Positions 1 to 64,000 of a stretch of DNA of 64,000 nucleotides are shown in pieces. Below the pieces are notes generated by a model. The model was not told the DNA's origin, made no database searches, and saw only the letters and a program-made list of their open reading frames with translations. Source of the DNA: Dictyoglomus turgidum DSM 6724 (GTDB lineage Bacteria; Dictyoglomota; Dictyoglomia; Dictyoglomales; Dictyoglomaceae). Position numbers and translations under genes: made by a program. The stretch is taken from assembly GCF_000021645.1 (NCBI RefSeq), contig NC_011661.1, positions 32,723 to 96,722 of the forward strand, given 5' to 3'. The stretch's first letter is position 1, and each line of letters begins with the position of its first letter.

Positions 1-844
1 AGCAAAACTTGAATCTTTTAACCCAGGAGGAAGTGTGAAAGATAGAATTGCTCTCTCTATGATTGAAGAAGCAGAAAAGATGGGAAAATTAAATAAAGAT
101 AAGATAATAATTGAACCCACCTCAGGAAATACAGGTATAGGGCTTGCCATGATAGGTGCTATAAAAGGATACAAAGTAATTTTAGTAATGCCAGAAAGCA
201 TGAGCATGGAAAGGAGAGCCCTTCTTCGCGCCTTTGGTGCAGAGCTCATACTTACCCCAAAAGAAGAAGGCATGAAAGGAGCAATAAAAAAAGTTGAAGA
301 AATAATTAGTTTAGACCCAGATAAGTATTTTGTACCTATGCAATTTGAAAATTCCGCCAACCCTCTAATTCATAAAAAAACTACGGCAGAAGAAATATGG
401 CAAGATACCGAAGGAAAAGTAGACATTGTGGTGTGTGGAGTAGGTACTGGAGGAACTATAACAGGAATAGGGGAAGTTTTAAAACAAAGAAAAAAAGAAA
501 TAAAAATTGTTGCAGTGGAGCCTGAAAAATCTGCAGTCCTCTCAGGAAAAACTCCATCTCCCCACAAAATTCAAGGAATTGGAGCTGGATTCATTCCAAA
601 AGTTCTAAATACTAGTATCATTGATGAGATAGTTACAGTTAGTGAAGAGGATGCAATGAATACCGCTAAAAAACTTATGAAAGAAGAAGGAATACTTTGT
701 GGAATATCCTCAGGAGCAGCATGCTTTGCAGCTTTAAAAGTAGCAAAAAGGGAAGAAAACAAAGGAAAAACTGTTGTTGTAATTCTTCCAGATACGGGAG
801 AAAGATATATTTCTACAGAACTTTTCGACGAATATAGATATTAA
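1..844 (+). CDS. cysK: Cysteine synthase (O-acetylserine sulfhydrylase), 5' end outside window
   Basis: PLP enzyme that makes L-cysteine from O-acetylserine and sulfide. The frame is open from base 2, so the start lies upstream of the window. A GTG at 35 is internal, because the codons before it encode the family motif NPGGSVKDR, whose lysine (codon 38-40) is the expected PLP Schiff base. Downstream are the substrate loop TSGNTG, the phosphate-binding glycine loop GTGGTITG and the SSGAA motif near the C-terminus. The C-terminus looks complete. The gene converges on the kinase gene and the two stop codons share a TTAA tetranucleotide. A cystathionine beta-synthase-like role cannot be excluded without the missing N-terminus. 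Confidence 0.93.
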
Positions 845-2508
845 TAAGTAAAAGAACTTCCTCCTATAAATTCCCTCAGTATGGAAGTCATAGGAACCTC
901 AGTGGGAGACAAAGGTAAAAAGTGGGAAAGAATATCAAGAATCCTTTTTGCTTCAGGATATTCAGGATAATATGGGGGAATTGCTTTCAGCATTGGTTCC
1001 GCAAAGGTCTTAAGAATAGGAAACTCGTAAACTAAAGCGGAATTAAACATAACATCTGCCCTCTCTTGGGTTGGAAATATATAAAGATCCTCTGCCCTTC
1101 TCACCGAGGGCCATTGCCTTATAGAATCTATAACCCCATAGCCTCTAAAAATGCTATCTCTTACCATTCTCCTTATTAATCTTGAATCAGTGGTAGGGAC
1201 CCTATTTTGATTATCTATATTTAAATGAGTTAGCGCACTCACAAAAACATGATATTTCATATATCCAGGAACCAGATTAGTCATATCAGGATTTAATGCA
1301 TGAATCCCTTCCATAACAATAATACTCCTATCTTCAAGTTTTACAAACCTTCCTGACTTTTCTCTTCTCTTTTTTTGAAAGTTATACTTAGGAAGCTCCA
1401 CTTCTCCGCCATTCATAATAGTATTTAAATGTTCATTTAAAAGAGCAATATCTACAGCATTAGGATTATCAAAGTCATAATTCCCAAACTCATCTCTGGA
1501 AATACGCTCAGGAGGTAAGAAGTAGTCATCCATCTCAATAACAATAGGCTTTAAACCATTTACTTTAAGCTGAATCTGAAGTCTCTTACTAAAAGTAGTC
1601 TTACCTGCAGAGGATGGACCAGCAATCAATACAAGCTTCAAATCAGGAAGTTTTGAACAGATTTCGTCAGCTATTTGAGCTATTTTCTTTTCGTGAAGAG
1701 CCTCTGCAACCTTTATCACCTCAGAGATTTCACCCTTTTCAATAGCCTCATTAAGAGAAGATACATCTACGAGTCCTAAGATCTCAAGCCAGTTTTTATA
1801 TTCATAAAAGGCTTGAAAGAGTTTTACTATCTCTCTAAACTCACTTAATTTCTGAATATCTTTATCATCAGGAAGGATTAATATAAAACCTGGTTGATAA
1901 AGTTTTAAGTCAAAGGTTTTTAAAAAGGAGGTTGAGGGAACAAGAGGCAAAAAGGAATATTCATAGTGATCATCAATATAATAGAGAGGAATCTCCTTAA
2001 AAGGTATGTATTTAATTAATCTAATTTTATCCTCTTCATTTCTTTCTTCAAATATCTTTAATGCTTCCTCTTTACTTACCAACTTCTTCTGTATAGGTAT
2101 ATTCTGCTCCACAATTTCCATCATTCTTTCCTTTATTCTCTCTATATCTTCCGCCTTTGGTGCATAATTTCTAAATCTACCATATAGACTTTTGTGATAG
2201 GAGTGCTCTACTAAAACTCTCTGATCTGGCATCACAAGAGAAACAGCAAAGTTAAGAAGAAATATATAACTCCTTTCCAATATTCTCCTTCCAATATTAG
2301 ACCTACTTCCAATAATATCAAGTTTTGTATCGTCCTCCACTATATAATTTAAAGTTTCAATATTCCCATCTACTTTTACTGCCACAGGAATTTCCCCGGG
2401 ATTTAAAAGTTTATCCACAATTTCAGAATAGGCATTTAATACTTCTATCAGAGACTTTGGTTTTTCTATTTCTGTTCTTATGGCACCTCTAAACTCAATA
2501 TTTATCAT
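841..2508 (-). CDS. Nucleoside (uridine-type) kinase with N-terminal TGS/ThrRS-like region
   Basis: A 555-residue two-part protein. Residues 1-65 look like a TGS domain, followed by a region resembling the second domain of threonyl-tRNA synthetase. The C-terminal half is a phosphoribulokinase/uridine-kinase P-loop enzyme with Walker [10 protein letters not shown] at residues 297-305, and MDDYF and DNPNAVD motifs following. Such proteins are usually annotated as uridine kinase-like and phosphorylate a nucleoside with ATP. The exact substrate cannot be read from the sequence. A GGAGG site precedes the ATG by a few bases. It is a single gene, divergent from the secreted protein at 2597. Confidence 0.85.
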
Positions 2509-2531
2509 TTTTGAAGCCCTCCAAATTGCGT

Positions 2532-2560
2532 TTGTGAATATTTGATTTTAATTTTATAAT
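2532..2560 (+). promoter_or_regulatory. Sigma-70 type promoter for the secreted repeat protein
   Basis: TTGTGA (2532-2537), a 17-base spacer and TATAAT (2555-2560). It lies 36 bases before the chosen ATG. Confidence 0.65.
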
Positions 2561-2596
2561 AAGTTATCATTAATTTAAAGAAAGGAGTTGAAAATT

Positions 2597-3436
2597 ATGA
2601 AAAAACTCTTAATTCTCCTAATTTCTCTAATTGTAATACTTAGCCTTTCTTATGCCAAAAGTTCAGAACTCAAACTAATAGGAATAGCAATAGCAGAAAA
2701 CATTGGGGAAGATGAGTATGGATTAACTACTATTGACGGATTATTTAGCATAATACACTTTGAGGATCTTCCTGCCACTGACACTTTCCCTGTATATTCA
2801 AGATGGATGGGATATGGAAAACATCATATTGAAATAAGTATAGTAACACCCACAAAAGACAAAGTTTTGGCATCTACTGAAGACAATTTTGAACTTAAAA
2901 ATAACAATGAAGTAATATATTCCTTTGGATATCTAAAAGATGTAGCTTTTGAAGATTCTGGTGTTTACTGGATACAAGCAAGGGCGAACGGAAAGGTTAT
3001 AAAAGAAATACCAGTTTTCATCTTAAAAGGAGAGGAAGATTTAAATCCTGAGGATTTTGATGCAAATCCTATTCCTATTTTTTCACTACCTTGTATAGAA
3101 GTTTATGAAAATGATCATGGGCTAACCTCTCTTTCTGGAGTTTTTGAGTACTACACTACTTCTGAACTTCCTTTTGAGGATACTTTTATCATCGCCAACG
3201 GATTTTTATCAGGTGAGGGTAATTTTACTCAAAGATTTGAGATCCTTTCTCCAAGTGGCAAATTAATATACTCCTCAGAGCCTCAAGAGTTTGAAACCAA
3301 CATAGGCTCCATAGTTACAGTAACAGATAATGTGGAAAAATTAAAATTTGAAGAAGAAGGAGATTATATAGTAAAAGTTTATCTTAATGATAAAGAAGTT
3401 TTGTCCCACGTCATAAAAGTTGTTTTAGAAAAATAA
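2597..3436 (+). CDS. Secreted protein with two tandem repeat domains, function unknown
   Basis: The protein starts with a lysine pair and a hydrophobic run ending near SYA (about residue 20), a typical signal peptide. I chose ATG 2597 because GGAG at 2584-2587 lies 9 bases before it; an in-frame TTG at 2588 abuts that site and is unlikely. The mature part is two similar units of about 115 residues. Each holds a GLT(T/S)..G(L/V)F segment, an LP..DTF segment, and later a G.Y..(V/A)..NGK-like strand pattern. The predicted form is two beta-rich domains outside the membrane. I recognise no enzyme motif. The gene is monocistronic with a strong terminator. Confidence 0.8.
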   Translation: MKKLLILLISLIVILSLSYAKSSELKLIGIAIAENIGEDEYGLTTIDGLFSIIHFEDLPATDTFPVYSRWMGYGKHHIEISIVTPTKDKVLASTEDNFELKNNNEVIYSFGYLKDVAFEDSGVYWIQARANGKVIKEIPVFILKGEEDLNPEDFDANPIPIFSLPCIEVYENDHGLTSLSGVFEYYTTSELPFEDTFIIANGFLSGEGNFTQRFEILSPSGKLIYSSEPQEFETNIGSIVTVTDNVEKLKFEEEGDYIVKVYLNDKEVLSHVIKVVLEK

Positions 3437-3450
3437 ATTAAAGATTTAAC

Positions 3451-3493
3451 AAATAGAGGAGCAAGGGGCAACTTTCCCCTTACTCCTCTATTT
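3451..3493. terminator. Bidirectional hairpin terminator
   Basis: Long interrupted stem, AAATAGAGGAG and AAGGGG pairing with CCCCTT and CTCCTCTATTT, with T runs outside. It serves the secreted protein on the plus strand. It also overlaps the end of groES on the minus strand. Confidence 0.85.
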
Positions 3494-3749
3494 TTGCTAA
3501 AATATCTGCCTTACTTAGAATTAAATAGTCTTCTCCATCTATTTTTATCTCTGTTCCAGAATATTTTGCAAAAATTATCTTATCACCCTTTTTTACTTTA
3601 ATAGTCTCATCATCACCCACTTCTATTACCTCTGCAATTTGAGGTTTCTCCTTTGCTACATCAGGGAGAATTATACCCGATGGGGTTTTTTCTTCCTCCT
3701 TAACAATCTTAACAAGAACTCTATCCTCTAATGGCAAAACTTTTTTCAT
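3480..3749 (-). CDS. groES: Co-chaperonin GroES
   Basis: An 89-residue protein of normal GroES length. It begins PLEDRVLVK, has the mobile-loop region EEKTPSGIILPD at about residues 20-31 and the C-terminal DYLILSKADILA pattern. It caps the GroEL chamber during folding. GroEL is not adjacent; the gene instead follows a glutaredoxin gene by 23 bases and very probably shares its transcript. A GGAGG-type site lies just before the ATG. Confidence 0.95.
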   Translation of the reverse strand: MKKVLPLEDRVLVKIVKEEEKTPSGIILPDVAKEKPQIAEVIEVGDDETIKVKKGDKIIFAKYSGTEIKIDGEDYLILSKADILAKIEE

Positions 3750-3772
3750 AACTTTTCACCTCCCAATTTAAA

Positions 3773-4018
3773 TTATCTTAAACCTAACAAACGATCAATC
3801 TTATTCCTATCAAAACCTATTACAATATGCCCATTTATATCAATAACAGGAACTCCCATTTGCCCTGACTTCCTCACCATTTCTTCTGCTGCTTTTCTAT
3901 CCTTAGATACGTCTACATCGTAAAATCTTATACCCCTTTCCCTAAAATATCTTTTTGCTGCATTACACCAAGGACAACTTGGAGTAGAGTATACAATAAT
4001 CCTTAAGTTGCTACTCAT
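3773..4018 (-). CDS. Glutaredoxin-like thiol oxidoreductase
   Basis: An 81-residue thioredoxin-fold protein with the redox motif CPWC near residue 13, the cis-proline segment GVPVI and a glycine-rich end (VIGFD). It resembles NrdH/glutaredoxin-3-type proteins that reduce disulfides. I chose ATG 4018 because a GGAGG site sits 8 bases before it. A longer frame from 4084 adds 22 residues, but these would lie across the promoter and operator. It is the first gene of a glutaredoxin-groES transcript, suggesting a link between thiol or metal stress and folding. Confidence 0.88.
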   Translation of the reverse strand: MSSNLRIIVYSTPSCPWCNAAKRYFRERGIRFYDVDVSKDRKAAEEMVRKSGQMGVPVIDINGHIVIGFDRNKIDRLLGLR

Positions 4019-4035
4019 ATTTTCACCTCCTTTTC

Positions 4036-4063
4036 TATAATATACCCTAAAGGGTATATTATA
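4036..4063. promoter_or_regulatory. Perfect 12-bp inverted repeat, CsoR-like operator core ATACCC-N4-GGGTAT
   Basis: Two perfectly complementary 12-base arms flank the 4-base centre TAAA. The core ATACCCTAAAGGGTAT occupies 4042-4057. The repeat covers the -10 box and probable start site of the glutaredoxin-groES promoter, a repressor position. The same core with a different centre recurs at 40375 before hypA. It resembles operators of the CsoR/CstR/RcnR family; no such regulator gene lies in the window. Confidence 0.7.
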
Positions 4064-4084
4064 AGAATACAGGAAAAAAGTCAA
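4056..4084 (-). promoter_or_regulatory. Promoter of glutaredoxin-groES
   Basis: On the minus strand, TTGACT (4084-4079), a 17-base spacer and TAATAT (4061-4056). A TATAAT with 15-base spacing overlaps the same place. The -10 lies inside the inverted repeat. Confidence 0.6.
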
Positions 4085-4166
4085 TTTAAAAATATTTTAA
4101 AAATTTGCTAATGAAACTTATGCTATACTAAAAACAATAAATTCCTTTTAAGGAGGTATTGAAGAA

Positions 4167-5096
4167 ATGCCCTTAGTAAACCCAAAGGAGTTATTCCAAA
4201 AATGCTATGGTAAATATGCTATAGGCGCATTTAATGTAAACAATATGGAAATACTTCAAGGAGTAATTGAGGCGGCAAAAGAAGAAAGGTCTCCCCTTAT
4301 TCTTCAAATCTCAAAAGGTGCAAGAAACTATGCAAAACTTATTTATCTCATGAAGCTGATTGAGGCAGCTGTTCAAGATGCTCCAGATATTCCTATCGTA
4401 GTACACTTAGATCATGGAGATAGCGTAGAACTTTGTAAAGAGGTCATAGATGCAGGCTTTACTTCGGTAATGATTGATGGCTCTCATCTTCCCTTTGAGG
4501 AGAATGTAAGAATAACTAAAGAGGTTGTAGACTATGCTCATCCCCGTGGCGTAGCTGTTGAGGGAGAGTTAGGAAGATTAGTAGGAGTAGAAGAACATGT
4601 AGTGGTATCTGAAAGAGAGGCATCCTTTACTGATCCAGATAAAGCGGTAGAGTTTGTAGAAAGAACTGGAGTAGATTCTCTTGCTATTGCTATTGGTACA
4701 AGTCACGGAGCCTATAAGTTTAAAGGAGAACCAAAGCTTGACTTTGATAGATTAAGAGAGATTGCAAAAAGACTTCCTGGTTTCCCATTAGTGCTCCATG
4801 GAGCATCTTCTGTTCTTCCAGAATATGTAGAAAAAGCCAACCAATATGGCGCAAAACTTGGGGGAGCAAAAGGGGTACCAGAAGAAATGATAAGAGAAGC
4901 TACAAAAATGGGTATATGCAAAGTAAATATTGATACCGACTTAAGGTTAGCAGTAACCGCCACTATAAGAGAAGTCTTTGCTCTCCATCCGGAGGAATTT
5001 GATCCAAGAAAATATCTTGGCCCAGCAAGAGAAGAAGTTAAAAAGTTAGTAAAACATAAGTTAAGAAATGTTCTTGGATCCAGCGGAACAGTATAA
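4167..5096 (+). CDS. fba: Class II fructose-1,6-bisphosphate aldolase
   Basis: A 309-residue zinc-dependent aldolase that cleaves fructose 1,6-bisphosphate to dihydroxyacetone phosphate and glyceraldehyde 3-phosphate in glycolysis, and catalyses the reverse in gluconeogenesis. Motifs seen are HLDHGD with the catalytic aspartate at D82 and zinc histidine H83, then SHGAYKF (H180) and VLHGASS (H211), which complete the metal site. Length and start fit the family, with AAGGAGG before the ATG. A tagatose-bisphosphate aldolase of the same family is the main alternative. It is monocistronic. Confidence 0.93.
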   Translation: MPLVNPKELFQKCYGKYAIGAFNVNNMEILQGVIEAAKEERSPLILQISKGARNYAKLIYLMKLIEAAVQDAPDIPIVVHLDHGDSVELCKEVIDAGFTSVMIDGSHLPFEENVRITKEVVDYAHPRGVAVEGELGRLVGVEEHVVVSEREASFTDPDKAVEFVERTGVDSLAIAIGTSHGAYKFKGEPKLDFDRLREIAKRLPGFPLVLHGASSVLPEYVEKANQYGAKLGGAKGVPEEMIREATKMGICKVNIDTDLRLAVTATIREVFALHPEEFDPRKYLGPAREEVKKLVKHKLRNVLGSSGTV

Positions 5097-5100
5097 TTAA

Positions 5101-5128
5101 AAAGGGGGAAGCTTAAACTTCCCCCTTT
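5101..5128. terminator. Bidirectional hairpin terminator
   Basis: An 11-bp perfect stem, AAAGGGGGAAG at 5101-5111 and its complement at 5118-5128, with a 6-base loop. It ends the aldolase gene on one strand and overlaps the end of the isomerase gene on the other. Confidence 0.85.
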
Positions 5129-5907
5129 ATGATCTCTACACTTCTTTTTAAATCTTCTCTCTTATCTTTTAAGGAGTTAATCTCTAAAATTATTGTTCCA
5201 TCAAAGTTTCTTAAGAAATCTAAATACTTTTTAAAATCAATACTACCTTTTCCAAGAGATAAATGTTCGTCCTTTTCTCCATGATTGTCATGAATGTGAA
5301 CATGGGTTATAAAAGGCTTTAACAAATTTAAACTATAGTCAATACCTTTTTTGGAGATGTGAGCATGTCCAAAATCAAAACAAACTTTTAATTTTCCCCC
5401 AAAACCTTTTATAAACTTATAAAATTGGTCCACATTGCTAAAAATATCATTCTCTTCAAAATATGGATTTTCAATACATACCTCTACATCATATTTTTCA
5501 GCCTTTTCAAGAATAAATTCTAAAGCTTTTCTTAATCTTCTTTGAGCAAGAAATATTAAGACCAAGTGGCTTAAAGGAACACCCCCAGGATGAAGCACTG
5601 CTCTCTTAATCCCCGCCTTCTCCCCATATTCAATAGCTTTTAATATGGACTCTATACTTTTTTCCCATATTTCATCATTAAAGGATGCTAAATTTATATC
5701 AATATAGGGAAGGTGCATGGTAAGGAAAATATCATTTTTTACTGCAAATTCTTTAATAGATTCTGGCTTTTCGCAAAACTTTCCTCTATAGAAAAGAACT
5801 AGATCTCCAAAAAGTTCAAGAGTATTACCCCCAAGTTTTTTAGTAATACTTATAGCCCTTTTTACTGAGAGGGTTTTTAGTGATAAAAACGAAAAACCTA
5901 TTTTCAT
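5113..5907 (-). CDS. Xylose isomerase-like TIM-barrel protein (sugar phosphate isomerase/epimerase family)
   Basis: A 264-residue member of the AP endonuclease 2/xylose isomerase superfamily. Expected metal ligands sit in the usual order: MHLPY, VLHPGG, CIENP, CFDFGHAH and HVHIHDNHG, ending with the ILEIN strand. The family isomerises or epimerises sugars or acts on abasic DNA; the fold is clear but the substrate is not. The ATG at 5907 lacks a ribosome-binding site and sits about 14 bases after a TATAAT on its own strand, so the leader is very short. Confidence 0.8.
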   Translation of the reverse strand: MKIGFSFLSLKTLSVKRAISITKKLGGNTLELFGDLVLFYRGKFCEKPESIKEFAVKNDIFLTMHLPYIDINLASFNDEIWEKSIESILKAIEYGEKAGIKRAVLHPGGVPLSHLVLIFLAQRRLRKALEFILEKAEKYDVEVCIENPYFEENDIFSNVDQFYKFIKGFGGKLKVCFDFGHAHISKKGIDYSLNLLKPFITHVHIHDNHGEKDEHLSLGKGSIDFKKYLDFLRNFDGTIILEINSLKDKREDLKRSVEIIKGEV

Positions 5908-5921
5908 ACTAAAAGTATTAT

Positions 5922-5934
5922 ATTATACTATAAT
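5922..5934. promoter_or_regulatory. Overlapping divergent -10 boxes of a 32-base intergenic promoter
   Basis: TATAAT on the minus strand (5927-5922) and TATAAT on the plus strand (5929-5934) stand back to back. The two start codons at 5907 and 5940 are only 32 bases apart. The plus-strand -10 ends 5 bases before the ATG. Neither gene has a Shine-Dalgarno site. Confidence 0.55.
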
Positions 5935-5939
5935 TGAGT

Positions 5940-6800
5940 ATGAAGAAAATTCTTATAGTTTTTGCTTTATTAATAACTTTATTACTTCTAAATTCAACCT
6001 TTGCCACAGAGGTTGATGAAAGTATTTATTTTGATGCAAAATCCTCTTCCTTGGGTTTTACTTTCGTTACCTTGGATAGCGAAGGAGAAACCTACTTTTT
6101 TAATCCCGCTACGTTATCCTTAAAGAAATTTTCCTATTTTTCTCTTACCTTTGACAACTTAACCGATAACCCAAATCTAAAACTTTCCTACTTTTATCCC
6201 TCTACTACAATTTATTCTATAACTGCAGACTTAATTTTGGATAAGAATACTAAGGAATACTCATTAAAAAATATAAGAGGTGCTATAGCTTTTCCCCTTA
6301 CTTCATATATATATTTAGGAACCAGTGCCATGTATTTAGAAGAAGAGAATCTAATAAAAGGTGATATTGGACTGATGATAAAAATCGGAGACTTCTTACG
6401 TACAGGAATTGTTGGAGAGGGCTTTACCATAGAAAAAATATCTGATCAAGTTTATAAAATTACCTTAGCATTAAGATATAACATAGGGCTTAGTTTTTCC
6501 CTTTTTAATAATTCTACAAACATCTACTTAGATCTTATAGATGTGGAGAACTTTAGTAATACTAAAGATTGGAGCCTAATAAGATTTGGAATTGAACAAA
6601 AATTAGGAAATATATTGGTAATAAGAATAGGCTCAAAGGGGGATATTACAAACTTAGCTAATTACACTTTTGGATTAGGAATAAATTTGAACAGATTTAG
6701 TTTAAGCATTAGTGCTTTTTCAGAAAATATAGAAAATAGTGATACATCCCTTGAAAATATTAAACTAAAATACAAATTAACAGGAACTTTAAGATTTTAA
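5940..6800 (+). CDS. Exported protein, probable outer-membrane beta-barrel
   Basis: About 286 residues. A lysine pair and a hydrophobic run ending near TFA form a signal peptide. The rest alternates polar and aromatic residues in short strands and contains FNPATL near residue 42, a motif of PorV/UPF0164-like outer-membrane proteins. The C-terminus ends in an aromatic residue (LRF), as barrel proteins often do. No enzymatic motif is visible. I prefer ATG 5940; an in-frame TTG lies 6 bases upstream. The gene appears leaderless and converges on the adenosyltransferase gene with a shared TTAA stop. Confidence 0.65.
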   Translation: MKKILIVFALLITLLLLNSTFATEVDESIYFDAKSSSLGFTFVTLDSEGETYFFNPATLSLKKFSYFSLTFDNLTDNPNLKLSYFYPSTTIYSITADLILDKNTKEYSLKNIRGAIAFPLTSYIYLGTSAMYLEEENLIKGDIGLMIKIGDFLRTGIVGEGFTIEKISDQVYKITLALRYNIGLSFSLFNNSTNIYLDLIDVENFSNTKDWSLIRFGIEQKLGNILVIRIGSKGDITNLANYTFGLGINLNRFSLSISAFSENIENSDTSLENIKLKYKLTGTLRF

Positions 6801-7384
6801 TAATCAATTCCCCACCTTGCGGAAATTCCTTTACTATAAGGATGTCTAACCTCTTTCATCTCAGTAATAAGATCTGCTAAATCCATGATTGCCTCAGGCA
6901 TATACCTGCCTGTAAGTATAATTTCTAACTTTTCTGGCTTATTTTTTAGAAATTCTATAATCTCTTCCGCAGATATGATCTTATAAAAAATAGCAAGACT
7001 TATCTCATCAAGCACTATCAAATCATAATCCTCAATTACACTTTTAACCCTTTCCCAACCTCCTCTCACCACTTTAATGTCCATTTCAGAGGGGCCCTCT
7101 TTTCCAATAAAACATTCATAACAATTATTACATTCAACAATATTTTCCCTTATCCCTGAGGAATAAACACAATCTCTTCCAAACTGCCAAAAAGTGATAT
7201 TCTGTGAATTTTTTAAGAAAAGAAATTCTCCTGTAAAACTATTGCCTTTTATAAACTGGACAAAAAGTACTTTAAGTCCATGTCCCGCCGCCCTTATACT
7301 CTGTCCGAGGGCGGCGGTAGTTTTACCTTTTCCGTCTCCTGTATAAACCTGTATTAAACCTCTACTAAGCTTGTTTATAGACAT
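6797..7384 (-). CDS. cobO: Corrinoid (cob(I)alamin) adenosyltransferase, CobA/CobO type
   Basis: A 195-residue P-loop protein of the family that transfers adenosine from ATP to reduced corrinoids to make coenzyme B12. Walker A GDGKGKTT is at residues 16-23, followed by LKVLFVQF, the VLDEIS strand and the LTGRYMPE motif near the end. Unusual are four cysteines, C72, C85, C88 and C91 (CxxCxxC), in the middle, which could bind metal. The start overlaps the serA end by 10 bases, so it is the last gene of the serine operon. Confidence 0.88.
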   Translation of the reverse strand: MSINKLSRGLIQVYTGDGKGKTTAALGQSIRAAGHGLKVLFVQFIKGNSFTGEFLFLKNSQNITFWQFGRDCVYSSGIRENIVECNNCYECFIGKEGPSEMDIKVVRGGWERVKSVIEDYDLIVLDEISLAIFYKIISAEEIIEFLKNKPEKLEIILTGRYMPEAIMDLADLITEMKEVRHPYSKGISARWGIDY

Positions 7385-8952
7385 ACGTAATAGACTTCTT
7401 TGATATTCTCTATATTTTTAAGTTCTCTAAGAACTTTATCATCTACAGGATTATCAATAACAAGAACCATGACCGCATCTTTGCCAATTTCCTTCCTTCC
7501 AACCTGCATTGCAGCGATGTTTATATTATTTTTTCCGAGTACAGTACCTACCTGCCCTATTATGCCTGGTCTATCTATATGAAATGCAATAAGCATATAC
7601 TGAGAAAGAGCAAGATCAAGATGATAATCCTGTATTGCTAAAATTCTTTCTTGATTTCTGCTTACTGTACCTGAAACTTCTATAAATCCTTTCTCAGTCT
7701 TTAACCTTAATCTAATTGAAGATCTATAAGTATTAATCTCTTCAGTTCTTACCTCTACTATTCGCAATCTCCTATCCTTTGCCATAGCCATGGCATTTAT
7801 CAGATTCACTTCTTCTCCTAATATAGGCTCCAAAAAGCCTTTTACTACTGCAGAGGCAAGAGAGGTTTCAATTCTTTGGGCTAAATCTCCACATATTTGT
7901 ATTTCTAATTCTTCAGGATTAGCATTGGTTATCTGCGCTAAAAGTTTTCCAAGTTTTTCGCCCAATTTTGCAAAAGGCATTATTTCAGGAGATATTTGTA
8001 TAGGCAAGTTAACTGCATGACTTACCATCTCTCCTTTGAAAAATCTGATTATCTCCTCAGCAACTATAAGAGCCACTTTTTCTTGAGCCTCTTGAGTTGA
8101 TGCACCAAGATGAGGAGTCAAGACCACATTATCTAAAGTTAACAGCGGATTATCAGGATTTATAGGCTCGTTTTTAAAGACATCAAGGGCAGCACCCGCA
8201 ATTTTCTTTTCCTTCAATATTTCATATAAAGCATCTTCATCTACCAATCCTCCACGAGCACAATTTATTAAATATGCGGTAGGCTTCATCATTTCTAATT
8301 CCTTTTTCCCTATAAGATTCTTCGTATCTTGAGTCAAAGGAAGATGTAGGGATACGTAGTCTGCCTCCTTAAGTAGAGCTGGTAAATCACTATATAACTC
8401 CACATCCAACTCTTTTGCTTTTTCAGGTGAGATAAAAGGATCATAAGCAATAACTCTCATCTTAAAGGATTTAGCCCTTTTTGCAACCTCTGAACCTATT
8501 CTACCGAGTCCTACAAGTCCTAATGTCTTTCCATACAACTCATTACCTATAAAGCTTTTCCTCTCCCATTTGCCTTGCCTTAAAAGAGAAAAAGCTTGGG
8601 GAATTTTTCTTGAAATAGCAAGCATCAATCCAATAGTATGTTCACATGCAGCTATAGTATTTCCCTCAGGGGCATTTATTACAAGTATTCCCTTTCTGGT
8701 AGCCTCCTCCACATCTATATTATCAACTCCAACTCCTGCCCTTCCTATAACCTTTAAATTCTTAGCCCTTTCAATCACATCCTTAGTTACCTTTGTTTCT
8801 GATCTCACTACAAGGGCCACATAATCTTGTATTATGTTTAAAAGCTCATCCTTGGGAAGACCTGGTTTATAATTTACCTCAAAGAATTCTTTTAGTTTAT
8901 TTAATCCAACTTCTGCTATAGGATCTGAAACAAGAAGTTTATATTTTTCCAC
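7375..8952 (-). CDS. serA: D-3-phosphoglycerate dehydrogenase
   Basis: The first enzyme of serine synthesis, oxidising 3-phosphoglycerate with NAD. The 525 residues carry the catalytic and Rossmann domains (GLVGLGRIGSEVA near residue 145, CARGGLVDE, LTPHLGAST), the intervening ASB domain and a C-terminal ACT domain (HIDRPGIIGQVG), as in the long, serine-sensing form. The next gene upstream in the operon is an aminotransferase of the serine-pyruvate class. Confidence 0.95.
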   Translation of the reverse strand: MEKYKLLVSDPIAEVGLNKLKEFFEVNYKPGLPKDELLNIIQDYVALVVRSETKVTKDVIERAKNLKVIGRAGVGVDNIDVEEATRKGILVINAPEGNTIAACEHTIGLMLAISRKIPQAFSLLRQGKWERKSFIGNELYGKTLGLVGLGRIGSEVAKRAKSFKMRVIAYDPFISPEKAKELDVELYSDLPALLKEADYVSLHLPLTQDTKNLIGKKELEMMKPTAYLINCARGGLVDEDALYEILKEKKIAGAALDVFKNEPINPDNPLLTLDNVVLTPHLGASTQEAQEKVALIVAEEIIRFFKGEMVSHAVNLPIQISPEIMPFAKLGEKLGKLLAQITNANPEELEIQICGDLAQRIETSLASAVVKGFLEPILGEEVNLINAMAMAKDRRLRIVEVRTEEINTYRSSIRLRLKTEKGFIEVSGTVSRNQERILAIQDYHLDLALSQYMLIAFHIDRPGIIGQVGTVLGKNNINIAAMQVGRKEIGKDAVMVLVIDNPVDDKVLRELKNIENIKEVYYVCL

Positions 8953-8975
8953 TTTTTAAACCCCCTCCAATCTTT

Positions 8976-10133
8976 CTAATTTTTATAATATTCAGCGAAA
9001 ACCTCCTCTGCTACCTGTACCCCTTTACCCTTTAGACCTTTATATCCTAAATTTTCCAAAGCAACTTCTATAGCTGAAATTGCCACTAATATATCGGTAG
9101 GCTCCACATAACCCAAATGTCCAATTCTAAATATCTTTCCTTTGAGACTTCCTTGACCTCCAGCCAAAACAACTCCAAATTTATTTCTTATGTATTTTCT
9201 CAGCTCATCAGGATTAACATTTTCTGGTGGAACCACAGGAGTTACTGTATCCGATGCCCATCTCTCATCGGCAAGAAGTCTTGTAACTCCAAGAGCTTTT
9301 ATTGCTTCACGCACTGCTCTTCCCAAAAATTTATGTCTCTTAAAGTTTTCCTCTAAACCTCTAGTCAGGATATTTTCAAGGGCTTTCTTAAGGGCAAAAA
9401 CCACGGAAACTGCAGGAGTAAAAGGTGTAGCTCCCTCTTCAAGGAATTTCTTTGCTTGCTTTAGATCAAAATAGAAGCGAGGAAGATTCGCCTTTTCATT
9501 ATATTTCCATGCTAATTCACTCACCGAGACCATAGCAAGTCCAGGGGGAGTCTCAAGAGCTTTTTGGGAAGCTGTAACTACTATATCAATTTTTAATTCA
9601 TCGGTGGGCAGATCAATAGCACCTAAAGAACTTACCGCATCCACCACAAGAAGTCTCTCAGGATTTTGCTTTACAATAGGAGCAAGCTCTTTTAAGTCAT
9701 TAGTCACCCCCGTAGAAGTCTCATTATGAGTTAAAAATACTCCTTTAATATCAGGATTTTCCTTTAAAGTTTTTTCCAGAACTTCAGGCTCTACCCCCTT
9801 ACCAGGTTCGCATTCAATGGTCTTTATATTTAATCCATATGTCTTACATATCTTCGCAAATCTTTCACCAAAAACCCCACAAATTCCTACTAAAACAGGA
9901 TCTCCTTGAGAGAAAAAGTTTGCCACTGCAGCCTCCATTCCACCCGTTCCAGAGGCTGTTAATATAAGTACATCATTTTGGGTTTTAAATACTTTTTTCA
10001 AAAGTTCAGTGGAAGTTTTAAGTACGCTGGCAAATTCTGCTCCACGATGATTTACCATTTCCCTTGCCATCTCAAGAAGTACATCCTGGGGTACAGGAGT
10101 GGGACCTGGAATCAATAAATAATTCTTAGGCAT
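8976..10133 (-). CDS. Class V aminotransferase, serine-pyruvate/alanine-glyoxylate type
   Basis: A 385-residue PLP enzyme. It opens with LIPGPTPVP, has SGTGGMEAAV near residue 61, the VVDAVSSLG cofactor strand near residue 163 and VTASQKALETPPG, whose K191 is the predicted PLP lysine. Family members move amino groups among serine, alanine, glyoxylate and pyruvate. Placed directly before serA (23-base gap), it probably supplies the transamination step of serine or glycine metabolism. A conventional SerC is not seen here; whether this protein replaces it is inference. Confidence 0.9.
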   Translation of the reverse strand: MPKNYLLIPGPTPVPQDVLLEMAREMVNHRGAEFASVLKTSTELLKKVFKTQNDVLILTASGTGGMEAAVANFFSQGDPVLVGICGVFGERFAKICKTYGLNIKTIECEPGKGVEPEVLEKTLKENPDIKGVFLTHNETSTGVTNDLKELAPIVKQNPERLLVVDAVSSLGAIDLPTDELKIDIVVTASQKALETPPGLAMVSVSELAWKYNEKANLPRFYFDLKQAKKFLEEGATPFTPAVSVVFALKKALENILTRGLEENFKRHKFLGRAVREAIKALGVTRLLADERWASDTVTPVVPPENVNPDELRKYIRNKFGVVLAGGQGSLKGKIFRIGHLGYVEPTDILVAISAIEVALENLGYKGLKGKGVQVAEEVFAEYYKN

Positions 10134-10140
10134 AAGAACT

Positions 10141-10644
10141 TCACCTCCAATACTTTTTACTCAACTGATAATATAACTCCGCATTCCTTTTAATATGTAA
10201 AATCTCTTCTTCCCTCACACTTCTTACTATCTTTCCAGGAACACCAATAACTACAGAACCTTCTGGAATCTCTTTACCTTGAGGAATAAGGGTTCCTGCA
10301 CCAATAATAGAGTTCCTACCTATGACTGCACCATCAAGAATAATTGCTCCCATTCCAATAAGAGTATTATCTTCTATTTTACAACCATGAATAATTGCAG
10401 AATGCCCAATAGTTACATACTTACCTATATATACTGGTTTACCTTCATCTACATGAATCACTACATTCTCCTGAATATTAGTATATTCATCAATAAAAAT
10501 GGAGTCCAAATCACCCCTTATTACTGCAAAATCCCAAATATTTACCCCTCTCTTAAGTGTTACCTTACCTATGATGACAGCCCTATCCGAAATATAAACT
10601 TCCCTATCAACTTGGGGCAAGTTTTCATCAAAAGATTTCAACAT
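10141..10644 (-). CDS. Gamma-class carbonic anhydrase-like hexapeptide-repeat protein
   Basis: A 167-residue left-handed beta-helix protein of the YrdA/PaaY/Cam family. Hexapeptide repeats run through the sequence, and histidines H64, H81 and H86 match the metal ligands in spacing (H-x4-H in the second pair). R43 and D45 sit in the VIRGDLD motif. Many relatives have no proven anhydrase activity, so only the fold and metal site are claimed. The gene heads the aminotransferase-serA-cobO run. It has an AAGGAG site and follows the bactofilin terminator. Confidence 0.85.
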   Translation of the reverse strand: MLKSFDENLPQVDREVYISDRAVIIGKVTLKRGVNIWDFAVIRGDLDSIFIDEYTNIQENVVIHVDEGKPVYIGKYVTIGHSAIIHGCKIEDNTLIGMGAIILDGAVIGRNSIIGAGTLIPQGKEIPEGSVVIGVPGKIVRSVREEEILHIKRNAELYYQLSKKYWR

Positions 10645-10661
10645 TTTTATAACTCCTTAAC

Positions 10662-10699
10662 AAAAAGGGGAATCTCTTAAAATTAAGAAACTCCCCTTT
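10662..10699 (-). terminator. Rho-independent terminator of the M23-bactofilin operon
   Basis: AAAGGGGA at 10664-10671 pairs with TCCCCTTT at 10692-10699, with an inner TCTTAA/TTAAGA pairing. Read on the minus strand the stem is followed by a T run. It separates bactofilin from the carbonic anhydrase gene. Confidence 0.75.
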
Positions 10700-10785
10700 C
10701 TCCATTGAAAGCTAATTTTCTTTTATTCTATTAAAGGAGTAAAATTATATCAAGATATATGAGGTTAAAATTTATTTAAAAGAGT

Positions 10786-11172
10786 TTATGAGGACAAATC
10801 TATTTTAAAAATGTCATTTATTTTTTCTTCCTCAAGAATCTCAGTAGTTCCCAAAAGAATTCCTCCCTCTTCCACCGATATCTTCCCTCCCAGCTTTAAG
10901 TCCCCCTTAAGCTTTCCCGTAGAAAGAATCTCTATAGATTCTTTACAAATAACATTGCCTACAATCTCTCCTATTACAACCACCCTATTAGCCTTTATAT
11001 TTCCTTCTACATATCCTGTCTTACCCACTATCACAGTATCTTTAGCCTCAATATCTCCTTTAAACTTCCCATCAATCCTCAACGAAGCCTTTGAGATAAT
11101 CGTTCCCTCCATTTCAGTTTGAGATCCAACAATAGTCTCCATAACTTCTGATTTTTCCCTTTTGCCCAACAT
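10786..11172 (-). CDS. Bactofilin (polymer-forming cytoskeletal protein)
   Basis: A 128-residue protein whose central 90 residues are the regularly spaced glycine/valine strands of the bactofilin beta-helix (SLRIDGKFKGDIEAKD, VEGNIKANRVVVIGEIVGNV). Bactofilins polymerise without nucleotide and position cell-wall enzymes. The gene directly follows a membrane-anchored M23 peptidase, the classic bactofilin partner, with an 18-base gap. Confidence 0.92.
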   Translation of the reverse strand: MLGKREKSEVMETIVGSQTEMEGTIISKASLRIDGKFKGDIEAKDTVIVGKTGYVEGNIKANRVVVIGEIVGNVICKESIEILSTGKLKGDLKLGGKISVEEGGILLGTTEILEEEKINDIFKIDLSS

Positions 11173-11190
11173 AACTCCTCCTCCCTAAAT

Positions 11191-12108
11191 TTAATATAAT
11201 TTTCCAATCTTAATAAGGTCTACGGACAAATATGCCGAAGGATTGACAGGAGACCCTCCCCTTCTCACCTCATAGTGAAGATGAGGACCTATACTGGTTC
11301 CCGTACTTCCCACTCTTCCAATAAATTGTCCTTTCTTTACAAACTGTCCAACCCTCACAGCATATGATGATAAATGAGCATAATATGTAATGATGCCTCT
11401 CCCATGATTGATCTTTATCACTTTTCCATACCCACTTTCCCATCCCACAAACGACACTATACCATCAGCAGTAGCATAAACAGGAGCTCCCCAAAAAGTA
11501 ACTATATCAATTCCTGTATGAAATGCCATTCTTCTAAATATGGGATGAAATCTCCAACCAAATCCCGAAGATATAAATCCAAAGGTGGGCCAACGAGAAG
11601 GAGTTACTGCAAGAAGGGTCTTTCGCCTATCTATCTCTTTTTCTATCTGAAGGAGTACTTTTTGTTTTTCCTCAATTAGGGTTTTAACTTCTACGATTTT
11701 CCTTTGAATATCATAAGTCTCATTATCAGGAATTGAATTGGTTCCAAGACTTACCATCTTTATATCTTTGGGAGGAGGAATCATTCCTTTTATTCCTAAT
11801 AAATTTTTAATTTTCTTCTCCATCTCCTCAAGTTCCTTTAACTTTTGCCTCAATACTTCAATCTCTTTTAACTGAGCCCTTTGCTGTTCTGTTACTTCTT
11901 CTAACACCTCCAAATGTTTCACTTTATTAAATCTGTTATTGGCAATTCTATAAAGAGTTAGAGAAGTACTTATAATTCCTATAATAGCAAAGATTATAAT
12001 CAATATTAAACTTATATGGATCCTACGAGACTTTGCATTGGAAGCATCGTGGGGAATTATCATTATGGTAAAAAACTTCCTTTTCCACCACTTACGCTTT
12101 TTAGCCAT
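11191..12108 (-). CDS. Membrane-anchored M23 (LytM) peptidase with coiled coil
   Basis: A 305-residue protein. It has a basic N-terminus, one membrane segment at about 31-55, coiled-coil stretches at about 62-105 and 135-165, then an M23 domain. The zinc motif HTGID gives H197 and D201, AHL gives H245 and HLHYE gives H276/H278, so the site looks intact and the enzyme should cut peptidoglycan crosslinks. Co-transcription with bactofilin suggests a cell-shape role. Confidence 0.92.
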   Translation of the reverse strand: MAKKRKWWKRKFFTIMIIPHDASNAKSRRIHISLILIIIFAIIGIISTSLTLYRIANNRFNKVKHLEVLEEVTEQQRAQLKEIEVLRQKLKELEEMEKKIKNLLGIKGMIPPPKDIKMVSLGTNSIPDNETYDIQRKIVEVKTLIEEKQKVLLQIEKEIDRRKTLLAVTPSRWPTFGFISSGFGWRFHPIFRRMAFHTGIDIVTFWGAPVYATADGIVSFVGWESGYGKVIKINHGRGIITYYAHLSSYAVRVGQFVKKGQFIGRVGSTGTSIGPHLHYEVRRGGSPVNPSAYLSVDLIKIGKLY

Positions 12109-12186
12109 AATAAATTTACCTCAAGTTAAATAATATATAAAATTAATCTATTTAATTAAGAAACCATACTTTAAAATTTTGTAAAA

Positions 12187-12215
12187 ATTATAGCAGAGAA
12201 AAATCAAAGTGTCAA
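12187..12215 (-). promoter_or_regulatory. Perfect consensus sigma-70 promoter of the M23-bactofilin operon
   Basis: On the minus strand TTGACA (12215-12210), exactly 17 bases, then TATAAT (12192-12187). The 5' leader to the ATG at 12108 is about 70 bases and AT-rich. Confidence 0.85.
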
Positions 12216-12267
12216 GAAATTAGTAATTTACTTATTTTTAAGGCATAAAGGGGAAATTAGAGTTTTA

Positions 12268-12276
12268 TGTTATAAT
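12268..12276 (+). promoter_or_regulatory. Extended -10 promoter of the phosphotransferase operon
   Basis: TGTTATAAT, an extended -10 element, lies 24 bases before the ATG at 12301. No clear -35 is seen. A GAGGTG site follows. Confidence 0.5.
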
Positions 12277-12300
12277 AAACAAAAAGTGAGGTGATGGTTA

Positions 12301-12825
12301 ATGCCTATATTAAAAACCATAGCTAATACCCTCACTATCTCCAGGTTCATCATAGGCTTTATTATAGCCTCTATTGGAAATATCCAAAGAAAATTAGGTT
12401 TAAAAAATGCTATATTATGGCTTATCCTTGCTTGGATCACCGATGTACTTGATGGATACTTGGCAAGAACTTCAAAAATGCCAGAAGATTTTATTGGAAA
12501 ACATGACATCTATGCAGACATGACCGTATCTGCTGGTGTTCTATACTTCCTCACAATCTCTAACTTTATCTCCTGGAAATTTACTTTAATTTTTGTGATC
12601 ACTGCTGTTTTTCTTATATGGTATCTTAAAGAAAAAGCAGTAACAGACGGAATCCAAGCTGTACCATACGCTTTAATAATTTATACCTCTTTAAAATATG
12701 ACCCAAGCTATGGATATTTGATAATTGCTTATCTTTTATTCCTTATTTTTATAACCTGGCCCAGATTCCCGAAAGAGAAGGTTCCAGAGTTTATTAATGG
12801 AATAAGAAATATATTTAAAAAATGA
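12301..12825 (+). CDS. CDP-alcohol phosphatidyltransferase family membrane protein
   Basis: A 174-residue integral membrane protein that should couple a CDP-alcohol, such as CDP-diacylglycerol, to a second alcohol. The signature is present as D48-x2-D51-G-x2-A-R56, with D69 and D73 closing the metal site. The glycine is shifted by one (AR-x9-G66-x2-D rather than x8-G-x3-D), though the distance from AR to D is normal. Several hydrophobic segments follow. Which phospholipid it makes is unknown. The next gene overlaps its stop by 4 bases. Confidence 0.8.
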   Translation: MPILKTIANTLTISRFIIGFIIASIGNIQRKLGLKNAILWLILAWITDVLDGYLARTSKMPEDFIGKHDIYADMTVSAGVLYFLTISNFISWKFTLIFVITAVFLIWYLKEKAVTDGIQAVPYALIIYTSLKYDPSYGYLIIAYLLFLIFITWPRFPKEKVPEFINGIRNIFKK

Positions 12826-13421
12826 AAGGTAAAAGTTTAATCCATAAAAACTGGGAAGAAGCCTTTCACTGGGAGGGATGTCCTCTTTGTTATTTAGTAC
12901 AAAAAGCCTTAAGAAGTTATATGGAAAACTTTTTATATGAAAATGTAAATGATGTCTTATTAAGAAAGAGCATAAGAGAAAAAGGAGGATTCTGTGAGAA
13001 CCATCACTTACAACTTCTCACCTTTAGAGATTTTTTAGGAATAAGCATTATCTATGAGGATATAATAAAAAATTGTATTATTCCATCACTTAAAAATAAA
13101 GAAATTCCAGAAACGAAGAGTTGCATATTTTGTGAAAAGGAAGAGGAATACGAAAAATTATATATTCAAAGCCTCTCTGAAGTTTTAAAAAATCAGGAAA
13201 CTTTCAATCTATGGAAGGAAATAGCTTATGATTTTTGTCAACCCCACAAAGAAAAGATAAAAACTATTTCTCCAGATACCTATAAAAGAATTGAGCCCTA
13301 TTTATATCATAAAAAGAGAAAATATCCTGAATATTTTTACGAATCTTTTTCCTGGGATAAAGATTATTCAGAACTTTTCTTAAAGAAACTAAGAATATTA
13401 GAACTTAAGAAGCCAAAATGA
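12822..13421 (+). CDS. DUF6062-like cysteine-rich protein with two CxxC/CxxH modules
   Basis: A 199-residue protein without signal or membrane segment. Two modules repeat: C20-x2-C23 with C58-x2-H61, and C101-x2-C104 with C139-x2-H142. The spacing is 34 residues between pairs in both, so each could hold one zinc ion between helices. The call to the DUF6062 family is from memory of its CPLC...CxxH pattern; no function is established. Its ATG overlaps the upstream stop, and the next gene overlaps in the same way, so the three are translationally coupled. Confidence 0.7.
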   Translation: MKGKSLIHKNWEEAFHWEGCPLCYLVQKALRSYMENFLYENVNDVLLRKSIREKGGFCENHHLQLLTFRDFLGISIIYEDIIKNCIIPSLKNKEIPETKSCIFCEKEEEYEKLYIQSLSEVLKNQETFNLWKEIAYDFCQPHKEKIKTISPDTYKRIEPYLYHKKRKYPEYFYESFSWDKDYSELFLKKLRILELKKPK

Positions 13422-13810
13422 AGATTAAGAAATGTCCTATTTGTGAAAAGATAAGAGAAGAAAAAGAAAAAAGATTAAAAAATTTAGGTAAAAAAGTCCA
13501 TCTCTGCAAAAATCATTTGAAAGAAGCCTTTACTGTAAACCCTAATATATTAGAACTCTTGGAATTTGAAGATAATAAAGAGTGTCCTATTTGTACCCTT
13601 GAAAAGGAGATTACCTATGCTTTCCAAGGAGAAGTAAAAGACTTATGTCTTTATCATTTAAGAATGTTAAGAGATAGAATAAAAGATGAGGATTACGAAG
13701 AAATAGTAGAAAGATGGAAAGAATATGAAAAACACTTGAAGGAAATGGATGAGCAAGTAGAATTAATCCTTGACCTTCTCACGGGATGTGGAAGGATTAT
13801 AAGAAAGTAA
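13418..13810 (+). CDS. Small cysteine-rich protein, companion of the DUF6062-like protein
   Basis: A 130-residue, highly charged protein repeating its neighbour's theme in shorter form: C6-x2-C9 with C30-x2-H33, and C56-x2-C59 with C77-x2-H80. Both modules begin CPIC. It probably arose from the same ancestor as the upstream gene. The ATG overlaps that gene's TGA. The last 48 bases run antisense into the 3' end of the transglutaminase gene. Function unknown. Confidence 0.7.
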   Translation: MKIKKCPICEKIREEKEKRLKNLGKKVHLCKNHLKEAFTVNPNILELLEFEDNKECPICTLEKEITYAFQGEVKDLCLYHLRMLRDRIKDEDYEEIVERWKEYEKHLKEMDEQVELILDLLTGCGRIIRK

Positions 13811-15808
13811 TTTCTTAGCTTGCTCTTTGAAATTCTCTTTATATTTTCTTTTTTCTTCCTCATTTAAAGGCGCAAATTTCAAGGCATAATATAAGCCTGC
13901 AAAATTTCTTCCTAAATCCCCCAAAGGCTCCAGCATATTGTATAGACTAACATCCTCTTTAATAAATCCTTTTCTTTTCAATCTTTTAATTACCCTCCTA
14001 AAGATTCTATCCTCCTCTGTAAGTCTAAGAAAATTCACAAAATTTCTCATCAGTAAAAAGGAGAATAAAACAAAAACAGGAATAACTATATACTGATACT
14101 TATTTAAAACTTTATAAGCTCCAACAAATACATTTTGTACAATTATCCCAATGGAGTTAAAGATTATCCCTAAAAAGTTTGCCGACTCTTTCCTTTCTCT
14201 TTCTTCTGAGCCCAAAGCAAAAGGAGTAGGATCTATTGTAATCCAGCCTAAAGGCTCAAGATATATTTCAACCCAGGCATGGGCATTCTTCACTTTTACC
14301 TCATACATTCCAGTCCAAGGATTAAGATCTCCAGGACCGTATCCTGTAACAAGTCTACTGGGAACTCCAATAATTCTTGCCATAACCGCAAAGGCTGTTG
14401 CAAACTGTTCACAATATCCCTTTTTAACTTCAAAAAGAAAATTGTCCACTGCATCCTCATTATCAGGGAGAGGTGGTATATCGAGGGAGTATTCATAATT
14501 GTCTTCAAGATAATTTTTAATTGCCATCAATTTTTCCCATGGAGTTTGGTATCCTTTTGTTATTTCAAAGGTAAGATCTTTTACCCTTTTAGGAATATTA
14601 GGTAATTGCAAATAATTTAAAAACTGATTTTGAGGAGGAATTTTAGTCTCCAATAATTCCTTAGTAGAATAATATTGCTCTTGATAAAAACCAGTATATA
14701 TAAGTCCCTTAGGAAGTTCGAAGGGAGACCTATATCCGTCCTCACTATCCTTAAAGATAATTGGAGAGGGATAATAAAGCCTTTCTGTACCCTTAGGAAG
14801 GAAGATTATGTTATTTTGAAAATCTCTTTCAATAAAATAAGTGGCTCTTTGAAGGTATTCTTCTTGCCTTGTATTTTCTTTTAGAAGAAAGGGTTGACTT
14901 ATGGTATCTATGGTTTTTACTTCTTCTTTACTTTGATACCATCCAAAACCATTATAGGTATCAAAGGCAATTCCCCTGTGATAAATACCCCAAGGTGTTA
15001 AAACTCTAAATATAATAGAGGAAGAAAGTTCTCCCCTCTGCCTTAAATCAAGAAATGGTGCAAAACCATAGTATTCTTCAGGATTAAATTTTAAGGGTGG
15101 AATTTTCCTTCCTTCAGGAAGTTTATAGAGGTTGCTGGCTTCGGCATAGGGAGATTTTAACTCTCCCTGAAAATTAGTAAGCCTCGTTATTAGCTGAGAC
15201 ATTATGTCTTGCCTAAAGCCTATTCTTATATCCTTAGGAAGAAGAGGGAAAATTAAAAAGCCTACGAAAAGTACGAAAAGAGTAATGGAAAAAATATATC
15301 CTGGAACAATTCTATAATCATTAACTAACATAAGGAATATAATCATCCCCAAAAGGAAGAAAAGAAAGAACACAATAAAAATTGCTTCCCTTGCAAATAT
15401 TCCAGCAATAATCATAAGAATAATACTTATAAAGAAGGAAAAGCCAAGATCAAGTCTTGTAGGAAGATCAAAACTATGAATAGTATTAAGATTAATCAAG
15501 AAAGTAGCAAGGGGAATACGAGGATCAAAAGGATTTTTAATTAATTCCACAAAAAATTGCCTCAAAAAGTACATCATACCTATGGTCATTAAGATCTTTA
15601 AGAGGATATTTCTTTCTTTTCTTCTATAGTAACTAAATACAAAACCAATCAAAGTTAAAAGAATTATACTAGAGATATAGATAGAAGAAAGATTCAAAAA
15701 ATACCATACTGAAAAAAGAGAAACCACAATAAGATAAAGGGTTATCCCTCTCAAAAGTATGGAATCTTCAACTACATTTTTTATAAGTCTGATTCTTTTC
15801 CTTTCCAT
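13763..15808 (-). CDS. Membrane transglutaminase-like protein (TgpA/DUF3488 type)
   Basis: A 681-residue protein. About six membrane helices occupy residues 20-190, then an extracytoplasmic region with a transglutaminase fold whose catalytic triad is C466 (GYCEQFA), H510 (NAHAWVE) and D526 (TIDPTP). One more membrane helix near 570-590 and a cytoplasmic tail follow. Proteins of this layout are encoded with MoxR and DUF58 proteins, as here. Substrates are unknown; family members act as transglutaminases or peptidases at the cell surface. It is the last gene of the operon. Confidence 0.85.
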   Translation of the reverse strand: MERKRIRLIKNVVEDSILLRGITLYLIVVSLFSVWYFLNLSSIYISSIILLTLIGFVFSYYRRKERNILLKILMTIGMMYFLRQFFVELIKNPFDPRIPLATFLINLNTIHSFDLPTRLDLGFSFFISIILMIIAGIFAREAIFIVFFLFFLLGMIIFLMLVNDYRIVPGYIFSITLFVLFVGFLIFPLLPKDIRIGFRQDIMSQLITRLTNFQGELKSPYAEASNLYKLPEGRKIPPLKFNPEEYYGFAPFLDLRQRGELSSSIIFRVLTPWGIYHRGIAFDTYNGFGWYQSKEEVKTIDTISQPFLLKENTRQEEYLQRATYFIERDFQNNIIFLPKGTERLYYPSPIIFKDSEDGYRSPFELPKGLIYTGFYQEQYYSTKELLETKIPPQNQFLNYLQLPNIPKRVKDLTFEITKGYQTPWEKLMAIKNYLEDNYEYSLDIPPLPDNEDAVDNFLFEVKKGYCEQFATAFAVMARIIGVPSRLVTGYGPGDLNPWTGMYEVKVKNAHAWVEIYLEPLGWITIDPTPFALGSEERERKESANFLGIIFNSIGIIVQNVFVGAYKVLNKYQYIVIPVFVLFSFLLMRNFVNFLRLTEEDRIFRRVIKRLKRKGFIKEDVSLYNMLEPLGDLGRNFAGLYYALKFAPLNEEEKRKYKENFKEQAKKLLSYNPSTSREKVKD

Positions 15809-15844
15809 AACCTTAAAGATTTTACTGCAAAGTTCCTCGTCTTT

Positions 15845-16939
15845 TCAACTTTGATTTAAAACAAGAAATCGAGAAAGAAATTCCTGAGGATCGTCTCCTA
15901 AACTAAAGATAAAACCTTTGTTTAATACAATCTCTTTCTTATGGTATTCCACACCTATAATTTTGTTTATTTTAACCTTTTCGTCCCAGAACCTATAATT
16001 GAGAGTAAAAATTATATCATAATCATAATTCTTAAAACTTATATTTCTTCTCTCTATAAGCTGAATTTCAGCTAAGTACTTCTTTAGTTCATCTGAAGTC
16101 TTAGGATTAAATTCTTCTTCACCCCTCAAGTCTCTTATGGAAAGCGGTATATTTAGAGAAAAAGAAGGAATAAGAAGGGAATGGACAAATCTCAAAAGTT
16201 GATCAAACTCCTCCTCAGCTATAGAGTCTTTTTTATCCACAGAATTATCAATTAAAATCATTAGAGACCCTTTTTTTAACTTTTCAAAATTTTTTGATAA
16301 AAGTTTTCCCTTTTTAGCTGAAGCCTTCCAAGCTACAATCTTTAAAGGATCTTGAGGTTGATAATCTCTAAGAGAATGAAACTCTTCTCCTATCACCGAT
16401 AGAAAAGAAGAAGAGGTTTTATTTCCCTCCCCATCTGTAAGATAAATATCCTGAGACAAGGGATAAAATGAAGGATAGATATAAGTTACCCCATCCACCT
16501 TGTAGTTTTTACTGAGATAAAGAAGTCCCAAAGTACCAGTAAATCTTAAATTTAAAGTCTTTAAATAGAATATTCCCCTTTTTTTAAAGTGAAAATATAT
16601 GGAAATCTCTTTTTTCTCTTTTCCCCTTAAACCCCCAAGAGGGGTTTTCCCTTGAAGATTTATAAATACCTGTCCCTTAGGAATTTTAGAATTATTTTCA
16701 AAGTAAATATTTATAAACTCATATTCATTCTCTTTCACAAGAAGAGGCATTTGAACTTTTACTCTAAGATTTAATGGCTGAAGTATTATTTCAAAGAAAT
16801 TTATCATGTAAAGACCCATGATAAACGTGGATACTAAAAGTACAGGAGTTGATGAAACATTCAAACCTATAAGGTAAAGAACAATATCAAAGAAAATTAA
16901 TAAGTATCCTATGGATGTAAGACTAAAGTATGTCACCAC
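15845..16939 (-). CDS. DUF58 domain protein (MoxR partner)
   Basis: A 364-residue protein with two N-terminal membrane helices (about 8-28 and 32-52), a beta-rich middle region and the DUF58 motif SLRDYQPQDPLKIVAWKASAKKG near residue 192, followed by the VWA-like LMILIDNS strand. DUF58 proteins work with MoxR ATPases, probably in assembly of other proteins. The start overlaps the MoxR stop by 7 bases. Confidence 0.88.
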   Translation of the reverse strand: MVTYFSLTSIGYLLIFFDIVLYLIGLNVSSTPVLLVSTFIMGLYMINFFEIILQPLNLRVKVQMPLLVKENEYEFINIYFENNSKIPKGQVFINLQGKTPLGGLRGKEKKEISIYFHFKKRGIFYLKTLNLRFTGTLGLLYLSKNYKVDGVTYIYPSFYPLSQDIYLTDGEGNKTSSSFLSVIGEEFHSLRDYQPQDPLKIVAWKASAKKGKLLSKNFEKLKKGSLMILIDNSVDKKDSIAEEEFDQLLRFVHSLLIPSFSLNIPLSIRDLRGEEEFNPKTSDELKKYLAEIQLIERRNISFKNYDYDIIFTLNYRFWDEKVKINKIIGVEYHKKEIVLNKGFIFSLGDDPQEFLSRFLVLNQS

Positions 16940-17892
16940 AACCTTACCTTTGGTATTTTTACTCTTTTTAAAACATCTCTTATTATATCTTCTCTAAAAG
17001 ATCTTCCCATATTACTTCCTTCCTTAGGAATGACCCTATGCACCAATATAGGTACTGCCATTTTTATAACATCCTCAGGTATCACATAATCTCTGCCAGA
17101 AAGGAGCGCATACCCTTGAGCTCCTCTCATAAGAGATATGGAAGCTCTGGGCCCTGCCCCAAGGGAAAACAAAGAATCATCCCGAGTTATATTAACAATA
17201 TTTACAATATATCTCAAAATATCCTTATCAATATAAATCTCCTTAACTAAATCTTGAGCCTTAATTAAATCTTCTTTCTTCCAAACAGGCTCAATTCTCT
17301 CCAGAGGATGAATCATCTTTTGATTTTCAAGCATTTTAACTTCCTCCTCCATAGGAAGATAACCCATGGAGAGGGAGATAAAGAACCTATCCAATTGGGA
17401 CTCTGGCAAAGGATAGGTTCCAAAATGTTCTCTGGGATTTTGTGTGGCTATCACCATAAAGGGCTTAGGAAGTTCATAAGTAGTACCATCTATGGTCACT
17501 TTGCCCTCATCCATTGCCTCAAGAAGACCTGCTTGAGTCCTGGGGGACGTTCTATTTATCTCATCAGCAAGAAGAATATTTGTAAAAATAGGGCCTGGTT
17601 TAAACTCAAACTCTAAGGTCTTAGGATTAAACACATTCACTCCAAGTACATCCGACGGCATAGTATCAGGAGTAAATTGAATCCTTCTAAAATCAAGTTC
17701 AATACTCTCTGCAAGAGATTTTGCAAGGACTGTTTTACCTACACCAGGAACATCTTCAAGCAAAATATTGCCTCTGCTTAGTAAAGCCACAATTACATAG
17801 TCAATTACCTCATCCTTTCCTACAATAACCTTTTTGATGTTCTCTCTTAAAAGCTGTAATCTTTCTACTATTTCATTTAAAAAAGTCTTCAT
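16933..17892 (-). CDS. MoxR-type AAA+ ATPase
   Basis: A 319-residue AAA+ chaperone-like ATPase. Walker A (DVPGVGKT) lies near residue 45, the FTPDTMPSDVLG motif follows, Walker B LLADEINR is near residue 107, sensor 1 is IATQNP and the arginine-rich lid includes LGAGPRAS. MoxR proteins act with DUF58/VWA partners to activate or assemble complexes. It is followed in the operon by DUF58 and transglutaminase genes. Confidence 0.92.
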   Translation of the reverse strand: MKTFLNEIVERLQLLRENIKKVIVGKDEVIDYVIVALLSRGNILLEDVPGVGKTVLAKSLAESIELDFRRIQFTPDTMPSDVLGVNVFNPKTLEFEFKPGPIFTNILLADEINRTSPRTQAGLLEAMDEGKVTIDGTTYELPKPFMVIATQNPREHFGTYPLPESQLDRFFISLSMGYLPMEEEVKMLENQKMIHPLERIEPVWKKEDLIKAQDLVKEIYIDKDILRYIVNIVNITRDDSLFSLGAGPRASISLMRGAQGYALLSGRDYVIPEDVIKMAVPILVHRVIPKEGSNMGRSFREDIIRDVLKRVKIPKVRLW

Positions 17893-17900
17893 ATTGTACT

Positions 17901-18092
17901 TTAACCCTTTCTTATGGTCTTTATCATATGCCTAATAACTGCATAAATTCCACCAACAGTCATAAAAAAGTCAAATAAATTAAGATAAAATTCAAAAGGG
18001 AAAAACCATTTAGAAAGGTAGTGAATAAAAACAATTATCTCAAGAATTAGCCCCATAAATAAAATTACTAATACTCCTCTATAAAATTCCAT
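17901..18092 (-). CDS. Small two-helix membrane protein
   Basis: 63 residues with hydrophobic stretches at about 6-24 and 37-55. It sits 8 bases before moxR and 39 bases after the sigma-factor gene, in the same direction, so it is probably part of the operon. No family recognised. Confidence 0.55.
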   Translation of the reverse strand: MEFYRGVLVILFMGLILEIIVFIHYLSKWFFPFEFYLNLFDFFMTVGGIYAVIRHMIKTIRKG

Positions 18093-18131
18093 TTTTTCAA
18101 ACCTCCATTAATTTCTAAAAAATATTTTACA

Positions 18132-18578
18132 TCAATTTTTCAACTTATTTAATGCCCTTTTCTTATAGATCTTAACACTACTTCTTGATATTCCTAAATA
18201 CTTTGCAACCTCCCTTTCACTATGTCTTGAATAGAAAATTAAAATAATTATTTGTTTCTCTCTTTTAGACAGTTTTGAAAAATCTATGAATTTTATCATA
18301 ATCTCCTCTTCAAAGGCCTCATAAGAGACATTATTTCCTTCCAAGTAAAGATCTTTTCCCTTTAATTTTTCCCTTATTCTCAAAAGTCTATAATAGAGAG
18401 CCTTCTTCACATATCCTGAAAGGTTTCCCTTTTGAGAATCATATCTTCTTAGCACCTCTAAAAGGGCTATTTCTCCCTCTTGTTTAAAATCCTCAAAATC
18501 AATTTCAGGAATATACAGCATCTTTAAATACTTAAAAAGAAGCGGTTTATAAGCCAAAAATAAAATTTCTTCTCTCAT
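18132..18578 (-). CDS. Small sigma-70 family factor
   Basis: A 148-residue protein with a sigma region 2 (DFEDFKQEGEIALLEVLRRYD near residues 26-46) and a region 4 helix-turn-helix (LSKREKQIIIL, then REVAKYLGISRSSVKIYKKRALNKL). Regions 1 and 3 are missing, as in alternative factors or sporulation/phage-like sigmas. It is the first gene of the MoxR-DUF58-transglutaminase operon, with no anti-sigma gene next to it. It may direct transcription of its own operon; that is inference. Confidence 0.82.
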   Translation of the reverse strand: MREEILFLAYKPLLFKYLKMLYIPEIDFEDFKQEGEIALLEVLRRYDSQKGNLSGYVKKALYYRLLRIREKLKGKDLYLEGNNVSYEAFEEEIMIKFIDFSKLSKREKQIIILIFYSRHSEREVAKYLGISRSSVKIYKKRALNKLKN

Positions 18579-18607
18579 AATCCCTTCCTCCCAATTTTTA
18601 TAACCGT

Positions 18608-18636
18608 ATTATATTTACTTATAGTAAAATTTTCAA
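18608..18636 (-). promoter_or_regulatory. Promoter of the sigma factor-MoxR operon
   Basis: Minus strand TTGAAA (18636-18631), 17 bases, TATAAT (18613-18608). It ends 29 bases before the ATG at 18578. A GGGAGGAAGG site lies between. Confidence 0.7.
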
Positions 18637-18733
18637 GAGATATTTTTAAATATTAGCAAAAAAACGAGCAAAAGACCAAACAATTTATCAAAGTGATATA
18701 ATTATTGAAAAGAATTGGAAGGGAGGTAAAAAA

Positions 18734-19318
18734 TTGATACTAAGCGATAAGGACATTAAAAAATACCTTGAGGAAAGAAAATTAGTAATTCATCCCATAG
18801 ATGACCCCCAAAAACAAATTCAGCCATCCTCAGTAGATTTAAGGCTTGGAAACAGTTTTCTTCATTTTAAAGTTGAAGGAAGAGCATATATTGATCCTAC
18901 AAAAGATAATCCCCAGGATCTCATGGAAATCATAGAAATAGAAGAGGGTAAACCCTTCTTCTTAAGGCCAGGAGAATTTGTCTTGGGAACCACTATTGAA
19001 ACCGTAAAACTTCCTGATGATCTTGTAGCGAGAGTTGATGGAAGATCCAGCTTGGGAAGACTTGGCATAATAGTACATGCTACAGCGGGATATGTAGATC
19101 CAGGTTTTTGTGGACAAATCACCTTAGAGCTTTCAAATATCAATAGGGTTCCTGTAGCCCTTTATCCTGGCATGAGAATATGTCAGATATCTTTTTATAA
19201 ATTAACCTCCCCAGCAGAGACTCCCTATTATAAAAAAGCTGGAAGTAAGTATCATAACCAAAAGGGTCCTACAGCAAGCAAGCTTAATATAGACTTTTGT
19301 GTAAAGGAGGATAAATAA
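18734..19318 (+). CDS. dcd: dCTP deaminase
   Basis: A 194-residue trimeric nucleotide hydrolase that turns dCTP into dUTP (some relatives go on to dUMP). Motifs seen are QPSSVDLRLG near residue 32, GRSSLGRLG near residue 103 and the active-site stretch TAGYVDPGFCGQITLEL. The start is TTG, chosen because a strong GGGAGGT lies 6-7 bases before it and the protein then begins like its relatives. A TGATATAAT extended -10 lies upstream at about 18695. Confidence 0.93.
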   Translation: MILSDKDIKKYLEERKLVIHPIDDPQKQIQPSSVDLRLGNSFLHFKVEGRAYIDPTKDNPQDLMEIIEIEEGKPFFLRPGEFVLGTTIETVKLPDDLVARVDGRSSLGRLGIIVHATAGYVDPGFCGQITLELSNINRVPVALYPGMRICQISFYKLTSPAETPYYKKAGSKYHNQKGPTASKLNIDFCVKEDK

Positions 19319-19319
19319 A

Positions 19320-20186
19320 ATGGAGTGGAAAAAAATATCCTTTGGCAAAAGAGAGCTCTGTTATGAAATTACTCTAAATGATGTTAAAATGGTAATCACC
19401 GCCGATGTGGGGCCAAGAATAATCTTTTTTGGATTCAAAAATGGAGAAAATGTATTATTCCATGATACCGAAGAAAGGTTATCCATAGGAGAAATGAAAA
19501 TCTATGGAGGACATAGATTCTGGATATCTCCTGAAACCAAGTTTACTTATTCTCCGGACAATAATCCTTGTAGGGTAATAGAGGATAAAGATAAAATTAG
19601 TTTTGTGTCCTATGATCCCATAACCGAAATAGAGAAAAACTTAACCATATTAGAAAGGAATGGAAGATTCGTAGTAAGGCATATCCTTGAAAATAAAGGA
19701 AAACTATTATATCAGGGCGCTATATGGGCTTTGACTTGTATTCCTCCAAAAAAAGGAATTATCTTCTTTCCATGGGGAACTTTAGGAGAATGGAAGCTTA
19801 AAAAAGTAATTTATTGGCAGAAGTGGGCAGGAGAAGCCACAACTAATGTAAAGAGTTCCCAATTTGTTCCAGAAGATGATCTCTTTCTCATTTATCCATC
19901 GGGAGAGACAGGAAAAGTAGGAACTACAGGATACGAGGGTTTTGTAGGAGTAACCACAGAAAATTATACCTTTATTAAAAAATTCAATTTTGTAGAAGGA
20001 GCTATATATCCCGATGATAATTGTGCTATACAGGTCTATACTTCAGAAAATTTCTGTGAGTTAGAAACCTTAAGTCCATTATATACTTTTAATCCAGGTA
20101 TATCTTATATCCATGATGAAGAATGGATTCTTCTACCCTATAAAGTAGATCCAAAGAAAGGAGATGAAATTAGAAAACATCTATGA
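19320..20186 (+). CDS. DUF4380-like protein, possible mutarotase fold
   Basis: A 288-residue soluble protein, one base after dcd. The N-terminus (ITADVGPRIIFFGF, GGHRFWISPET near residue 60) resembles DUF4380/galactose-mutarotase-like beta-sandwich proteins that bind sugars. No catalytic residues can be assigned. Its place between dcd and glucose-6-phosphate dehydrogenase hints at a sugar substrate, which is only inference. Confidence 0.6.
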   Translation: MEWKKISFGKRELCYEITLNDVKMVITADVGPRIIFFGFKNGENVLFHDTEERLSIGEMKIYGGHRFWISPETKFTYSPDNNPCRVIEDKDKISFVSYDPITEIEKNLTILERNGRFVVRHILENKGKLLYQGAIWALTCIPPKKGIIFFPWGTLGEWKLKKVIYWQKWAGEATTNVKSSQFVPEDDLFLIYPSGETGKVGTTGYEGFVGVTTENYTFIKKFNFVEGAIYPDDNCAIQVYTSENFCELETLSPLYTFNPGISYIHDEEWILLPYKVDPKKGDEIRKHL

Positions 20187-21571
20187 ACAATAAATTCATA
20201 ATTGTAATCTTTGGTGGATTAGGAGACTTAGCTCAAAATAAATTATATCCTGTAATTTACAGTCTATATAAAAAATATAGACTTCTAAACTGTACAAAAA
20301 TTATTTCTACAGGAAGAAGACCTAATGTGGATAAAGAAGAATTCCTAAAAATTTTAGAAAAATCTATAAAAACTCATGATGATTCTTTCTTTTCTTTGTT
20401 TGATTTTGTAAAGTTTGATTTAGAAAAAGAGGAAGAATATAACCATCTCAAAAACATGCTCTCCAACTTTAAAGAAGAAGAGTTTATATTCTACTTGGCC
20501 ACTCCTCCTACCACCTTTGAAACCATTATCAAAAACTTAGGAGAATTCTTAAAAAGCTTTCCTAATAAAAGAAAAATCGTCATCGAGAAACCCTTTGGTT
20601 ATAACCTCTATTCAGCGCAAAAACTCAATCAACTTATAAAAATTTACTTTAAAGAAGAGGAAGTATACAGAATTGATCACTTCTTAGGAAAAGAGACCGT
20701 ACAAAACATTTTTGGTCTCAGATTTTCCAATATCATTTTTGAAGGAATATGGAATAGGAATTTTATTGATCATATTCAAATTTCAGCCTTAGAAGATATA
20801 GGAGTAGAAGGAAGATTAGGATATTACGACAAAGTGGGTGCCCTCAGAGATATGATCCAAAATCATTTAATCCAGATATTGTCAATTGTAGCTATGGAAC
20901 CTCCTTGTTGTATTAACGAAAAGGAGATAAGAGATGAAAAAATAAAAGTACTAAAAAGCATAAGAGAAATAAAAAGAGAAGATGTACCTTTGTATGCTGT
21001 AAGAGGTCAATATGAAGGATATTTGATAGATGAAAACCTCTCCCAATCAAATACAGAAACCTATGCAGCAGTAAAACTCTTTATAGAAAACTTAAGATGG
21101 GACGGTGTACCTTTTTACCTGAGAACGGGAAAAAAACTAAAAAGAAAAGAGACCTCGATAATAATTGTATTTAAGAAGATACCAGGACTTTTCTCTAAAA
21201 TTCTTGATTGTATGCCCCAAGAAGACATAATAGGATTTAAAATCGCCCCTGAAAATAAGATTATCCTAAGCTTCCAACTAAGACCCTTAGGAGGAAGTAT
21301 GCTCTCTTGCCCTGTTTCTACCTCTATGGAGTGGACAGGTCCTAATATAGAAGCTTATGAGACTTTGTTTATGGATATTATAGAGGGAGATCAAAGCCTT
21401 TTTATAAGAAAAGACGAGATTGAGAAATCCTGGGAGATTGTACAACCTATTTTAGATTTTTGGAAAGACGACCCCAATATTCCCATATATCCCCAAGGTT
21501 CTTGGGGTCCAAAGGAAGCTGAGGAACTAATTAGAAGAGATGGGAGAGAATGGAGATATATAGATGGCTAA
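20183..21571 (+). CDS. zwf: Glucose-6-phosphate 1-dehydrogenase
   Basis: Oxidises glucose 6-phosphate to 6-phosphogluconolactone, feeding the oxidative pentose phosphate route. The 462 residues begin with the NADP-binding GGLGDLA (11-17) and include EKPFG near residue 133 and the active-site RIDHFLGKETVQN near residue 161. It is slightly shorter than the usual 480-490. Its ATG overlaps the upstream stop. No 6-phosphogluconolactonase or gnd gene is adjacent. Confidence 0.93.
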   Translation: MNNKFIIVIFGGLGDLAQNKLYPVIYSLYKKYRLLNCTKIISTGRRPNVDKEEFLKILEKSIKTHDDSFFSLFDFVKFDLEKEEEYNHLKNMLSNFKEEEFIFYLATPPTTFETIIKNLGEFLKSFPNKRKIVIEKPFGYNLYSAQKLNQLIKIYFKEEEVYRIDHFLGKETVQNIFGLRFSNIIFEGIWNRNFIDHIQISALEDIGVEGRLGYYDKVGALRDMIQNHLIQILSIVAMEPPCCINEKEIRDEKIKVLKSIREIKREDVPLYAVRGQYEGYLIDENLSQSNTETYAAVKLFIENLRWDGVPFYLRTGKKLKRKETSIIIVFKKIPGLFSKILDCMPQEDIIGFKIAPENKIILSFQLRPLGGSMLSCPVSTSMEWTGPNIEAYETLFMDIIEGDQSLFIRKDEIEKSWEIVQPILDFWKDDPNIPIYPQGSWGPKEAEELIRRDGREWRYIDG

Positions 21572-22595
21572 AATAAAAAGGATTTCCTTTGAGTTAAAGA
21601 CCTATGAGTATATAAAACCTTTCCGCATAGCTCCTGGAACTGCTTCCCATACCCATAATTTGGAGGTAAAAATAGAAACCGAAGAAGGTTATATAGGCTT
21701 AGGAGAAGCATCCCCTTCTTTTAGGGTTACTGGGGAGAGGATAGAATCTCTGATACCTTTAGAAAGTTTTGTTAATGAACTCTTAAAAGGAAAGGATACT
21801 AAAAATTTTAGAAAAATATTTGAAATAACAGATAAATTTTTTGCTTTTCCAAGTCTAAAAACAGCCTTACAATATGCAATTCTTGATGCTTTAAGTGAAG
21901 AACTAAGCTTACCAGTATACCAAATATTAGGGGGAGCAAAAGAAAAAATAGAAACGGATAAAACAGTGAGCATAGGAAGTGTGGAAGAAAGAGTTAGAGA
22001 AGCAGAAGAAATCTTTAAAGAGGGCTTTAAGGTGATAAAGGTAAAGATAGGATTGGACTTACGTGAAGATATAGAAACCATGGAAGAGCTGGTAAAAAGA
22101 ATAAAAGGAGTAAAGTACATTGTAGATGCTAATACTGCTTACAACCCAAAACAAGCAGTAATTTTTACTAAAGAACTCTACAAAAAAGGTATTGATATAG
22201 AGTTATTAGAACAACCAGTACCTGCTCATGACTTGGAAGGGTTAAAATATGTGAGATTTAATTCTCCTTTCCCTATTGCTGGAGATGAGAGCATTAAGAA
22301 TAAATATGAGGCTTTAGAAGTTATAAAAATGGAAGCTGTAGACTATATAAACATAAAACTTATGAAATGCGGTATATCCGATGCCTTAGCTATAGTAGAA
22401 ATGGCCAATACAGCTAACATAAAACTTATGATAGGATGCATGGGAGAATCAAGCCTTGGAATAAATCAAAGTGTTCACCTTTCAGCAGGCCTTGGTGTCT
22501 TTGAATTTCATGATCTTGACAGCGCACTAATGATAAAAGAGGACAAATTTAGGGGAAAGTATAAGATAAGAATTCCCTATTATTATCTTGTATAA
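21564..22595 (+). CDS. Dipeptide epimerase, enolase superfamily (L-Ala-D/L-Glu type)
   Basis: A 343-residue enolase-superfamily protein. The catalytic KVK motif (K159/K161), the metal ligands D188, E216 and D241, and the second-half lysine in NIKLMKCG (K265/K268) are all in place. The pattern fits dipeptide epimerases used in recycling murein peptides. Related muconate-lactonizing enzymes or o-succinylbenzoate synthases are alternatives. It overlaps zwf by 8 bases. Confidence 0.82.
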   Translation: MAKIKRISFELKTYEYIKPFRIAPGTASHTHNLEVKIETEEGYIGLGEASPSFRVTGERIESLIPLESFVNELLKGKDTKNFRKIFEITDKFFAFPSLKTALQYAILDALSEELSLPVYQILGGAKEKIETDKTVSIGSVEERVREAEEIFKEGFKVIKVKIGLDLREDIETMEELVKRIKGVKYIVDANTAYNPKQAVIFTKELYKKGIDIELLEQPVPAHDLEGLKYVRFNSPFPIAGDESIKNKYEALEVIKMEAVDYINIKLMKCGISDALAIVEMANTANIKLMIGCMGESSLGINQSVHLSAGLGVFEFHDLDSALMIKEDKFRGKYKIRIPYYYLV

Positions 22596-22642
22596 TATAT
22601 TATGGTTTCCTCAAAACAAAATTCACAGAAGGGGGTGAAACA

Positions 22643-24046
22643 ATGAAAGCCATAGTACTTGCGGGAGGAAAAGGAACAAGACTTTGGCCTCTTTCAAGAG
22701 AAAAATTTTCAAAACAGTTTATAAAACTATTACCGGATAAATCTCTCTTAGAAGATACTTATGAAAGGCTCATAAAGTTCTTTAAGCCAGAAGACATTCT
22801 AACCATAACCAATAAAGAGTATTTCTATTTTGTAAAAAGCATAACTGATAAATTTGACAAAAGTATGAGCCATAACACTCTCCTTGAGCCAGTAGGGAAA
22901 AACACTGCTCCTGCTATAGCTCTTGCTTTAAAATACATATTAGAGAAGATAAATGGAAACCCTGAAGAAGAGGTATTTATCTTTCCCTCTGATCATCTTA
23001 TAGAACCTCAAGAAAAATTCATAGAGTACCTTAATAAAAGCCTTTCTGCCGTTAACTCAGGATTTATTACTACTTTTGGAATAAAACCTACAAAACCTGA
23101 GACAGGATATGGATACATTAAAGCAGGAGAAAATATGGGAGATTTCTTTAAAGTTGAAAAATTCATAGAAAAGCCATCCTTAGAATTGGCAGAAAAATTC
23201 CTAAAAGAAGGAAACTATTTCTGGAATGCAGGAATTTTTGCCTTCAAGATCTCAGTAATGTTGGAAGAGTTTGAAAAATATCAAGAAGAAATTTATACCT
23301 TGATAACTAAAGGAAGTTATAGAGAAGTACTTGAGAATTTCCATAAAATGCCATCCATATCCATAGACTATGCCATTGCAGAAAAATCTGATAGAGTTGC
23401 AGTTATACCCATGGAGCTTATCTGGAGCGATTTAGGTTCTTGGGATTCTTTCTATGAAGTGAAAGAAAAGGATCCTAATGGAAATGTATTATTAGGAGAT
23501 GTATATGCAATAAATACAAGAAACTCCCTTGTATTCAGCAACAAAAGGCTTGTAGGAACTATTGGAATTGAGGATGCTATTATTGTAGAAACCGATGATG
23601 CCATACTCATAAGTAAGAGAGGGAGCGGACAAGAAGTCAAAAAACTTCTTGAAATCCTCGAAAATGAAGGAAGGAATGAAATAATCTATCATACTGAGGT
23701 TTATAGACCATGGGGTATGTATAAACTTTTGGAAAAAAATGGAGATTATATAATAAGAAAACTCATAATAAAAGAAGGTGCTTCTCTAACTTGTCATCTC
23801 CATAAAAAAAGGACAGAACATTGGATAGTGCTCAAGGGTATTGCTGAAGCAGATATTGAGAATCGTAAATATTATGTATACGAAGGAGAAAGTATTTTTG
23901 TGCCTAAAGGAAAACCCCATCAGTTAAAGAACGCAGGAGAAAACCCTTTAGAGATTATTGAAATCCAAAGTGGCGAAATCTTAAGCGAAGACGACATTGA
24001 AATCTTTACAAAAGATGAAGAAGAATTAGAAGAAAAATTAAGGTAG
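22643..24046 (+). CDS. manC: Mannose-1-phosphate guanylyltransferase / mannose-6-phosphate isomerase
   Basis: A 467-residue bifunctional-type enzyme making GDP-mannose for polysaccharides. The nucleotidyltransferase domain carries LAGGKGTRLWPLSREKFSKQ at the N-terminus, the FPSDH motif near 113-117 and the EKPSLE segment. The C-terminal cupin (about residues 350-455) has CHLHKKRTEHW and the WGMY entry typical of the type II phosphomannose isomerase domain. GGGGGTG precedes the ATG. Mutase and glycosyltransferase genes lie 12-15 kb away. Confidence 0.92.
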   Translation: MKAIVLAGGKGTRLWPLSREKFSKQFIKLLPDKSLLEDTYERLIKFFKPEDILTITNKEYFYFVKSITDKFDKSMSHNTLLEPVGKNTAPAIALALKYILEKINGNPEEEVFIFPSDHLIEPQEKFIEYLNKSLSAVNSGFITTFGIKPTKPETGYGYIKAGENMGDFFKVEKFIEKPSLELAEKFLKEGNYFWNAGIFAFKISVMLEEFEKYQEEIYTLITKGSYREVLENFHKMPSISIDYAIAEKSDRVAVIPMELIWSDLGSWDSFYEVKEKDPNGNVLLGDVYAINTRNSLVFSNKRLVGTIGIEDAIIVETDDAILISKRGSGQEVKKLLEILENEGRNEIIYHTEVYRPWGMYKLLEKNGDYIIRKLIIKEGASLTCHLHKKRTEHWIVLKGIAEADIENRKYYVYEGESIFVPKGKPHQLKNAGENPLEIIEIQSGEILSEDDIEIFTKDEEELEEKLR

Positions 24047-24066
24047 GGGTGACACCCCTACCTTAA
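24038..24066. terminator. Symmetric 13-bp terminator hairpin holding both stop codons
   Basis: Perfect 13-base arms (24038-24050 and 24054-24066) around a 3-base loop. manC's TAG (24044-24046) lies in one arm and the cotransporter's TAG (24058-24060, minus strand) in the other. Both proteins therefore end in Leu-Arg encoded by the same stem. Confidence 0.85.
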
Positions 24067-25707
24067 AAGAGTTTTTTCCCTCTTTGAATTATTAACCTCA
24101 TAAAACTCTTGAGCTATATTTACACAGTGATCCCCTATTCTTTCAAGGTCTATAAGAAGATCACTAAAAATTACTCCTGCTATAGGATTACATATACCCT
24201 TTTTCATTCTTTCTATGTGAGATTCCTTTGACTCTTTCACTTTATAATCAATCCTTTCTTCCCTTTGAAGGACTTCATCAAGATAATTTGCAGTACTCTC
24301 CTTTATCATTGCAAAAGAATCTCTGATGTTATCATAAATAATCTTTCTCAGCTCCTCCAAATCTTTCCAAGCATATTCGGTAAATTCAATTCTCTCGGAA
24401 TTTTTAGCCTCAACCTTTTCCATAACATTGGTAAGGTGATCAGCAATCCTCTCCACATCATCCACAGCCCTTAATATGGCATTAAGTTCTTTTGCTTCAC
24501 CCTCGGACAAAGAGTCAATAGAAAGTTGGGTAAGATAATTTATTAACGAAGCCTTTAAACCATCGGTTATATCTTCAATAGTCAATATATCTTTATAATG
24601 CTGAGTATTATTCTGAAACAAAGAATCCATAGTAAGATTATACATCTCATCCACAATATCACACATCCTAATAAGCTCATTCTTAGCAGCCTCAAGAGCA
24701 GCAGAAGGGGTATTTAAAAGTTGAGGCTTAAGAAAGGACGCCTCTCTTCTATAAATTCTTTCTTCTCCAGGGAGAACTTTCTTTATAAGCTCTGCATATT
24801 GCTTGGTAAAGAAGATCCATATAGATGCCCAGAGCACATTAAAGAAAGTATGAGCATTAGCAACTTGTCTTGCTACCTCAGCAGAAGTAAGAGAAACAAA
24901 CCTTTCAAAAATTCCTAAAAAGGGAAAGATAAGTACTACTCCAATGACATTAAAAAATAAATGGGCAAGCGCAGCTCTTTTTGCAGAAATACTTGTACCA
25001 ATAGAGGCAAGAAGAGCGGTAACACATGTTCCAATATTAGCACCTAATATCACAGGGACCGCAGAAGTCAAATCAATTGCTCCCTTTGCTGCAAGAGCTA
25101 CCACAATACTCGTAGTAACACTACTACTTTGAATAATTGCAGTTATAATTGCTCCTACAAGTATTCCTAAGACAGGGTTTTTTCCCATTGAGATTATCGC
25201 ATTATGAAAAGGTTCCCAAGTTCTCAAGGCATGTAAAGAAGAATCCATTAAAGAAATACCCATAAATATCATACCAAAACCAATTAAAGCCTCACCAATA
25301 TTTCGGATATACTTCCTTTTTCCGGCAAAAAATAAAAGAAAACCTAAAAAAAGAAAATAAGGTGCCACATCAGTTAACTTAAAAGCAACCAGTTGAGCAG
25401 TTATAGTTGTTCCTATGTTTGCCCCAAAGATGATACCAAGAGCACCTTCTAATGTCAAAAGTCCTGCATTTACAAAAGCTACTGTCAAAACAGTAACTGC
25501 ACTACTACTTTGAACTATTGCAGTTACAAGAGTACCAATTAAAAGACCTCTAAAGGGAGAAGAATTTAATTTCTCGAAGATGGAACGAAGTTTAGACCCA
25601 ACAGCTTTTTCAAATCCTGAGCTCATTTGGAGAATACCATAGAGGAAAAGACCTAAACCGCCAAAGAGAAGTCCCACATCTTTGTAAGTTAAAGGAAAAC
25701 TACTCAT
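24058..25707 (-). CDS. Na+/phosphate cotransporter with PhoU-like C-terminal domain
   Basis: A 549-residue protein of the NptA/YjbB type. The membrane part has two inverted repeats, each with the QSSS signature (VTAIVQSSSAVTV near residue 60 and ITAIIQSSSVTTS near 190). From about residue 335 it is a helical PhoU-like domain (IERIGDHCVNIAQE near the C-terminus). It should import phosphate driven by sodium. A GGGAG site precedes the ATG. Confidence 0.9.
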   Translation of the reverse strand: MSSFPLTYKDVGLLFGGLGLFLYGILQMSSGFEKAVGSKLRSIFEKLNSSPFRGLLIGTLVTAIVQSSSAVTVLTVAFVNAGLLTLEGALGIIFGANIGTTITAQLVAFKLTDVAPYFLFLGFLLFFAGKRKYIRNIGEALIGFGMIFMGISLMDSSLHALRTWEPFHNAIISMGKNPVLGILVGAIITAIIQSSSVTTSIVVALAAKGAIDLTSAVPVILGANIGTCVTALLASIGTSISAKRAALAHLFFNVIGVVLIFPFLGIFERFVSLTSAEVARQVANAHTFFNVLWASIWIFFTKQYAELIKKVLPGEERIYRREASFLKPQLLNTPSAALEAAKNELIRMCDIVDEMYNLTMDSLFQNNTQHYKDILTIEDITDGLKASLINYLTQLSIDSLSEGEAKELNAILRAVDDVERIADHLTNVMEKVEAKNSERIEFTEYAWKDLEELRKIIYDNIRDSFAMIKESTANYLDEVLQREERIDYKVKESKESHIERMKKGICNPIAGVIFSDLLIDLERIGDHCVNIAQEFYEVNNSKREKTLLR

Positions 25708-25751
25708 ATATCAGTCTCCCTTTATTTATAAAAATTTATCACACCAAAGGT

Positions 25752-25808
25752 ATTATATCATTAATAAATCACCTCCCCTTATTTTTAATCTATTTTTAAC
25801 TTTTTTAA
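25752..25808 (-). promoter_or_regulatory. Extended -10 promoter with upstream TTAAAAA repeats, Na/Pi gene
   Basis: Minus strand TGATATAAT (25760-25752) is an extended -10. Upstream are three copies of TTAAAAA with plus-strand starts at 25782, 25793 and 25802, spaced 11 and 9 bases. The 11-base step recalls PhoP/PhoB direct-repeat boxes, but the sequence is very AT-rich and the match is loose. Confidence 0.35.
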
Positions 25809-25823
25809 TCTTTTCTTAAATTT

Positions 25824-26837
25824 TTACCATCTATATCCTTCCCATAATACCTTGAGAGGTATGTATCTACGATTATAATAAGGAGATCTTTTAAGAAGAA
25901 TATATCTAACCACAGGTCTAAAGAGTTTTATAAAAAATATCTTATATCCCAAAGCTTTCTTTACATCCTCCACGTAGTCTTCAATGGTTCTCCTTTGATA
26001 ATGAAGTAAATTTTCGCTCTCTGTAGTATCCATCCAGTCTGTGGCAAAAGGTATGTTGGAAAAAGCCTCTTCAGGAAGCATCCCCACTCCAATACCTTCA
26101 AGAACTTTCTCCAATATCTCCCTATAATAATACCAACATCTCGGACCACCACCTATAAGAAGAACCTTACCCCATATTTTCTCGCTTCTTACTCCCTTTG
26201 CAATGGCATATCCTACATCTTTTGTATGCACATATTCCATTCTGTTATTCAAAGGCACATCAAACATTCCCTTATCAAGTTTTAAATTTACAGGAAGAGA
26301 AGCTGCAAGCCTATATATAGCCCAAGTTAAATTAGAGTTTTTTATTAGATTCTCACACTCTACTTTATGCCTGGAATAGTGTTCTGGAGGATTTACAGGA
26401 TCGTCTACCCTTCTTGGAGGATCTAAATGTTGAGTTAAGCCAAAAACATGTACCGAAGAAGTGAAAATAATCTTCTTAGGAGATGGCATTTCCTCCATAG
26501 CAGATATCAAATTTTTTGTTCCTATAACATTAATTTTATAAGCGATGTCAGGCACTGTTTCCGACTCAAGCCCTGTTGCTGAAAGCTTTGGAATAATAAA
26601 AGCAAGATGAACTATTACATCCTGACCTTCAAGAGCTTTTTTAATGTCTTCAATTTTTGTAATATCTCCCCAAAATACTTCAATACCATCCCCATATAAT
26701 TTTTTTAAGTTCTTAAAAATCCTTATATTTTTCTTTGTCTTCAAATCAAAACATCTTACCCTGTCTCCCTGATTAATCAACTCATGAATAGCGCTTTGCC
26801 CTATATTACCAAAAGCACCTGTAATTAAAACCCTCAT
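25824..26837 (-). CDS. NAD-dependent epimerase/dehydratase family protein
   Basis: A 337-residue extended short-chain dehydrogenase. The N-terminal GAFGNIGQSA (7-16) binds the dinucleotide, GDITK follows, and the catalytic region has SSVHVFG with YSRHK (Y-x3-K) near residue 153. Its substrate, a nucleotide sugar or another compound, cannot be told. It lies one base after the TetR gene, so both are probably co-transcribed and controlled by TetR. Confidence 0.82.
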   Translation of the reverse strand: MRVLITGAFGNIGQSAIHELINQGDRVRCFDLKTKKNIRIFKNLKKLYGDGIEVFWGDITKIEDIKKALEGQDVIVHLAFIIPKLSATGLESETVPDIAYKINVIGTKNLISAMEEMPSPKKIIFTSSVHVFGLTQHLDPPRRVDDPVNPPEHYSRHKVECENLIKNSNLTWAIYRLAASLPVNLKLDKGMFDVPLNNRMEYVHTKDVGYAIAKGVRSEKIWGKVLLIGGGPRCWYYYREILEKVLEGIGVGMLPEEAFSNIPFATDWMDTTESENLLHYQRRTIEDYVEDVKKALGYKIFFIKLFRPVVRYILLKRSPYYNRRYIPLKVLWEGYRW

Positions 26838-26838
26838 A

Positions 26839-27423
26839 TTAAAAACCTCCCTTTTCTATTTCAGAAATGATTATTCTAATACCTTCTCTCGCAATTTTTT
26901 CCCAATCTTCTTCTTCAGCAAAAATCTGTTGAAGAATAGTTCCAATAGAGAAGGAAATTAAAATACAAGAGATTATATTTGAATCTACATCTTTCAAGCT
27001 TCCTTCTTTTTTACCTTTTTCAATCAAAAAACTAAAATAACTTTTATATTTTTTGAAATACTCTCTGAGTTTCTCAAGTATTTCTTTATCCTTTATCCCT
27101 TGTCTTAAAAATTCTAAAAAAAGAAAAAACTTTTCCTTAGACTCCTTAAATATCTCCCTAAATATCTCTGACATCCTTATTATCCCAGAAGACACTCTGT
27201 CTTCATCCTCCAAATATCCATCAATCTTTACCGAAAGATCAAAAAGCCACCTATCCAAGATTTCAAGAAAAAAAGCCTCCTTAGTAGGAAAATAATGAAA
27301 AAAAGCACCTTTACTTACTCCAGCCCTTTCACATATATCGGATATACTGGTGGCATCATAGCCTTTTTGAGAGAAAAGCTTCTCTCCACTTAAAATTAGT
27401 TTGCTTTTGGTATCAAGTTTCAT
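26839..27423 (-). CDS. TetR family transcriptional regulator
   Basis: A 194-residue repressor. The helix-turn-helix at about 10-55 shows GYDATSISDICERAGVSKGAFFHYFPTKEAF; the C-terminal ligand domain is variable. ATG 27423 has an AAGGAGG site; a TTG at 27447 lies in the operator and is not used here. An operator-like repeat covers its promoter, suggesting autoregulation. It stands divergent from an AbrB-ABC exporter operon, which it may also control. Confidence 0.9.
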   Translation of the reverse strand: MKLDTKSKLILSGEKLFSQKGYDATSISDICERAGVSKGAFFHYFPTKEAFFLEILDRWLFDLSVKIDGYLEDEDRVSSGIIRMSEIFREIFKESKEKFFLFLEFLRQGIKDKEILEKLREYFKKYKSYFSFLIEKGKKEGSLKDVDSNIISCILISFSIGTILQQIFAEEEDWEKIAREGIRIIISEIEKGGF

Positions 27424-27440
27424 CTTTAAAACCTCCTTAT

Positions 27441-27470
27441 ATACCAACCAGTCGGTATGTAAATATTATA
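27441..27470 (-). promoter_or_regulatory. TetR operator and -10 box
   Basis: The imperfect inverted repeat ATACCAACCAGTCGGTAT (27441-27458) matches the ATACC...GGTAT form common for TetR/AcrR operators. It lies right after a minus-strand TATAAT (27470-27465), a position that would block transcription when bound. Confidence 0.65.
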
Positions 27471-27527
27471 ACAAAAAATTTTTTAACGTAAAAATATATT
27501 TTTTAAATAAAATTTAACATAAAATTA

Positions 27528-27577
27528 TTGACTTTCATCAATTTTTGATTAATCATATCAGTATGAAAAGTATGATT
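27528..27577 (+). promoter_or_regulatory. Putative promoter and inverted repeat before the AbrB-ABC operon
   Basis: TTGACT at 27528-27533 may be a -35; no good -10 is evident. AATCATA (27551-27557) and TATGATT (27571-27577) are perfectly complementary arms 13 bases apart, just before the GGGAGG site. They may be an operator or a leader hairpin. Confidence 0.35.
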
Positions 27578-27596
27578 AGGGAGGTAAAATTGACAA

Positions 27597-27842
27597 ATGA
27601 ATAGAAAAATTTACGGAATGGCAACCCTCAGTGAGAGAGGTCAAATCGTAATTCCTCAAGAAGCCAGAGAAGACTTAGACTTAAAACCAGGAGACAAATT
27701 AATCGTCATGTGTGTAGGACCTAAAAATGCCTTAATGCTTGTAAAATCTGATTCTCTCCTTGAGCTATTCTCGGAGCTTACAAAAGAACTCTCAGAGCTT
27801 GAAAAATTTATATCTAACATAAAGGAGGCAGAGAAAGAATGA
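27597..27842 (+). CDS. AbrB/SpoVT-type DNA-binding protein
   Basis: 81 residues. The first 48 form a swapped-hairpin AbrB domain (TLSERGQIVIPQEAREDLDLKPGDKL), followed by a short acidic helix. Such proteins bind DNA as dimers, or serve as antitoxins. Here the 4-base overlap with an ABC transporter gene and the lack of any toxin gene point to a local regulator. ATG 27597 is preferred; a TTG lies 8 bases earlier, out of frame. Confidence 0.85.
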   Translation: MNRKIYGMATLSERGQIVIPQEAREDLDLKPGDKLIVMCVGPKNALMLVKSDSLLELFSELTKELSELEKFISNIKEAEKE

Positions 27843-28855
27843 AAGTAATTGAGGTTAAAGACTTAGCAAAGACTTACTATTCGCCCTTTGGAAATATAGA
27901 GGCAGTGAAAGGAATATCCTTTGAGGTAGAAGAGGGAGAAATTTTTGGCTTTCTTGGTCCCAATGGCGCAGGAAAAAGTACCACCATAATGATGCTAACC
28001 ACTCTTGTAAAACCTACAAAGGGCACAGCCAAAATTTTAGGATATGACGTAGTTCACCAACCCAACGAAGTAAGAAGAGTTATTGGATATGTCTCTCAAG
28101 ACCTTACCGTAGACGACACCCTCACAGGTTGGGAAAATATGTACCTACAGGGCAGATTTTACCATCTACCTAAGGAAGTAATTAAACAGAGATCCGAAGA
28201 ACTGTTAAAACTTTTAAGGCTTTATGAAAGGGCAAAAGATAAAGCAGAAACATATTCGGGAGGCATGAGAAAAAGACTTGATATAGCTATGGGTCTTATC
28301 CACAGACCTAAGATTTTATTCCTTGATGAACCTACCCTTGGGCTTGATGTACAAACAAGGCAGGACATATGGGAGTATGTTCAAAAGATAAGGAAAGAAA
28401 ATGGGATGACCATATTCTTAACAACTCACTATATGGAAGAGGCTGATTCATTATGTGATCGTATTGCCATTATAGATAAGGGGGAGATAAAAGCTCTTGA
28501 TACTCCAAGAAGATTAAAAGATTCCATAGGTGGAGATCTCATATCCTTAAAAATTTCCAATGAAAGCTTAGAAGAAATTTCCAAATTCCTTGAAAAGGTA
28601 AAAACTCTTGAGGTTGTCAAAAATATAACATCTCAAGATGGAAGATATACCATTGTAGCATCTAATGCAGAAAAACTTATTCCTATGATATTTTCTATTG
28701 CCTATGAATCTAATATTAATATCTCATCCATAACCATGAAAAAGCCATCTTTAGATGACGTTTACCTTGCTTATACTGGTAAAGAGTTTAGAGATGAAGA
28801 GGGATCAAAAGAGGATGCTATGAGAATGAGAAGATTAGTAAGGAGGACGAGATAA
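27839..28855 (+). CDS. ABC-2 exporter ATP-binding protein
   Basis: A 338-residue ATPase of the DrrA/NatA/CcmA group. Walker A GPNGAGKST is near residue 41, the signature YSGGMRKRLDIA near 140, Walker B ILFLDEPTLGLD near 160 and the switch histidine in TTHYMEEAD. The C-terminal DUF4162-like tail ends in SLDDVYLAYTGKEF. It pairs with the permease that starts at its last base. Drug or lipid export is usual for this group. Confidence 0.92.
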   Translation: MKVIEVKDLAKTYYSPFGNIEAVKGISFEVEEGEIFGFLGPNGAGKSTTIMMLTTLVKPTKGTAKILGYDVVHQPNEVRRVIGYVSQDLTVDDTLTGWENMYLQGRFYHLPKEVIKQRSEELLKLLRLYERAKDKAETYSGGMRKRLDIAMGLIHRPKILFLDEPTLGLDVQTRQDIWEYVQKIRKENGMTIFLTTHYMEEADSLCDRIAIIDKGEIKALDTPRRLKDSIGGDLISLKISNESLEEISKFLEKVKTLEVVKNITSQDGRYTIVASNAEKLIPMIFSIAYESNINISSITMKKPSLDDVYLAYTGKEFRDEEGSKEDAMRMRRLVRRTR

Positions 28856-29637
28856 TGAGAACGTTGATGTATGACACTTATTCAGTAATGTGGAGAGAAC
28901 TAAAACATTGGATGGATCAAAAAGTAAGAATATTGGTATCTATATTTCAGCCCCTAATTTGGCTTGCCCTCATGGGAAACGTAATGGCAAAACTTACAGA
29001 CAACCCTTTTGGAAGACAGGCTTTTGGAGGTGCCAGTTATCTCTCCTTTATGACCCCTGGAATCATAGTTATGACCTCCCTTTTTGGGGGCATTTTTGGT
29101 GGAATCTCTGTAGTATGGGATAGAAGATGGGGATATTTAAATAAAATGCTCGCAGCACCTATTTCAAGAACAGCTATTCCTCTTGGGAAAATGCTTGCTA
29201 CTGCCATCCAGGGAGCTTTTCAATCTCTTATTGTAGTCATAATTGCATCTCTTTTTGGAGTAGAATTTGCAACAGGAATTCCAGGAATCATTGCCATAAT
29301 TCTTCTTGCTGCATGCTTTAACTTTACCATGGCAGGACTTTCCATTGCTATAGCATCAAGGATAAAAACCATGGAAGTTTTAACAGCTGTAATAAACTTT
29401 CTTACAATGCCTTTAATGTTCACAAGTAGTGCCATGTTCCCAATAAACGTGATGCCCGATTGGCTTGCCACCATTGCAAGATGGAATCCTATAACCTACG
29501 TGGTAAATCCATTAAGAACTCTTGTGATAAGTGGTTGGGAGACAGGAGACCTAATAAAAGGATTTCTTTATGTACTTTTCCTCGCCATATTAATGCTTTT
29601 CATCGCAAGACATGAGTTCAAAAGAAGTATTGCATAA
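28855..29637 (+). CDS. ABC-2 type permease
   Basis: A 260-residue membrane protein with six hydrophobic segments and the ABC-2 signature region (WNPITYVVNPLRTLVISG near residue 212). It forms the channel for the ATPase encoded just upstream, with which it shares the overlap A at 28855. Substrate unknown. Confidence 0.9.
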   Translation: MRTLMYDTYSVMWRELKHWMDQKVRILVSIFQPLIWLALMGNVMAKLTDNPFGRQAFGGASYLSFMTPGIIVMTSLFGGIFGGISVVWDRRWGYLNKMLAAPISRTAIPLGKMLATAIQGAFQSLIVVIIASLFGVEFATGIPGIIAIILLAACFNFTMAGLSIAIASRIKTMEVLTAVINFLTMPLMFTSSAMFPINVMPDWLATIARWNPITYVVNPLRTLVISGWETGDLIKGFLYVLFLAILMLFIARHEFKRSIA

Positions 29638-29648
29638 AAAACAAAAGA

Positions 29649-29678
29649 AAGAGGGGGAGAAATTTCTCCCCCCCTCTT
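29649..29678. terminator. Bidirectional terminator hairpin
   Basis: GGGGGAGAAATTTCTCCCCC stem with flanking AAGA/TCTT. A T-rich tract follows it on the minus strand. It lies between the ABC permease and the WYL regulator. Confidence 0.8.
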
Positions 29679-30696
29679 ATTTAAAAACTCCGTATATCAT
29701 ACCTAATCTTCTAATCTCCTTCTTAATCTCATTTCTTAAAGATTCCGGTTCCAAAACCTCTGCATGAGCTCCATATCCCATTACCCATCTTTTTATCTCT
29801 TCTCTGTTTGCCATAATTTCATAAATTATGCTTCCATCAGGAAGTTCCTCTATACTTTGAGTCTCATGCCAAATCCTCTCTTTTATCCATCGTGCTTGAT
29901 AAGGATCAAATTTTATTCTTATTCTTTCTACTTCTCCCTTATTTATCCTGAAGGCAGATTTTATATATTCATAAACATTAAAATCTCTCGGTTTTCTAAA
30001 CTCTTCATAGGTCTCCCTTATGTTTTTTATCCTATCAAGGGCAAAATCTCTTATTTCTTTTCTTAAATGACAATATCCACAGAAGTACCAAACCCCCTCA
30101 AAATTATAAAGATGATAAGGATCTACCTTTCTTTCTGTAATTTTATCAGAGGAAAAAGAATGGTATTCTATTATGATACTCTTCCTCTCTCTAATTGCCT
30201 TCAATATCTTCACAAATTTATCCCTTATATCTACCTTCGGTTTTATAAAAGTAAAAGGAATAGAAAGAGCACTTTCTATAGAATCTGAGGGAATCACGTT
30301 ATTATCTCTCAAAAACAATTCTAATTTATTTTTTAACCTCTCAAAATCTTCCTCAAAATCTGTACCTTTAAATTGATGAAGCATATTGGCAGTAATCAAA
30401 AGGGACAAAACTTCACCTTCGGTAAGCTTTGGAAAAGGAAATTCACTTTTTGAAAAGAGATAATAACCTCCATTAGCCTTACTATAAGCAATAGGCATTT
30501 TGAAGTCATCCCTCAAGGTCTTTATATCTCTTTTTATGGTTCTTACGCTGGTCTCTCCAAATTCATAGCTTATTTTTCTTGTAATTTCATCTAAACTAAT
30601 ATACTTGTTTTCTTTTATTAAAGAGAAAATCCTATATATTCTTGGAAGCATTTTCCTAAAGGCAAGCTTTCTATTACTACTCACAGTTTTGCTCAT
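29677..30696 (-). CDS. HTH-WYL domain transcriptional regulator
   Basis: A 339-residue protein. An N-terminal winged helix (ISLDEITRKISYEFGETSVRTIKRDIKTL at about 32-62) is followed by a WYL domain (EGVWYFCGYCHLRKEIRDFALDRI near residue 206) and a C-terminal WCX region. WYL regulators sense small ligands or nucleic acid and control repair, phage defence or sugar genes. Its ATG overlaps the cinA stop by 4 bases; no defence genes are nearby. Confidence 0.88.
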   Translation of the reverse strand: MSKTVSSNRKLAFRKMLPRIYRIFSLIKENKYISLDEITRKISYEFGETSVRTIKRDIKTLRDDFKMPIAYSKANGGYYLFSKSEFPFPKLTEGEVLSLLITANMLHQFKGTDFEEDFERLKNKLELFLRDNNVIPSDSIESALSIPFTFIKPKVDIRDKFVKILKAIRERKSIIIEYHSFSSDKITERKVDPYHLYNFEGVWYFCGYCHLRKEIRDFALDRIKNIRETYEEFRKPRDFNVYEYIKSAFRINKGEVERIRIKFDPYQARWIKERIWHETQSIEELPDGSIIYEIMANREEIKRWVMGYGAHAEVLEPESLRNEIKKEIRRLGMIYGVFK

Positions 30697-31928
30697 AAGT
30701 TTAAAAGCCCCCTTCTTAAAAGGTCTAATCCATTTATAGTAGTGTATAACCTAATCCTGTTCCTATCACCGCTAAGTCTTAATTCTTTATATGACATTTC
30801 TCCTCTTATGTAAAGCCCTATATAGACAAGTCCAATAGGTTTTTCCAAGGTACCACCTTCGGGACCCGCAATACCTGTAGCAGAAAGTCCAACATCTGTC
30901 CCCATTTTTTTGGCTATACCTTCTGCCATTTTCATAGCACACTGAGAACTTACAGCTCCATATTCCTTGAAGATTTCCTCAGGAACATTTAGTTCCTTAA
31001 TTTTTACCTCATTATCGTAGGCTATAATACTTCCCTTAAAAACCTTTGACACTCCTGGAACATTAACAAGCCTTGCTGAAATAAGCCCCCCAGTACAAGA
31101 TTCTGCTACAGAAATAGTAAGACCTTTTTCCAAAAGTAAATTAACTACTACTTCCTCAAGAGAAGTTTCTCCTTCTCCATATATATAATCTCCAAGCCTT
31201 TTCCTTATTTCCTTTACTACTCCCTCAATCATTTTTTCTGCCTCTTCTTTTGACTTAGCTCTTGCAGTTATCCTCAAAATTGCCTCTCCTTCTTTTGCAT
31301 AAGGAGCAATGGTAGGATTAGTTTGACTTTTAATCAAATCTTTTACTTTTTCCTCCATAAAGCTTTCTCCAATACCACATACTCTCAAAACTTTGGAGTA
31401 TATAATTCCAGAAGAAAAAGTTGAAAGATAAGGAACCACATAAGTCTCAAACATGGGAATCATTTCCTTAGGAGGACCAGGAAGAAGGATTAAAATTTTA
31501 CCTCCCTCTTCCAATATTATTCCTGGAGCAGTCCCCCAATCATTGGGAATTACTCTACTTCCTTCTATAATGTACGCCTGCTTAATATTTCCTTCTGTCA
31601 AATTAAGCCCTCTTCTCTCAAAAAATTCTTTAATTCTCTTCAAAGATTCCTCATGAAGTACCAGCTTTTTATTAAAAAATTCCGCAGAAATTTCTTTTGT
31701 CAAATCATCCTGCGTAGGTCCAAGTCCTCCTGTAGCAATTACCATATCACTTCTTGAAAAAGCAATTTCCAAAGCCTTTTTCAATCTCTCGGGATTATCT
31801 CCTACAGTAGTATGAAAATAAACAGGAATACCAAGATCTGCAAGTCTCCTTGATAAATATTGAGCATTAGTATTCAAAATATCTCCTAAAAGGAGTTCTG
31901 TACCCACAGATAATATCTCACACCTCAT
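30693..31928 (-). CDS. cinA: CinA-like protein (competence/damage-inducible, NMN deamidase)
   Basis: 411 residues. The N-terminal MoaB/MogA-like domain (ATGGLGPTQDDLTKE near residue 65, LLPGPPKEM near 150) is an ADP-ribose pyrophosphatase type domain. The C-terminal CinA domain with AESCTGG near residue 279 and ATGIAGPEGG near 354 is the NMN deamidase. Together they recycle pyridine nucleotides. First gene of the cinA-WYL pair. Confidence 0.92.
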   Translation of the reverse strand: MRCEILSVGTELLLGDILNTNAQYLSRRLADLGIPVYFHTTVGDNPERLKKALEIAFSRSDMVIATGGLGPTQDDLTKEISAEFFNKKLVLHEESLKRIKEFFERRGLNLTEGNIKQAYIIEGSRVIPNDWGTAPGIILEEGGKILILLPGPPKEMIPMFETYVVPYLSTFSSGIIYSKVLRVCGIGESFMEEKVKDLIKSQTNPTIAPYAKEGEAILRITARAKSKEEAEKMIEGVVKEIRKRLGDYIYGEGETSLEEVVVNLLLEKGLTISVAESCTGGLISARLVNVPGVSKVFKGSIIAYDNEVKIKELNVPEEIFKEYGAVSSQCAMKMAEGIAKKMGTDVGLSATGIAGPEGGTLEKPIGLVYIGLYIRGEMSYKELRLSGDRNRIRLYTTINGLDLLRRGLLNL

Positions 31929-31970
31929 GATGCCTAAATCATCCTTTCTTTTTTTGTATTAGCTAACTAA

Positions 31971-32002
31971 AAATGATATCATTTAAAAAGTACTTTTTAA
32001 AT
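31971..32002. promoter_or_regulatory. Two adjoining perfect palindromes between cinA and the HD-GYP gene
   Basis: AAATGATATCATTT (31971-31984) is a perfect 14-bp palindrome. A second perfect palindrome of 22 bp, centred on GTAC, covers 31981-32002 and overlaps the first by 4 bases. The second ends just before the TATAAA (32003-32008) of the HD-GYP gene. Confidence 0.6.
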
Positions 32003-32013
32003 TATAAAATTTT

Positions 32014-33372
32014 ATGAATGAAGAAAAAATTTTGGAATATTTAAAGATAATTTCAAAAATAAAAGAAGAAGAGAAAAACTTTGAAAATGTTGAAGACTTT
32101 ATATTTAACATACAAAATCTTCTAAAAAAAGTCTCTTTAAAAATATTCATTGAGAAAAACAAAATAACTGTTTCCTCTGAAAATCTTGAAAATTTGGATA
32201 AGAAAGATAACCTTTTTATTCATATAATAACCGAAGATGTAAACCAATTTTTAGAGGGCAAAAATTATTCAAATCTATTCAATGAACTAACTATATCTTT
32301 AATTGAGCAGAAAAATGTAGAAGATTTGCTGGATGCCATATTAGAAAAGCTGGAAAAAATAATTCCTTATACCTCAGCCAATATTGCTCTATTAGAGAAT
32401 GATGCTCTTTATTATCTTTCTTTTAGAGGATATGAAAAATATGGAGTAGAAGATTTTATGAGAAACTTTAAAATGGATAAAAGGGAATTTTATACGTTGA
32501 AAACCGTTATGGAAACTCAAAAACCTCTCTTTGTAGAAAACACCGATGAATACCCCAACTGGGTAATTATCCCTGAAACCCAATGGATTAAATCTCATCT
32601 TATGATTCCCATTATCTATGAAAATAAAATTTTAGGATTAATAAGTTTTGACTCTGATACCCCATATGGCTTTAAGGAGGAAGATATTGAAAAAGTATAT
32701 CCACTCCTTCCTCTTCTTGGAATAGCATTAGAAAATGCAAAACTTTATGAAAAATTAAAAAAGGAACTTGAAGAAAGAATAATAGCAGAAGAAAAATATA
32801 AAAGATCCTTTTATCAAATTGTAAAACTTGCCTCAGACATTGTGGAAATGAAAGATCCCTACACTTCTGGACATCAGAAAAGAGTAGCAAGAATTTCTGT
32901 AATAATTGGGAAAGAATTGGGGCTTTCTCAGGAAAAAATAAGAGCTTTAGCCATAAGTTCTCTACTTCACGATATTGGAAAAATTGGCATTCCTTCAGAG
33001 ATACTTAATAAACCCTCTTCTTTAAATCCCTTAGAGAGAAGGTTTATTAATATACATCCTGAGATAGGCTATAATCTCCTAAGAAAAATTGAAATCATTA
33101 GCGATATTGCTCCCATTGTATATCAGCACCATGAAAGAATAAACGGATCTGGTTATCCCAAGGGTCTAAAAGGAGAAGAAATACTTTTGGAAGCAAAAAT
33201 TATAGGGGTAGCAGATGTATTTGAAGCCATGACCTCCCATAGACCTTATCGCTCTGCCCTTCCCATAGATATGGCAATAAAAGAACTTGTAGAAAACAAA
33301 GGTACTCTATATGATCCTGATGTGGTTGATGCCTTTCTTAAATCTTTGAAAGAAGGGAGGATAATATTGTGA
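32014..33372 (+). CDS. GAF plus HD-GYP cyclic-di-GMP phosphodiesterase
   Basis: 452 residues, no membrane segment. A GAF domain fills about 95-245, a coiled linker follows, and the HD-GYP domain runs from about 265. H287, the HD pair H319/D320, H348, H372/H373 and GSGYPKG near 378 keep the metal and substrate residues. It should degrade cyclic di-GMP in response to a ligand bound by GAF. No Shine-Dalgarno site; TATAAA ends 5 bases before the ATG, so the mRNA is probably leaderless. Confidence 0.9.
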   Translation: MNEEKILEYLKIISKIKEEEKNFENVEDFIFNIQNLLKKVSLKIFIEKNKITVSSENLENLDKKDNLFIHIITEDVNQFLEGKNYSNLFNELTISLIEQKNVEDLLDAILEKLEKIIPYTSANIALLENDALYYLSFRGYEKYGVEDFMRNFKMDKREFYTLKTVMETQKPLFVENTDEYPNWVIIPETQWIKSHLMIPIIYENKILGLISFDSDTPYGFKEEDIEKVYPLLPLLGIALENAKLYEKLKKELEERIIAEEKYKRSFYQIVKLASDIVEMKDPYTSGHQKRVARISVIIGKELGLSQEKIRALAISSLLHDIGKIGIPSEILNKPSSLNPLERRFINIHPEIGYNLLRKIEIISDIAPIVYQHHERINGSGYPKGLKGEEILLEAKIIGVADVFEAMTSHRPYRSALPIDMAIKELVENKGTLYDPDVVDAFLKSLKEGRIIL

Positions 33373-34541
33373 ACATAAAAGAAGATATTCAAAAAATTAT
33401 GCCCGAAGTTATAAACATAAGAAGAGATATTCATATGTATCCTGAATTAGGTTTTCAAGAATTTCGAACCTCCCAATTGATAGCCTCCTATCTTGAAAAT
33501 TTAGAGTTAGAGGTAAGAAAAAACATTGCCCAAACAGGTGTGCTGGGGATATTAAGAGGAAAGGAGGAAGGGAAAACCATACTTCTCAGAGCAGACATAG
33601 ATGCCCTACCTCTTGAGGAATTAAACGATGTACCCTACAAATCAAAAAATAAAGGCATCATGCACGCATGCGGACATGATGGACATATCGCCATATTACT
33701 CGGAACGGCAAAAATTTTAGCGAAATACAAAGATCAAATAAAAGGGATAGTGAAATTTGCCTTTCAACCAGCAGAAGAACTCCCTCCAGGTGGTGCAGAA
33801 CCCATGATAAAGGAAGGTATATTGGAAAATCCATATGTGGATAAAGTGTATGCTTTACACCTCGCTAATCATCTGAAGGTTGGAAAAATCGCCGTAAGGA
33901 AGGGATTTTTCTGTGCTCAAGCCGATGCCTTTACTATTAAAGTAAAGGGAAGGGGAGGACATGGGTCCACACCCGATAAATGCATTGATCCCATAATTAT
34001 ATCCACCCATATTGTCCAAGCTCTTCAAGAAATCCCATCAAGAGAAATTGACCCCCATACTCCCTTTGTGTTAAGCATATGTAAAATACAAAGTGGAAAT
34101 ACTTTTAATGTTATTCCTGAAGATGCTGAAATAGAAGGAACGGTAAGAACTTTCGACAAAAATCTTGCAGAAACCATCTCTAAAAGAATAGAAACCATAT
34201 CTAAAAATATTGCCGAAGCCTTTAGAGGTAAAGCAGAAATAGAATACCAATTTGGGTATCCTCCAGGAAAAAACGATGAAAAAGAAGCAGAATTTGTAAA
34301 AAAGATAGCAGAAGAGGTGGTAGGAAAAGAAAACGTAATAGAAGATAAGCCATCTATGGGAGGAGAAGATTTTTCATACTTTCTTGAGGAAAGACCAGGA
34401 GCTATGTTTTGGCTTGGATCAGGTAATGAAGAAAAGGGACTAAACCATCCTCACCATTCTCCCTATTTTGACTTTGACGAAAGTGCCATGGCCATAGGAA
34501 TAGAAATGTTTGTTAGAATAGTATTAGAAAATCTGTTATAA
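33369..34541 (+). CDS. M20 family amidohydrolase (N-acyl-amino acid/hippurate hydrolase type)
   Basis: A 390-residue metallopeptidase. RADIDALPL (near residue 77) and MHACGHDGHIA (near 98) give metal ligands, with AFQPAEE near 137 and GGEDFSYF near 332. It removes acyl groups from amino acids or dipeptides. The start is GTG, overlapping the TGA of the HD-GYP gene, so translation is coupled to it. Confidence 0.9.
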   Translation: MNIKEDIQKIMPEVINIRRDIHMYPELGFQEFRTSQLIASYLENLELEVRKNIAQTGVLGILRGKEEGKTILLRADIDALPLEELNDVPYKSKNKGIMHACGHDGHIAILLGTAKILAKYKDQIKGIVKFAFQPAEELPPGGAEPMIKEGILENPYVDKVYALHLANHLKVGKIAVRKGFFCAQADAFTIKVKGRGGHGSTPDKCIDPIIISTHIVQALQEIPSREIDPHTPFVLSICKIQSGNTFNVIPEDAEIEGTVRTFDKNLAETISKRIETISKNIAEAFRGKAEIEYQFGYPPGKNDEKEAEFVKKIAEEVVGKENVIEDKPSMGGEDFSYFLEERPGAMFWLGSGNEEKGLNHPHHSPYFDFDESAMAIGIEMFVRIVLENLL

Positions 34542-34542
34542 T
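34534..34542 (+). promoter_or_regulatory. Extended -10 element before the phosphohexomutase
   Basis: TGTTATAAT overlaps the stop of the amidohydrolase gene. A weak TTAGAA lies 18 bases upstream. GGAGGGAGC precedes the ATG at 34581. Confidence 0.45.
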
Positions 34543-34580
34543 TTTTCTTACTAAAATAGAAGAAAAGGAGGGAGCAAAGT

Positions 34581-36008
34581 ATGATCACCTTAGATAGAAC
34601 CATATTTAGAATGTATGATATCCGGGGAGAAGTTCCCAAGAATTTGAATAAAGATGTAGCAAGGATAATTGGAAAAGCTTATGCAATATTTATAAGAAAA
34701 AAAACCAATAAAGACACTCTTACAGTATCGGTAGGAAGAGATGCAAGGATTTCCTCAAAGGAACTTTCTGAAGGCTTAATTGAAGGTTTAAGAAGCTCAG
34801 GGATAAATGTGATAGACATAGGATTGTGCCCAACTCCTCTTCTCTATTTTTCCCTTTTTACCCTTCCTGTAGATGGAGGAATAATGATTACAGGAAGCCA
34901 TAATCCTCCTCAATTTAATGGCATGAAAATCTGTGTGGGAAAAGAGACCATTTATGGACCATTAATCCAAGAACTCTATGAGATTGCTTTAAACCTTAAA
35001 GATGAATCTTCCTTAAAAGAAGGCACCTACGAAACTCACGATATTATTTCCTCTTACAAGGAATTTCTTTTAAAGGAATTTCAAAACTCTGCCATAACTA
35101 AACTTCCCCAAGGGACAATAAAGATTGTAATAGACTCTGGAAATGGATGTGGAGGTCTTGTAGCTCCTGATGTCTTAAGAAAACTTGGAGTAGATGTAAT
35201 AGACCTTTTCTCAGAACCCGATGGAAACTTCCCTAATCATCATCCAGATCCGACGATAATGGAGACATTAAAAACTTTAAGAGAGACTGTAATTAAAGAA
35301 AAGGCAGATTTTGGGGTTGCTTATGACGGAGATGCAGATAGAATTGGAATAATAGATGAAAAAGCAGAAGTGGTATATGGAGATAGGCTTGCTTATATCT
35401 TTGCTAAGGGAATATTAAAAGAGCATCCTGGAGCCAAAATTATAGGAGAGGTAAAATGTTCGAAATTTCTCTTTGATGGTATAGAAAAATTAGGAGGAAT
35501 TCCTGTCCTTTCTCCTGTAGGACACTCCTTAATCAAAAAGAAGTTAAGAGAGGAAAATGCTCTTTTTGCAGGAGAGATGAGTGGTCATATATTCTTCAAT
35601 GATAGATTCTTTGGATATGATGATGCTATTTATGCTACTATGAGGCTTGTAGAACTCTACGCTATGGAAAAACTTGAAAACCCAAATTTCGTATTTTCAG
35701 ACTTTCTAAAAGAATTTCCCAAGGTATATGCATCGCCAGAAATCAGAGTTCATTGCAGTGAGGAAAAGAAGTTTGAAATTATTAAGAATTTCTTTGATAA
35801 ACTCAAGGAGAAATATCCGGATACTGCTAATAAAGTACAAAAAGTTATAACCATAGATGGTGTAAGATTAGAATTTGACGATGGATGGGCTCTTGCAAGG
35901 GCAAGTAATACTGAACCTGTGATTGTCCTAAGATTTGAAGCAAATACCGAGGAAAAACTTAAAAAATATCAAGAAATGTTTGAAAACATTATAAAAGAAG
36001 AATGCTAA
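34581..36008 (+). CDS. Phosphomannomutase/phosphoglucomutase
   Basis: A 475-residue alpha-D-phosphohexomutase that interconverts hexose 1- and 6-phosphates through a phosphoserine. Motifs are RMYDIRGEVP at the start, TGSHNPPQFNGMK with the catalytic serine near residue 104, the metal loop DGDADRIG near 250, GEMSGH near 330 and a C-terminal RASNTEPV phosphate-binding loop. With manC it could supply GDP-mannose. Monocistronic, with a short hairpin after the stop. Confidence 0.93.
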   Translation: MITLDRTIFRMYDIRGEVPKNLNKDVARIIGKAYAIFIRKKTNKDTLTVSVGRDARISSKELSEGLIEGLRSSGINVIDIGLCPTPLLYFSLFTLPVDGGIMITGSHNPPQFNGMKICVGKETIYGPLIQELYEIALNLKDESSLKEGTYETHDIISSYKEFLLKEFQNSAITKLPQGTIKIVIDSGNGCGGLVAPDVLRKLGVDVIDLFSEPDGNFPNHHPDPTIMETLKTLRETVIKEKADFGVAYDGDADRIGIIDEKAEVVYGDRLAYIFAKGILKEHPGAKIIGEVKCSKFLFDGIEKLGGIPVLSPVGHSLIKKKLREENALFAGEMSGHIFFNDRFFGYDDAIYATMRLVELYAMEKLENPNFVFSDFLKEFPKVYASPEIRVHCSEEKKFEIIKNFFDKLKEKYPDTANKVQKVITIDGVRLEFDDGWALARASNTEPVIVLRFEANTEEKLKKYQEMFENIIKEEC

Positions 36009-36010
36009 AA

Positions 36011-36031
36011 GGGAGAGGTTTTACCTCTCCC
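36011..36031. terminator. Short hairpin between convergent genes
   Basis: GGGAGAGGT and its exact complement around a 3-base TTT loop, just after the mutase stop. The T tract is poor on the plus strand. Confidence 0.6.
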
Positions 36032-36039
36032 TGTGTAAA

Positions 36040-36495
36040 CTAAGAGATAACTCTTCTTACGTACTCAAGCACATTTTCTATTATTTCTTCTGAAGGATCA
36101 TCCTCTTTCATGATAGTATTAAAAATCTTATCTTCTACCTCTTTAAACTCCTTTCCAAGAGTCCTTGCTATATCTCTTGCACTTAAGTTCCAAGCCTCCC
36201 CAAGAATCATTTTAGCAAGATTCAATTCCCTTTCAGAAAAAAGTTCCTCAAGAGGAAATCTCGAGACAGAAAGCTTATAAAGAATCACAATACTCCTACT
36301 AAAAGCTGGTTCCTCTATAGAGGAATAACTAAAAATCTCTCCTGTATTTAAATCGAGGGCTACAATTCCATTTAAGGTAGGAGGATCATAATGCTCTATA
36401 GCCTTTCTTACGATATCCTCTATATTCATCCTTTGAACTATTCTTCTTATCTTTTTTTCAAGCTCTTTAATATCTCTTTTCTCCAAAAAAATCAC
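36040..36495 (-). CDS. Unknown protein, third gene of an ECF sigma operon
   Basis: 151 residues, soluble and charged. A middle strand pattern (GIVALDLNTGEIFSYSS near 44-60) and a C-terminal helix-turn-helix-like stretch (NLSARDIARTLGKEFKEVEDKI near 103-124) can be seen, but no family is recognised. It starts one base after the anti-sigma stop and is probably co-expressed with it. Confidence 0.6.
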   Translation of the reverse strand: MIFLEKRDIKELEKKIRRIVQRMNIEDIVRKAIEHYDPPTLNGIVALDLNTGEIFSYSSIEEPAFSRSIVILYKLSVSRFPLEELFSERELNLAKMILGEAWNLSARDIARTLGKEFKEVEDKIFNTIMKEDDPSEEIIENVLEYVRRVIS

Positions 36496-36942
36496 CTATT
36501 TATACTTTCTATGCAATCCGTTCTGATAAATAAAAAGAAGTAAAGTAAAAAGAAATAAATAAAAGTTAACTTGAAAGAGTATTTGAAAAAGAGAATTCAG
36601 CATGAAACTTAATAACAAAAAATCCTGCAAAAAAAATCTTCCTACCCTATATACAAAAAAGAAAATTAAGGAAAGAAGAATAATTTCTAAAGATACAAGT
36701 AAAAAAATAAAAACCCTTCTTTTTATTTTTTCATACATCAGCCTATTATAAACACTCTTATAAACCCTACTCCACTCCTTGCCACTCTCTTCTTCAAAAA
36801 CTCTCTCCTTAAGCTTCTCTTCTATTCTTAAGAAATCCTCAAATTCCCTTCTGCATTCATTGCATTCTTCAAGATGAAGAAAGAAATCTTCACCTATTTC
36901 TTCATGTAAAAACATTTTCTCCCTAAATTCTTTACAATTCAT
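36496..36942 (-). CDS. Membrane anti-sigma factor with zinc-binding ZAS motif
   Basis: 148 residues. The N-terminus has C3 and the H23-x3-C27-x2-C30 zinc anti-sigma motif. Hydrophobic segments at about 74-97, 100-118 and 120-138 anchor it in the membrane. Its start overlaps the ECF sigma stop by 4 bases, the usual sigma/anti-sigma layout. It should hold the sigma factor until a signal, perhaps a redox one, releases it. Confidence 0.8.
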   Translation of the reverse strand: MNCKEFREKMFLHEEIGEDFFLHLEECNECRREFEDFLRIEEKLKERVFEEESGKEWSRVYKSVYNRLMYEKIKRRVFIFLLVSLEIILLSLIFFFVYRVGRFFLQDFLLLSFMLNSLFQILFQVNFYLFLFTLLLFIYQNGLHRKYK

Positions 36943-37388
36943 TTTTCCTCCTTTAGATAATTATATATCTTTTTCTTAGCTCTATAAATATGACTTTTTA
37001 AAGTATTCAATGGGATATTTAGCTTCTCACTTATCTCCTCATAAGAATAGCCTTCCTGATAATAAAGAATTAATATACTTTTTTCTAGAGGAGACAAAAG
37101 CTTCCATATATCTTTCTTCTCTATTATTTCTTCAGGATCATATTCATCCTTATCCTCTGTATCCAAATCTAAAAACCTATTCCTCTCTTCGAGGTAATCT
37201 ATAGCAAGATTGTGAGCTATCCTAAAAAGATAGTTTTTAGCAGTTTTTTCCTCAATATTAGTTTTCATAGCCCTTAAAAAAGTCTCTTGAAGGATATCCT
37301 TCGCTGCTTCTTCCTCCCTAAGAAGTTTCCTCAAATACCTATATATCTTTTCACCATAAACTTGAAAATAGCTTATTATATCACTCAT
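36939..37388 (-). CDS. ECF-type RNA polymerase sigma factor
   Basis: A 149-residue sigma-70 family factor. Region 2 includes AAKDILQETFLRAMK and NYLFRIAHNLAIDYLEER; region 4 includes LSPLEKSILILYYQEGYSYEEISEKLNIPLNTLKSHIYRAKKKI. It directs polymerase to its own regulon and normally its own promoter. The TATAAT on its strand (37402-37397) ends 8 bases before the ATG and no ribosome-binding site is seen, suggesting a leaderless message. Confidence 0.9.
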   Translation of the reverse strand: MSDIISYFQVYGEKIYRYLRKLLREEEAAKDILQETFLRAMKTNIEEKTAKNYLFRIAHNLAIDYLEERNRFLDLDTEDKDEYDPEEIIEKKDIWKLLSPLEKSILILYYQEGYSYEEISEKLNIPLNTLKSHIYRAKKKIYNYLKEEK

Positions 37389-37418
37389 TTCATAAAATTA
37401 TACAATAAAAAACACCTA

Positions 37419-37447
37419 TTGTATTCAATCTTCACTTAATTTATAAT
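37419..37447 (+). promoter_or_regulatory. Promoter of the glycosyltransferase gene
   Basis: TTGTAT (37419-37424), 17 bases, TATAAT (37442-37447). Only 9 bases separate the -10 from the ATG at 37457. It is divergent to, and overlaps, the ECF sigma promoter. Confidence 0.7.
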
Positions 37448-37456
37448 TTCATTATT

Positions 37457-38167
37457 ATGAAAGAAGTATTTTTCTCCATAGTAATACCTGCCCATAACGA
37501 AGAACTATATATTGATAAAACCATTAACTCGTTGAGGGAAATGGAATATCTAAAAGATAGGTTAGAAGTTATTATAGTAGAGAATGGTTCAACAGACAAC
37601 ACCCTTGAGGTAATAAAAAAATTAGCCCCTCCATGGTTTAAGATCATATCCATAAAAGAGGCTGGGGTTTCAAAAGCAAAAAATACAGGTATTGAAAATC
37701 TCTCCTCAGAAAGTGAATGGGTAATATTTTTAGACGCAGACACATATCTTGGACAAAGCTTTTTAAAAGATTTAAGCGAGTTCTTAAGAAAAAATGAGGA
37801 CAAAAATTTAGGGTGTGGAATGGTTTCCCTTCTTCCCTACCCCGACTACAAGTTAGCAAGATGTTGGTACCACTTTTATAATTTTGCAAACCGAGTCACT
37901 AAAACCACAAGATCTATTCAAATTATAAGAAGAGATCTTCTTAAAGATTTAAGGTTTGATGAAAACCTTACCTTTGACGAGGACACTATGATGATAAGAG
38001 CCTGCAGAAAAAGAGCAAAATACTTCTTTTTCAAAACAAAAAAAGTTTTTTCTTCTACAAGAAGATTTGAGAAAAATGGATGGGTAAAACAGCTTCTACA
38101 ATGGATTTATTATGCTTCCCTTCCCTATGAGAAAAAGAAGAAAATAAAATATAAAGTATTAAGATAA
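37457..38167 (+). CDS. Family 2 glycosyltransferase
   Basis: 236 residues of a GT-A fold. VIPAHNEELYIDKTINSL at the start, VENGSTDNT near residue 42, and the metal motif FLDADTYLG near 92 are all present. It transfers a sugar from a nucleotide donor to an unknown acceptor. No membrane segment is clear. The probable transcript begins within 3 bases of the ATG. Confidence 0.85.
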   Translation: MKEVFFSIVIPAHNEELYIDKTINSLREMEYLKDRLEVIIVENGSTDNTLEVIKKLAPPWFKIISIKEAGVSKAKNTGIENLSSESEWVIFLDADTYLGQSFLKDLSEFLRKNEDKNLGCGMVSLLPYPDYKLARCWYHFYNFANRVTKTTRSIQIIRRDLLKDLRFDENLTFDEDTMMIRACRKRAKYFFFKTKKVFSSTRRFEKNGWVKQLLQWIYYASLPYEKKKKIKYKVLR

Positions 38168-38173
38168 GATTCT

Positions 38174-39406
38174 TTAAAAATATTTCTTTATAAATTCCAT
38201 TACAGCTCCTGATATTATAGGCACACTAAAGTTATCATCAATGGGATTAGGAATTGCCTCTACAATAAAGGCAACAATTGTCCCTACTAATAAAACATAA
38301 AGAGAGATCATTCCTTTAAACCATAAAAAGAAAGACACTACAAGAGCCATACTAAAGAAACCAAGAGACCCTTCTAAGGTTTTCTCAGAATTTTTAAAAA
38401 TCTTTGTCTTTCCAAAATTTATACCAATCCATTTTGCCATCATATCCCCAAGAGAGGTAAATCCTAAGGAAGCAAAAGCAATTTCTTTTTCAAAAAGAAT
38501 AAAACTTATAAAAATCCCCAGCAAAAAATTAGTTATAGAAGATATCCTCCCAACTTCCTTCTCTTTAAAAATCTTAAAATTTTTTACTCCCCTAAGCTGG
38601 AAGAAATCTTCCATCCTTCTTACCAGAATTCTTAACATATCAAGTAAAAAGAAAATTCCAAGAATACCTCCTATTACTAACAGAACAATAAATTTTGAAA
38701 AGAAAACATAAATGGGTATAAATAAAAGAGCAAAAGGTCTTGCTAAAATTCTCCAAAAGGTATGCTTTTCTGTATAAAACCTAAATCCATCTCTTAAAAG
38801 ATTTTTAACAGCCTCATAACTGATAACTCCAGCCAAAATTGCCAGAAATATGGTATCTAAAAGACTTTTGGTATTAATTAACATAAAAAGAGCTATTATA
38901 GGAAAAGCGGTGATAGTAAACACATCTCCTACTCCATGGGTGGCTGTATTTAATAGTAAAAAATAAACGATAAGAAAGATAAAAAACTGCAATATCTGAA
39001 AAGATGCAAAGTTCTGAATTAAAAGTTTAAAAAACAAAAAGATAAAAAGACTTAAAGAGGTAGCAAAACCTCTTCCACCCCTAAAACCTAAATAGAAAGG
39101 AAATTTATGCCCCAAAACAGCAGAAAATCCTCCAAGATAGACAAAAAAATTAGGAAAATTAAAAAGATACTTTAAAAGAATCATAGAAACAAAACCTTTG
39201 GAAACATCATATATGGCGGTAAGTATGGCAGGAAAAATTCCTATAGATCTTTTTACATTCAACACCCCAGGATTTCCATCCCCAAGCTTTCTTATATCTA
39301 CTTTTTTAAACCACAAAGGCAAAAAATATCCAGGCAGAAAAGAACCAAAAAGATAACCCAAAAGAGCTGAAAATATAGCTTTTATTAAGTTTTCTATAAT
39401 AACCAT
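38174..39406 (-). CDS. PlsY-like acyltransferase fused to a DGK1/SEC59/VTE5-type CTP-dependent kinase domain
   Basis: 410 residues, almost all membrane. Residues 1-210 carry PlsY motifs: GSFLPGY (21-27), LGDGNPGVLN (41-50, with GDGNPG for the usual GSGNPG) and GHKFPFYLGFRGGRGFAT (99-116). PlsY moves acyl from acyl-phosphate to glycerol 3-phosphate, the first step of phospholipid synthesis. Residues 240-410 match CTP-dependent lipid kinases: GDMMAKWIGINFGKTKI (320-336), EKTLEGSLGFF (341-351) and an acidic IDDNFSVP (389-396) near the end. I know no standard protein with this pair. It may join phosphatidate synthesis to phosphorylation of a lipid alcohol; this is inference. Confidence 0.78.
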   Translation of the reverse strand: MVIIENLIKAIFSALLGYLFGSFLPGYFLPLWFKKVDIRKLGDGNPGVLNVKRSIGIFPAILTAIYDVSKGFVSMILLKYLFNFPNFFVYLGGFSAVLGHKFPFYLGFRGGRGFATSLSLFIFLFFKLLIQNFASFQILQFFIFLIVYFLLLNTATHGVGDVFTITAFPIIALFMLINTKSLLDTIFLAILAGVISYEAVKNLLRDGFRFYTEKHTFWRILARPFALLFIPIYVFFSKFIVLLVIGGILGIFFLLDMLRILVRRMEDFFQLRGVKNFKIFKEKEVGRISSITNFLLGIFISFILFEKEIAFASLGFTSLGDMMAKWIGINFGKTKIFKNSEKTLEGSLGFFSMALVVSFFLWFKGMISLYVLLVGTIVAFIVEAIPNPIDDNFSVPIISGAVMEFIKKYF

Positions 39407-39463
39407 AATTTAGACCCCCTAAATTTCAAATTAAAAATATTTTATAACAAATAATAAGAAATA

Positions 39464-39472
39464 TGCTATACT
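39464..39472 (+). promoter_or_regulatory. Extended -10 of a leaderless gene
   Basis: TATACT at 39467-39472, preceded by TG one base away (TGCTATACT). Seven bases separate it from the ATG at 39480, placing the transcript start at the start codon. The same TGCTATACT stands at 4121-4129 before the aldolase gene, which has a normal leader. Confidence 0.55.
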
Positions 39473-39479
39473 TTAATCC

Positions 39480-40352
39480 ATGAGTAATAAAAAGATTAAA
39501 CTTCCAGAATTTCTATTTTTTGACGGAGCCATGGGAACAGAACTCCAAAGAAGAGGACTTCCTCCTGGAACTCCCCCTGAAATACTCAACTTAGAAAACC
39601 CCTCCCTTGTAGAAGAAGTGCATAAAGATTATATTAAAGCGGGGTCTATGGTAATAGAAACTAATACCTTTGGAGGAAATAGAGTTCGCCTCCAAAGAGC
39701 AGGTCTTGAAGAAAAAATTAAAGAGATAAATGAAAAGGGAGTTGAAATAGCTCAAAAAGCCTCCGAAGGGAAGGTTCTTATAGCAGGATCGGTAGGACCT
39801 TTGGGAGAACTCATTGAGCCTTACGGAGATATCTCGGAAGAAGAAGCAGAAGAGTTTTTCACAGAACAGATAGAAATCTTAGTAAATTCAGGTGTAGATC
39901 TAATACTTATTGAAACCATGATCTCATTAAATGAGGCTCTTATTGCCCTCAAATCGGCTAAAAAGTTTGACATTCCTGTAGGAGTAACCATGAGCTTTGA
40001 ATGGACAGAAAAGGGAGGAAGAACTCCTTTTGGAGATGAAGTGGAATATTCTATTAAAAAGTTAGAAGAAAATGGAGCAGACTTTGTAGGATCAAATTGT
40101 GGAAAAGGGTTCGAAGACATGCTAAAGATTGCCCCTATAATAAGAAGATCCACCCGCCTTCCTGTGCTCATCCAACCCAATGCAGGTATACCCCGGTGGG
40201 AAAATGGAAAACTTCTCTACCCCGAATCCCCAGAAAAATTTAAAACCTTTGTTGATGAGATGATAAAATTAAAGATCAACTTCATAGGTGGATGTTGTGG
40301 TACAACTCCAAAACATATAGAAGTTTTTAAAGAATTTTATTTAAAAAAGTAA
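39480..40352 (+). CDS. Homocysteine S-methyltransferase domain protein
   Basis: 290 residues forming only the homocysteine-binding TIM barrel found at the start of MetH and in betaine- or S-methylmethionine-dependent enzymes. FDGAMGTELQRRG opens the protein. The zinc cysteines are in GSNCGKG (about residue 208) and GGCCGTTP (about 274). No folate or cobalamin domain follows, so the methyl donor is unknown. It has no ribosome-binding site. Confidence 0.88.
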   Translation: MSNKKIKLPEFLFFDGAMGTELQRRGLPPGTPPEILNLENPSLVEEVHKDYIKAGSMVIETNTFGGNRVRLQRAGLEEKIKEINEKGVEIAQKASEGKVLIAGSVGPLGELIEPYGDISEEEAEEFFTEQIEILVNSGVDLILIETMISLNEALIALKSAKKFDIPVGVTMSFEWTEKGGRTPFGDEVEYSIKKLEENGADFVGSNCGKGFEDMLKIAPIIRRSTRLPVLIQPNAGIPRWENGKLLYPESPEKFKTFVDEMIKLKINFIGGCCGTTPKHIEVFKEFYLKK

Positions 40353-40374
40353 ATTTTTTAAAACCAAATATTTT

Positions 40375-40390
40375 ATACCCAAGGGGGTAT
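40375..40390. promoter_or_regulatory. CsoR-like operator ATACCC-N4-GGGTAT before the hydrogenase locus
   Basis: ATACCC (40375-40380) and GGGTAT (40385-40390) flank AAGG. The arms equal the core of the repeat at 4042-4057. The site lies 8 bases upstream of the -35 of the hypA promoter, a place where an activator or a looping repressor could act. Confidence 0.6.
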
Positions 40391-40398
40391 CTCATTTC

Positions 40399-40427
40399 TT
40401 GATATTTATTTAAAGTTAAGATAAAAT
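40399..40427 (+). promoter_or_regulatory. Promoter of the hydrogenase operon
   Basis: TTGATA (40399-40404), exactly 17 bases, TAAAAT (40422-40427). The hypA ATG follows 24 bases later, with a weak AAGGA site. Confidence 0.7.
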
Positions 40428-40451
40428 CAATAAAAAAGGAATTGTTAAAAA

Positions 40452-40850
40452 ATGCACGAGTGGGCTCTTGCTGAAGCAGTAGTAAAATCTGCAATAGATA
40501 TGGCTCAAAAGAAAAATCTGAGCCAAATAAAACTTTTATTCCTTAGAGTAGGTGAAGTTCAACAAATTGATATGGAAGTATTTAATTATGCCATAAAGGA
40601 GCTTTCTAAAGGAACTATTTTAGAAAATTCCGAGATAAAGTACGAGATTTTTCCTGCAAAACTGGTTTGCAATAACTGTGGAAATATATGGAGTTATATG
40701 GAAAGTTTTCAAGGACTTACTGATGAAGAAAAAGAAGCTATTCACTTTATACCAGAGACTATTCACGTATATATGAAGTGTCCAAAGTGTAAAAGTGCAG
40801 ATTTTGAGATAAAAGAAGGGAGAGGGGTCTTTATAGAGGACATAAAATGA
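40452..40850 (+). CDS. hypA: Hydrogenase nickel-insertion protein HypA, archaeal-type
   Basis: 132 residues. The nickel ligand H2 starts the protein (MHEWALAEA), and the zinc pairs are C73/C76 and C110/C113. Between them is an insert of 33 residues ending in HFIPETIHVYMKCPKC, like the long HypA of Thermococcus rather than the short bacterial loop. It brings nickel to the large subunit with the ATPase encoded next, whose ATG overlaps its stop by 4 bases. Confidence 0.93.
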   Translation: MHEWALAEAVVKSAIDMAQKKNLSQIKLLFLRVGEVQQIDMEVFNYAIKELSKGTILENSEIKYEIFPAKLVCNNCGNIWSYMESFQGLTDEEKEAIHFIPETIHVYMKCPKCKSADFEIKEGRGVFIEDIK

Positions 40851-41584
40851 CACATGATCCAAGACTTTCAATTATAGACAAAAGATTAGAGAGTGTAAAA
40901 AACATTATTGCTATAGGAAGTGGAAAGGGAGGAGTTGGAAAAAGTACTTTCTCTTCACTTCTTTCCTTATTCCTAAACAAAAAAGGCTATAAAATAGGCC
41001 TCTTAGATTTAGATATTTATGGACCTTCTAACCATGTCATATTAAATGCAGAAGATAAGTATCCTGAAGAAGAATATGGTTTAAAGCCTGTGAATGTAAA
41101 TGGAATAGATTTTATGTCCATAATCTACTTTACTCAAAATAAACCTCTGATTATGCGAGGAAAAGAGCTTACTGATACCATCCTGGAGATATTTGCTATT
41201 ACTCGTTGGAGGGATTTGGATTATTTAATCATTGATATGCCTCCTGGAATGGGAGAAGTACTTTTAGACCTCATAAGATTTATAAAAAACTTACAGTTTC
41301 TTATCATAACCAATCCCACAAAAATAGCCTTAGAAACAGTAGAAAAACTTATAAATTTCCTAAAAGAAGGAAATTATCTCATATTGGGCCTTGTGGAGAA
41401 TATGAAGATAAAAGATGGTAATTTTGTGAAGGAAAAGTGTCAAGAACTGAACATTAAATACTTAGGGCATATCTCTTTCTACGAAAATATAGAAGAAAAC
41501 TATGGAAATATAGAAAAATTAATAAATCCCTCCTTAGAAAAGGAACTTAATCAAATTGTTTCTAATTTCATACAAAAATCTTGA
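40847..41584 (+). CDS. Mrp/MinD-family ATPase in the HypB position
   Basis: 245 residues of a SIMIBI ATPase. The deviant Walker A GKGGVGKST is near residue 26, LLDLDIYGPS follows, and DYLIIDMPPGMG near 126 is the switch II region. It has none of the features of bacterial HypB (no N-terminal metal-binding CxxCGC, no GTPase NKxD). In Thermococcus a protein of this family works as HypB with long HypA, so the overlap with hypA suggests the same role here: ATP-dependent nickel insertion. A generic iron-sulfur carrier (Mrp) is the alternative. Confidence 0.85.
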   Translation: MTHDPRLSIIDKRLESVKNIIAIGSGKGGVGKSTFSSLLSLFLNKKGYKIGLLDLDIYGPSNHVILNAEDKYPEEEYGLKPVNVNGIDFMSIIYFTQNKPLIMRGKELTDTILEIFAITRWRDLDYLIIDMPPGMGEVLLDLIRFIKNLQFLIITNPTKIALETVEKLINFLKEGNYLILGLVENMKIKDGNFVKEKCQELNIKYLGHISFYENIEENYGNIEKLINPSLEKELNQIVSNFIQKS

Positions 41585-41602
41585 AAAGAGAGAGGGTGGA
41601 CT

Positions 41603-43282
41603 ATGGAGAAGATTAAGATTAAGGTCAATGGGAATGAAGTAGAAGTCTCTCCTGGTAAAACAGTCCTTCAGGTTTTAAAAGATATGGGAATCCATGTACC
41701 TGTCTTATGCCATTATGAACCTCTTATGCCTCAAGGATCTTGCAGACTCTGTGTAGTAGAAGATAGAGGAGTTTTAAAAACCGCCTGTACCACCCCTGTA
41801 GAACCTAATATGGACATAAAGACCGATACTCCTAATGTGATAAACTCAAGAAAGTTAGTACTTCAACTACTCTTTAGCGAAAGAAACCACTACTGCATGT
41901 ACTGTGAAGTTACAGGAGAGTGTGAGCTACAAGATTTAGGCTACGAATTTGGCTTAGATCACTTTGAATTTCCTACGTACGAAAGAAGATTTCCTGTAGA
42001 TAACTCTCATGAGTTTATAATGATGGATCACAACCGTTGCGTACTCTGTAGAAGATGCGTAAGAGCTTGCTCTGAAGTAGCAGGACATTTCGTATTAGGA
42101 GAGATGGAAAGAGGAATAGATACAATGATCATTGCAGATATGGATGTACCTCTTGGGAATTCATCCTGCACCTCCTGTGGATTATGCGCCCAAGTATGTC
42201 CTACAGGAGCAATTATTGACAAAAGATCATCTTACCTTGGAAGGGAAGTTCAGTCAGAAATCATATATGCTAATTGCGATATGTGCCCTGTAGGATGTGG
42301 AATGGAAATATACAAGAAAAAAGGAGCTAATTTTATAGTTAAAATATATGGAGATTGGAACTCTGATGTATCTCGCGGACTTCTCTGTAAAACAGGAAGA
42401 TATCTCTCTTTATATGATGCAAAAGAAAGAGTCGTGGGCATAAAATTGAAGGATGAATTTGGATATAGAAGACTTCATGAAGACAATCTAATAAACATCT
42501 TCAAGAGCAAATTAGATAATGCAATTGCCTATGTAGATGGCTCTCTTTTCAATGAAGAGATAGAAATGATAAAAGAAATCTTCAAAGACAAAGTATATTC
42601 TCTTTATCCTAATGAGTCTCCTATACCTACAAATATTAAGCTATCTGAGCTTGATGACAAAGAATTTTACGTGGTCATAAATGCAGACCTAAACAGGGAA
42701 TATGGAGCGGTAGGATCCATTGTAAAGAGAAATGTGATAGGCAAAAAGGCAAAGTTAATGGTGATTGATAAGGAGTTCAATAGCCTTGCTAAGATAGCTG
42801 ATTATGTATTCAATATAAAGGATCTCAATTTAGCATTAGATATATTAAAGAAGCAAAAAGAAGTAATAATTATTTATAAAGATATTAATGAGGAAGAAAA
42901 ATCAACTCTCAATTCATTGAACAATGCCAAATTCTTATATCTTCCAAAAGAGACTAATTCTATTGGACTTCAAAAATATGGAATTAAGCATGAAAAAGCA
43001 AAAGCAGAAAATGTCTTTGTCTTTGGAAAGAATTTAGAGGGTATAAAAGATCTTCCATTACAAAATTCCTTTGTAGTAGTTTTTACTCCTTATGAAGATG
43101 AAATTTTAAGAAGGGCAGATGTTATAGTAGGAACAACTAATGGCTTTGAGAGAGAAGGAACCTTCTATAACTTAGAAGGAAAGATACTTAAGAAAGAAAA
43201 GGTCTTAAGACCAGATTTTGATGTATTAGATTTAAAATCTTTCCTTTCCAATGTATTAGGAAAAACTGAAAAAGTATCTTAA
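41603..43282 (+). CDS. NuoG/HoxU-like iron-sulfur subunit of the hydrogenase
   Basis: 559 residues that carry electrons. Cysteines C36, C47, C50, C62 form the [2Fe-2S] site. H96, C98, C101, C107 resemble the NuoG His/Cys4 [4Fe-4S] site, though the histidine is one residue rather than three from the first cysteine. C146/149/152/156 with C189/192/195/199 make a two-cluster ferredoxin domain, and C225/228/232 with C262 give another. From about 270 the protein is a reduced molybdopterin-oxidoreductase-like domain with no visible cofactor site. It lies just before the small subunit. No flavin/NAD subunit (NuoF/HoxF) is adjacent. Confidence 0.87.
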   Translation: MEKIKIKVNGNEVEVSPGKTVLQVLKDMGIHVPVLCHYEPLMPQGSCRLCVVEDRGVLKTACTTPVEPNMDIKTDTPNVINSRKLVLQLLFSERNHYCMYCEVTGECELQDLGYEFGLDHFEFPTYERRFPVDNSHEFIMMDHNRCVLCRRCVRACSEVAGHFVLGEMERGIDTMIIADMDVPLGNSSCTSCGLCAQVCPTGAIIDKRSSYLGREVQSEIIYANCDMCPVGCGMEIYKKKGANFIVKIYGDWNSDVSRGLLCKTGRYLSLYDAKERVVGIKLKDEFGYRRLHEDNLINIFKSKLDNAIAYVDGSLFNEEIEMIKEIFKDKVYSLYPNESPIPTNIKLSELDDKEFYVVINADLNREYGAVGSIVKRNVIGKKAKLMVIDKEFNSLAKIADYVFNIKDLNLALDILKKQKEVIIIYKDINEEEKSTLNSLNNAKFLYLPKETNSIGLQKYGIKHEKAKAENVFVFGKNLEGIKDLPLQNSFVVVFTPYEDEILRRADVIVGTTNGFEREGTFYNLEGKILKKEKVLRPDFDVLDLKSFLSNVLGKTEKVS

Positions 43283-43301
43283 AAAAACGAGGTGAAAAAC
43301 T

Positions 43302-43844
43302 ATGGGAAAGATAAAAGTTGCCTCCATATGGTGTGAAGGGTGTTCAGGATGCCATATGTCCTTTCTTGATATGGACGAAAGATTAGTGGAATTAATAAAT
43401 AAAGGGCTTGAAATAAACGCTACTCCTATAACGGACTTAAAGATTCCTGACGAGGAAACTGATATTGGAATAATTGAAGGAGCAGTAGCAACAGATCACC
43501 ATGAAGAAGAAGTAAAAATGATGAGGGAGAGATGCAAAATAATTGTAGCCCTTGGAGATTGCGCAGTCTTTGGTGGTATTCCTACCATGAGAAACTACTT
43601 CTCAAAAGAAGAATTATTAGAAAGAGGTTATATCACCACAGAAAGCACCGTAGATGGTAAAATACCAACTTCAAAGGAGATAGGAAAACATCTCCCTAAA
43701 ACAAAGGCGGTAAATGAAGTAATAAAAGTTGACCTCTATATTCCAGGATGTCCCCCTTCAGCAGATGCCATATATTATGTATTAAAGGAAGTTCTTGAGG
43801 GAAGAATTCCCAAATTAGAAGGCGAACTTCTTAAGTATGAATAA
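43302..43844 (+). CDS. hoxY: [NiFe] hydrogenase small subunit, HoxY type
   Basis: 180 residues, the short form of soluble group 3 hydrogenases. C14 and C17 (EGCSGCHMSFLD), C87 (GDCAVFGG) and C150 (PGCPPSAD) are the expected ligands of the single proximal [4Fe-4S] cluster. An extra C11 is next to them. There is no twin-arginine signal, so the enzyme is cytoplasmic. Confidence 0.92.
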   Translation: MGKIKVASIWCEGCSGCHMSFLDMDERLVELINKGLEINATPITDLKIPDEETDIGIIEGAVATDHHEEEVKMMRERCKIIVALGDCAVFGGIPTMRNYFSKEELLERGYITTESTVDGKIPTSKEIGKHLPKTKAVNEVIKVDLYIPGCPPSADAIYYVLKEVLEGRIPKLEGELLKYE

Positions 43845-43856
43845 GAGGTGATAAAT

Positions 43857-45281
43857 ATGGAAAAGAAGATTACTATAAGTCCAGTTACAAGAATAGAAGG
43901 ACATGCAAGGGTTACTATTCATCTTAATGATGACGGAAAAGTAGAAAGTGCTTTCTTCCATGTAGATCAATTTAGAGGATTTGAAAAATTCTCAGAAGGA
44001 AGGCACTTTTCAGAAATGCCTGTTATTACTGAAAGAATCTGCGGTATATGTCCTATAAGTCACCACTTAGCCTCTGCAAAGGCCACCGATGAGATCATAG
44101 GCGTAGAAATCCCAAGAACCGCTAAACTTCTAAGAGAACTCATTCACATGGGACAGATTATTCAGTCCCATTCCATGCACTTTTTTGAATTAGCAGGACC
44201 AGACCTTATTTTAGGTTGGGATGCAGATCCAAAGATCAGAAATGTGGTAGGATTAATTCAGGAAAATCCAGAACTTGCACTAAAAGCAGTAAAATTAAGA
44301 AAATTTGGACAAAGAATTATTGAACTTGTAGCAGGAAGAAGAATACATCCTACCTTTGCAGTTCCAGGAGGAGTTAATTCTTCTTTATCTCCCTCTGCAA
44401 GAGACGAAATTTTAAGTGGAATTGATGAAATGATTGGATACATTAAAGAGGGAATAAAAATAGCTGAAGACTTCATAGAAAAGAATAAAGAACTCTGCGA
44501 CGAATTTGCTTCCTTTCCCACAGGTTATATGGGACTTGTAAAAGAAGATGGTTCTCTTGAGCTTTATGATGGAAAAATAAGATTTATGGATAAAGATGGA
44601 AATATACTTAAAGAGTTTAAGCCTCAATATTATTTGCGATATATTGGAGAAAGGGTTGAAGATTGGACCTATTTAAAATTCCCATATTATAAACCCTTAG
44701 GATATCCTAACGGAGTTTATAGAGTAGGTCCTTTAGCAAGATTAAACATAGCTGACAAAATTAGCACACCTCTTGCCAATGAAGAATTCAAGAAATTTAA
44801 ATCCATTAATAATGGAAAACCAGTAGAAGGTTCCATATACTACCATTATGCAAGACTTATTGAAACTGTCTATGCCCTTGAAAGAGCAAGAGAAATCTTA
44901 GAAGATCCTGAGGTAATGAGCCAGAATGTATTAAAGATGGGAGAGGTGACTAATGAAGAAGGGGTAGGAGTAGTAGAAGCTCCAAGAGGAACCTTAATCC
45001 ACCATTACTGGGTAGATGAAAGGGGAACCATTGAGAAGGTGAATTTGATTGTATCCACAGGACATAATAATTGGGCTATGAGTAAAGCAGTAGAGATGGT
45101 AGCAAAAGCCTTTGTGGATGGTAAAAATCTTAAAGAAGGTATGCTTAATAGGGTTGAGGGGGCTATTAGATGTTATGATCCTTGTCTTTCTTGTTCTACT
45201 CATGCTATAGGAAAGATGCCCATTGTAGTTGAACTATACGACAAAGACGGAAACATCATTGATGTTATAAAGAGAGATTGA
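43857..45281 (+). CDS. hoxH: [NiFe] hydrogenase large subunit, HoxH type
   Basis: 474 residues. RICGICPISHH (C62, C65) and the C-terminal DPCLSCSTH (C443, C446) hold nickel and iron. The 25 residues after H449 are the tail removed by the maturation protease after nickel is inserted. I chose ATG 43857, 6 bases after GAGGTG; an in-frame GTG at 43848 lies inside that site. This layout fits soluble group 3 enzymes that take up or make H2 with a soluble carrier. Confidence 0.94.
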   Translation: MEKKITISPVTRIEGHARVTIHLNDDGKVESAFFHVDQFRGFEKFSEGRHFSEMPVITERICGICPISHHLASAKATDEIIGVEIPRTAKLLRELIHMGQIIQSHSMHFFELAGPDLILGWDADPKIRNVVGLIQENPELALKAVKLRKFGQRIIELVAGRRIHPTFAVPGGVNSSLSPSARDEILSGIDEMIGYIKEGIKIAEDFIEKNKELCDEFASFPTGYMGLVKEDGSLELYDGKIRFMDKDGNILKEFKPQYYLRYIGERVEDWTYLKFPYYKPLGYPNGVYRVGPLARLNIADKISTPLANEEFKKFKSINNGKPVEGSIYYHYARLIETVYALERAREILEDPEVMSQNVLKMGEVTNEEGVGVVEAPRGTLIHHYWVDERGTIEKVNLIVSTGHNNWAMSKAVEMVAKAFVDGKNLKEGMLNRVEGAIRCYDPCLSCSTHAIGKMPIVVELYDKDGNIIDVIKRD

Positions 45282-45700
45282 AGATATTACTTGTGGGATT
45301 TGGAAATCCATATAGAAGAGACGATGGATTAGGAATAAAGCTCCTGGACCTTATAGAACACAATGTAGAGAAAATTAAGGTCCAGGAGCTCACTTTTGAT
45401 ATGGCTGAAATCTTTAAAGATTATGATATGGTAATCTTTATAGATGCCTCCTTAGAAGGTAACGAAATAGTCTTTAGAAGAGTAAAAGAAGAAATTACTT
45501 TTTCTCCTCTTACCCATCACACTCCCTGCGAAGAACTTCTATCTTGGACAAGGGTACTATACGGAAAAACTCCAGAATTTTATCTTTTGTCCATAAGAGG
45601 ATACGATTTTGACTTTGGAGAAGAGCTTTCAGAAAAGGCAAAAGAAAATTTAAAAAAGGCAGAAGAATTCCTTAAAAGTTTTCTTGAAAACCATATATGA
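45278..45700 (+). CDS. Hydrogenase maturation endopeptidase (HoxW/HycI family)
   Basis: 140 residues. GFGNPYRRDDGLG at the N-terminus carries the nickel-sensing acidic residue, VIFIDASLEG the next ligand and HHTPCEEL the histidine. It trims the large-subunit tail. The TTG start overlaps the hoxH stop, so the two are made together. It overlaps hypF by 4 bases. Confidence 0.9.
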   Translation: MKILLVGFGNPYRRDDGLGIKLLDLIEHNVEKIKVQELTFDMAEIFKDYDMVIFIDASLEGNEIVFRRVKEEITFSPLTHHTPCEELLSWTRVLYGKTPEFYLLSIRGYDFDFGEELSEKAKENLKKAEEFLKSFLENHI

Positions 45701-47922
45701 AAACCTATAAATTAAGAATTTGGGGGATTGTTCAAGGAGTTGGTTTTAGACCCTTTATCTATAGACTTGCCAAAAGTCTAAACCTTAAGGGATGGGTTCT
45801 AAACTCCACAGGATCAGTACAGATACTCATTCAAGGAGAAGAAGAAAATATTGAAAAATTCATGGAACTAATTATAAAAGAGGCGCCTCCTTTATCAAGG
45901 ATTGAAAGAATAGAAAAGGAAGAAGTAAATTCCGAAGAATTAGAAGATTTTAAAATTCTTGAAAGTAAAGAGGATACAGGTTTTAACTTCATATCTCCTG
46001 ATATTGCCATATGTGAAGACTGTCTAAGGGAAATGAGAGATCCCAAAGACAGAAGATATAAATATCCTTTTATAAACTGCACCAATTGTGGTCCCCGATA
46101 TACCATAATAGAAGATCTTCCTTATGACAGAGAAAAAACCACCATGAAGATCTTTGAAATGTGTGAAGAGTGCAAAAAAGAATATCATAATCCTTCTTCA
46201 AGAAGATTTCATGCCCAACCCATATCCTGCTATGACTGTGGACCCAAAATTTGGATTCATGGAGATAAAGATAAGGATATCTTTGAAAAAATAGCAAAAT
46301 ATCTTGAAGAAGGAAAAATTCTCGCCATAAAAGGCATGGGAGGATTCCATCTTGCCTGTGATGCTACAAAAGAAGACATAGTGAAAAGATTAAGAGAAAG
46401 AAAAAAAAGACCCTCAAAACCTTTTGCCCTCATGATGAAAGACATAGAAATGATAAAAGAATACTGCTTTGTAAGTAAAGAGGAAGAAAAAATATTAAAA
46501 TCCAAAGAAGCTCCTATTGTGCTCTTAAGGACGAGAGAATTAAAAGATATATCTCCTCTTGTGGCCCCTGGAAACAAATACTTAGGAGTTATGCTTCCCT
46601 ATACTCCTTACCATCATTTAATTTTTGATTATTTCAAAAAGCCCATTATTATGACCAGTGGAAATTTATCCGACGAACCCATAGCAAAAGACAATGAGGA
46701 AGCTATGGAGAGATTAAAAAATATCGCGGATGTATTCGTACTTCACAACAGAAATATTAAGCATCGTATAGATGATAGCGTAGTATTTGTGGAAAACAAA
46801 GAAATACAAATTATAAGAAGAGCAAGAGGATATGCCCCAGACCCTATTAAAATTCCCATAAAAATAAAGCCTACCCTTGCCCTTGGAGGAGAACTAAAAA
46901 ATACTTTCTCCTTAGGAAAGGAGAACTACATATTTATAAGTCCTCATATAGGGGATCTCAAGGATAAAGAAACCTTAGAAGTTTACGAAGAGACTATACA
47001 AGAGTACATAAGACTTTTTAAGATCGAGCCAGAACTATTGGTACATGATCTTCATCCCCAATATCTTTCTACGGATTTAGCCCAGAGTTTTAAAAAATAT
47101 ATGGAGGTAAAGTCAATTCAACACCACAAAGCCCATTTCTATTCCCTTCTCCTTGATAGAGGAATCACCAAAGATATAATTTGCTTTACTTTTGATGGAA
47201 CAGGATATGGGGAAGACGGAAAAATATGGGGAGGCGAAGTATTTGTAGGAAATATAGAGGGAGTAAAAAGGGTCGCCCACTTTAAATACTTTCCTATTGT
47301 GGGAGGAGATAGCGCCATAGAAAATCCAAGAAAAATTGCCCTATCATACATACTTAAATATTTTCCTAAGGATGCAGATAAAATAATTTCTATGGATGAT
47401 TTTGAAAAGAATTTAATTAAAATACTCCTTGAAAGGGAAGAAAATATATTTTACACATCCTCTTGTGGAAGAATCTTCGACCTTATATCTGCCCTCTTAG
47501 GAATAAGAGAAAAAATTGACTATGAAGGACAAGCGGCAATTGAGTTAGAAATGCATGCCATGGAATCCTATGAAGAAGGTTATTATCCTTTTAAAATTAT
47601 CGAAAACGAAATCCTTGAAATTGATATTTTGCCAATGATTGAGAAAATCGTAGAAGAAAAAACCAAAAAAGATAAAAGAGATATTGCAAGAAAATTTCAC
47701 AACACCATCTCTCAAATAATAATTACCCTTTCAGAAATACTTAGAGAAGAATATAACATAAATAAGGTTGGATTTTCAGGAGGAGTTTTTCAAAATAGAC
47801 TCCTTTTACAAACCACTATTCCTGCCTTAAAAGAAAGCAAATTTGAAGTATATACCCACCAAAAAGTTCCCACAAATGATGGGGGAGTTTCCTTAGGACA
47901 AACTATTATGGGATATAAATAA
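45697..47922 (+). CDS. hypF: Carbamoyltransferase HypF
   Basis: 741 residues, full length. The acylphosphatase domain (1-90) shows GIVQGVGFRPFIYR. Two zinc fingers are CEDCLREM...CTNCGPRYT and CEECKKEY...CYDCGPKI. A YrdC-like domain (about 195-380) and a Kae1-like domain (QHHKAHFYSLL, FTFDGTGYGEDG, GFSGGVFQN) follow. It makes thiocarbamate on HypE, the source of the active-site cyanide. Its partners HypC-D-E lie 9 kb away, past a sugar operon. Confidence 0.95.
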   Translation: MKTYKLRIWGIVQGVGFRPFIYRLAKSLNLKGWVLNSTGSVQILIQGEEENIEKFMELIIKEAPPLSRIERIEKEEVNSEELEDFKILESKEDTGFNFISPDIAICEDCLREMRDPKDRRYKYPFINCTNCGPRYTIIEDLPYDREKTTMKIFEMCEECKKEYHNPSSRRFHAQPISCYDCGPKIWIHGDKDKDIFEKIAKYLEEGKILAIKGMGGFHLACDATKEDIVKRLRERKKRPSKPFALMMKDIEMIKEYCFVSKEEEKILKSKEAPIVLLRTRELKDISPLVAPGNKYLGVMLPYTPYHHLIFDYFKKPIIMTSGNLSDEPIAKDNEEAMERLKNIADVFVLHNRNIKHRIDDSVVFVENKEIQIIRRARGYAPDPIKIPIKIKPTLALGGELKNTFSLGKENYIFISPHIGDLKDKETLEVYEETIQEYIRLFKIEPELLVHDLHPQYLSTDLAQSFKKYMEVKSIQHHKAHFYSLLLDRGITKDIICFTFDGTGYGEDGKIWGGEVFVGNIEGVKRVAHFKYFPIVGGDSAIENPRKIALSYILKYFPKDADKIISMDDFEKNLIKILLEREENIFYTSSCGRIFDLISALLGIREKIDYEGQAAIELEMHAMESYEEGYYPFKIIENEILEIDILPMIEKIVEEKTKKDKRDIARKFHNTISQIIITLSEILREEYNINKVGFSGGVFQNRLLLQTTIPALKESKFEVYTHQKVPTNDGGVSLGQTIMGYK

Positions 47923-47925
47923 TAA

Positions 47926-50352
47926 TTATTCACACTTTATCACTATTTCTTCCTCCTTTAAATTCTCTCCCCAAGCTTTCAACTTTAGCTCTCCAGGTAT
48001 TCCCATAATTTTTAATATGGCAAGAGCTCTTCCCTGATATAAACTTATTTCATTTGTCACAAAACTTTCTTGAGAAAGAGGATCGGAACTTCCAAGAGCT
48101 ACCAATTTACCTACTCCCTCTACTTCCACTCTTATTTTATTTCTTGCATTCTTTACCTCTCTTCCCTTCTCATCCACAGCAACAATTTTTATATAGCTTA
48201 AATCTCCATAGCAAGATGAAATCCTATTTCTGTCAGGAATTAATTTTAACTTTATAGGCTCTCCTGTAGTCTCCAAAATATCCCTCCCCACTTCTAACCC
48301 ATCTTTATAGCCTATAACCTCAAGTCTTCCCGGTTCATAATTTATGTCATAGAAAGTCTTGAACTTTACTTTATCTCCAGCAATTTTTCTTCCCATACTT
48401 TTTCCATTCAAAAATAGTTCTACCTCATCAGCGTCAGAATACACATAAACCCTTAAAGGTTTACCTTCCCATCCCTTGAAATTGTAATTCCTCTCTACAG
48501 GTTCCCATCCCCAGAGTCTTAAATATATCTTTTTACCATACAATTCAGGAGGAAGAACTGCTATATAAGGAACTTTTCTCAAGCTCCAAACTATATCCCT
48601 ATAATAGGACTGAGGTTTTTTATCACCACAAATATCTATATCACCACAATTAGAGATTAACCAAGGAAAGCCTCCCAAAAAGTTTTTTGCCTCATTCTCA
48701 TCCAAAGATGCCCTACCAATACCAGCTTCTCCAAGATAATCCATAGCAGTCCATACAAAATCTCCAATTACATTGGGATTTTTTAAGGTCTCTTTCCAAT
48801 TATCGTATAAGGTATATGGAAAGGTTTCTGTTCCACAAATTATACGATTGGGATATTCTTTACCATCATCCTCATATCTGTCCACTTTATAGTTATATCC
48901 AGCCACATCAAGATACTTGAAATACTTCTCAGTTATCTCTCCCCATCTACTTTTTGTTTCCTCATTGCCTTTCCAAACTCCCAATATTACAGTATTATCT
49001 TCTTCCACATCTTCCACCTTTACAGCCTCAAAGGGCAATCCACAAAAAGCAGAAGTTACAAATCTCGTAGGATCCAATTCTTTAACCTTTTTAGAAAGTT
49101 TTTCACTCCATTCAAAAATATTTGTATATCCCTTTTCCTTCTCCCAATTTACTCCTGATCCCCAAGTTATCTCATTGCCTATGGACCACATAATTATGGA
49201 AGGATGATTAAAATCCCTCTTTATAGTATTTTCCACATCTTCTTCCCAGTATTTTTCAAAGAAAAGATGATAATCATAAGCCCTTTTACCAGCAGTCCAC
49301 ACATCAAAAAACTCTTCCATAACCAACATACCCAATCTATCACAGGCATCAAGAAAAGATGGAGAAAAAGGATTATGAGCGGTTCTCACAGCATTAAAAC
49401 CATTTTGTTTTAAGATCTCAACCTTTCTTTCTTCAGCCCTATCATAACTGGCACTTCCCAAAATCCCGTTATCATGATGTATACATCCACCTTTAAGCTT
49501 AATAACCCTACCATTTAATTTAAAGCCCACATTAGGTACAACCTCAATCTTCCTTATACCAAAATAAGTAGAATCTATATCAGATTCTTTATCATCCATC
49601 AATATTTTTGCCTCAAGCCTATAAAGATAAGGATCTTCAATATCCCAGGGTATATAGTTATCAATCTCTAATCCTTTTAAAATAACTTTTTCTTCCTTTC
49701 CATCTATTTCAAATTTTTCTTCGCTCTCCTTTATCAATTCATCTTCCTTTGAGAAAATTCTAAATTGCAATTTGGCTTTAACTTTTCTTCCACTGCTATT
49801 CTTAACTCCCACTTTTATATTCAAAAAAGCCTTTTTTTCATCTAAGATATCACTTTCCACATGAAGCTCCCAAGGTTTGATAAACACCTCTCCCCCTACT
49901 CTCAACCACACATGCCTATAAATACCAGTTCCTGCATACCATCTAGAACTTGGCTTATGGGTATTGTTCACATAAACTAACAGAGTATTTTCTCCCTCAT
50001 GCACATAATTTGTAATATCTACCAAGAAACTTGAATATCCATAAAAATGCTTCTTAAGAAGGATTCCATTTATATAAATTTCTGAATACCCCATTATTCC
50101 TTCAAATTCCAGAATTAAATTCTTTTCTAAAAGTTCTTCATCAATAGGCAAATTCCTTTTATAAAAAATATTACTTCCCGCAGTAAACCCCTCATCAGGT
50201 CCCGAAGGATTATCCTTCCTTCTTGGTTTTTCAATGGCTATATCATGAGGAATATCCACCTTTTTCCAATCATCTCTTAAAATAACATGTTCTAAAAAAG
50301 CCAAATTTTCTTCTAAATATTCCCAATCTCTATCAATATTTATTTTTAACAT
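47926..50352 (-). CDS. Glycoside hydrolase family 2 enzyme (beta-galactosidase/glucuronidase type)
   Basis: About 808 residues without a signal peptide. It has a sugar-binding jelly roll, Ig-like domain and a TIM barrel with acid/base E394 (SIGNEITWG) and nucleophile E509 (CGTETFPY), then C-terminal beta domains. It cleaves beta-linked sugars; substrate specificity cannot be read. I place the start at the second methionine (50352), which has a GGGGG site 8 bases before it; ATG 50367 is the alternative. It ends only 3 bases from hypF and is divergent from the ABC transporter, so the enzyme probably works on sugars imported by it. Confidence 0.88.
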   Translation of the reverse strand: MLKINIDRDWEYLEENLAFLEHVILRDDWKKVDIPHDIAIEKPRRKDNPSGPDEGFTAGSNIFYKRNLPIDEELLEKNLILEFEGIMGYSEIYINGILLKKHFYGYSSFLVDITNYVHEGENTLLVYVNNTHKPSSRWYAGTGIYRHVWLRVGGEVFIKPWELHVESDILDEKKAFLNIKVGVKNSSGRKVKAKLQFRIFSKEDELIKESEEKFEIDGKEEKVILKGLEIDNYIPWDIEDPYLYRLEAKILMDDKESDIDSTYFGIRKIEVVPNVGFKLNGRVIKLKGGCIHHDNGILGSASYDRAEERKVEILKQNGFNAVRTAHNPFSPSFLDACDRLGMLVMEEFFDVWTAGKRAYDYHLFFEKYWEEDVENTIKRDFNHPSIIMWSIGNEITWGSGVNWEKEKGYTNIFEWSEKLSKKVKELDPTRFVTSAFCGLPFEAVKVEDVEEDNTVILGVWKGNEETKSRWGEITEKYFKYLDVAGYNYKVDRYEDDGKEYPNRIICGTETFPYTLYDNWKETLKNPNVIGDFVWTAMDYLGEAGIGRASLDENEAKNFLGGFPWLISNCGDIDICGDKKPQSYYRDIVWSLRKVPYIAVLPPELYGKKIYLRLWGWEPVERNYNFKGWEGKPLRVYVYSDADEVELFLNGKSMGRKIAGDKVKFKTFYDINYEPGRLEVIGYKDGLEVGRDILETTGEPIKLKLIPDRNRISSCYGDLSYIKIVAVDEKGREVKNARNKIRVEVEGVGKLVALGSSDPLSQESFVTNEISLYQGRALAILKIMGIPGELKLKAWGENLKEEEIVIKCE

Positions 50353-50397
50353 TTTACAAACCCCCATCTTAAAATTTAAAGTAAAAAATTTATAGAA

Positions 50398-50438
50398 ATT
50401 TTAACTATCTCTAATTGAATTTGTCAAGGTTGTTAACA
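50398..50438 (-). promoter_or_regulatory. Promoter of the GH2 gene with adjacent 8-bp palindrome
   Basis: Minus strand TTGACA (50427-50422), 18 bases, TAAAAT (50403-50398). TGTTAACA (50431-50438), a perfect palindrome, sits just upstream between this and the transporter promoter, but it is too short to be a confident operator. Confidence 0.5.
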
Positions 50439-50484
50439 CTTACACAGAATTAAGTCAAGATCAAAAACTAAGAATCTGCTTTAA

Positions 50485-50513
50485 TTGATTTTATAGGAAG
50501 AAAATGATATCAT
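50485..50513 (+). promoter_or_regulatory. Promoter of the sugar/peptide ABC operon
   Basis: TTGATT (50485-50490), 17 bases, TATCAT (50508-50513). A leader of about 50 bases and AGGGAGGTG precede the ATG at 50572. Confidence 0.55.
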
Positions 50514-50571
50514 AACATTGATTTTAGTAAAAAGTTTTATAAAAACCTGACCTAAAGGGAGGTGTCTTTAA

Positions 50572-52482
50572 ATGAAAAAGCTCCTTTTTATTTTCCTTCT
50601 TCTCTTTCTCTTAATTGTTTCCTCTGGAAGCTTTGCCCAAGGTCTTCCTGCTGGTATTCCTAGAGATAAAACCTTAATTCTACCATTCTTATTTGCCCCC
50701 CTTCCTGTTCCTGGAAACTGGAACTTATGGGCTGGCTGGAGGGCACAAAACTGTGGATTACATCAATTTGTTACAGAACCTCTTTGGACAATAAACCCCG
50801 ACGTTGTTAAAGGGGGAATAATCAACGCATTAGCAGCGGCGGACCCTATTTATAACAGTGATTTTACAAAATTAGTAATAAAGCTTAGAAAAGGAATATA
50901 TTGGAGTGATGGTGTTGAATTTACTGCCGATGATTTAGTCTATACTATTCAAACAGTAAAAGATACTGAGGGGCTTGACTATCATGGAGCAATGCAAGAT
51001 GTAAAAAGGGTTTATGCTCCAGACAAATATACAGTGGTAGTAGAACTTAACAGACCCAACAGTAGATTCCATACTTTCTTCCTTGAAAGATGGGGCGCCC
51101 TAAGACCTATGCCAAAACATATTTTTAGCAAAGTCAAAGATGTACTTACTTACGATTTTAACCCTCCAGTAAGTTTAGGACCCTATGTGTATGTAGCCCA
51201 TGACCCAGCAGGATATTGGGTGCTTTGGAAAAAGAGAGAGGATTGGAAGAGAACAGTTACTGGACAACTGTTTGGTGAACCAAAACCTGAGTATGTATTA
51301 TTTATAAACCATGGTACACCAGAGAAACAAAACATGGCTATGCTGAGACACGAACTTGACGCAATACAAGGTACAGCAGAACAAATGCTAACAATGTTAA
51401 AAATGAGTAATACCACAAGAAGCTACCGTGATACATGGCCCTATATTGATCCAAGAGACATATCTACCAGAGGGCCAGCCTTTAACCATTTAGTACCCCC
51501 ATACAATAATAAAGACGTAAGATGGGCACTTGCATTATCCATAGATGTGGTTGAAACAATTATATCTACATATAATGGAATGGCTGCAATGACACCAGGA
51601 CTTCCTCTCGTAGTTGGTAAAAACTTCTATGATTGGTATTTCAAACCCTTAAAACCATGGCTTGAAAACCTAACATTAGATATTGGCGGTGGACAAAAAT
51701 TTAAACCTTGGGATTCAAAGGCACCTTGGAGACTATTAGAATGGGCAAAGAAAAACTACAAAGTAGATATTGATCCTAATAATGAAGAAGAGGTAAGGCT
51801 CACATTAGGTTATGGATGGTGGAAATATGCACCTGATGTGGCAGAGAAATTACTAATAAAGAATGGATTTAAGAAGATAGGAGGAAAATGGTATTTGCCC
51901 GACGGCAAACCTTGGAAAATTACTATATTAAGAGGTCCAGATCCAACAGACATGGCAAATATCTTCATTCTTGGTGTAGCTGAGCAGTGGAAAAAGTTTG
52001 GTATAGATGTGGTCTTCAATGTGACAACTGCAGCAGCTACATTGGCCTTAAATGGACAATTTGAAGTACTCAATACAGGGCATGGCGGATTTGCAGGAGA
52101 GCCTTGGGGATTGCATCCTGATTTATACTTGTGCTTTAATGCTATGAATAGTAAATATGTCAGACCTGTAGGAGAACCAACCCTCGGTTGGGCTGGAAGA
52201 TGGAGTGATCCTCGCATGGATAAAATAATTGCTGAATTAGAAAGAACTCGTTGGACTGACTTTCCAAAAATCAAAAAACTTGGCTTAGAAGGTTTGAAAG
52301 TAGAAATTGAAGAAATGATATCAATTCCAATAATTAACTGTCCAATAGCTATAGTGTTTGATGAATATTATTGGACCAACTGGCCAAGCCCTAAGAATGA
52401 TTATGCACGTTGCGACAATTTCACCACATGGCCACAGTTAAAATATATCTTGCATCAAATAAAACCCACTGGTAAAAAGTAA
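50572..52482 (+). CDS. ABC transporter solute-binding protein, family 5 (SBP_bac_5)
   Basis: 636 residues. A signal peptide (MKKLLFIF... ending near SFAQ) is followed by an extracytoplasmic binding protein of the oligopeptide type (TEPLWTINPDVVKG, LRKGIYWSDGVEFTADDLVYTI near 107). In Thermotoga-like thermophiles such proteins often bind oligosaccharides rather than peptides, and the divergent glycosidase supports this. Unusually there is no lipobox cysteine, so it may be released or anchored otherwise. Confidence 0.88.
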   Translation: MKKLLFIFLLLFLLIVSSGSFAQGLPAGIPRDKTLILPFLFAPLPVPGNWNLWAGWRAQNCGLHQFVTEPLWTINPDVVKGGIINALAAADPIYNSDFTKLVIKLRKGIYWSDGVEFTADDLVYTIQTVKDTEGLDYHGAMQDVKRVYAPDKYTVVVELNRPNSRFHTFFLERWGALRPMPKHIFSKVKDVLTYDFNPPVSLGPYVYVAHDPAGYWVLWKKREDWKRTVTGQLFGEPKPEYVLFINHGTPEKQNMAMLRHELDAIQGTAEQMLTMLKMSNTTRSYRDTWPYIDPRDISTRGPAFNHLVPPYNNKDVRWALALSIDVVETIISTYNGMAAMTPGLPLVVGKNFYDWYFKPLKPWLENLTLDIGGGQKFKPWDSKAPWRLLEWAKKNYKVDIDPNNEEEVRLTLGYGWWKYAPDVAEKLLIKNGFKKIGGKWYLPDGKPWKITILRGPDPTDMANIFILGVAEQWKKFGIDVVFNVTTAAATLALNGQFEVLNTGHGGFAGEPWGLHPDLYLCFNAMNSKYVRPVGEPTLGWAGRWSDPRMDKIIAELERTRWTDFPKIKKLGLEGLKVEIEEMISIPIINCPIAIVFDEYYWTNWPSPKNDYARCDNFTTWPQLKYILHQIKPTGKK

Positions 52483-52494
52483 ATTATAAAAAAT

Positions 52495-52521
52495 GCGGGC
52501 ATGGATGTATTCCATGCCCGC
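52495..52521 (+). repeat. Strong 11-bp intercistronic hairpin
   Basis: GCGGGCATGGA and its perfect complement around TGTAT. It has no T tract, so it is not a terminator in the usual sense. It lies between binding-protein and permease genes and may protect the upstream message, giving more binding protein than permease. Confidence 0.7.
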
Positions 52522-52547
52522 CATATAGAAAGAGAGGTAGTTAAGAC

Positions 52548-53552
52548 ATGTCTTTTATTAAAAGATATTTAATACCAAGACTGATTCAATATGTAATAGT
52601 CACTTTCTTAGGTTTAACCGCTATTTTCTTATTTCCCCGCTTACTTCCAGTGGATCCAATTAAGCAAGAATTAGTTAGGTATCAGACCTTTGGTGTATAT
52701 GTTTCTCCTGAACAACAAGAACAAATAATGAAAACTCTCAGACAACTTTATGGCCTTGAAGGAACTTTGTGGGAACAATATTTATCCTTCTGGGGAAGAT
52801 TATTCAAATTTGATTTTGGACCATCCTTATCTCGTTTTCCAACCCCTGTAAATAAAGTAATAGGCATGGCACTGCCATGGACCGTAGGACTTTTGTCATT
52901 CACCACTATTATCGCGTGGATATTAGCCGTCATAATAGGAGGAATAGTAGGATATTATAGAAAGAAATGGATGGAAGTATTTGACTTTATTATAATGATT
53001 ATAAGACCAATTCCATATTATATTACATCTCTCATATTCTTAATACTTTTTGCTTATATCTTCCCCATATTTCCTTTAAGCGGTGGTATAGGCATAGGTA
53101 CAACTTTAGCTTTTAATCTTTCAACTATTCTAAATATTTTAAAGCATGCTATTTTACCCGCATTAACATTAATTGTTGTCGGCTTCTGCTGGCAGTTTCA
53201 GAGTATGAAGTTAATAACTCAAGTCGCCAAAAACGAGGATCATGTAATATATGCCAAAATCGCAGGTATAAGCGATAGTAAAATCGTATCAAATCATGTC
53301 ATAAGAAATGCCATGCTACCTATGGTAACACAGCTTGGATTACAATTTGGTACAATCTTCAGTGGGACTTTAATAACAGAAATGGTATTCGCATATCCTG
53401 GCATTGGATGGATCCTATATGACTCCATAATGAGAGCAGATTATAACTTGATTATGGGCATTATGTGTATTTCGGTAATAGCGGTAACTACTTCTATTTT
53501 GTTTCTTGATTTGATATATCCTTTGTTTGATCCGAGAGTACGTTACAGATAA
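52548..53552 (+). CDS. Opp/Dpp-type ABC transporter permease 1
   Basis: 334 residues of the DppB/OppB family: an N-terminal helix, the long loop, then five helices. The EAA motif is present (AKNEDHVIYAKIAGISDSKIVSNHVIRNA near 229). AGAGAGG precedes the ATG. Confidence 0.9.
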   Translation: MSFIKRYLIPRLIQYVIVTFLGLTAIFLFPRLLPVDPIKQELVRYQTFGVYVSPEQQEQIMKTLRQLYGLEGTLWEQYLSFWGRLFKFDFGPSLSRFPTPVNKVIGMALPWTVGLLSFTTIIAWILAVIIGGIVGYYRKKWMEVFDFIIMIIRPIPYYITSLIFLILFAYIFPIFPLSGGIGIGTTLAFNLSTILNILKHAILPALTLIVVGFCWQFQSMKLITQVAKNEDHVIYAKIAGISDSKIVSNHVIRNAMLPMVTQLGLQFGTIFSGTLITEMVFAYPGIGWILYDSIMRADYNLIMGIMCISVIAVTTSILFLDLIYPLFDPRVRYR

Positions 53553-53580
53553 GACTTAATTAAATGGAGGCTTGGTAAAG

Positions 53581-54450
53581 GTGAGAAAATTAATTGGATT
53601 ATTCTATGACCTTCTTAAGGATTATCGATTCACCATATCCTTTATTATCTTTCTTTTTTTAATAATCTTAGCAATACTTTCCTTTTTCTCCCCCTATAAT
53701 CCTCAAAGAACTTATCAAGTACCTTCAGGATTGCCCCCATCTAAGAATCATATCTTAGGAACAAATTGGCTTGGTCAGGATGTTTTCTGGCAACTAACCT
53801 TTGCAGTTAAAAATTCCCTTACAATAGCAATTGTTACTGCCTTTTTTTCAAGAATCATAGCTGTAATTGTGGGAATTTTTGCAGGATACAAAGGAGGAAA
53901 AACCGACAGAATTCTAATCACTGTAGGGGACACTACAATGGTGCTTCCTTTCCTGATCATCCTAATAATAATATCTATGATTCTAAAAGACTGGACTAAT
54001 AACTTTTTCAACTTAGGACTTCTTCTTGCTTTTTTTTCATGGGCATGGGATGCAAGAGTTATAAGATCTCAAATATTAAGTTTAAGAGAAAGGGATTTTA
54101 TAAAAGTAGCAGTACTTTCAGGCATGCCTACTATGAGGATTGTAAGAAAACAGTTATTACCTCATGTTCTTCCCATAATATTTACAACCTTCATTAACAA
54201 TATGTCTTGGGCTATAGGAATGGAAATTACCTTAGCATATCTTGGTCTTGGAATTGATCCTACTATCCCAACTATTGGAACTATGCTCCAAACAGCTATA
54301 TATAGACAAGCTTTGTTTATGGGACTTTGGTGGTGGCTTGCTACCCCAATAGTTACCGCCATCTTATTATTCATTGCTCTTTACTGGCTTTCGGTGAGCT
54401 TGAGCGAATACTTAGATCCGAGAGCTAGATTTCAAAGGGTAGGAGCTTAA
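53581..54450 (+). CDS. Opp/Dpp-type ABC transporter permease 2
   Basis: 289 residues of the DppC/OppC family. HILGTNWLGQDVF near residue 60 and the EAA loop (LRERDFIKVAVLSGMPTMRIVRKQLLPH) are clear. I chose GTG 53581, 10 bases after GGAGG; an in-frame TTG at 53572 is too close to that site. It pairs with permease 1. Confidence 0.88.
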   Translation: MRKLIGLFYDLLKDYRFTISFIIFLFLIILAILSFFSPYNPQRTYQVPSGLPPSKNHILGTNWLGQDVFWQLTFAVKNSLTIAIVTAFFSRIIAVIVGIFAGYKGGKTDRILITVGDTTMVLPFLIILIIISMILKDWTNNFFNLGLLLAFFSWAWDARVIRSQILSLRERDFIKVAVLSGMPTMRIVRKQLLPHVLPIIFTTFINNMSWAIGMEITLAYLGLGIDPTIPTIGTMLQTAIYRQALFMGLWWWLATPIVTAILLFIALYWLSVSLSEYLDPRARFQRVGA

Positions 54451-54468
54451 TTAGGAGGAATTATTAAG

Positions 54469-55443
54469 ATGGAAAAAATTTTAGAGGTAAAAAACATATC
54501 TAAAATATATTCGGTGGGAAGCTTGTTTTCAAGAATAAGAATTACTGCAGTTGATAATGTGTCTTTTTATATTAAACCTGCAGAAATATTTACCTTAGCT
54601 GGGGAGAGTGGTTGTGGAAAGACAACTTTATCAAAGATAATACTGGGCTTTGAGGAACCCAATTATGGAGAAATACTTTATGAGGGTAAATCAACAAAAA
54701 ATATCGATAGAATAGAATTTATGAAAAAGGTACAAGGAGTATTCCAGAATCCATTTGAAAGTTTTAATCCCCTTATTACTATTGAGGACATATTCTTTGA
54801 AACTATATACAACTTTAAACTAGCCACAAATAAAAATGAAGCAATAAAAATAATTGAGGAAAAACTTAATGCTGTAGGATTATCCTTTGATGATATTCAT
54901 AACCGTTATCCCAATGAGCTTTCTGGTGGACAACTCCAAAGGGCATCAATAGCCCGATCTCTTTTAACTAATCCCTCTATTCTTATAGCAGACGAGCCCG
55001 TATCCATGGTAGATGCCTCTTTAAGAATGTCCATTATTAATTTATTTTCAAAATTAAAAAATCAAATCGGATTAAGTGTATTATATATAACCCACGATCT
55101 TGCCACCGCTTATTATGTTGGTGATCGTATCGCAATTATGTTCCGTGGAAATATTGTTGAAATGGGACCCGTAAATAAAGTGTTATTGTACCCTAAACAC
55201 CCCTATACTCAACTTCTATTAGAATCAATTCCTAAGGCAGACCCGGAGAAGAAATGGAGAGAAAATGTAACAATTGCAGATATTGAATATACAGAATATT
55301 TAAAGGAAGGCTGTAAATTCGCGGGAAGATGTAGTTTTGTCAGAGACATTTGTAAGAAAGAAAAACCAAAAGAAATTATGATAGATGATGTTTTAGTAAG
55401 ATGTCATCTATATAGCGAAAATAAAACAACTATATCTGCTTAA
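54469..55443 (+). CDS. ABC transporter ATP-binding protein, DppF/OppF type
   Basis: 324 residues. Walker A AGESGCGKTT near residue 44, signature LSGGQLQRASIARSL, Walker B ILIADEPVSMVD, switch histidine in ITHDLATAYYVGD. The C-terminal oligopeptide-transporter tail has a Cys cluster (CKFAGRCSFVRDICKKEKP and RCH). It provides one of two ATPases of the importer. Confidence 0.92.
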   Translation: MEKILEVKNISKIYSVGSLFSRIRITAVDNVSFYIKPAEIFTLAGESGCGKTTLSKIILGFEEPNYGEILYEGKSTKNIDRIEFMKKVQGVFQNPFESFNPLITIEDIFFETIYNFKLATNKNEAIKIIEEKLNAVGLSFDDIHNRYPNELSGGQLQRASIARSLLTNPSILIADEPVSMVDASLRMSIINLFSKLKNQIGLSVLYITHDLATAYYVGDRIAIMFRGNIVEMGPVNKVLLYPKHPYTQLLLESIPKADPEKKWRENVTIADIEYTEYLKEGCKFAGRCSFVRDICKKEKPKEIMIDDVLVRCHLYSENKTTISA

Positions 55444-55459
55444 GGTAGGAGGATTTTGG

Positions 55460-56440
55460 ATGAGTATAATATTAAAAACAGAAAATCTAAAGGCTTTTTA
55501 TATTTTAAAATATTTGGGAGAAGAAAGGGTTATAAAAGCAGTAAATGGCATAAATTTAGAAATTCCCGAAAATGAAATATATGGAATTGCAGGCGAATCT
55601 GGTTGTGGAAAATCTACTTTATTGAAAGTCTTACTCGCCACCTTAGATCCACCACTAAAACATATAGATGGATCCCTTTATTATAATTTTGATAATAATT
55701 TCATAGATGTCTTAAGAAGCCCTAAGGAGGAACTTAAAAAATTCAGATGGAAATTTATATCCTACATTCCTCAAGGATCTATGCATGTTCTTAATCCCGT
55801 TAAAAAAGTGAAGGATACCTTTCTTGAATTTCTAGAAAGTCATGTTAAAGAAAAAGATAAAAAAGATTATTTAGAATTATCAATAGAGCACTTAAGAGAA
55901 CTTGGCCTTTCTCCTGAAACATTAGAAGCTTATCCGCATCAGCTTTCTGGAGGAATGAGACAAAGAGTTGTTATTGCACTCTCTACTCTTTTACATCCCC
56001 AAATTATACTTGCAGATGAGCCTACAACTGCCTTAGATGTAGTTGCTCAAAGAGCAGTAATTCAACTTTTAAAAAGAATTCAAAATACGCTCCAGAACAC
56101 CATCATAATAGTAACTCACGACATGGGGATACATGCTCAAATAACCACAAAAATGGCAATAATGTATGCAGGAAAAATTGTAGAAAGTGCTTCTACAAAA
56201 GAGATATTTAAAAACCCACTTCATCCTTATACCAAATATCTGATACAATCCTTACCCCATATAGGAGACAAGGAACCAAGAGAAGGAATACAAGGAAGTC
56301 CTCCATCTCTTATATCTCTACCTCCAGGTTGTGCTTTCCATCCCAGATGTCCCTATGCTCAGCCAATTTGTAAATCTGAAGAACCAACATTAAAGGAAGT
56401 TTCTTCAGAACATAAAGTTGCTTGTTTTATAGCCAGTTAG
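55460..56440 (+). CDS. ABC transporter ATP-binding protein, DppD/OppD type
   Basis: 326 residues. Walker A AGESGCGKST near residue 45, signature LSGGMRQRVVIALS, Walker B IILADEPTTALD, and a C-terminal CAFHPRCPYAQPIC tail. It is the last intact gene of the importer operon. The gene order A-B-C-F-D reverses the common D-F order. Confidence 0.92.
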   Translation: MSIILKTENLKAFYILKYLGEERVIKAVNGINLEIPENEIYGIAGESGCGKSTLLKVLLATLDPPLKHIDGSLYYNFDNNFIDVLRSPKEELKKFRWKFISYIPQGSMHVLNPVKKVKDTFLEFLESHVKEKDKKDYLELSIEHLRELGLSPETLEAYPHQLSGGMRQRVVIALSTLLHPQIILADEPTTALDVVAQRAVIQLLKRIQNTLQNTIIIVTHDMGIHAQITTKMAIMYAGKIVESASTKEIFKNPLHPYTKYLIQSLPHIGDKEPREGIQGSPPSLISLPPGCAFHPRCPYAQPICKSEEPTLKEVSSEHKVACFIAS

Positions 56441-56442
56441 AC

Positions 56443-56717
56443 ATGAACAAAATTCCAGTAATACTTGACACTGACATAGGCACAGATATGGATGACACTT
56501 GGGCTTTAGCAATGCTACTAAACTCTCCAGAACTTGATCCAAAATTGATCACTACCGTAAACGGAGATACTTTATATCGTGCCAAACTTGTGGCGAAGTT
56601 ATTAAAGATTGCAGGAAAAAAGATACCGACGAAAATGGAGCCGAAATTAAAGTAGCCATAAGATTGAAAAACCTTAGTGGTTTCTTAGATCACTTGGTAA
56701 AAAGATTACTTTCTTAA
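56443..56717 (+). pseudogene. Nucleoside hydrolase remnant with large internal deletion
   Basis: The start matches inosine-uridine nucleoside hydrolases exactly: IPVILDTDIGTDMDDTWALA with the calcium-binding aspartates, through TVNGDT and a helix to LLKIAGKK. It then breaks near the A run at 56616-56621. In the next frame over, TDENGAEIKVAIRLKNLSGF and LDHLVKRLLS (ending 56717) match the family's extreme C-terminus. About two thirds of the gene is gone and the ends are out of frame. It starts 3 bases after the ABC gene, so it once belonged to that operon. Confidence 0.8.
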
Positions 56718-56743
56718 TAAGATAATTTTAAGGGGGTTTAAGC

Positions 56744-56785
56744 ATGAGGAGAATAAAGAAAGCTAATGCAGACAAATTTTTATGA
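56744..56785 (+). other. 13-codon ORF with strong ribosome-binding site
   Basis: MRRIKKANADKFL preceded by AGGGGGT at 56731-56737, 7 bases before the ATG. It ends at once in TGA. It looks like the head of a lost gene at the edge of the sugar block, or an incidental mini-ORF. Confidence 0.3.
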
Positions 56786-56791
56786 TAAAAT
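56783..56791 (+). promoter_or_regulatory. Possible extended -10 of hypCDE
   Basis: TGATAAAAT lies 45 bases before the hypC ATG; no -35 is convincing. The stretch 56718-56836 otherwise shows only the short ORF at 56744 and a GGGAGGT site before hypC. Confidence 0.35.
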
Positions 56792-56836
56792 AATCTAAAT
56801 GAAAGCTTAAATTAAAAACTAGCTGGGAGGTAAAAT

Positions 56837-57052
56837 ATGTGTCTTGGAGTTCCATTAAGGATTGTAGAAGTAAAAGAGGGAAACATAGCAATAGCTGATA
56901 TGGGAGGATCTACTTTGGAAATAAGCACTATTTTCACTCCAGAAGTTAAAGTAGGAGATTATGTATTGGTTCATGCAGGATTTTCCATAAGCATTCTTTC
57001 TAATGAAGAGGCAGAAGAGATAATATCAGCTTTAGGAGAGCTTGAAAGATAA
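56837..57052 (+). CDS. hypC: Hydrogenase assembly chaperone HypC
   Basis: 71 residues starting MCLGVPLRIVEV, with the essential C2 that carries the Fe(CN)2CO unit. GDYVLVHAGFSI follows. It forms a complex with HypD, whose ATG comes right after its stop. Confidence 0.95.
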   Translation: MCLGVPLRIVEVKEGNIAIADMGGSTLEISTIFTPEVKVGDYVLVHAGFSISILSNEEAEEIISALGELER

Positions 57053-58111
57053 ATGGAAATAAAAGAACTCCTACAAAAGATAAAATCCATTTCTAAAAAA
57101 GAAATAAATATAATGGAATTTTGTGGCACCCATACCCATGAGATATTCCGTTATGGTATAAGGCAAATTCTTCCTGAAAATGTTCATCTCCTTTCAGGTC
57201 CAGGATGCCCCGTGTGTGTCACTGCAGAAGAAGATATTGACTATATTATTGCTCTTTCTGAAGAATACAATTTGGGTATTATTACCTTTGGAGATTTGGT
57301 TAATGTACCAGGAAGCTTGGGAAGTTTAAATCACTTAAGGGCAAAGGGAAAAGAAATAAAGGTAATATACTCTCCCTTAGAAGCATTAAATATTGCCAAA
57401 GAAAATCCCAATAAAAAATATCTTCTTGTGGGAATAGGCTTTGAAACTACTGCTCCTCATTTAGCCTATACCCTTATAAAAGCAAAAGAAGAAAATATTA
57501 AAAATTTATATTTTCTATCCCTTCATAAACTTACTCCTCCCGCCATGAAAGCCATATTGGATATGGGAGAGATAAAGCTTGATGGAATTATTGGTCCTGG
57601 ACATGTATCCACCATAATAGGAAGGACAGGATGGAAAGAGGTATTTGAAGCATATAGAATACCCTTTGTAATCATGGGATTTAAACCAGAGGAAATCATA
57701 CGTGGAATATATCATCTTATAAAGATTATTGAAGAAGGAGAGCCAAAGCTCTTAAATACCTATGAAAAAAGTGTTAAAGAAGAAGGAAATAAATATGCCC
57801 TTGAAACCATGTACAAAATATTTAAAAAGGGACCTGCCAATTGGCGTGGTCTTGGAGTCATAGAAAATAGCGGTCTCTTATTGAAAGAAGAATTTGAAGA
57901 ATTTGATGTGAGAAAAATTTACCCATTAAAAATAGAAAAAAAGCCAGAAAAGAATAATTTTTGCAGATGTGGGGAGGTTTTGAGAGGTGTTTTAAAGCCC
58001 ACTGATTGTCCTCTCTTTGGAAAGGCATGTACACCAGAAAACCCTAAAGGTCCTTGCATGGTATCCTCAGAAGGAACTTGCTCTGCCTATTACCTTTATG
58101 GAGGAGAATAA
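57053..58111 (+). CDS. hypD: Hydrogenase assembly protein HypD
   Basis: 352 residues. MEFCGTHTHEIFRYGIR near 22, LLSGPGCPVCVT near 47 and the C-terminal cysteine set (FCRCGEVLRG...CPLFGKACTPENPKGPC) hold the [4Fe-4S] cluster and the iron scaffold. It builds Fe(CN)2CO with HypC and HypE. Its start directly abuts the hypC stop. Confidence 0.95.
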   Translation: MEIKELLQKIKSISKKEINIMEFCGTHTHEIFRYGIRQILPENVHLLSGPGCPVCVTAEEDIDYIIALSEEYNLGIITFGDLVNVPGSLGSLNHLRAKGKEIKVIYSPLEALNIAKENPNKKYLLVGIGFETTAPHLAYTLIKAKEENIKNLYFLSLHKLTPPAMKAILDMGEIKLDGIIGPGHVSTIIGRTGWKEVFEAYRIPFVIMGFKPEEIIRGIYHLIKIIEEGEPKLLNTYEKSVKEEGNKYALETMYKIFKKGPANWRGLGVIENSGLLLKEEFEEFDVRKIYPLKIEKKPEKNNFCRCGEVLRGVLKPTDCPLFGKACTPENPKGPCMVSSEGTCSAYYLYGGE

Positions 58112-58114
58112 ACC

Positions 58115-59116
58115 ATGGAAGATATGATTCTTCTTTCCCATGGAAGTGGCGGAGAGAGTACAAGAAAACTAATAGAAGAAGAAATATTAAAATATTTCGG
58201 AAATGAACTATTAAATGAGCTTTACGATTCTTCAATCTTTGAAACTTCGGGAAGACTTGCCCTCACTACAGACTCCTTTGTTATATCTCCCATATTTTTT
58301 AATGGCGGAGATATTGGAAAACTATCCATATACGGAACCATAAATGACTTATCAGTTATGGGAGCAAAACCTCTATATTTAAGTGTAGGATTCATTATTG
58401 AAGAAGGACTTACTCTGAGGGAATTCCGTGAGATACTTAAATCCATGAAATTAGCCAGTGAGGAGTGCGGGGTAAAGATCATTACAGGTGACACAAAAGT
58501 AGTAGAAAAAGGAAAAGGTGATAAGATTTTTATAAACACTTCAGGTCTTGGGATAATTGAGGAAGGAATGGATTGGAGAGGGAGAGAGATAAAAGAGCAA
58601 GATGTGGTAATAATAAATGGAGGAATAGGAGAACATGGGCTTTGTATTATGCTTCAGAGACTTGGTATAAAAACTGATGCAGAGGTAAAATCCGATCTTG
58701 CACCATTAAACTCCCTTACTTTGCCCCTTTTAAAAATTTCATCGGGAATTAAATTTATGAGGGATCCCACAAGGGGAGGAGTTGCTGGAGTATTAAATGA
58801 GATTGCACAAAAATACAATGTGGAGATTGAGGTAAACGAAGAAAGTCTACCCATAAAATCTTGGGTAAAATCAGCAAGCGAAATCCTTGGTATTGATCCC
58901 TTGTATTCAGCTAATGAAGGAAAGGTGGTCATAATTGCTGATAAAAAAGAAGAAGAAAAAATTATGAACTTTTTAAAAGCTCACCCCTTAGGAAAAGATG
59001 CAAAAGTAATTGGGGAGGTGAAGGGTAAAGGAAGAAGAGTATATTTAAGAACCAGAATTGGAACAAGAAGAATTCTTGATCCCTTAAAAAGAGACCTTCT
59101 ACCAAGAATTTGCTAA
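58115..59116 (+). CDS. hypE: Hydrogenase assembly protein HypE
   Basis: 333 residues of the PurM-like ATP-binding fold (SHGSGGESTRKLIEEEI, TTDSFVISP, DPTRGGVAGVLNE). It ends in PRIC; this last cysteine accepts the carbamoyl group and is dehydrated to thiocyanate. It needs HypF, encoded before the sugar block. Confidence 0.95.
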   Translation: MEDMILLSHGSGGESTRKLIEEEILKYFGNELLNELYDSSIFETSGRLALTTDSFVISPIFFNGGDIGKLSIYGTINDLSVMGAKPLYLSVGFIIEEGLTLREFREILKSMKLASEECGVKIITGDTKVVEKGKGDKIFINTSGLGIIEEGMDWRGREIKEQDVVIINGGIGEHGLCIMLQRLGIKTDAEVKSDLAPLNSLTLPLLKISSGIKFMRDPTRGGVAGVLNEIAQKYNVEIEVNEESLPIKSWVKSASEILGIDPLYSANEGKVVIIADKKEEEKIMNFLKAHPLGKDAKVIGEVKGKGRRVYLRTRIGTRRILDPLKRDLLPRIC

Positions 59117-59122
59117 GAAAGT

Positions 59123-59956
59123 TTATTTACTCTTTCTAAATATCTTAAGCCCCCATATAGCAGAAATTAATCCAATAACAGCAAGGAAAATATACATCCC
59201 TTTGAGCCCTACCATATTAGCCACATTCCCCGAAATAAAAGAAGATAAAGTTTGAGATAAGGCTACAGAAAGATTTAAGATTCCCTGTCCTGTAGCCCTT
59301 TCCTTAGGAGAAACTAAATCGTTCACATAAATAGGTGCCACATTTATAGAGATTACAAAAGTAAAAATATGAGTAAAGAATTGAATTAAAATTACCTCAA
59401 AGGCTCTTCCTGTAAGAAAATAAAGAAAAGACCTTATAGGCATAGCAAGTCCTGCCAAAAGAAGAAGAGGCTTTCTTCCTACTTTATCTGCCATATGTCC
59501 CCAAAAATAGGACATAGGAATTTCAGGTGCAGCACAAACCACAAGTGCCCAACTAATATCACTATTTGTCCCACCTAAATATTTGATCAACAAATTAACA
59601 TTTCCAGATGTCCCCACAAGAGCAAAACTATAAAAGAACATGAATAATAAAAATTCTCTTACTTCCTTTACCGAAATAAGTCTCTTTACGTCATTAAAAG
59701 TTAAAATTTTTGTTTCCACTTTAAATTCGAGCTCTTTAATCGCTAAAAGAATTAGAAAACACAATAAAAATACTAAGGAAATTATAGGAAACATAAAAGT
59801 AGATTCCGTTAATTTGGGATAAAAACCCGTAGTTAGCATCATTACTAAAAAACCAATAGGTGCCCAAACTCTTGTGGAAGCAAAGGATTTACTTATGGAT
59901 GAAAGGGATGCATAATCAAGAATAAGAACATTACTTAGAGTAGTAAGAGTGTCCAT
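59123..59956 (-). pseudogene. MFS transporter lacking the first membrane segments
   Basis: 277 residues. Only two helices precede the central cytoplasmic loop (KELEFKVETK, about 74-85), where a normal 12-helix carrier has six. After the loop the second half looks complete, with the WGHMADKVGRK loop motif. The first four helices, about 115 residues, are missing. Upstream in frame, a TAA comes 12 codons before the ATG, and no ribosome-binding site is seen. I judge it a 5'-deleted gene; a short functional form cannot be excluded. Its start borders the nucleotidyltransferase remnant. Confidence 0.65.
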
Positions 59957-60071
59957 AAAAATTCCAAGAATATTATGAAAATTAATTTACCATTTAGAGT
60001 CTATTCTAAGTCAATATACAAGTTTTAAAATGGTAGTTTTAAATAATTCCTCCGTAGGTTATAATAAACCC

Positions 60072-60294
60072 ATGGGAAGAATGGTAAGAGAACTTTCTGA
60101 AGAAGAAAAAAGACAATACATAGAGAGTTTGAGTAAAAGAGAAAGATAAAAAGCCTTAAAGCTTGCTAAGGAAGTGGTCAAAATCCTACATGAAAAATAC
60201 AAAGTGGAAAGGATATATTTGGCAAGATATTAATCTTGCAGTATTAGGCATACTCCCTAACCTATATTTTAAAGCCATAGCAGAAATTGAGTAA
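60072..60294 (+). pseudogene. Decayed nucleotidyltransferase (MNT-type) gene
   Basis: The first frame reads MGRMVRELSEEEKRQYIESL, hits TAA at 60147, and goes on in frame as KALKLAKEVVKILHEKY and KVERIYL. After a lost segment and a frame change it resumes as DINLAVLGILPNLYFKAIAEIE, ending with TAA at 60294. This is the order of minimal nucleotidyltransferases (…vyLFGS…SDIDLAV.G…YFKA.AE), but the catalytic GS motif has been deleted. A TATAAT at 60060-60065 lies 6 bases before the ATG. The rest of the gap 59957-60407 shows no gene; 60295-60407 holds only an 8-bp inverted repeat and the next gene's GGGAGGA site. Confidence 0.75.
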
Positions 60295-60407
60295 AGAAAT
60301 AAACAATAAAAGAGCTTGTGGAAAAGCTCTCTGAGATATGGTAAGAAACAAAGAAGAATCTCTCAGAGTTTCCTAAATTTCTTAAAATCAGTTTAGAGGG
60401 AGGACTT

Positions 60408-61544
60408 ATGTCTTCAAAAGTAATTGTATATAATGCAGAATATGAAAAGGAATCCTTAAAAGACAAGATAAAAAGGGCATTAGAATATTTTGATCTTCCT
60501 AATTTTAAAGGAAAAAGAGTTTTTATTAAGCCCAATCTTCTCATGGCCTCTTCTCCTGATAAGGCAATTACTACTCACCCTACAGTAATTGAGGCCATTA
60601 TTGAGATATTAAAAGAGAAAGAAGCAAGAGAAATATTTATAGGAGATACCCCTGGAAATACCTCTACAAATTTGGATCACCTTTATAGGGTAACAGGTAT
60701 GAAAGAAGTGGCAGAAAGACAAAAAGTAAATCTTGTAAATCTATATACCTATGGAGTGGTTAATATTAAAAGCGAGGTTGCAGGAAATATTCCATTAACT
60801 AAATTTATAAAAGAGGTAGATTATATAATTAATGTGCCAAAACTCAAGACCCACACCTTCATGCTTATGACCTGTACCATTAAGAATACTTTTGGACTTG
60901 TACCAGGAATGAATAAATCTCGTATGCATGCCATTGCCATAAATCCAGAAAATTTTGCCAAAATTTTGGTGGAGATATTTAGCGAAGTAAATCCCGTGAT
61001 AAATATTGTAGATGCTATCGTAGGAATGGAAGGAGAAGGACCCTCTGCAGGAACTCCAAGAAAATTTGGAAAGATTATTACGGGAAAAGATCCTGTTGCA
61101 GTAGACGTAGTTTCAAGCCTTCTTCTTGGATATAAACCAGAAGAGATTTACACAAATCTCATTGCATATAAAAAAGGTCTTGGAGAGATAAATATCGAAA
61201 AAATTGAAGTTATAGGAGAAGAAAAAGCTAAGATCTATAACCACGATGTAGTAAAAGTAAAAAACTTCTATTCCCTTTCCAAAAATGTTCCAGCCTTTAT
61301 GGGAAGTATCACCTCTTTTCTATATAATAAATTTATTAGACAATATCCCGTTATTGAAGATGAAAAATGTATAAAATGCAGAATATGTGAGAATAGTTGT
61401 CCTAATAAAGCTATAACTTACGATCCAAATAAGATGATTATAGATTATAAAAAATGTATATCTTGTTTTTGCTGCCATGAATTATGCCCTCAAAAAGCTA
61501 TAAGATTAGAGAAAAGTCTCCTTGCCAGAAGACTATTTAGATAA
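60408..61544 (+). CDS. DUF362 domain protein with two-cluster ferredoxin
   Basis: 378 residues. DUF362 covers about 1-300 (KPNLLMASSPDKAITTHP near 40, IGDTPGNTS, VPKLKTHTFMLMTC near 145). A 2[4Fe-4S] ferredoxin ends the protein: CIKCRICENSCP and CISCFCCHELCP. Such proteins are presumed redox enzymes of unknown reaction. GAGGGAGG lies before the ATG. Whether it serves the hydrogenase is not known. Confidence 0.88.
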   Translation: MSSKVIVYNAEYEKESLKDKIKRALEYFDLPNFKGKRVFIKPNLLMASSPDKAITTHPTVIEAIIEILKEKEAREIFIGDTPGNTSTNLDHLYRVTGMKEVAERQKVNLVNLYTYGVVNIKSEVAGNIPLTKFIKEVDYIINVPKLKTHTFMLMTCTIKNTFGLVPGMNKSRMHAIAINPENFAKILVEIFSEVNPVINIVDAIVGMEGEGPSAGTPRKFGKIITGKDPVAVDVVSSLLLGYKPEEIYTNLIAYKKGLGEINIEKIEVIGEEKAKIYNHDVVKVKNFYSLSKNVPAFMGSITSFLYNKFIRQYPVIEDEKCIKCRICENSCPNKAITYDPNKMIIDYKKCISCFCCHELCPQKAIRLEKSLLARRLFR

Positions 61545-61546
61545 AA

Positions 61547-62617
61547 TTACCTTTCTTCTAAGTTAAAAATATTTCTTCCAGAAATAAATACTAGTATGAG
61601 AAATGTAGAAATCATTACAAAAGAGAAAGTTAAAACAAAACTTGATCTACCTTCCTCTATCCCTAAGGAAATTCTCAAAGCTCTTCCCACATAGTATAGA
61701 GGTAGAAATTTAGCAAAAACCTTTAAATAACTTGGAAGAAAATCTAAAGGGAAATACACTCCAGAGAAAAACAACATGATATTTACTAAAAGATTTCCTG
61801 CATTATTTGCGGTTTGAGGCTCCCTAAATAAAGCAGTTAAAACTATCCCTAAAGCCATCATACCTAAAATTGAAGAAGAAACAGAAAGAAGAAAAAAACC
61901 CCAATTTATAGAAAAGTTTATATGAAAAATAAGCTGGACTATTAAAAGAACTAACAGACAGGAAAAAATTCCTACAACAAAATTTCCCAAAACCATTCCT
62001 GATATAAAAATTATAGGATTTATGGGAGTTACCGCAAACCTTTTAATAACCTTTCTTTTTCTATAATATCCAAAAAGGGCAATCATGGTAAATATGGCTG
62101 ATGAAATAGAAAAACTTAAAACTCCAGGAATGATATAACCCAAGCTAGAAACTTGAGCCTTTCCTGGATCAATAAATTCCTCTTCCATTTTTATAAATCC
62201 TTTATCCATGCCAACCTCATGCAAGGAATAAGCCTTGGAAAAACTTTCTCCAAAGGTTCTTAAAAAAGGATTTTGCTGAAAAGTTGAGAAATTGATAATA
62301 AAATTAAACTTTTCTCCATCAAAAGTTACCCCACCATCAATATTTCCCTTTAAAATATGATTCCTTAAATCAGCTTCATTTTCAAACTCAAAAATTTTAA
62401 CATTCTCCATCTCTCCAAGAACTTTAACAATTTCAACATCACTTCTTATTACTCCAATCTTAACCCCATAACCATTAGAACCCATCTCCCTTTCACCAAA
62501 GACAAACCCAAATATGAGAACAAACACAATAGGAAGAATAAGGGAAAAAAGAAAGGTGAAAGTGTCTCTATAAAAACTTTTAATCCTATACAGGGTTACA
62601 CTTATAAATGGCTTCAT
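61547..62617 (-). CDS. ABC-2 type permease (YhgE/DrrB-like), second subunit
   Basis: 356 residues: one N-terminal helix, an extracytoplasmic domain (about 45-165) and five helices at the C-terminus with the LPLYYVGRALR motif. It overlaps the other permease's stop by 4 bases and is likely its heterodimer partner. Confidence 0.85.
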   Translation of the reverse strand: MKPFISVTLYRIKSFYRDTFTFLFSLILPIVFVLIFGFVFGEREMGSNGYGVKIGVIRSDVEIVKVLGEMENVKIFEFENEADLRNHILKGNIDGGVTFDGEKFNFIINFSTFQQNPFLRTFGESFSKAYSLHEVGMDKGFIKMEEEFIDPGKAQVSSLGYIIPGVLSFSISSAIFTMIALFGYYRKRKVIKRFAVTPINPIIFISGMVLGNFVVGIFSCLLVLLIVQLIFHINFSINWGFFLLSVSSSILGMMALGIVLTALFREPQTANNAGNLLVNIMLFFSGVYFPLDFLPSYLKVFAKFLPLYYVGRALRISLGIEEGRSSFVLTFSFVMISTFLILVFISGRNIFNLEER

Positions 62618-63780
62618 GTTAATTCCACTCTCTTGTATTTTCTTATAGAGATGAACAAAAATAAAGCAGTATATATCAATGGAACTACAATAGTTAAATA
62701 TATAGGATAAGGTGATGGCGTAATACCAAGAGTATCCCTTATACCTGCAGCAAGATAAGTAATAGGATTAATAACCACAATCCATTTTATAAACCAAGGA
62801 ACATCACTTACAGGGAAGTATATCCCTCCAAGAAATTGCAAGGGGAAATTGAGAATCTGTCCTATCACTCCTGCAGAATTGGTATTTTTAGAAAAAGCAG
62901 ATATAAAGAATCCCATTGATGAAAGGGATAACATAGCAAGAAAAACATATAAAAAGAAATAAAAAGATAAGAAGTTCACACTACTTTTATATAAAACTTT
63001 TCCTACAAAAGTAACAATTAAGGCTTGAAGGATAAAAAGATAAAGTCGAGAAAGAAAATAAGAGAAAAAGAAATTTAAAGAAGAAATAGGGGTAATACGA
63101 AATCTTTTTAATATCTTCCCTTCTCTATACCAGGTAAGCTCCTGTCCAATCCCAAAAAGTCCTGTAAAAAATATGGCAAGAATAACAATACCAGGATATA
63201 TGAAGTCCACATAAGAAAACCCTGTTTTACTTCCTACAATCTCAGTTTTTACTTCGTATTCTTTTATTTTTGACATCCTCTTAGCAAACTCTAAGTTCAA
63301 TCTATCCACAATATTTCTCACAACCATACTTGCAGCCTGAGATGAAACATTATGTTTTAAAATATACACTTTAAGAGGGGCAGAATTCTCTCCTAAGCCT
63401 AACATCTTCATACTAATATTAGAAATCACAAGACTATCAAAGCCTTCTGGTATCTCTACAATAAGTTTAGTTCTTCCCCTTTTAAGATCCTCTATAAGTT
63501 TATCTTTAAGAGAATCATCTTTAAAAACCTTCAAATTAAACACTTTATTCTCTCCTTTGCTTAAATCTTCAAATACTTGAAAAATTATATTGGAAAACTC
63601 ACCAGATTCTGATTTTATTAAATAAACCTCAAAATTAACCTTTTCTACTTTATACATGGAAGAAAAAATAGTAATAAGAATAACCATGAGAATAACTGGA
63701 AATACTACACACCAAAAGACATAAGCTCTTTCTCTTAAGGCAGATTTAAAAAAGTAGATAGAATTCTTGAAGATCATCAT
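62614..63780 (-). CDS. ABC-2 type permease, first subunit
   Basis: 388 residues with the same plan: one helix, a domain of about 170 residues outside, then five helices, with INPITYLAAGIRDTLGI near the end. It overlaps the ATPase stop by 4 bases. The two permeases and ATPase form an exporter of unknown substrate. Confidence 0.87.
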   Translation of the reverse strand: MMIFKNSIYFFKSALRERAYVFWCVVFPVILMVILITIFSSMYKVEKVNFEVYLIKSESGEFSNIIFQVFEDLSKGENKVFNLKVFKDDSLKDKLIEDLKRGRTKLIVEIPEGFDSLVISNISMKMLGLGENSAPLKVYILKHNVSSQAASMVVRNIVDRLNLEFAKRMSKIKEYEVKTEIVGSKTGFSYVDFIYPGIVILAIFFTGLFGIGQELTWYREGKILKRFRITPISSLNFFFSYFLSRLYLFILQALIVTFVGKVLYKSSVNFLSFYFFLYVFLAMLSLSSMGFFISAFSKNTNSAGVIGQILNFPLQFLGGIYFPVSDVPWFIKWIVVINPITYLAAGIRDTLGITPSPYPIYLTIVVPLIYTALFLFISIRKYKRVELT

Positions 63781-64000
63781 TCTTCTCTAAGTTGCTTTCC
63801 TGTAAGAGTTAAAAATACATCTTCCAAATTAGGCTGTCTAATAATCTCATTTCTTATGTTGATTCCCCTCTTTTTAGCAGCTCTAAGAAGAATATCTATA
63901 GTCTCAAGAACATTATTGGTTTTTAAGATAAGTCGTCTATGCTTTGCATTAAAGGTATAATTTAGTCCCATATTTTCTAATTCCCTTAAAAATTCTCCAT
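63777..64000 (-). CDS. ABC exporter ATP-binding protein, C-terminal end only
   Basis: The last 74 codons of an ATPase that continues beyond the right edge. The frame is open to base 64000. The end NLEDVFLTLTGKQLREE is typical for DrrA-like ATPases. An internal ATG at 63971 is not the start. The motor domain is not in the window. Confidence 0.85.
   Translation of the reverse strand, partial: GEFLRELENMGLNYTFNAKHRRLILKTNNVLETIDILLRAAKKRGINIRNEIIRQPNLEDVFLTLTGKQLREE

Follow-up and report, generated by a model that had tools for sequence, protein, structure and literature searches.

We consider it fairly probable that two palindromes in a 64,000-nucleotide stretch (the window) of the genome of the thermophilic anaerobe Dictyoglomus turgidum, together with a weaker third site elsewhere, are operators of the genome's sole CsoR/RcnR-family (DUF156) protein, and that this protein is a thiol- or persulfide-sensing repressor of three operons. 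The sites are conserved in related species and lost together with csoR, the genome carries a single gene of the family, and the same layout recurs in other phyla. From this evidence we infer DNA binding, repression and a thiol/persulfide effector.

The first palindrome, at 4036-4063, reads TATAATATACCC-TAAA-GGGTATATTATA, a perfect 28-bp repeat with two perfect 12-base arms, and the second, at 40375-40390, reads ATACCC-AAGG-GGGTAT. A previous sequence-only reading had claimed that the glutaredoxin-groES and hypA promoters share ATACCC-N4-GGGTAT, that the former copy is extended to 12-base arms and that both are intergenic, and all of this was borne out. Throughout the genome, a single contig of 1,855,560 bp, the exact pattern ATACCCN4GGGTAT occurs twice, both copies being inside the window and intergenic when a TTG-extended glutaredoxin ORF and a spurious 55-aa ORF are disregarded. 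The many random coding copies that had been named as evidence against the motif were thus not found, the number in coding DNA being zero, and the earlier chance expectation of 0.004 copies per 64 kb has about the magnitude that a model without shuffling would give. Since the same pattern read backwards has one exact copy in the genome, the raw count of two is weak taken alone. When up to two mismatches were allowed, the window contained 7 sites as compared to 1.71 (sd 1.24) over 100 shuffles, all of which stayed below 7; the remaining 5 of these 7 sites are coding. At the genome level, however, the relaxed motif was found 90 times (83 coding, 7 intergenic) versus 97 times for the backwards control, which is the background level. 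In the genome of G002 (1,959,987 bases), the 13 of its 73 sites that were looked at, in 12 chosen stretches, were all coding. The case is therefore built on the place of the sites, their conservation and their co-occurrence with csoR, and not on their count. These same properties, including ends that are kept while the spacer is free to change, speak against the idea that the palindromes are functionless chance products of AT-rich promoters; the background-level mismatch count is in its favour, and we regard it as extremely improbable.

The 28-bp palindrome, with its core ATACCCTAAAGGGTAT at 4042-4057, lies in front of a minus-strand gene for a glutaredoxin-like protein of the YruB family (3773-4018; 81 aa, CPWC active site; TIGR02196, 105.6 bits at a cut-off of 88.55). 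Directly downstream on the same strand is groES2 (3480-3749; PF00166, 102.7 bits), whose 89-aa product is a second co-chaperonin with one segment shortened. By consensus reading only, the minus-strand promoter spans 4056-4084, with a -35 TTGACT at 4084-4079 and a -10 that is either TATAAT (15-bp spacer) or TAATAT (17-bp spacer). The candidate operator overlaps either one, and the claim that it covers the -10 holds under both readings. The canonical groES is located at 986221-986499 of the genome, followed by groEL (named by eye from the sequence). Alignment of the two GroES proteins revealed that the mobile-loop region is kept in GroES2 and that about 8 residues are missing from what we take to be the roof-forming segment. 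The best NCBIfam score of GroES2 was to PRK14533, a short co-chaperonin model, below the cut-off.

The second candidate operator, ATACCCAAGGGGGTAT (40375-40390), is positioned just above the -35 of hypA, as had been proposed, and the gap between them measures 8 bp; the plus-strand promoter at 40399-40427 (-35 TTGATA, 40399-40404; -10 TAAAAT, 40422-40427) is again a consensus reading only. The nickel metallochaperone gene hypA (40452-40850; PF01155, 86.4 bits) is the first gene of a plus-strand hydrogenase operon, in which it is followed by genes for an Mrp/NUBPL-type NTPase (40847-41584; PF10609), a HoxU/NuoG-like iron-sulfur subunit (41603-43282; NuoG/HoxU models, below cut-off), and the hydrogenase small (43302-43844) and large (43848-45281; PF00374, 127.6 bits) subunits, with matches to the VhuG and VhuA models below cut-off. 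Two further reading frames of 140 and 741 aa, with overlapping ends, occupy 45278-47922 of the same strand. A Pfam search with the 140-aa frame gave no matches; judged from sequence motifs, we take it to be hydrogenase maturation protease-like and the 741-aa frame to be HypF-like. A partial hypA operon is noted in the paper on the D. turgidum genome, whose main text makes no mention of glutaredoxin or thioredoxin (PMC5167688).

The third, weaker site, ATACTCCATATGGTAT at genome position 773790, is located on the -10 of an operon encoding thioredoxin reductase (TIGR01292) and a protein disulfide oxidoreductase (PDO; TIGR02187). This target had escaped the previous reading, as had the presence of another groES in the genome and the recurrence of such sites in other phyla. 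The remaining four intergenic sites of the relaxed motif, at 257382, 542996, 941770 and 1081911, were considered as additional regulon members and found to be unsupported. Near the last of these, ATTACCCCCTGGGTAT makes up one arm of the hairpin CCCAGGGGG-AATTA-CCCCCTGGG, beside an A run (L043:1890-1935), which is probably a terminator stem. Inspection by eye of the genes behind the 7 intergenic sites identified no evident copper gene.

A PF02583 profile search of the genome returned one gene, at 1087461-1087688 (E 1.5e-25; 90.3 bits, curated cut-off 22.8), and the CsoR-family gene whose absence would have counted against the proposal is thus present. This csoR gene is distant from its putative targets and follows genes for a sulfide/dihydroorotate-dehydrogenase-like and a GltA-like (NfnA-/NfnB-like) subunit. 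Autoregulation is common in the CsoR family. In this case we rejected it, as none of the nfn-csoR promoters of five genomes contained ATAC-N8-GTAT; the one-mismatch site AAACCCTAATGGGTAT in the promoter of G001 has one damaged arm.

Orthologs of csoR were detected at the same place in four further Dictyoglomaceae genomes (G001-G004), and were missing from G005 and G006. Among the five csoR-bearing genomes, 12 of the 13 available promoters carried ATAC-N8-GTAT in the same position (glutaredoxin 5/5, trxR 3/3 readable, hypA 4/5); in G001 and G003, the trxR promoter is off the contig end. The background rate of this pattern is 0.024 per 120 bp. The repeats are thus conserved in related species, whose lack of them would have spoken against a function. 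Eight bases separate TAC and GTA at all 12 promoters. Across the genus, no change was seen in the 56 outer ATAC/GTAT positions and 8 in the 84 positions of the whole arms, as compared to 13 of 28 for the N4 spacer and 143 of 635 for the other promoter columns. The two csoR-less genomes lacked ATAC-N8-GTAT in both of their trxR promoters, with an N7 near-match in G005, and the glutaredoxin query that matched the five csoR-bearing genomes found no match in either of them. Each of the two has one groES copy, while G000, G002 and G004 have two each. As a separate observation, an exact ATACCCTTTTGGGTAT is present about 97 bp upstream of an unrelated, transporter-like ORF in the csoR-less G005 (L007:1501-1516). 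An exact copy of ATACCCAAACGGGTAT lies within a minus-strand, heavy-metal ATPase-like frame (932-2983) of G013 (L008:1501-1516), despite the absence of family members in a PF02583 search of that genome; this copy is probably due to chance.

The hypA site is not uniform across the genomes. It is missing in G004, carries 3 changes in 12 arm positions in G003, and lies upstream of the -35 with a gap of 7 to 9 bp across species. Conceivably, only the glutaredoxin and trxR sites are CsoR operators, and the repeat at hypA arose by chance, is vestigial or serves activation by another factor. Although this reading overlaps with others and is not exclusive of them, it seems doubtful to us, if possible, given that ATAC-N8-GTAT is found at the same place in all four Dictyoglomus genomes, with the ends kept and the spacer changed.

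The earlier suggestion that the repeats resemble CsoR-family operators is supported by the published work on these proteins. The type 2 CsoR operator is ATATACCCCTNAGGGGTATAT, in which the TAC/GTA inverted repeat is essential, and CsoR-family tetramers bind in pairs on such repeats (PMC3902906). Like the CsoR sites of Streptomyces lividans, which have the palindrome ATATACCC..GGGTATAT with TAC/GTA ends flanking G-tracts, the Dictyoglomus sites retain these ends: swaps of TAC and GTA abolish binding in S. lividans, and the corresponding bases are invariant within the genus Dictyoglomus (PMC3902906). The spacer, however, is one base shorter (TAC-X8-GTA instead of TAC-X9-GTA), the nine-base spacing being absent, and the G-tracts are shorter than in the type 2 operator and vary in trxR and in orthologs. 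The targets differ as well, comprising copper genes in S. lividans and thiol-redox, GroES2 and hydrogenase operons here.

Cys30 and Cys59 are invariant in the five Dictyoglomaceae CsoR proteins, the former where helix 2 begins and the latter further along this helix, with helix positions inferred from family alignments. Copper sensors have an HxxxC motif (PMC4528141). At the His position of this motif, four residues ahead of Cys59, the four Dictyoglomus proteins carry Tyr and the protein of the sister-genus genome G004 carries His, such that the copper CsoR His-x3-Cys ligand pair occurs in G004 only and the Dictyoglomus proteins have the CstR combination of two cysteines without the metal-ligand His. 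Because the two cysteines are kept and the copper-ligand His is replaced, we favour sensing of thiol oxidation or persulfide over sensing of copper; among copper, persulfide and nickel, the protein sequence argues for thiol/persulfide chemistry. The best match to a solved structure was 7mq1 (E 1.3e-14), which is deposited as CsoR and which we take to be the pneumococcal persulfide sensor CstR. In a tree of 87 CsoR proteins based on few columns, the CstR reference was on a very long branch away from the Dictyoglomus protein, a placement that speaks neither for nor against its being a CstR, and of the NCBIfam models only RicR, FrmR and RcnR matched, all below cut-off.

The putative regulator is like Staphylococcus aureus CstR in being a DUF156 protein with two reactive cysteines, no His ligand and sulfur-redox targets (PMC5480029). 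In S. aureus, CstR is believed to act on a single operon, cst (PMC5480029), unlike the three dispersed operons proposed here, which encode thiol-disulfide enzymes, GroES2 and the hydrogenase. Dispersed targets including a thioredoxin are seen with another CsoR-family protein, TTHA1953 of Thermus thermophilus, which regulates sox genes and a thioredoxin and leaves the DNA upon cysteine cross-linking, but not in response to Cu, Ni or Co under reducing conditions (PMC10318464). TTHA1953 is also insensitive to NaHS, and differs from the present case in its consensus TACNNTACNNNNGTANNGTA, with a TAC-N4-GTA core, and in its sox targets (PMC10318464). It is by analogy with this cross-linking response that a thiol-oxidation or persulfide signal is suggested for Dictyoglomus.

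We also examined 78 csoR loci outside Dictyoglomus. TACCC-N2-6-GGGTA occurred within 250 bp upstream of csoR at 21 of them, a rate 45-fold that elsewhere, while the control pattern was found 3 times in all and never upstream of csoR. Nine of the loci have a TrxR, PDO or Grx gene near csoR, and in five of the nine a matching operator was present at that gene or at the csoR operon. A Clostridiaceae glutaredoxin that is 63.5% identical to the query (L220) has two operator-like sites, the second directly after the -10; the PDO genes of L166 and L231, the latter co-oriented with csoR, have such sites too, as do L176 and L226 before csoR-trxR. In L227 the operator is looser and was recognized by eye; the TrxR genes of L168, L189 and L200 lack one. 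In the PDO gene of L166 (Clostridiales; 2027-2723), which is under an exact ATACCCCCCGGGGTAT, a TGA opens the second CxxC (T-P-T-stop-P-Y-C), as expected of a selenocysteine form.

The upstream enrichment at csoR and the site-free trxR promoters of the two csoR-less genomes are difficult to reconcile with a different regulator acting on the palindromes, for instance one of the Rrf2 family, for which there is one likely gene near genome position 1563067. Palindromes ending in ATACC do occur in other families, and an Rrf2-like ORF (named by eye) is present in L056; even so, we judge this explanation very unlikely.

A closer competitor retains the same CsoR operators and makes the protein a metal sensor that is released by Cu(I) or Ni(II), the targets answering thiol damage caused by metal and the assembly of a nickel enzyme. 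It can draw on the similarity between this operator and the type 2 site of copper CsoR (PMC3902906), on the His-x3-Cys of copper sensors in the G004 protein, on HypA being a nickel chaperone, and on L166, where csoR is beside a heavy-metal ATPase-like gene and a PDO site is on the same contig. We nevertheless consider it unlikely, in view of the Tyr in place of the metal-ligand His in Dictyoglomus CsoR and of intergenic sites that, by eye, precede no evident metal-efflux gene. Moreover, outside Dictyoglomus a four-base spacer upstream of csoR went with proteins lacking the His (5/5) and a five-base spacer with proteins having it (13/16; p 0.0028), an association that is a lead and not a test, as four of the five four-base loci are from related actinomycetes.

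According to the thiol/persulfide reading, CsoR in reduced cells would occupy ATACCC-N4-GGGTAT and hold the three operons low. At the glutaredoxin-groES2 and trxR-PDO operons, the operator would lie on the -10 and start, a position that implies repression. At the hypA-[NiFe] hydrogenase operon, it would lie a short way upstream of the -35, where a bound octamer is expected to reach. We count it against this explanation that such a position fits activation too, with repression through occlusion of the -35 as the likelier outcome. Several points given above also speak against it: the background-level mismatch count, the nfn-csoR promoters that lack ATAC-N8-GTAT, the loss or decay of the hypA site in G004 and G003, the different consensus and NaHS insensitivity of TTHA1953, the His in the G004 protein, and the exact palindrome in the csoR-less G005. 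Joining of Cys30 and Cys59 by a disulfide or sulfur bridge, following oxidation or exposure to per- or polysulfide, would then release the DNA and induce the operons.

The CsoR family is known mostly for the detoxification of copper, nickel, formaldehyde and sulfide. No regulator of the CsoR type has been described for Dictyoglomus in the literature searched, in which no work on the two together was found, and no such regulon appeared among the matches listed for CsoR with GroES, glutaredoxin, trxB or persulfide, as judged by titles and the start of abstracts. The outcome is a testable three-operon regulon which, if true, would place thiol/persulfide stress, protein refolding and hydrogen metabolism under one switch. 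The tie of a second GroES to glutaredoxin, present or absent with the regulator, would be an unusual redox-chaperonin link. The findings further suggest a thiol-redox branch (glutaredoxin, thioredoxin reductase, PDO) within the CsoR family, recognisable from the missing His and the four-base operator spacer. More tentatively, and at somewhat less than even chances, a cysteine-only CsoR clade whose operators are a base shorter than those of the copper type may run thiol-disulfide repair in several phyla, and in Dictyoglomus also a second GroES and a [NiFe] hydrogenase.

Follow-up and report, generated by a model that had tools for sequence, protein, structure and literature searches.

A recurring pairing of a PlsY-like acyltransferase domain with a putative SEC59/DGK1-type kinase domain, fused in Dictyoglomus turgidum and altered in both active sites

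Few bacterial pathways are mapped as well as phospholipid synthesis. For the acyltransferase PlsY, the active site has been described in aaPlsY, where Ser35, Arg45, Lys104 and Asn180 clamp the phosphate of glycerol 3-phosphate (G3P), Ser142 and His177 contact its 2-hydroxyl group, and His92 together with a GGKG loop forms the acyl-phosphate site (PMC5700162). Replacement of Ser35 or His177 by alanine leaves 4.8% and 6.5% of the activity, respectively, in both cases with a higher Km for G3P, while a Lys-to-Arg exchange at position 104 is tolerated (25% activity) (PMC5700162). PlsY shows some acceptor flexibility, since glycerol 1-phosphate is also used (PMC13400652). Less is established for the bacterial SEC59-type proteins, which belong with the SEC59/DGK1/VTE5 kinases to the CTP-transferase superfamily; a search of the openly licensed literature yielded no established substrate for these proteins in general. 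Here, a protein is described in which domains of both types are joined in one polypeptide.

The fusion gene and its domains

The gene is located on the minus strand of the window, the 64,000-nucleotide stretch of Dictyoglomus turgidum DNA analysed here (Table 1), which is part of a genome of 1,855,560 bases in one contig. Its reading frame extends from an ATG at 39406 to a stop codon ending at 38174 and is unbroken by internal stop codons. These limits coincide exactly with those of the preliminary description, and all motifs quoted there (of the GDGNPG, GD..A..IG, EGS and DDN..VP types) are found in the translation of 410 amino acids. The gene forms a single-gene unit, with a homocysteine-methyltransferase-like gene running divergently and a glycosyltransferase-like gene converging on it at a distance of 6 bp. 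A promoter scan returned sites no more numerous than in shuffled sequence. Elsewhere in the window, three minus-strand genes (36040–37388) resemble those for an ECF sigma factor, a membrane protein of the anti-sigma type and a small partner protein, and a row on the plus strand (40452–45281) contains genes for NiFe-hydrogenase-type subunits together with a HypA-like gene and one for an Mrp-like ATPase.

Table 1. Features of the fusion gene and its product; positions refer to the window.
Feature	Residues	Position	Strand	Remarks
Fusion gene, PlsY-like half and SEC59/DGK1-type CTP-dependent kinase half (putative)		38174..39406	-	410 aa
Shine-Dalgarno-like AGGGGG		39415..39420	-	8 nt upstream of the ATG of the fusion gene
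PlsY-like half	1-205	38792..39406	-	PF02660 match; PlsY fold; best Foldseek matches 5xj5-5xj8
GDGNPG	42-47	39266..39283	-	Clamp residue Ser35 of aaPlsY is Asp43 here
GHKFPFYLGFRGGRG	99-113	39068..39112	-	Acyl-phosphate site; His92 present (His100 here), Lys104 replaced by Arg
YEAVKN	197-202	38801..38818	-	H-x-x-N in standard PlsY; His177 replaced by Ala, Asn180 present
Kinase half (putative)	206-410	38174..38791	-	CTP-transferase superfamily
WRILARP	218-224	38735..38755	-	R-x-x-x-R; R-K-x-x-H in free-standing relatives
SLGDMMAKWIG	318-328	38423..38455	-	Superfamily motif GD..A..vG with first catalytic-type Asp
KTLEGS	342-347	38366..38383	-	K(T/S)LEGS motif
IDDNFSVP	389-396	38219..38242	-	Second Asp motif, of the SEC59/DGK1 type; replaces the CDS signature

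The assignment of a PlsY domain followed by a CTP-dependent kinase domain, made in the preliminary description from motifs, is borne out by domain searches, directly for the N-terminal half and at the level of a family profile for the C-terminal half. Residues 16–203 match Pfam family PF02660 (E 7e-32; 111 bits, the cut-off being 24.1), and in a search of PDB sequences a solved PlsY matches residues 9–180 (E 4e-14). With 75.8 the protein scores below the cut-off of the PlsY equivalog TIGR00023 (137.2). For the C-terminal half alone, single-sequence searches of Pfam, NCBIfam and the PDB gave no match, but a profile of 13 members (the window protein and 12 relatives) detects the CdsA protein of the same genome with an E-value of 7e-9. 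Moreover, hhalign aligns the C-terminal half with CdsA at 95.5% probability (E 1.6e-8) over the region GD..A..vG..fGk.k...KTLEGS, and three of the 13 profile members match PF01148 directly (best 3.5e-8). On these three lines of evidence the C-terminal half belongs to the CTP-transferase superfamily. Against PDB sequences, the same profile gave no credible match.

AlphaFold predicts, in a confident single model (pLDDT 90.3, pTM 0.86), two helical membrane domains. Structure searches with the full model returned PlsY matches only; with the C-terminal half, CdsA (4q2g) occupies ranks 1 and 2 and an archaeal lipid enzyme (5guf) rank 4, none of these matches being significant.

Recurrence of the pair across genomes

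Among 290 sampled genomes, 74 SEC59-type domains were examined together with their surroundings. Eleven of them adjoin a PlsY, six by fusion and five as immediate neighbours on the same strand, where about 0.1 such adjacencies would be expected by chance, as roughly estimated from gene numbers. The six fusions belong to four Dictyoglomus-group genomes and to G052 and G198; the five tandem pairs, which often overlap, are found in G044, G189, G167, G130 and G267. Since the two domains are fused or adjacent in several phyla, the pair is regarded as a recurring module, which lends support to the coupling of two activities put forward in the preliminary description.

Genomes that were assembled independently contain the intact fusion, with 80%, 65% and 65% identity within the Dictyoglomus group and 43% identity in G052, which lies outside the family Dictyoglomaceae; one congener copy in the range of 65%–80% is interrupted by a contig end. 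A scan of genome contigs with the whole protein found one Dictyoglomaceae copy (from a MAG) and otherwise only one distant PlsY. In the phylum of G052 all 3 genomes carry the fusion, in that of G198 it is present in 27 of 103, and no unfused kinase of the module type was seen in these 103 genomes. The latter phylum is probably Thermotogota, because the uronate isomerase encoded next to the fusion is closest to PDB entry 1j5s, the T. maritima protein. The survey for further fusions suggested earlier was thus successful in two other phyla. As for the tandem arrangement, kinase and PlsY genes are adjacent in both genomes of the G044 phylum (2/2), while in the G267 phylum the kinase occurs in 26 of 35 genomes with PlsY immediately adjacent in 23 of the 26, and two of the remaining three lie at contig ends.

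According to the trees of the kinase halves and of the PlsY halves, fusion must have taken place at least twice. A single kinase clade is compatible with the eleven modules of the first sample (AU p 0.69), and the PlsY half of the window protein falls outside the cluster of standard PlsY. Purifying selection acts on both halves, with dN/dS values of 0.16 and 0.12 in comparison with the congener G002. The neighbourhoods of 28 module loci contain no lipid gene common across phyla and no consistent pathway. N-terminal extensions of free-standing kinases are limited to a HAD hydrolase, an FlgD Ig-like domain accompanied by NHL repeats, and unmatched sequence. Two free-standing SEC59-type domains (L140, 5986–7362; L146, 5980–7266) are located in frames of about 430–460 amino acids; in L140 the HAD hydrolase precedes the SEC59-type domain, a possible phosphatase–kinase combination.

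Active sites and further lipid genes

In the PlsY half of the window protein, the G3P pocket deviates from that of aaPlsY: Ser35 corresponds to Asp, Lys104 to Arg and His177 to Ala, while Arg45 and Asn180 are kept. The acyl-phosphate site, formed by the segments GHKFPF (residues 99–104) and GFRGGRG (residues 107–113), retains His92 and has GGRG as its loop; here Thr41 is replaced by Leu. The sequence GDGNPG had already raised doubt about the activity, a doubt which the Asp at position 35 strengthens; its earlier label as motif 2 needs correction, as it lies in Motif 1 (aaPlsY 34–45, PMC5700162). The same pattern extends across the module, for which 60 PlsYs were scored alongside 28 others. His177 is found in none of the 59 scorable module PlsYs and in 26 of the 28 others, and Ser35 in 3 of 58, all three fused, against 26 of 28. 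The motif-3 sequence of the tandem forms differs and makes their alignment in that motif less certain than that of the fused forms. In 54 of the 58, Ser35 is exchanged for Thr or Asp. His92, Gly102 and the GG loop, on the other hand, are present in all 60, and the fused forms always contain Asn180 and mostly Arg45. In L180–L189 (G198 phylum, families f51 and f227), which apparently represent a second fusion lineage independent of the first, the GGKG loop reads GGVG or GGIG and the equivalent of Lys104 is gone.

The genome of the window also encodes a standard PlsY (L002), PlsX, a DgkA-type gene (PF01219) and a PF00781-type gene. Module genomes contain two to five PF02660 matches each, and PlsX is present in all nine that were tested. 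Because other PlsY copies and PlsX are kept in these genomes, and PF01219 and PF00781 genes in the genome of the window, the module is additional to ordinary phosphatidate synthesis. With His177 lost throughout the module, Ser35 mostly lost, and standard PlsY and PlsX at hand, the ordinary acylation of G3P that had been proposed for the N-terminal half looks unlikely. The combination of a largely kept acyl-phosphate site with lost G3P contacts rather points to acyl transfer onto another acceptor, in which case some "PlsY" annotations in these genomes would be misnomers. Salvage of diacylglycerol as the sole purpose of the C-terminal half, also considered previously, is weakened by the DgkA-type and PF00781-type genes and by the standard PlsX and PlsY; plain diacylglycerol salvage looks unlikely, and a role as the only diacylglycerol or undecaprenol kinase of the genome was dropped.

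Two more non-standard PlsY-like genes are arranged in tandem at about 343.7–345.8 kb of G000:C1 (L003 1–321 and 1480–2079). The complete one reads RDGNPGASN and is altered in the third motif; no kinase gene lies beside the tandem within the stretch examined. In the congener, the DgkA-type gene (PF01219; G002:C1:1167285–1167579) appears broken, with two frames and in-frame stops.

In the C-terminal half, the GD..A..vG (GDMMAKWIG, residues 320–328), K(T/S)LEGS and (D/N)DN motifs of the SEC59/DGK1/VTE5 type are all present. The CDS signature KDx5PGHGGx2DRxD is found in none of the 63 module kinases and is present in the CdsA of the genome. With this signature missing and a DDN..VP motif in place, the C-terminal half looks like a member of the superfamily resembling SEC59/DGK1/VTE5 rather than CdsA. 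The family motifs named in the preliminary description are therefore confirmed; what it overlooked is a further change at the domain start that extends across the module. From bacterial relatives, an RK-x-x-H motif was defined here for this position, the free-standing relatives being sampled at about one per family. Its His is present in 62 of 62 scorable free-standing relatives, whereas the second basic position in the module kinases is Arg in 62 of 63 and Lys in one; L195, for instance, reads RKLYR. The window protein has R-I-x-x-R instead, with Ile in place of the Lys after the first Arg. Two free-standing relatives from the same phylum as fusions (L191 and L192) retain the His, so that the His-to-Arg exchange is a trait of the module and not of the phylum. 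In yeast Dgk1, the Lys after the first Arg, equivalent to the Ile of the window protein, is required.

Proposed function and relation to known systems

The reading slightly favoured here is that of a bifunctional membrane lipid enzyme, whose halves act consecutively on one lipid and have both changed their substrates. The N-terminal half would be a PlsY paralogue with retained acyl-phosphate binding and a remodelled acceptor pocket, most likely acylating an acceptor other than G3P, such as the phosphate of a lipid alcohol or some other derivative of glycerol. A CTP-dependent phosphate transfer of the SEC59/DGK1 type may be catalysed by the C-terminal half, whose substrate site would have been altered in step with the N-terminal half. 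Action of the two halves on the same lipid, one after the other in either order, would account for the fused genes of some phyla and the overlapping pairs of others, and the matching alteration of the kinase half suggests an unusual substrate common to both. Catalysis by both halves, their action in sequence and an acceptor different from G3P are proposed, on the basis of sequence comparisons, with about even confidence. However, residual activity with G3P is possible: the equivalents of Arg45 and Asn180 remain in the window protein, Lys104-to-Arg is tolerated in aaPlsY, and three fused members keep Ser35. As to the kinase half, the role assigned to the His of R-x-x-x-H is an assumption, and its loss is not readable as a specific chemistry.

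The occurrence of a split form in other phyla prompted a test of whether the joining of two genes was due to an error in sequencing or assembly. No support for such an artefact was found, and it can practically be dismissed: separately assembled genomes share the intact fusion, both halves are under purifying selection, and conservation across the Dictyoglomus group and two other phyla refutes an error as its origin, confirming the fusion as genuine. An ordinary G3P acyltransferase, joined to a C-terminal half which salvages diacylglycerol, monoacylglycerol or an isoprenoid alcohol so that both feed (lyso)phosphatidate, would agree with fold and family of both halves, with Asn180 and, mostly, Arg45 in the fused forms, and with the acceptor flexibility of PlsY. 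This is nevertheless unlikely in view of the loss of His177 in all scored modules, the change of Ser35 in nearly all, the standard PlsX, PlsY, DgkA-type and PF00781-type genes of the genome, and a kinase half that differs from every free-standing relative at one invariant site.

The latter exchange, of His for Arg or once for Lys in all 63 modules and in no free-standing relative, the two His-type relatives of the same phylum included, could also mean that the C-terminal half acts on an ionised group, since Arg in place of a base-like His would suit a carboxylate or a phosphate better than an alcohol. It would then be either a CTP-dependent carboxylate kinase supplying acyl phosphate to the PlsY half or a CDP-lipid synthase that uses the phosphorylated product of the PlsY half, both directly consecutive with PlsY chemistry. 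Apart from the assumed role of the His, the former is opposed by PlsX in all nine module genomes tested, by which acyl phosphate can already be made, and the latter by the lack of the CDS signature in every module kinase, which leaves an ionised substrate quite unlikely. Distinctly unlikely is a non-catalytic PlsY half that would serve the kinase as a scaffold in the membrane or as a partner that binds lipid. Its G3P-clamp residues are eroded, the fused subclade L180–L189 has Val or Ile at Lys104, and eukaryotic dolichol kinases also bear a membrane domain at the N-terminus whose role is unclear (PMC11542857); yet His92 and the GG loop are invariant, the PlsY half is under purifying selection, and pairing with PlsY recurs, with fusion having arisen at least twice.

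Going further, a CTP-using membrane enzyme for an ionised group and an acyl-phosphate transferase whose acceptor is new might together form a widespread bacterial lipid module, an idea that is rather doubtful at present. Its two variants are speculative: a membrane CTP:fatty-acid kinase from which the partner directly receives acyl phosphate, or a route by which one protein yields an activated lipid. If true, either would be a new entry into the synthesis of bacterial membrane lipids, seen most clearly in thermophiles. For the favoured bifunctional enzyme with changed substrates, the fusion of halves that probably share one lipid narrows the search for the substrate and makes the question directly testable. 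In either case the pair is conserved as a unit in several phyla, with matched active-site changes, and no assigned reaction was found for it despite the well-mapped pathway.

Both halves belong to known families; their pairing with joint active-site changes is probably undescribed, and no description of a PlsY–kinase pairing was found in the openly licensed literature searched. With PlsY (PF02660; aaPlsY, 5xj5–5xj9) the N-terminal half shares the fold, the length, the acyl-phosphate loop GHxxP...GG(K/R)G, the GxGNxG loop and the equivalents of Arg45 and Asn180. It differs in the exchanges at positions 35, 41, 104 and 177 (Asp, Leu, Arg and Ala for Ser, Thr, Lys and His), in its place outside the standard cluster of the tree and in its fusion to a kinase-type domain. 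The C-terminal half resembles the SEC59/DGK1/VTE5 kinases (COG0170, within PF01148) in the motifs GD..A..vG..fGk.k, K(T/S)LEGS and E..P..(D/N)DN..vP and in domain length. The spacing of its Arg, Asp and Gly is 102 + 7, similar to the 101 + 7 of yeast Dgk1 (R76, D177 and G184). Unlike these kinases, it has R-x-x-x-R for RK-x-x-H, Ile after the first Arg, and a fused PlsY. CdsA (PF01148; 4q2g) is linked to it by superfamily, hhalign match and best, though not significant, fold match, but carries the signature KDx5PGHGGx2DRxD, and the C-terminal half is shorter (about 200 residues). Archaeal double-domain proteins of arCOG02245 likewise fuse a SEC59-like domain to a second membrane lipid-enzyme domain, which there is DUF92/cytidylyltransferase-like and not PlsY (PMC5898192). 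Since each half departs from a defining active-site feature of its family, neither is claimed here as a true PlsY or a true DGK1/SEC59 kinase; judged by its motifs, the fusion protein would work in part like PlsY and in part like the DGK1/SEC59 enzymes.
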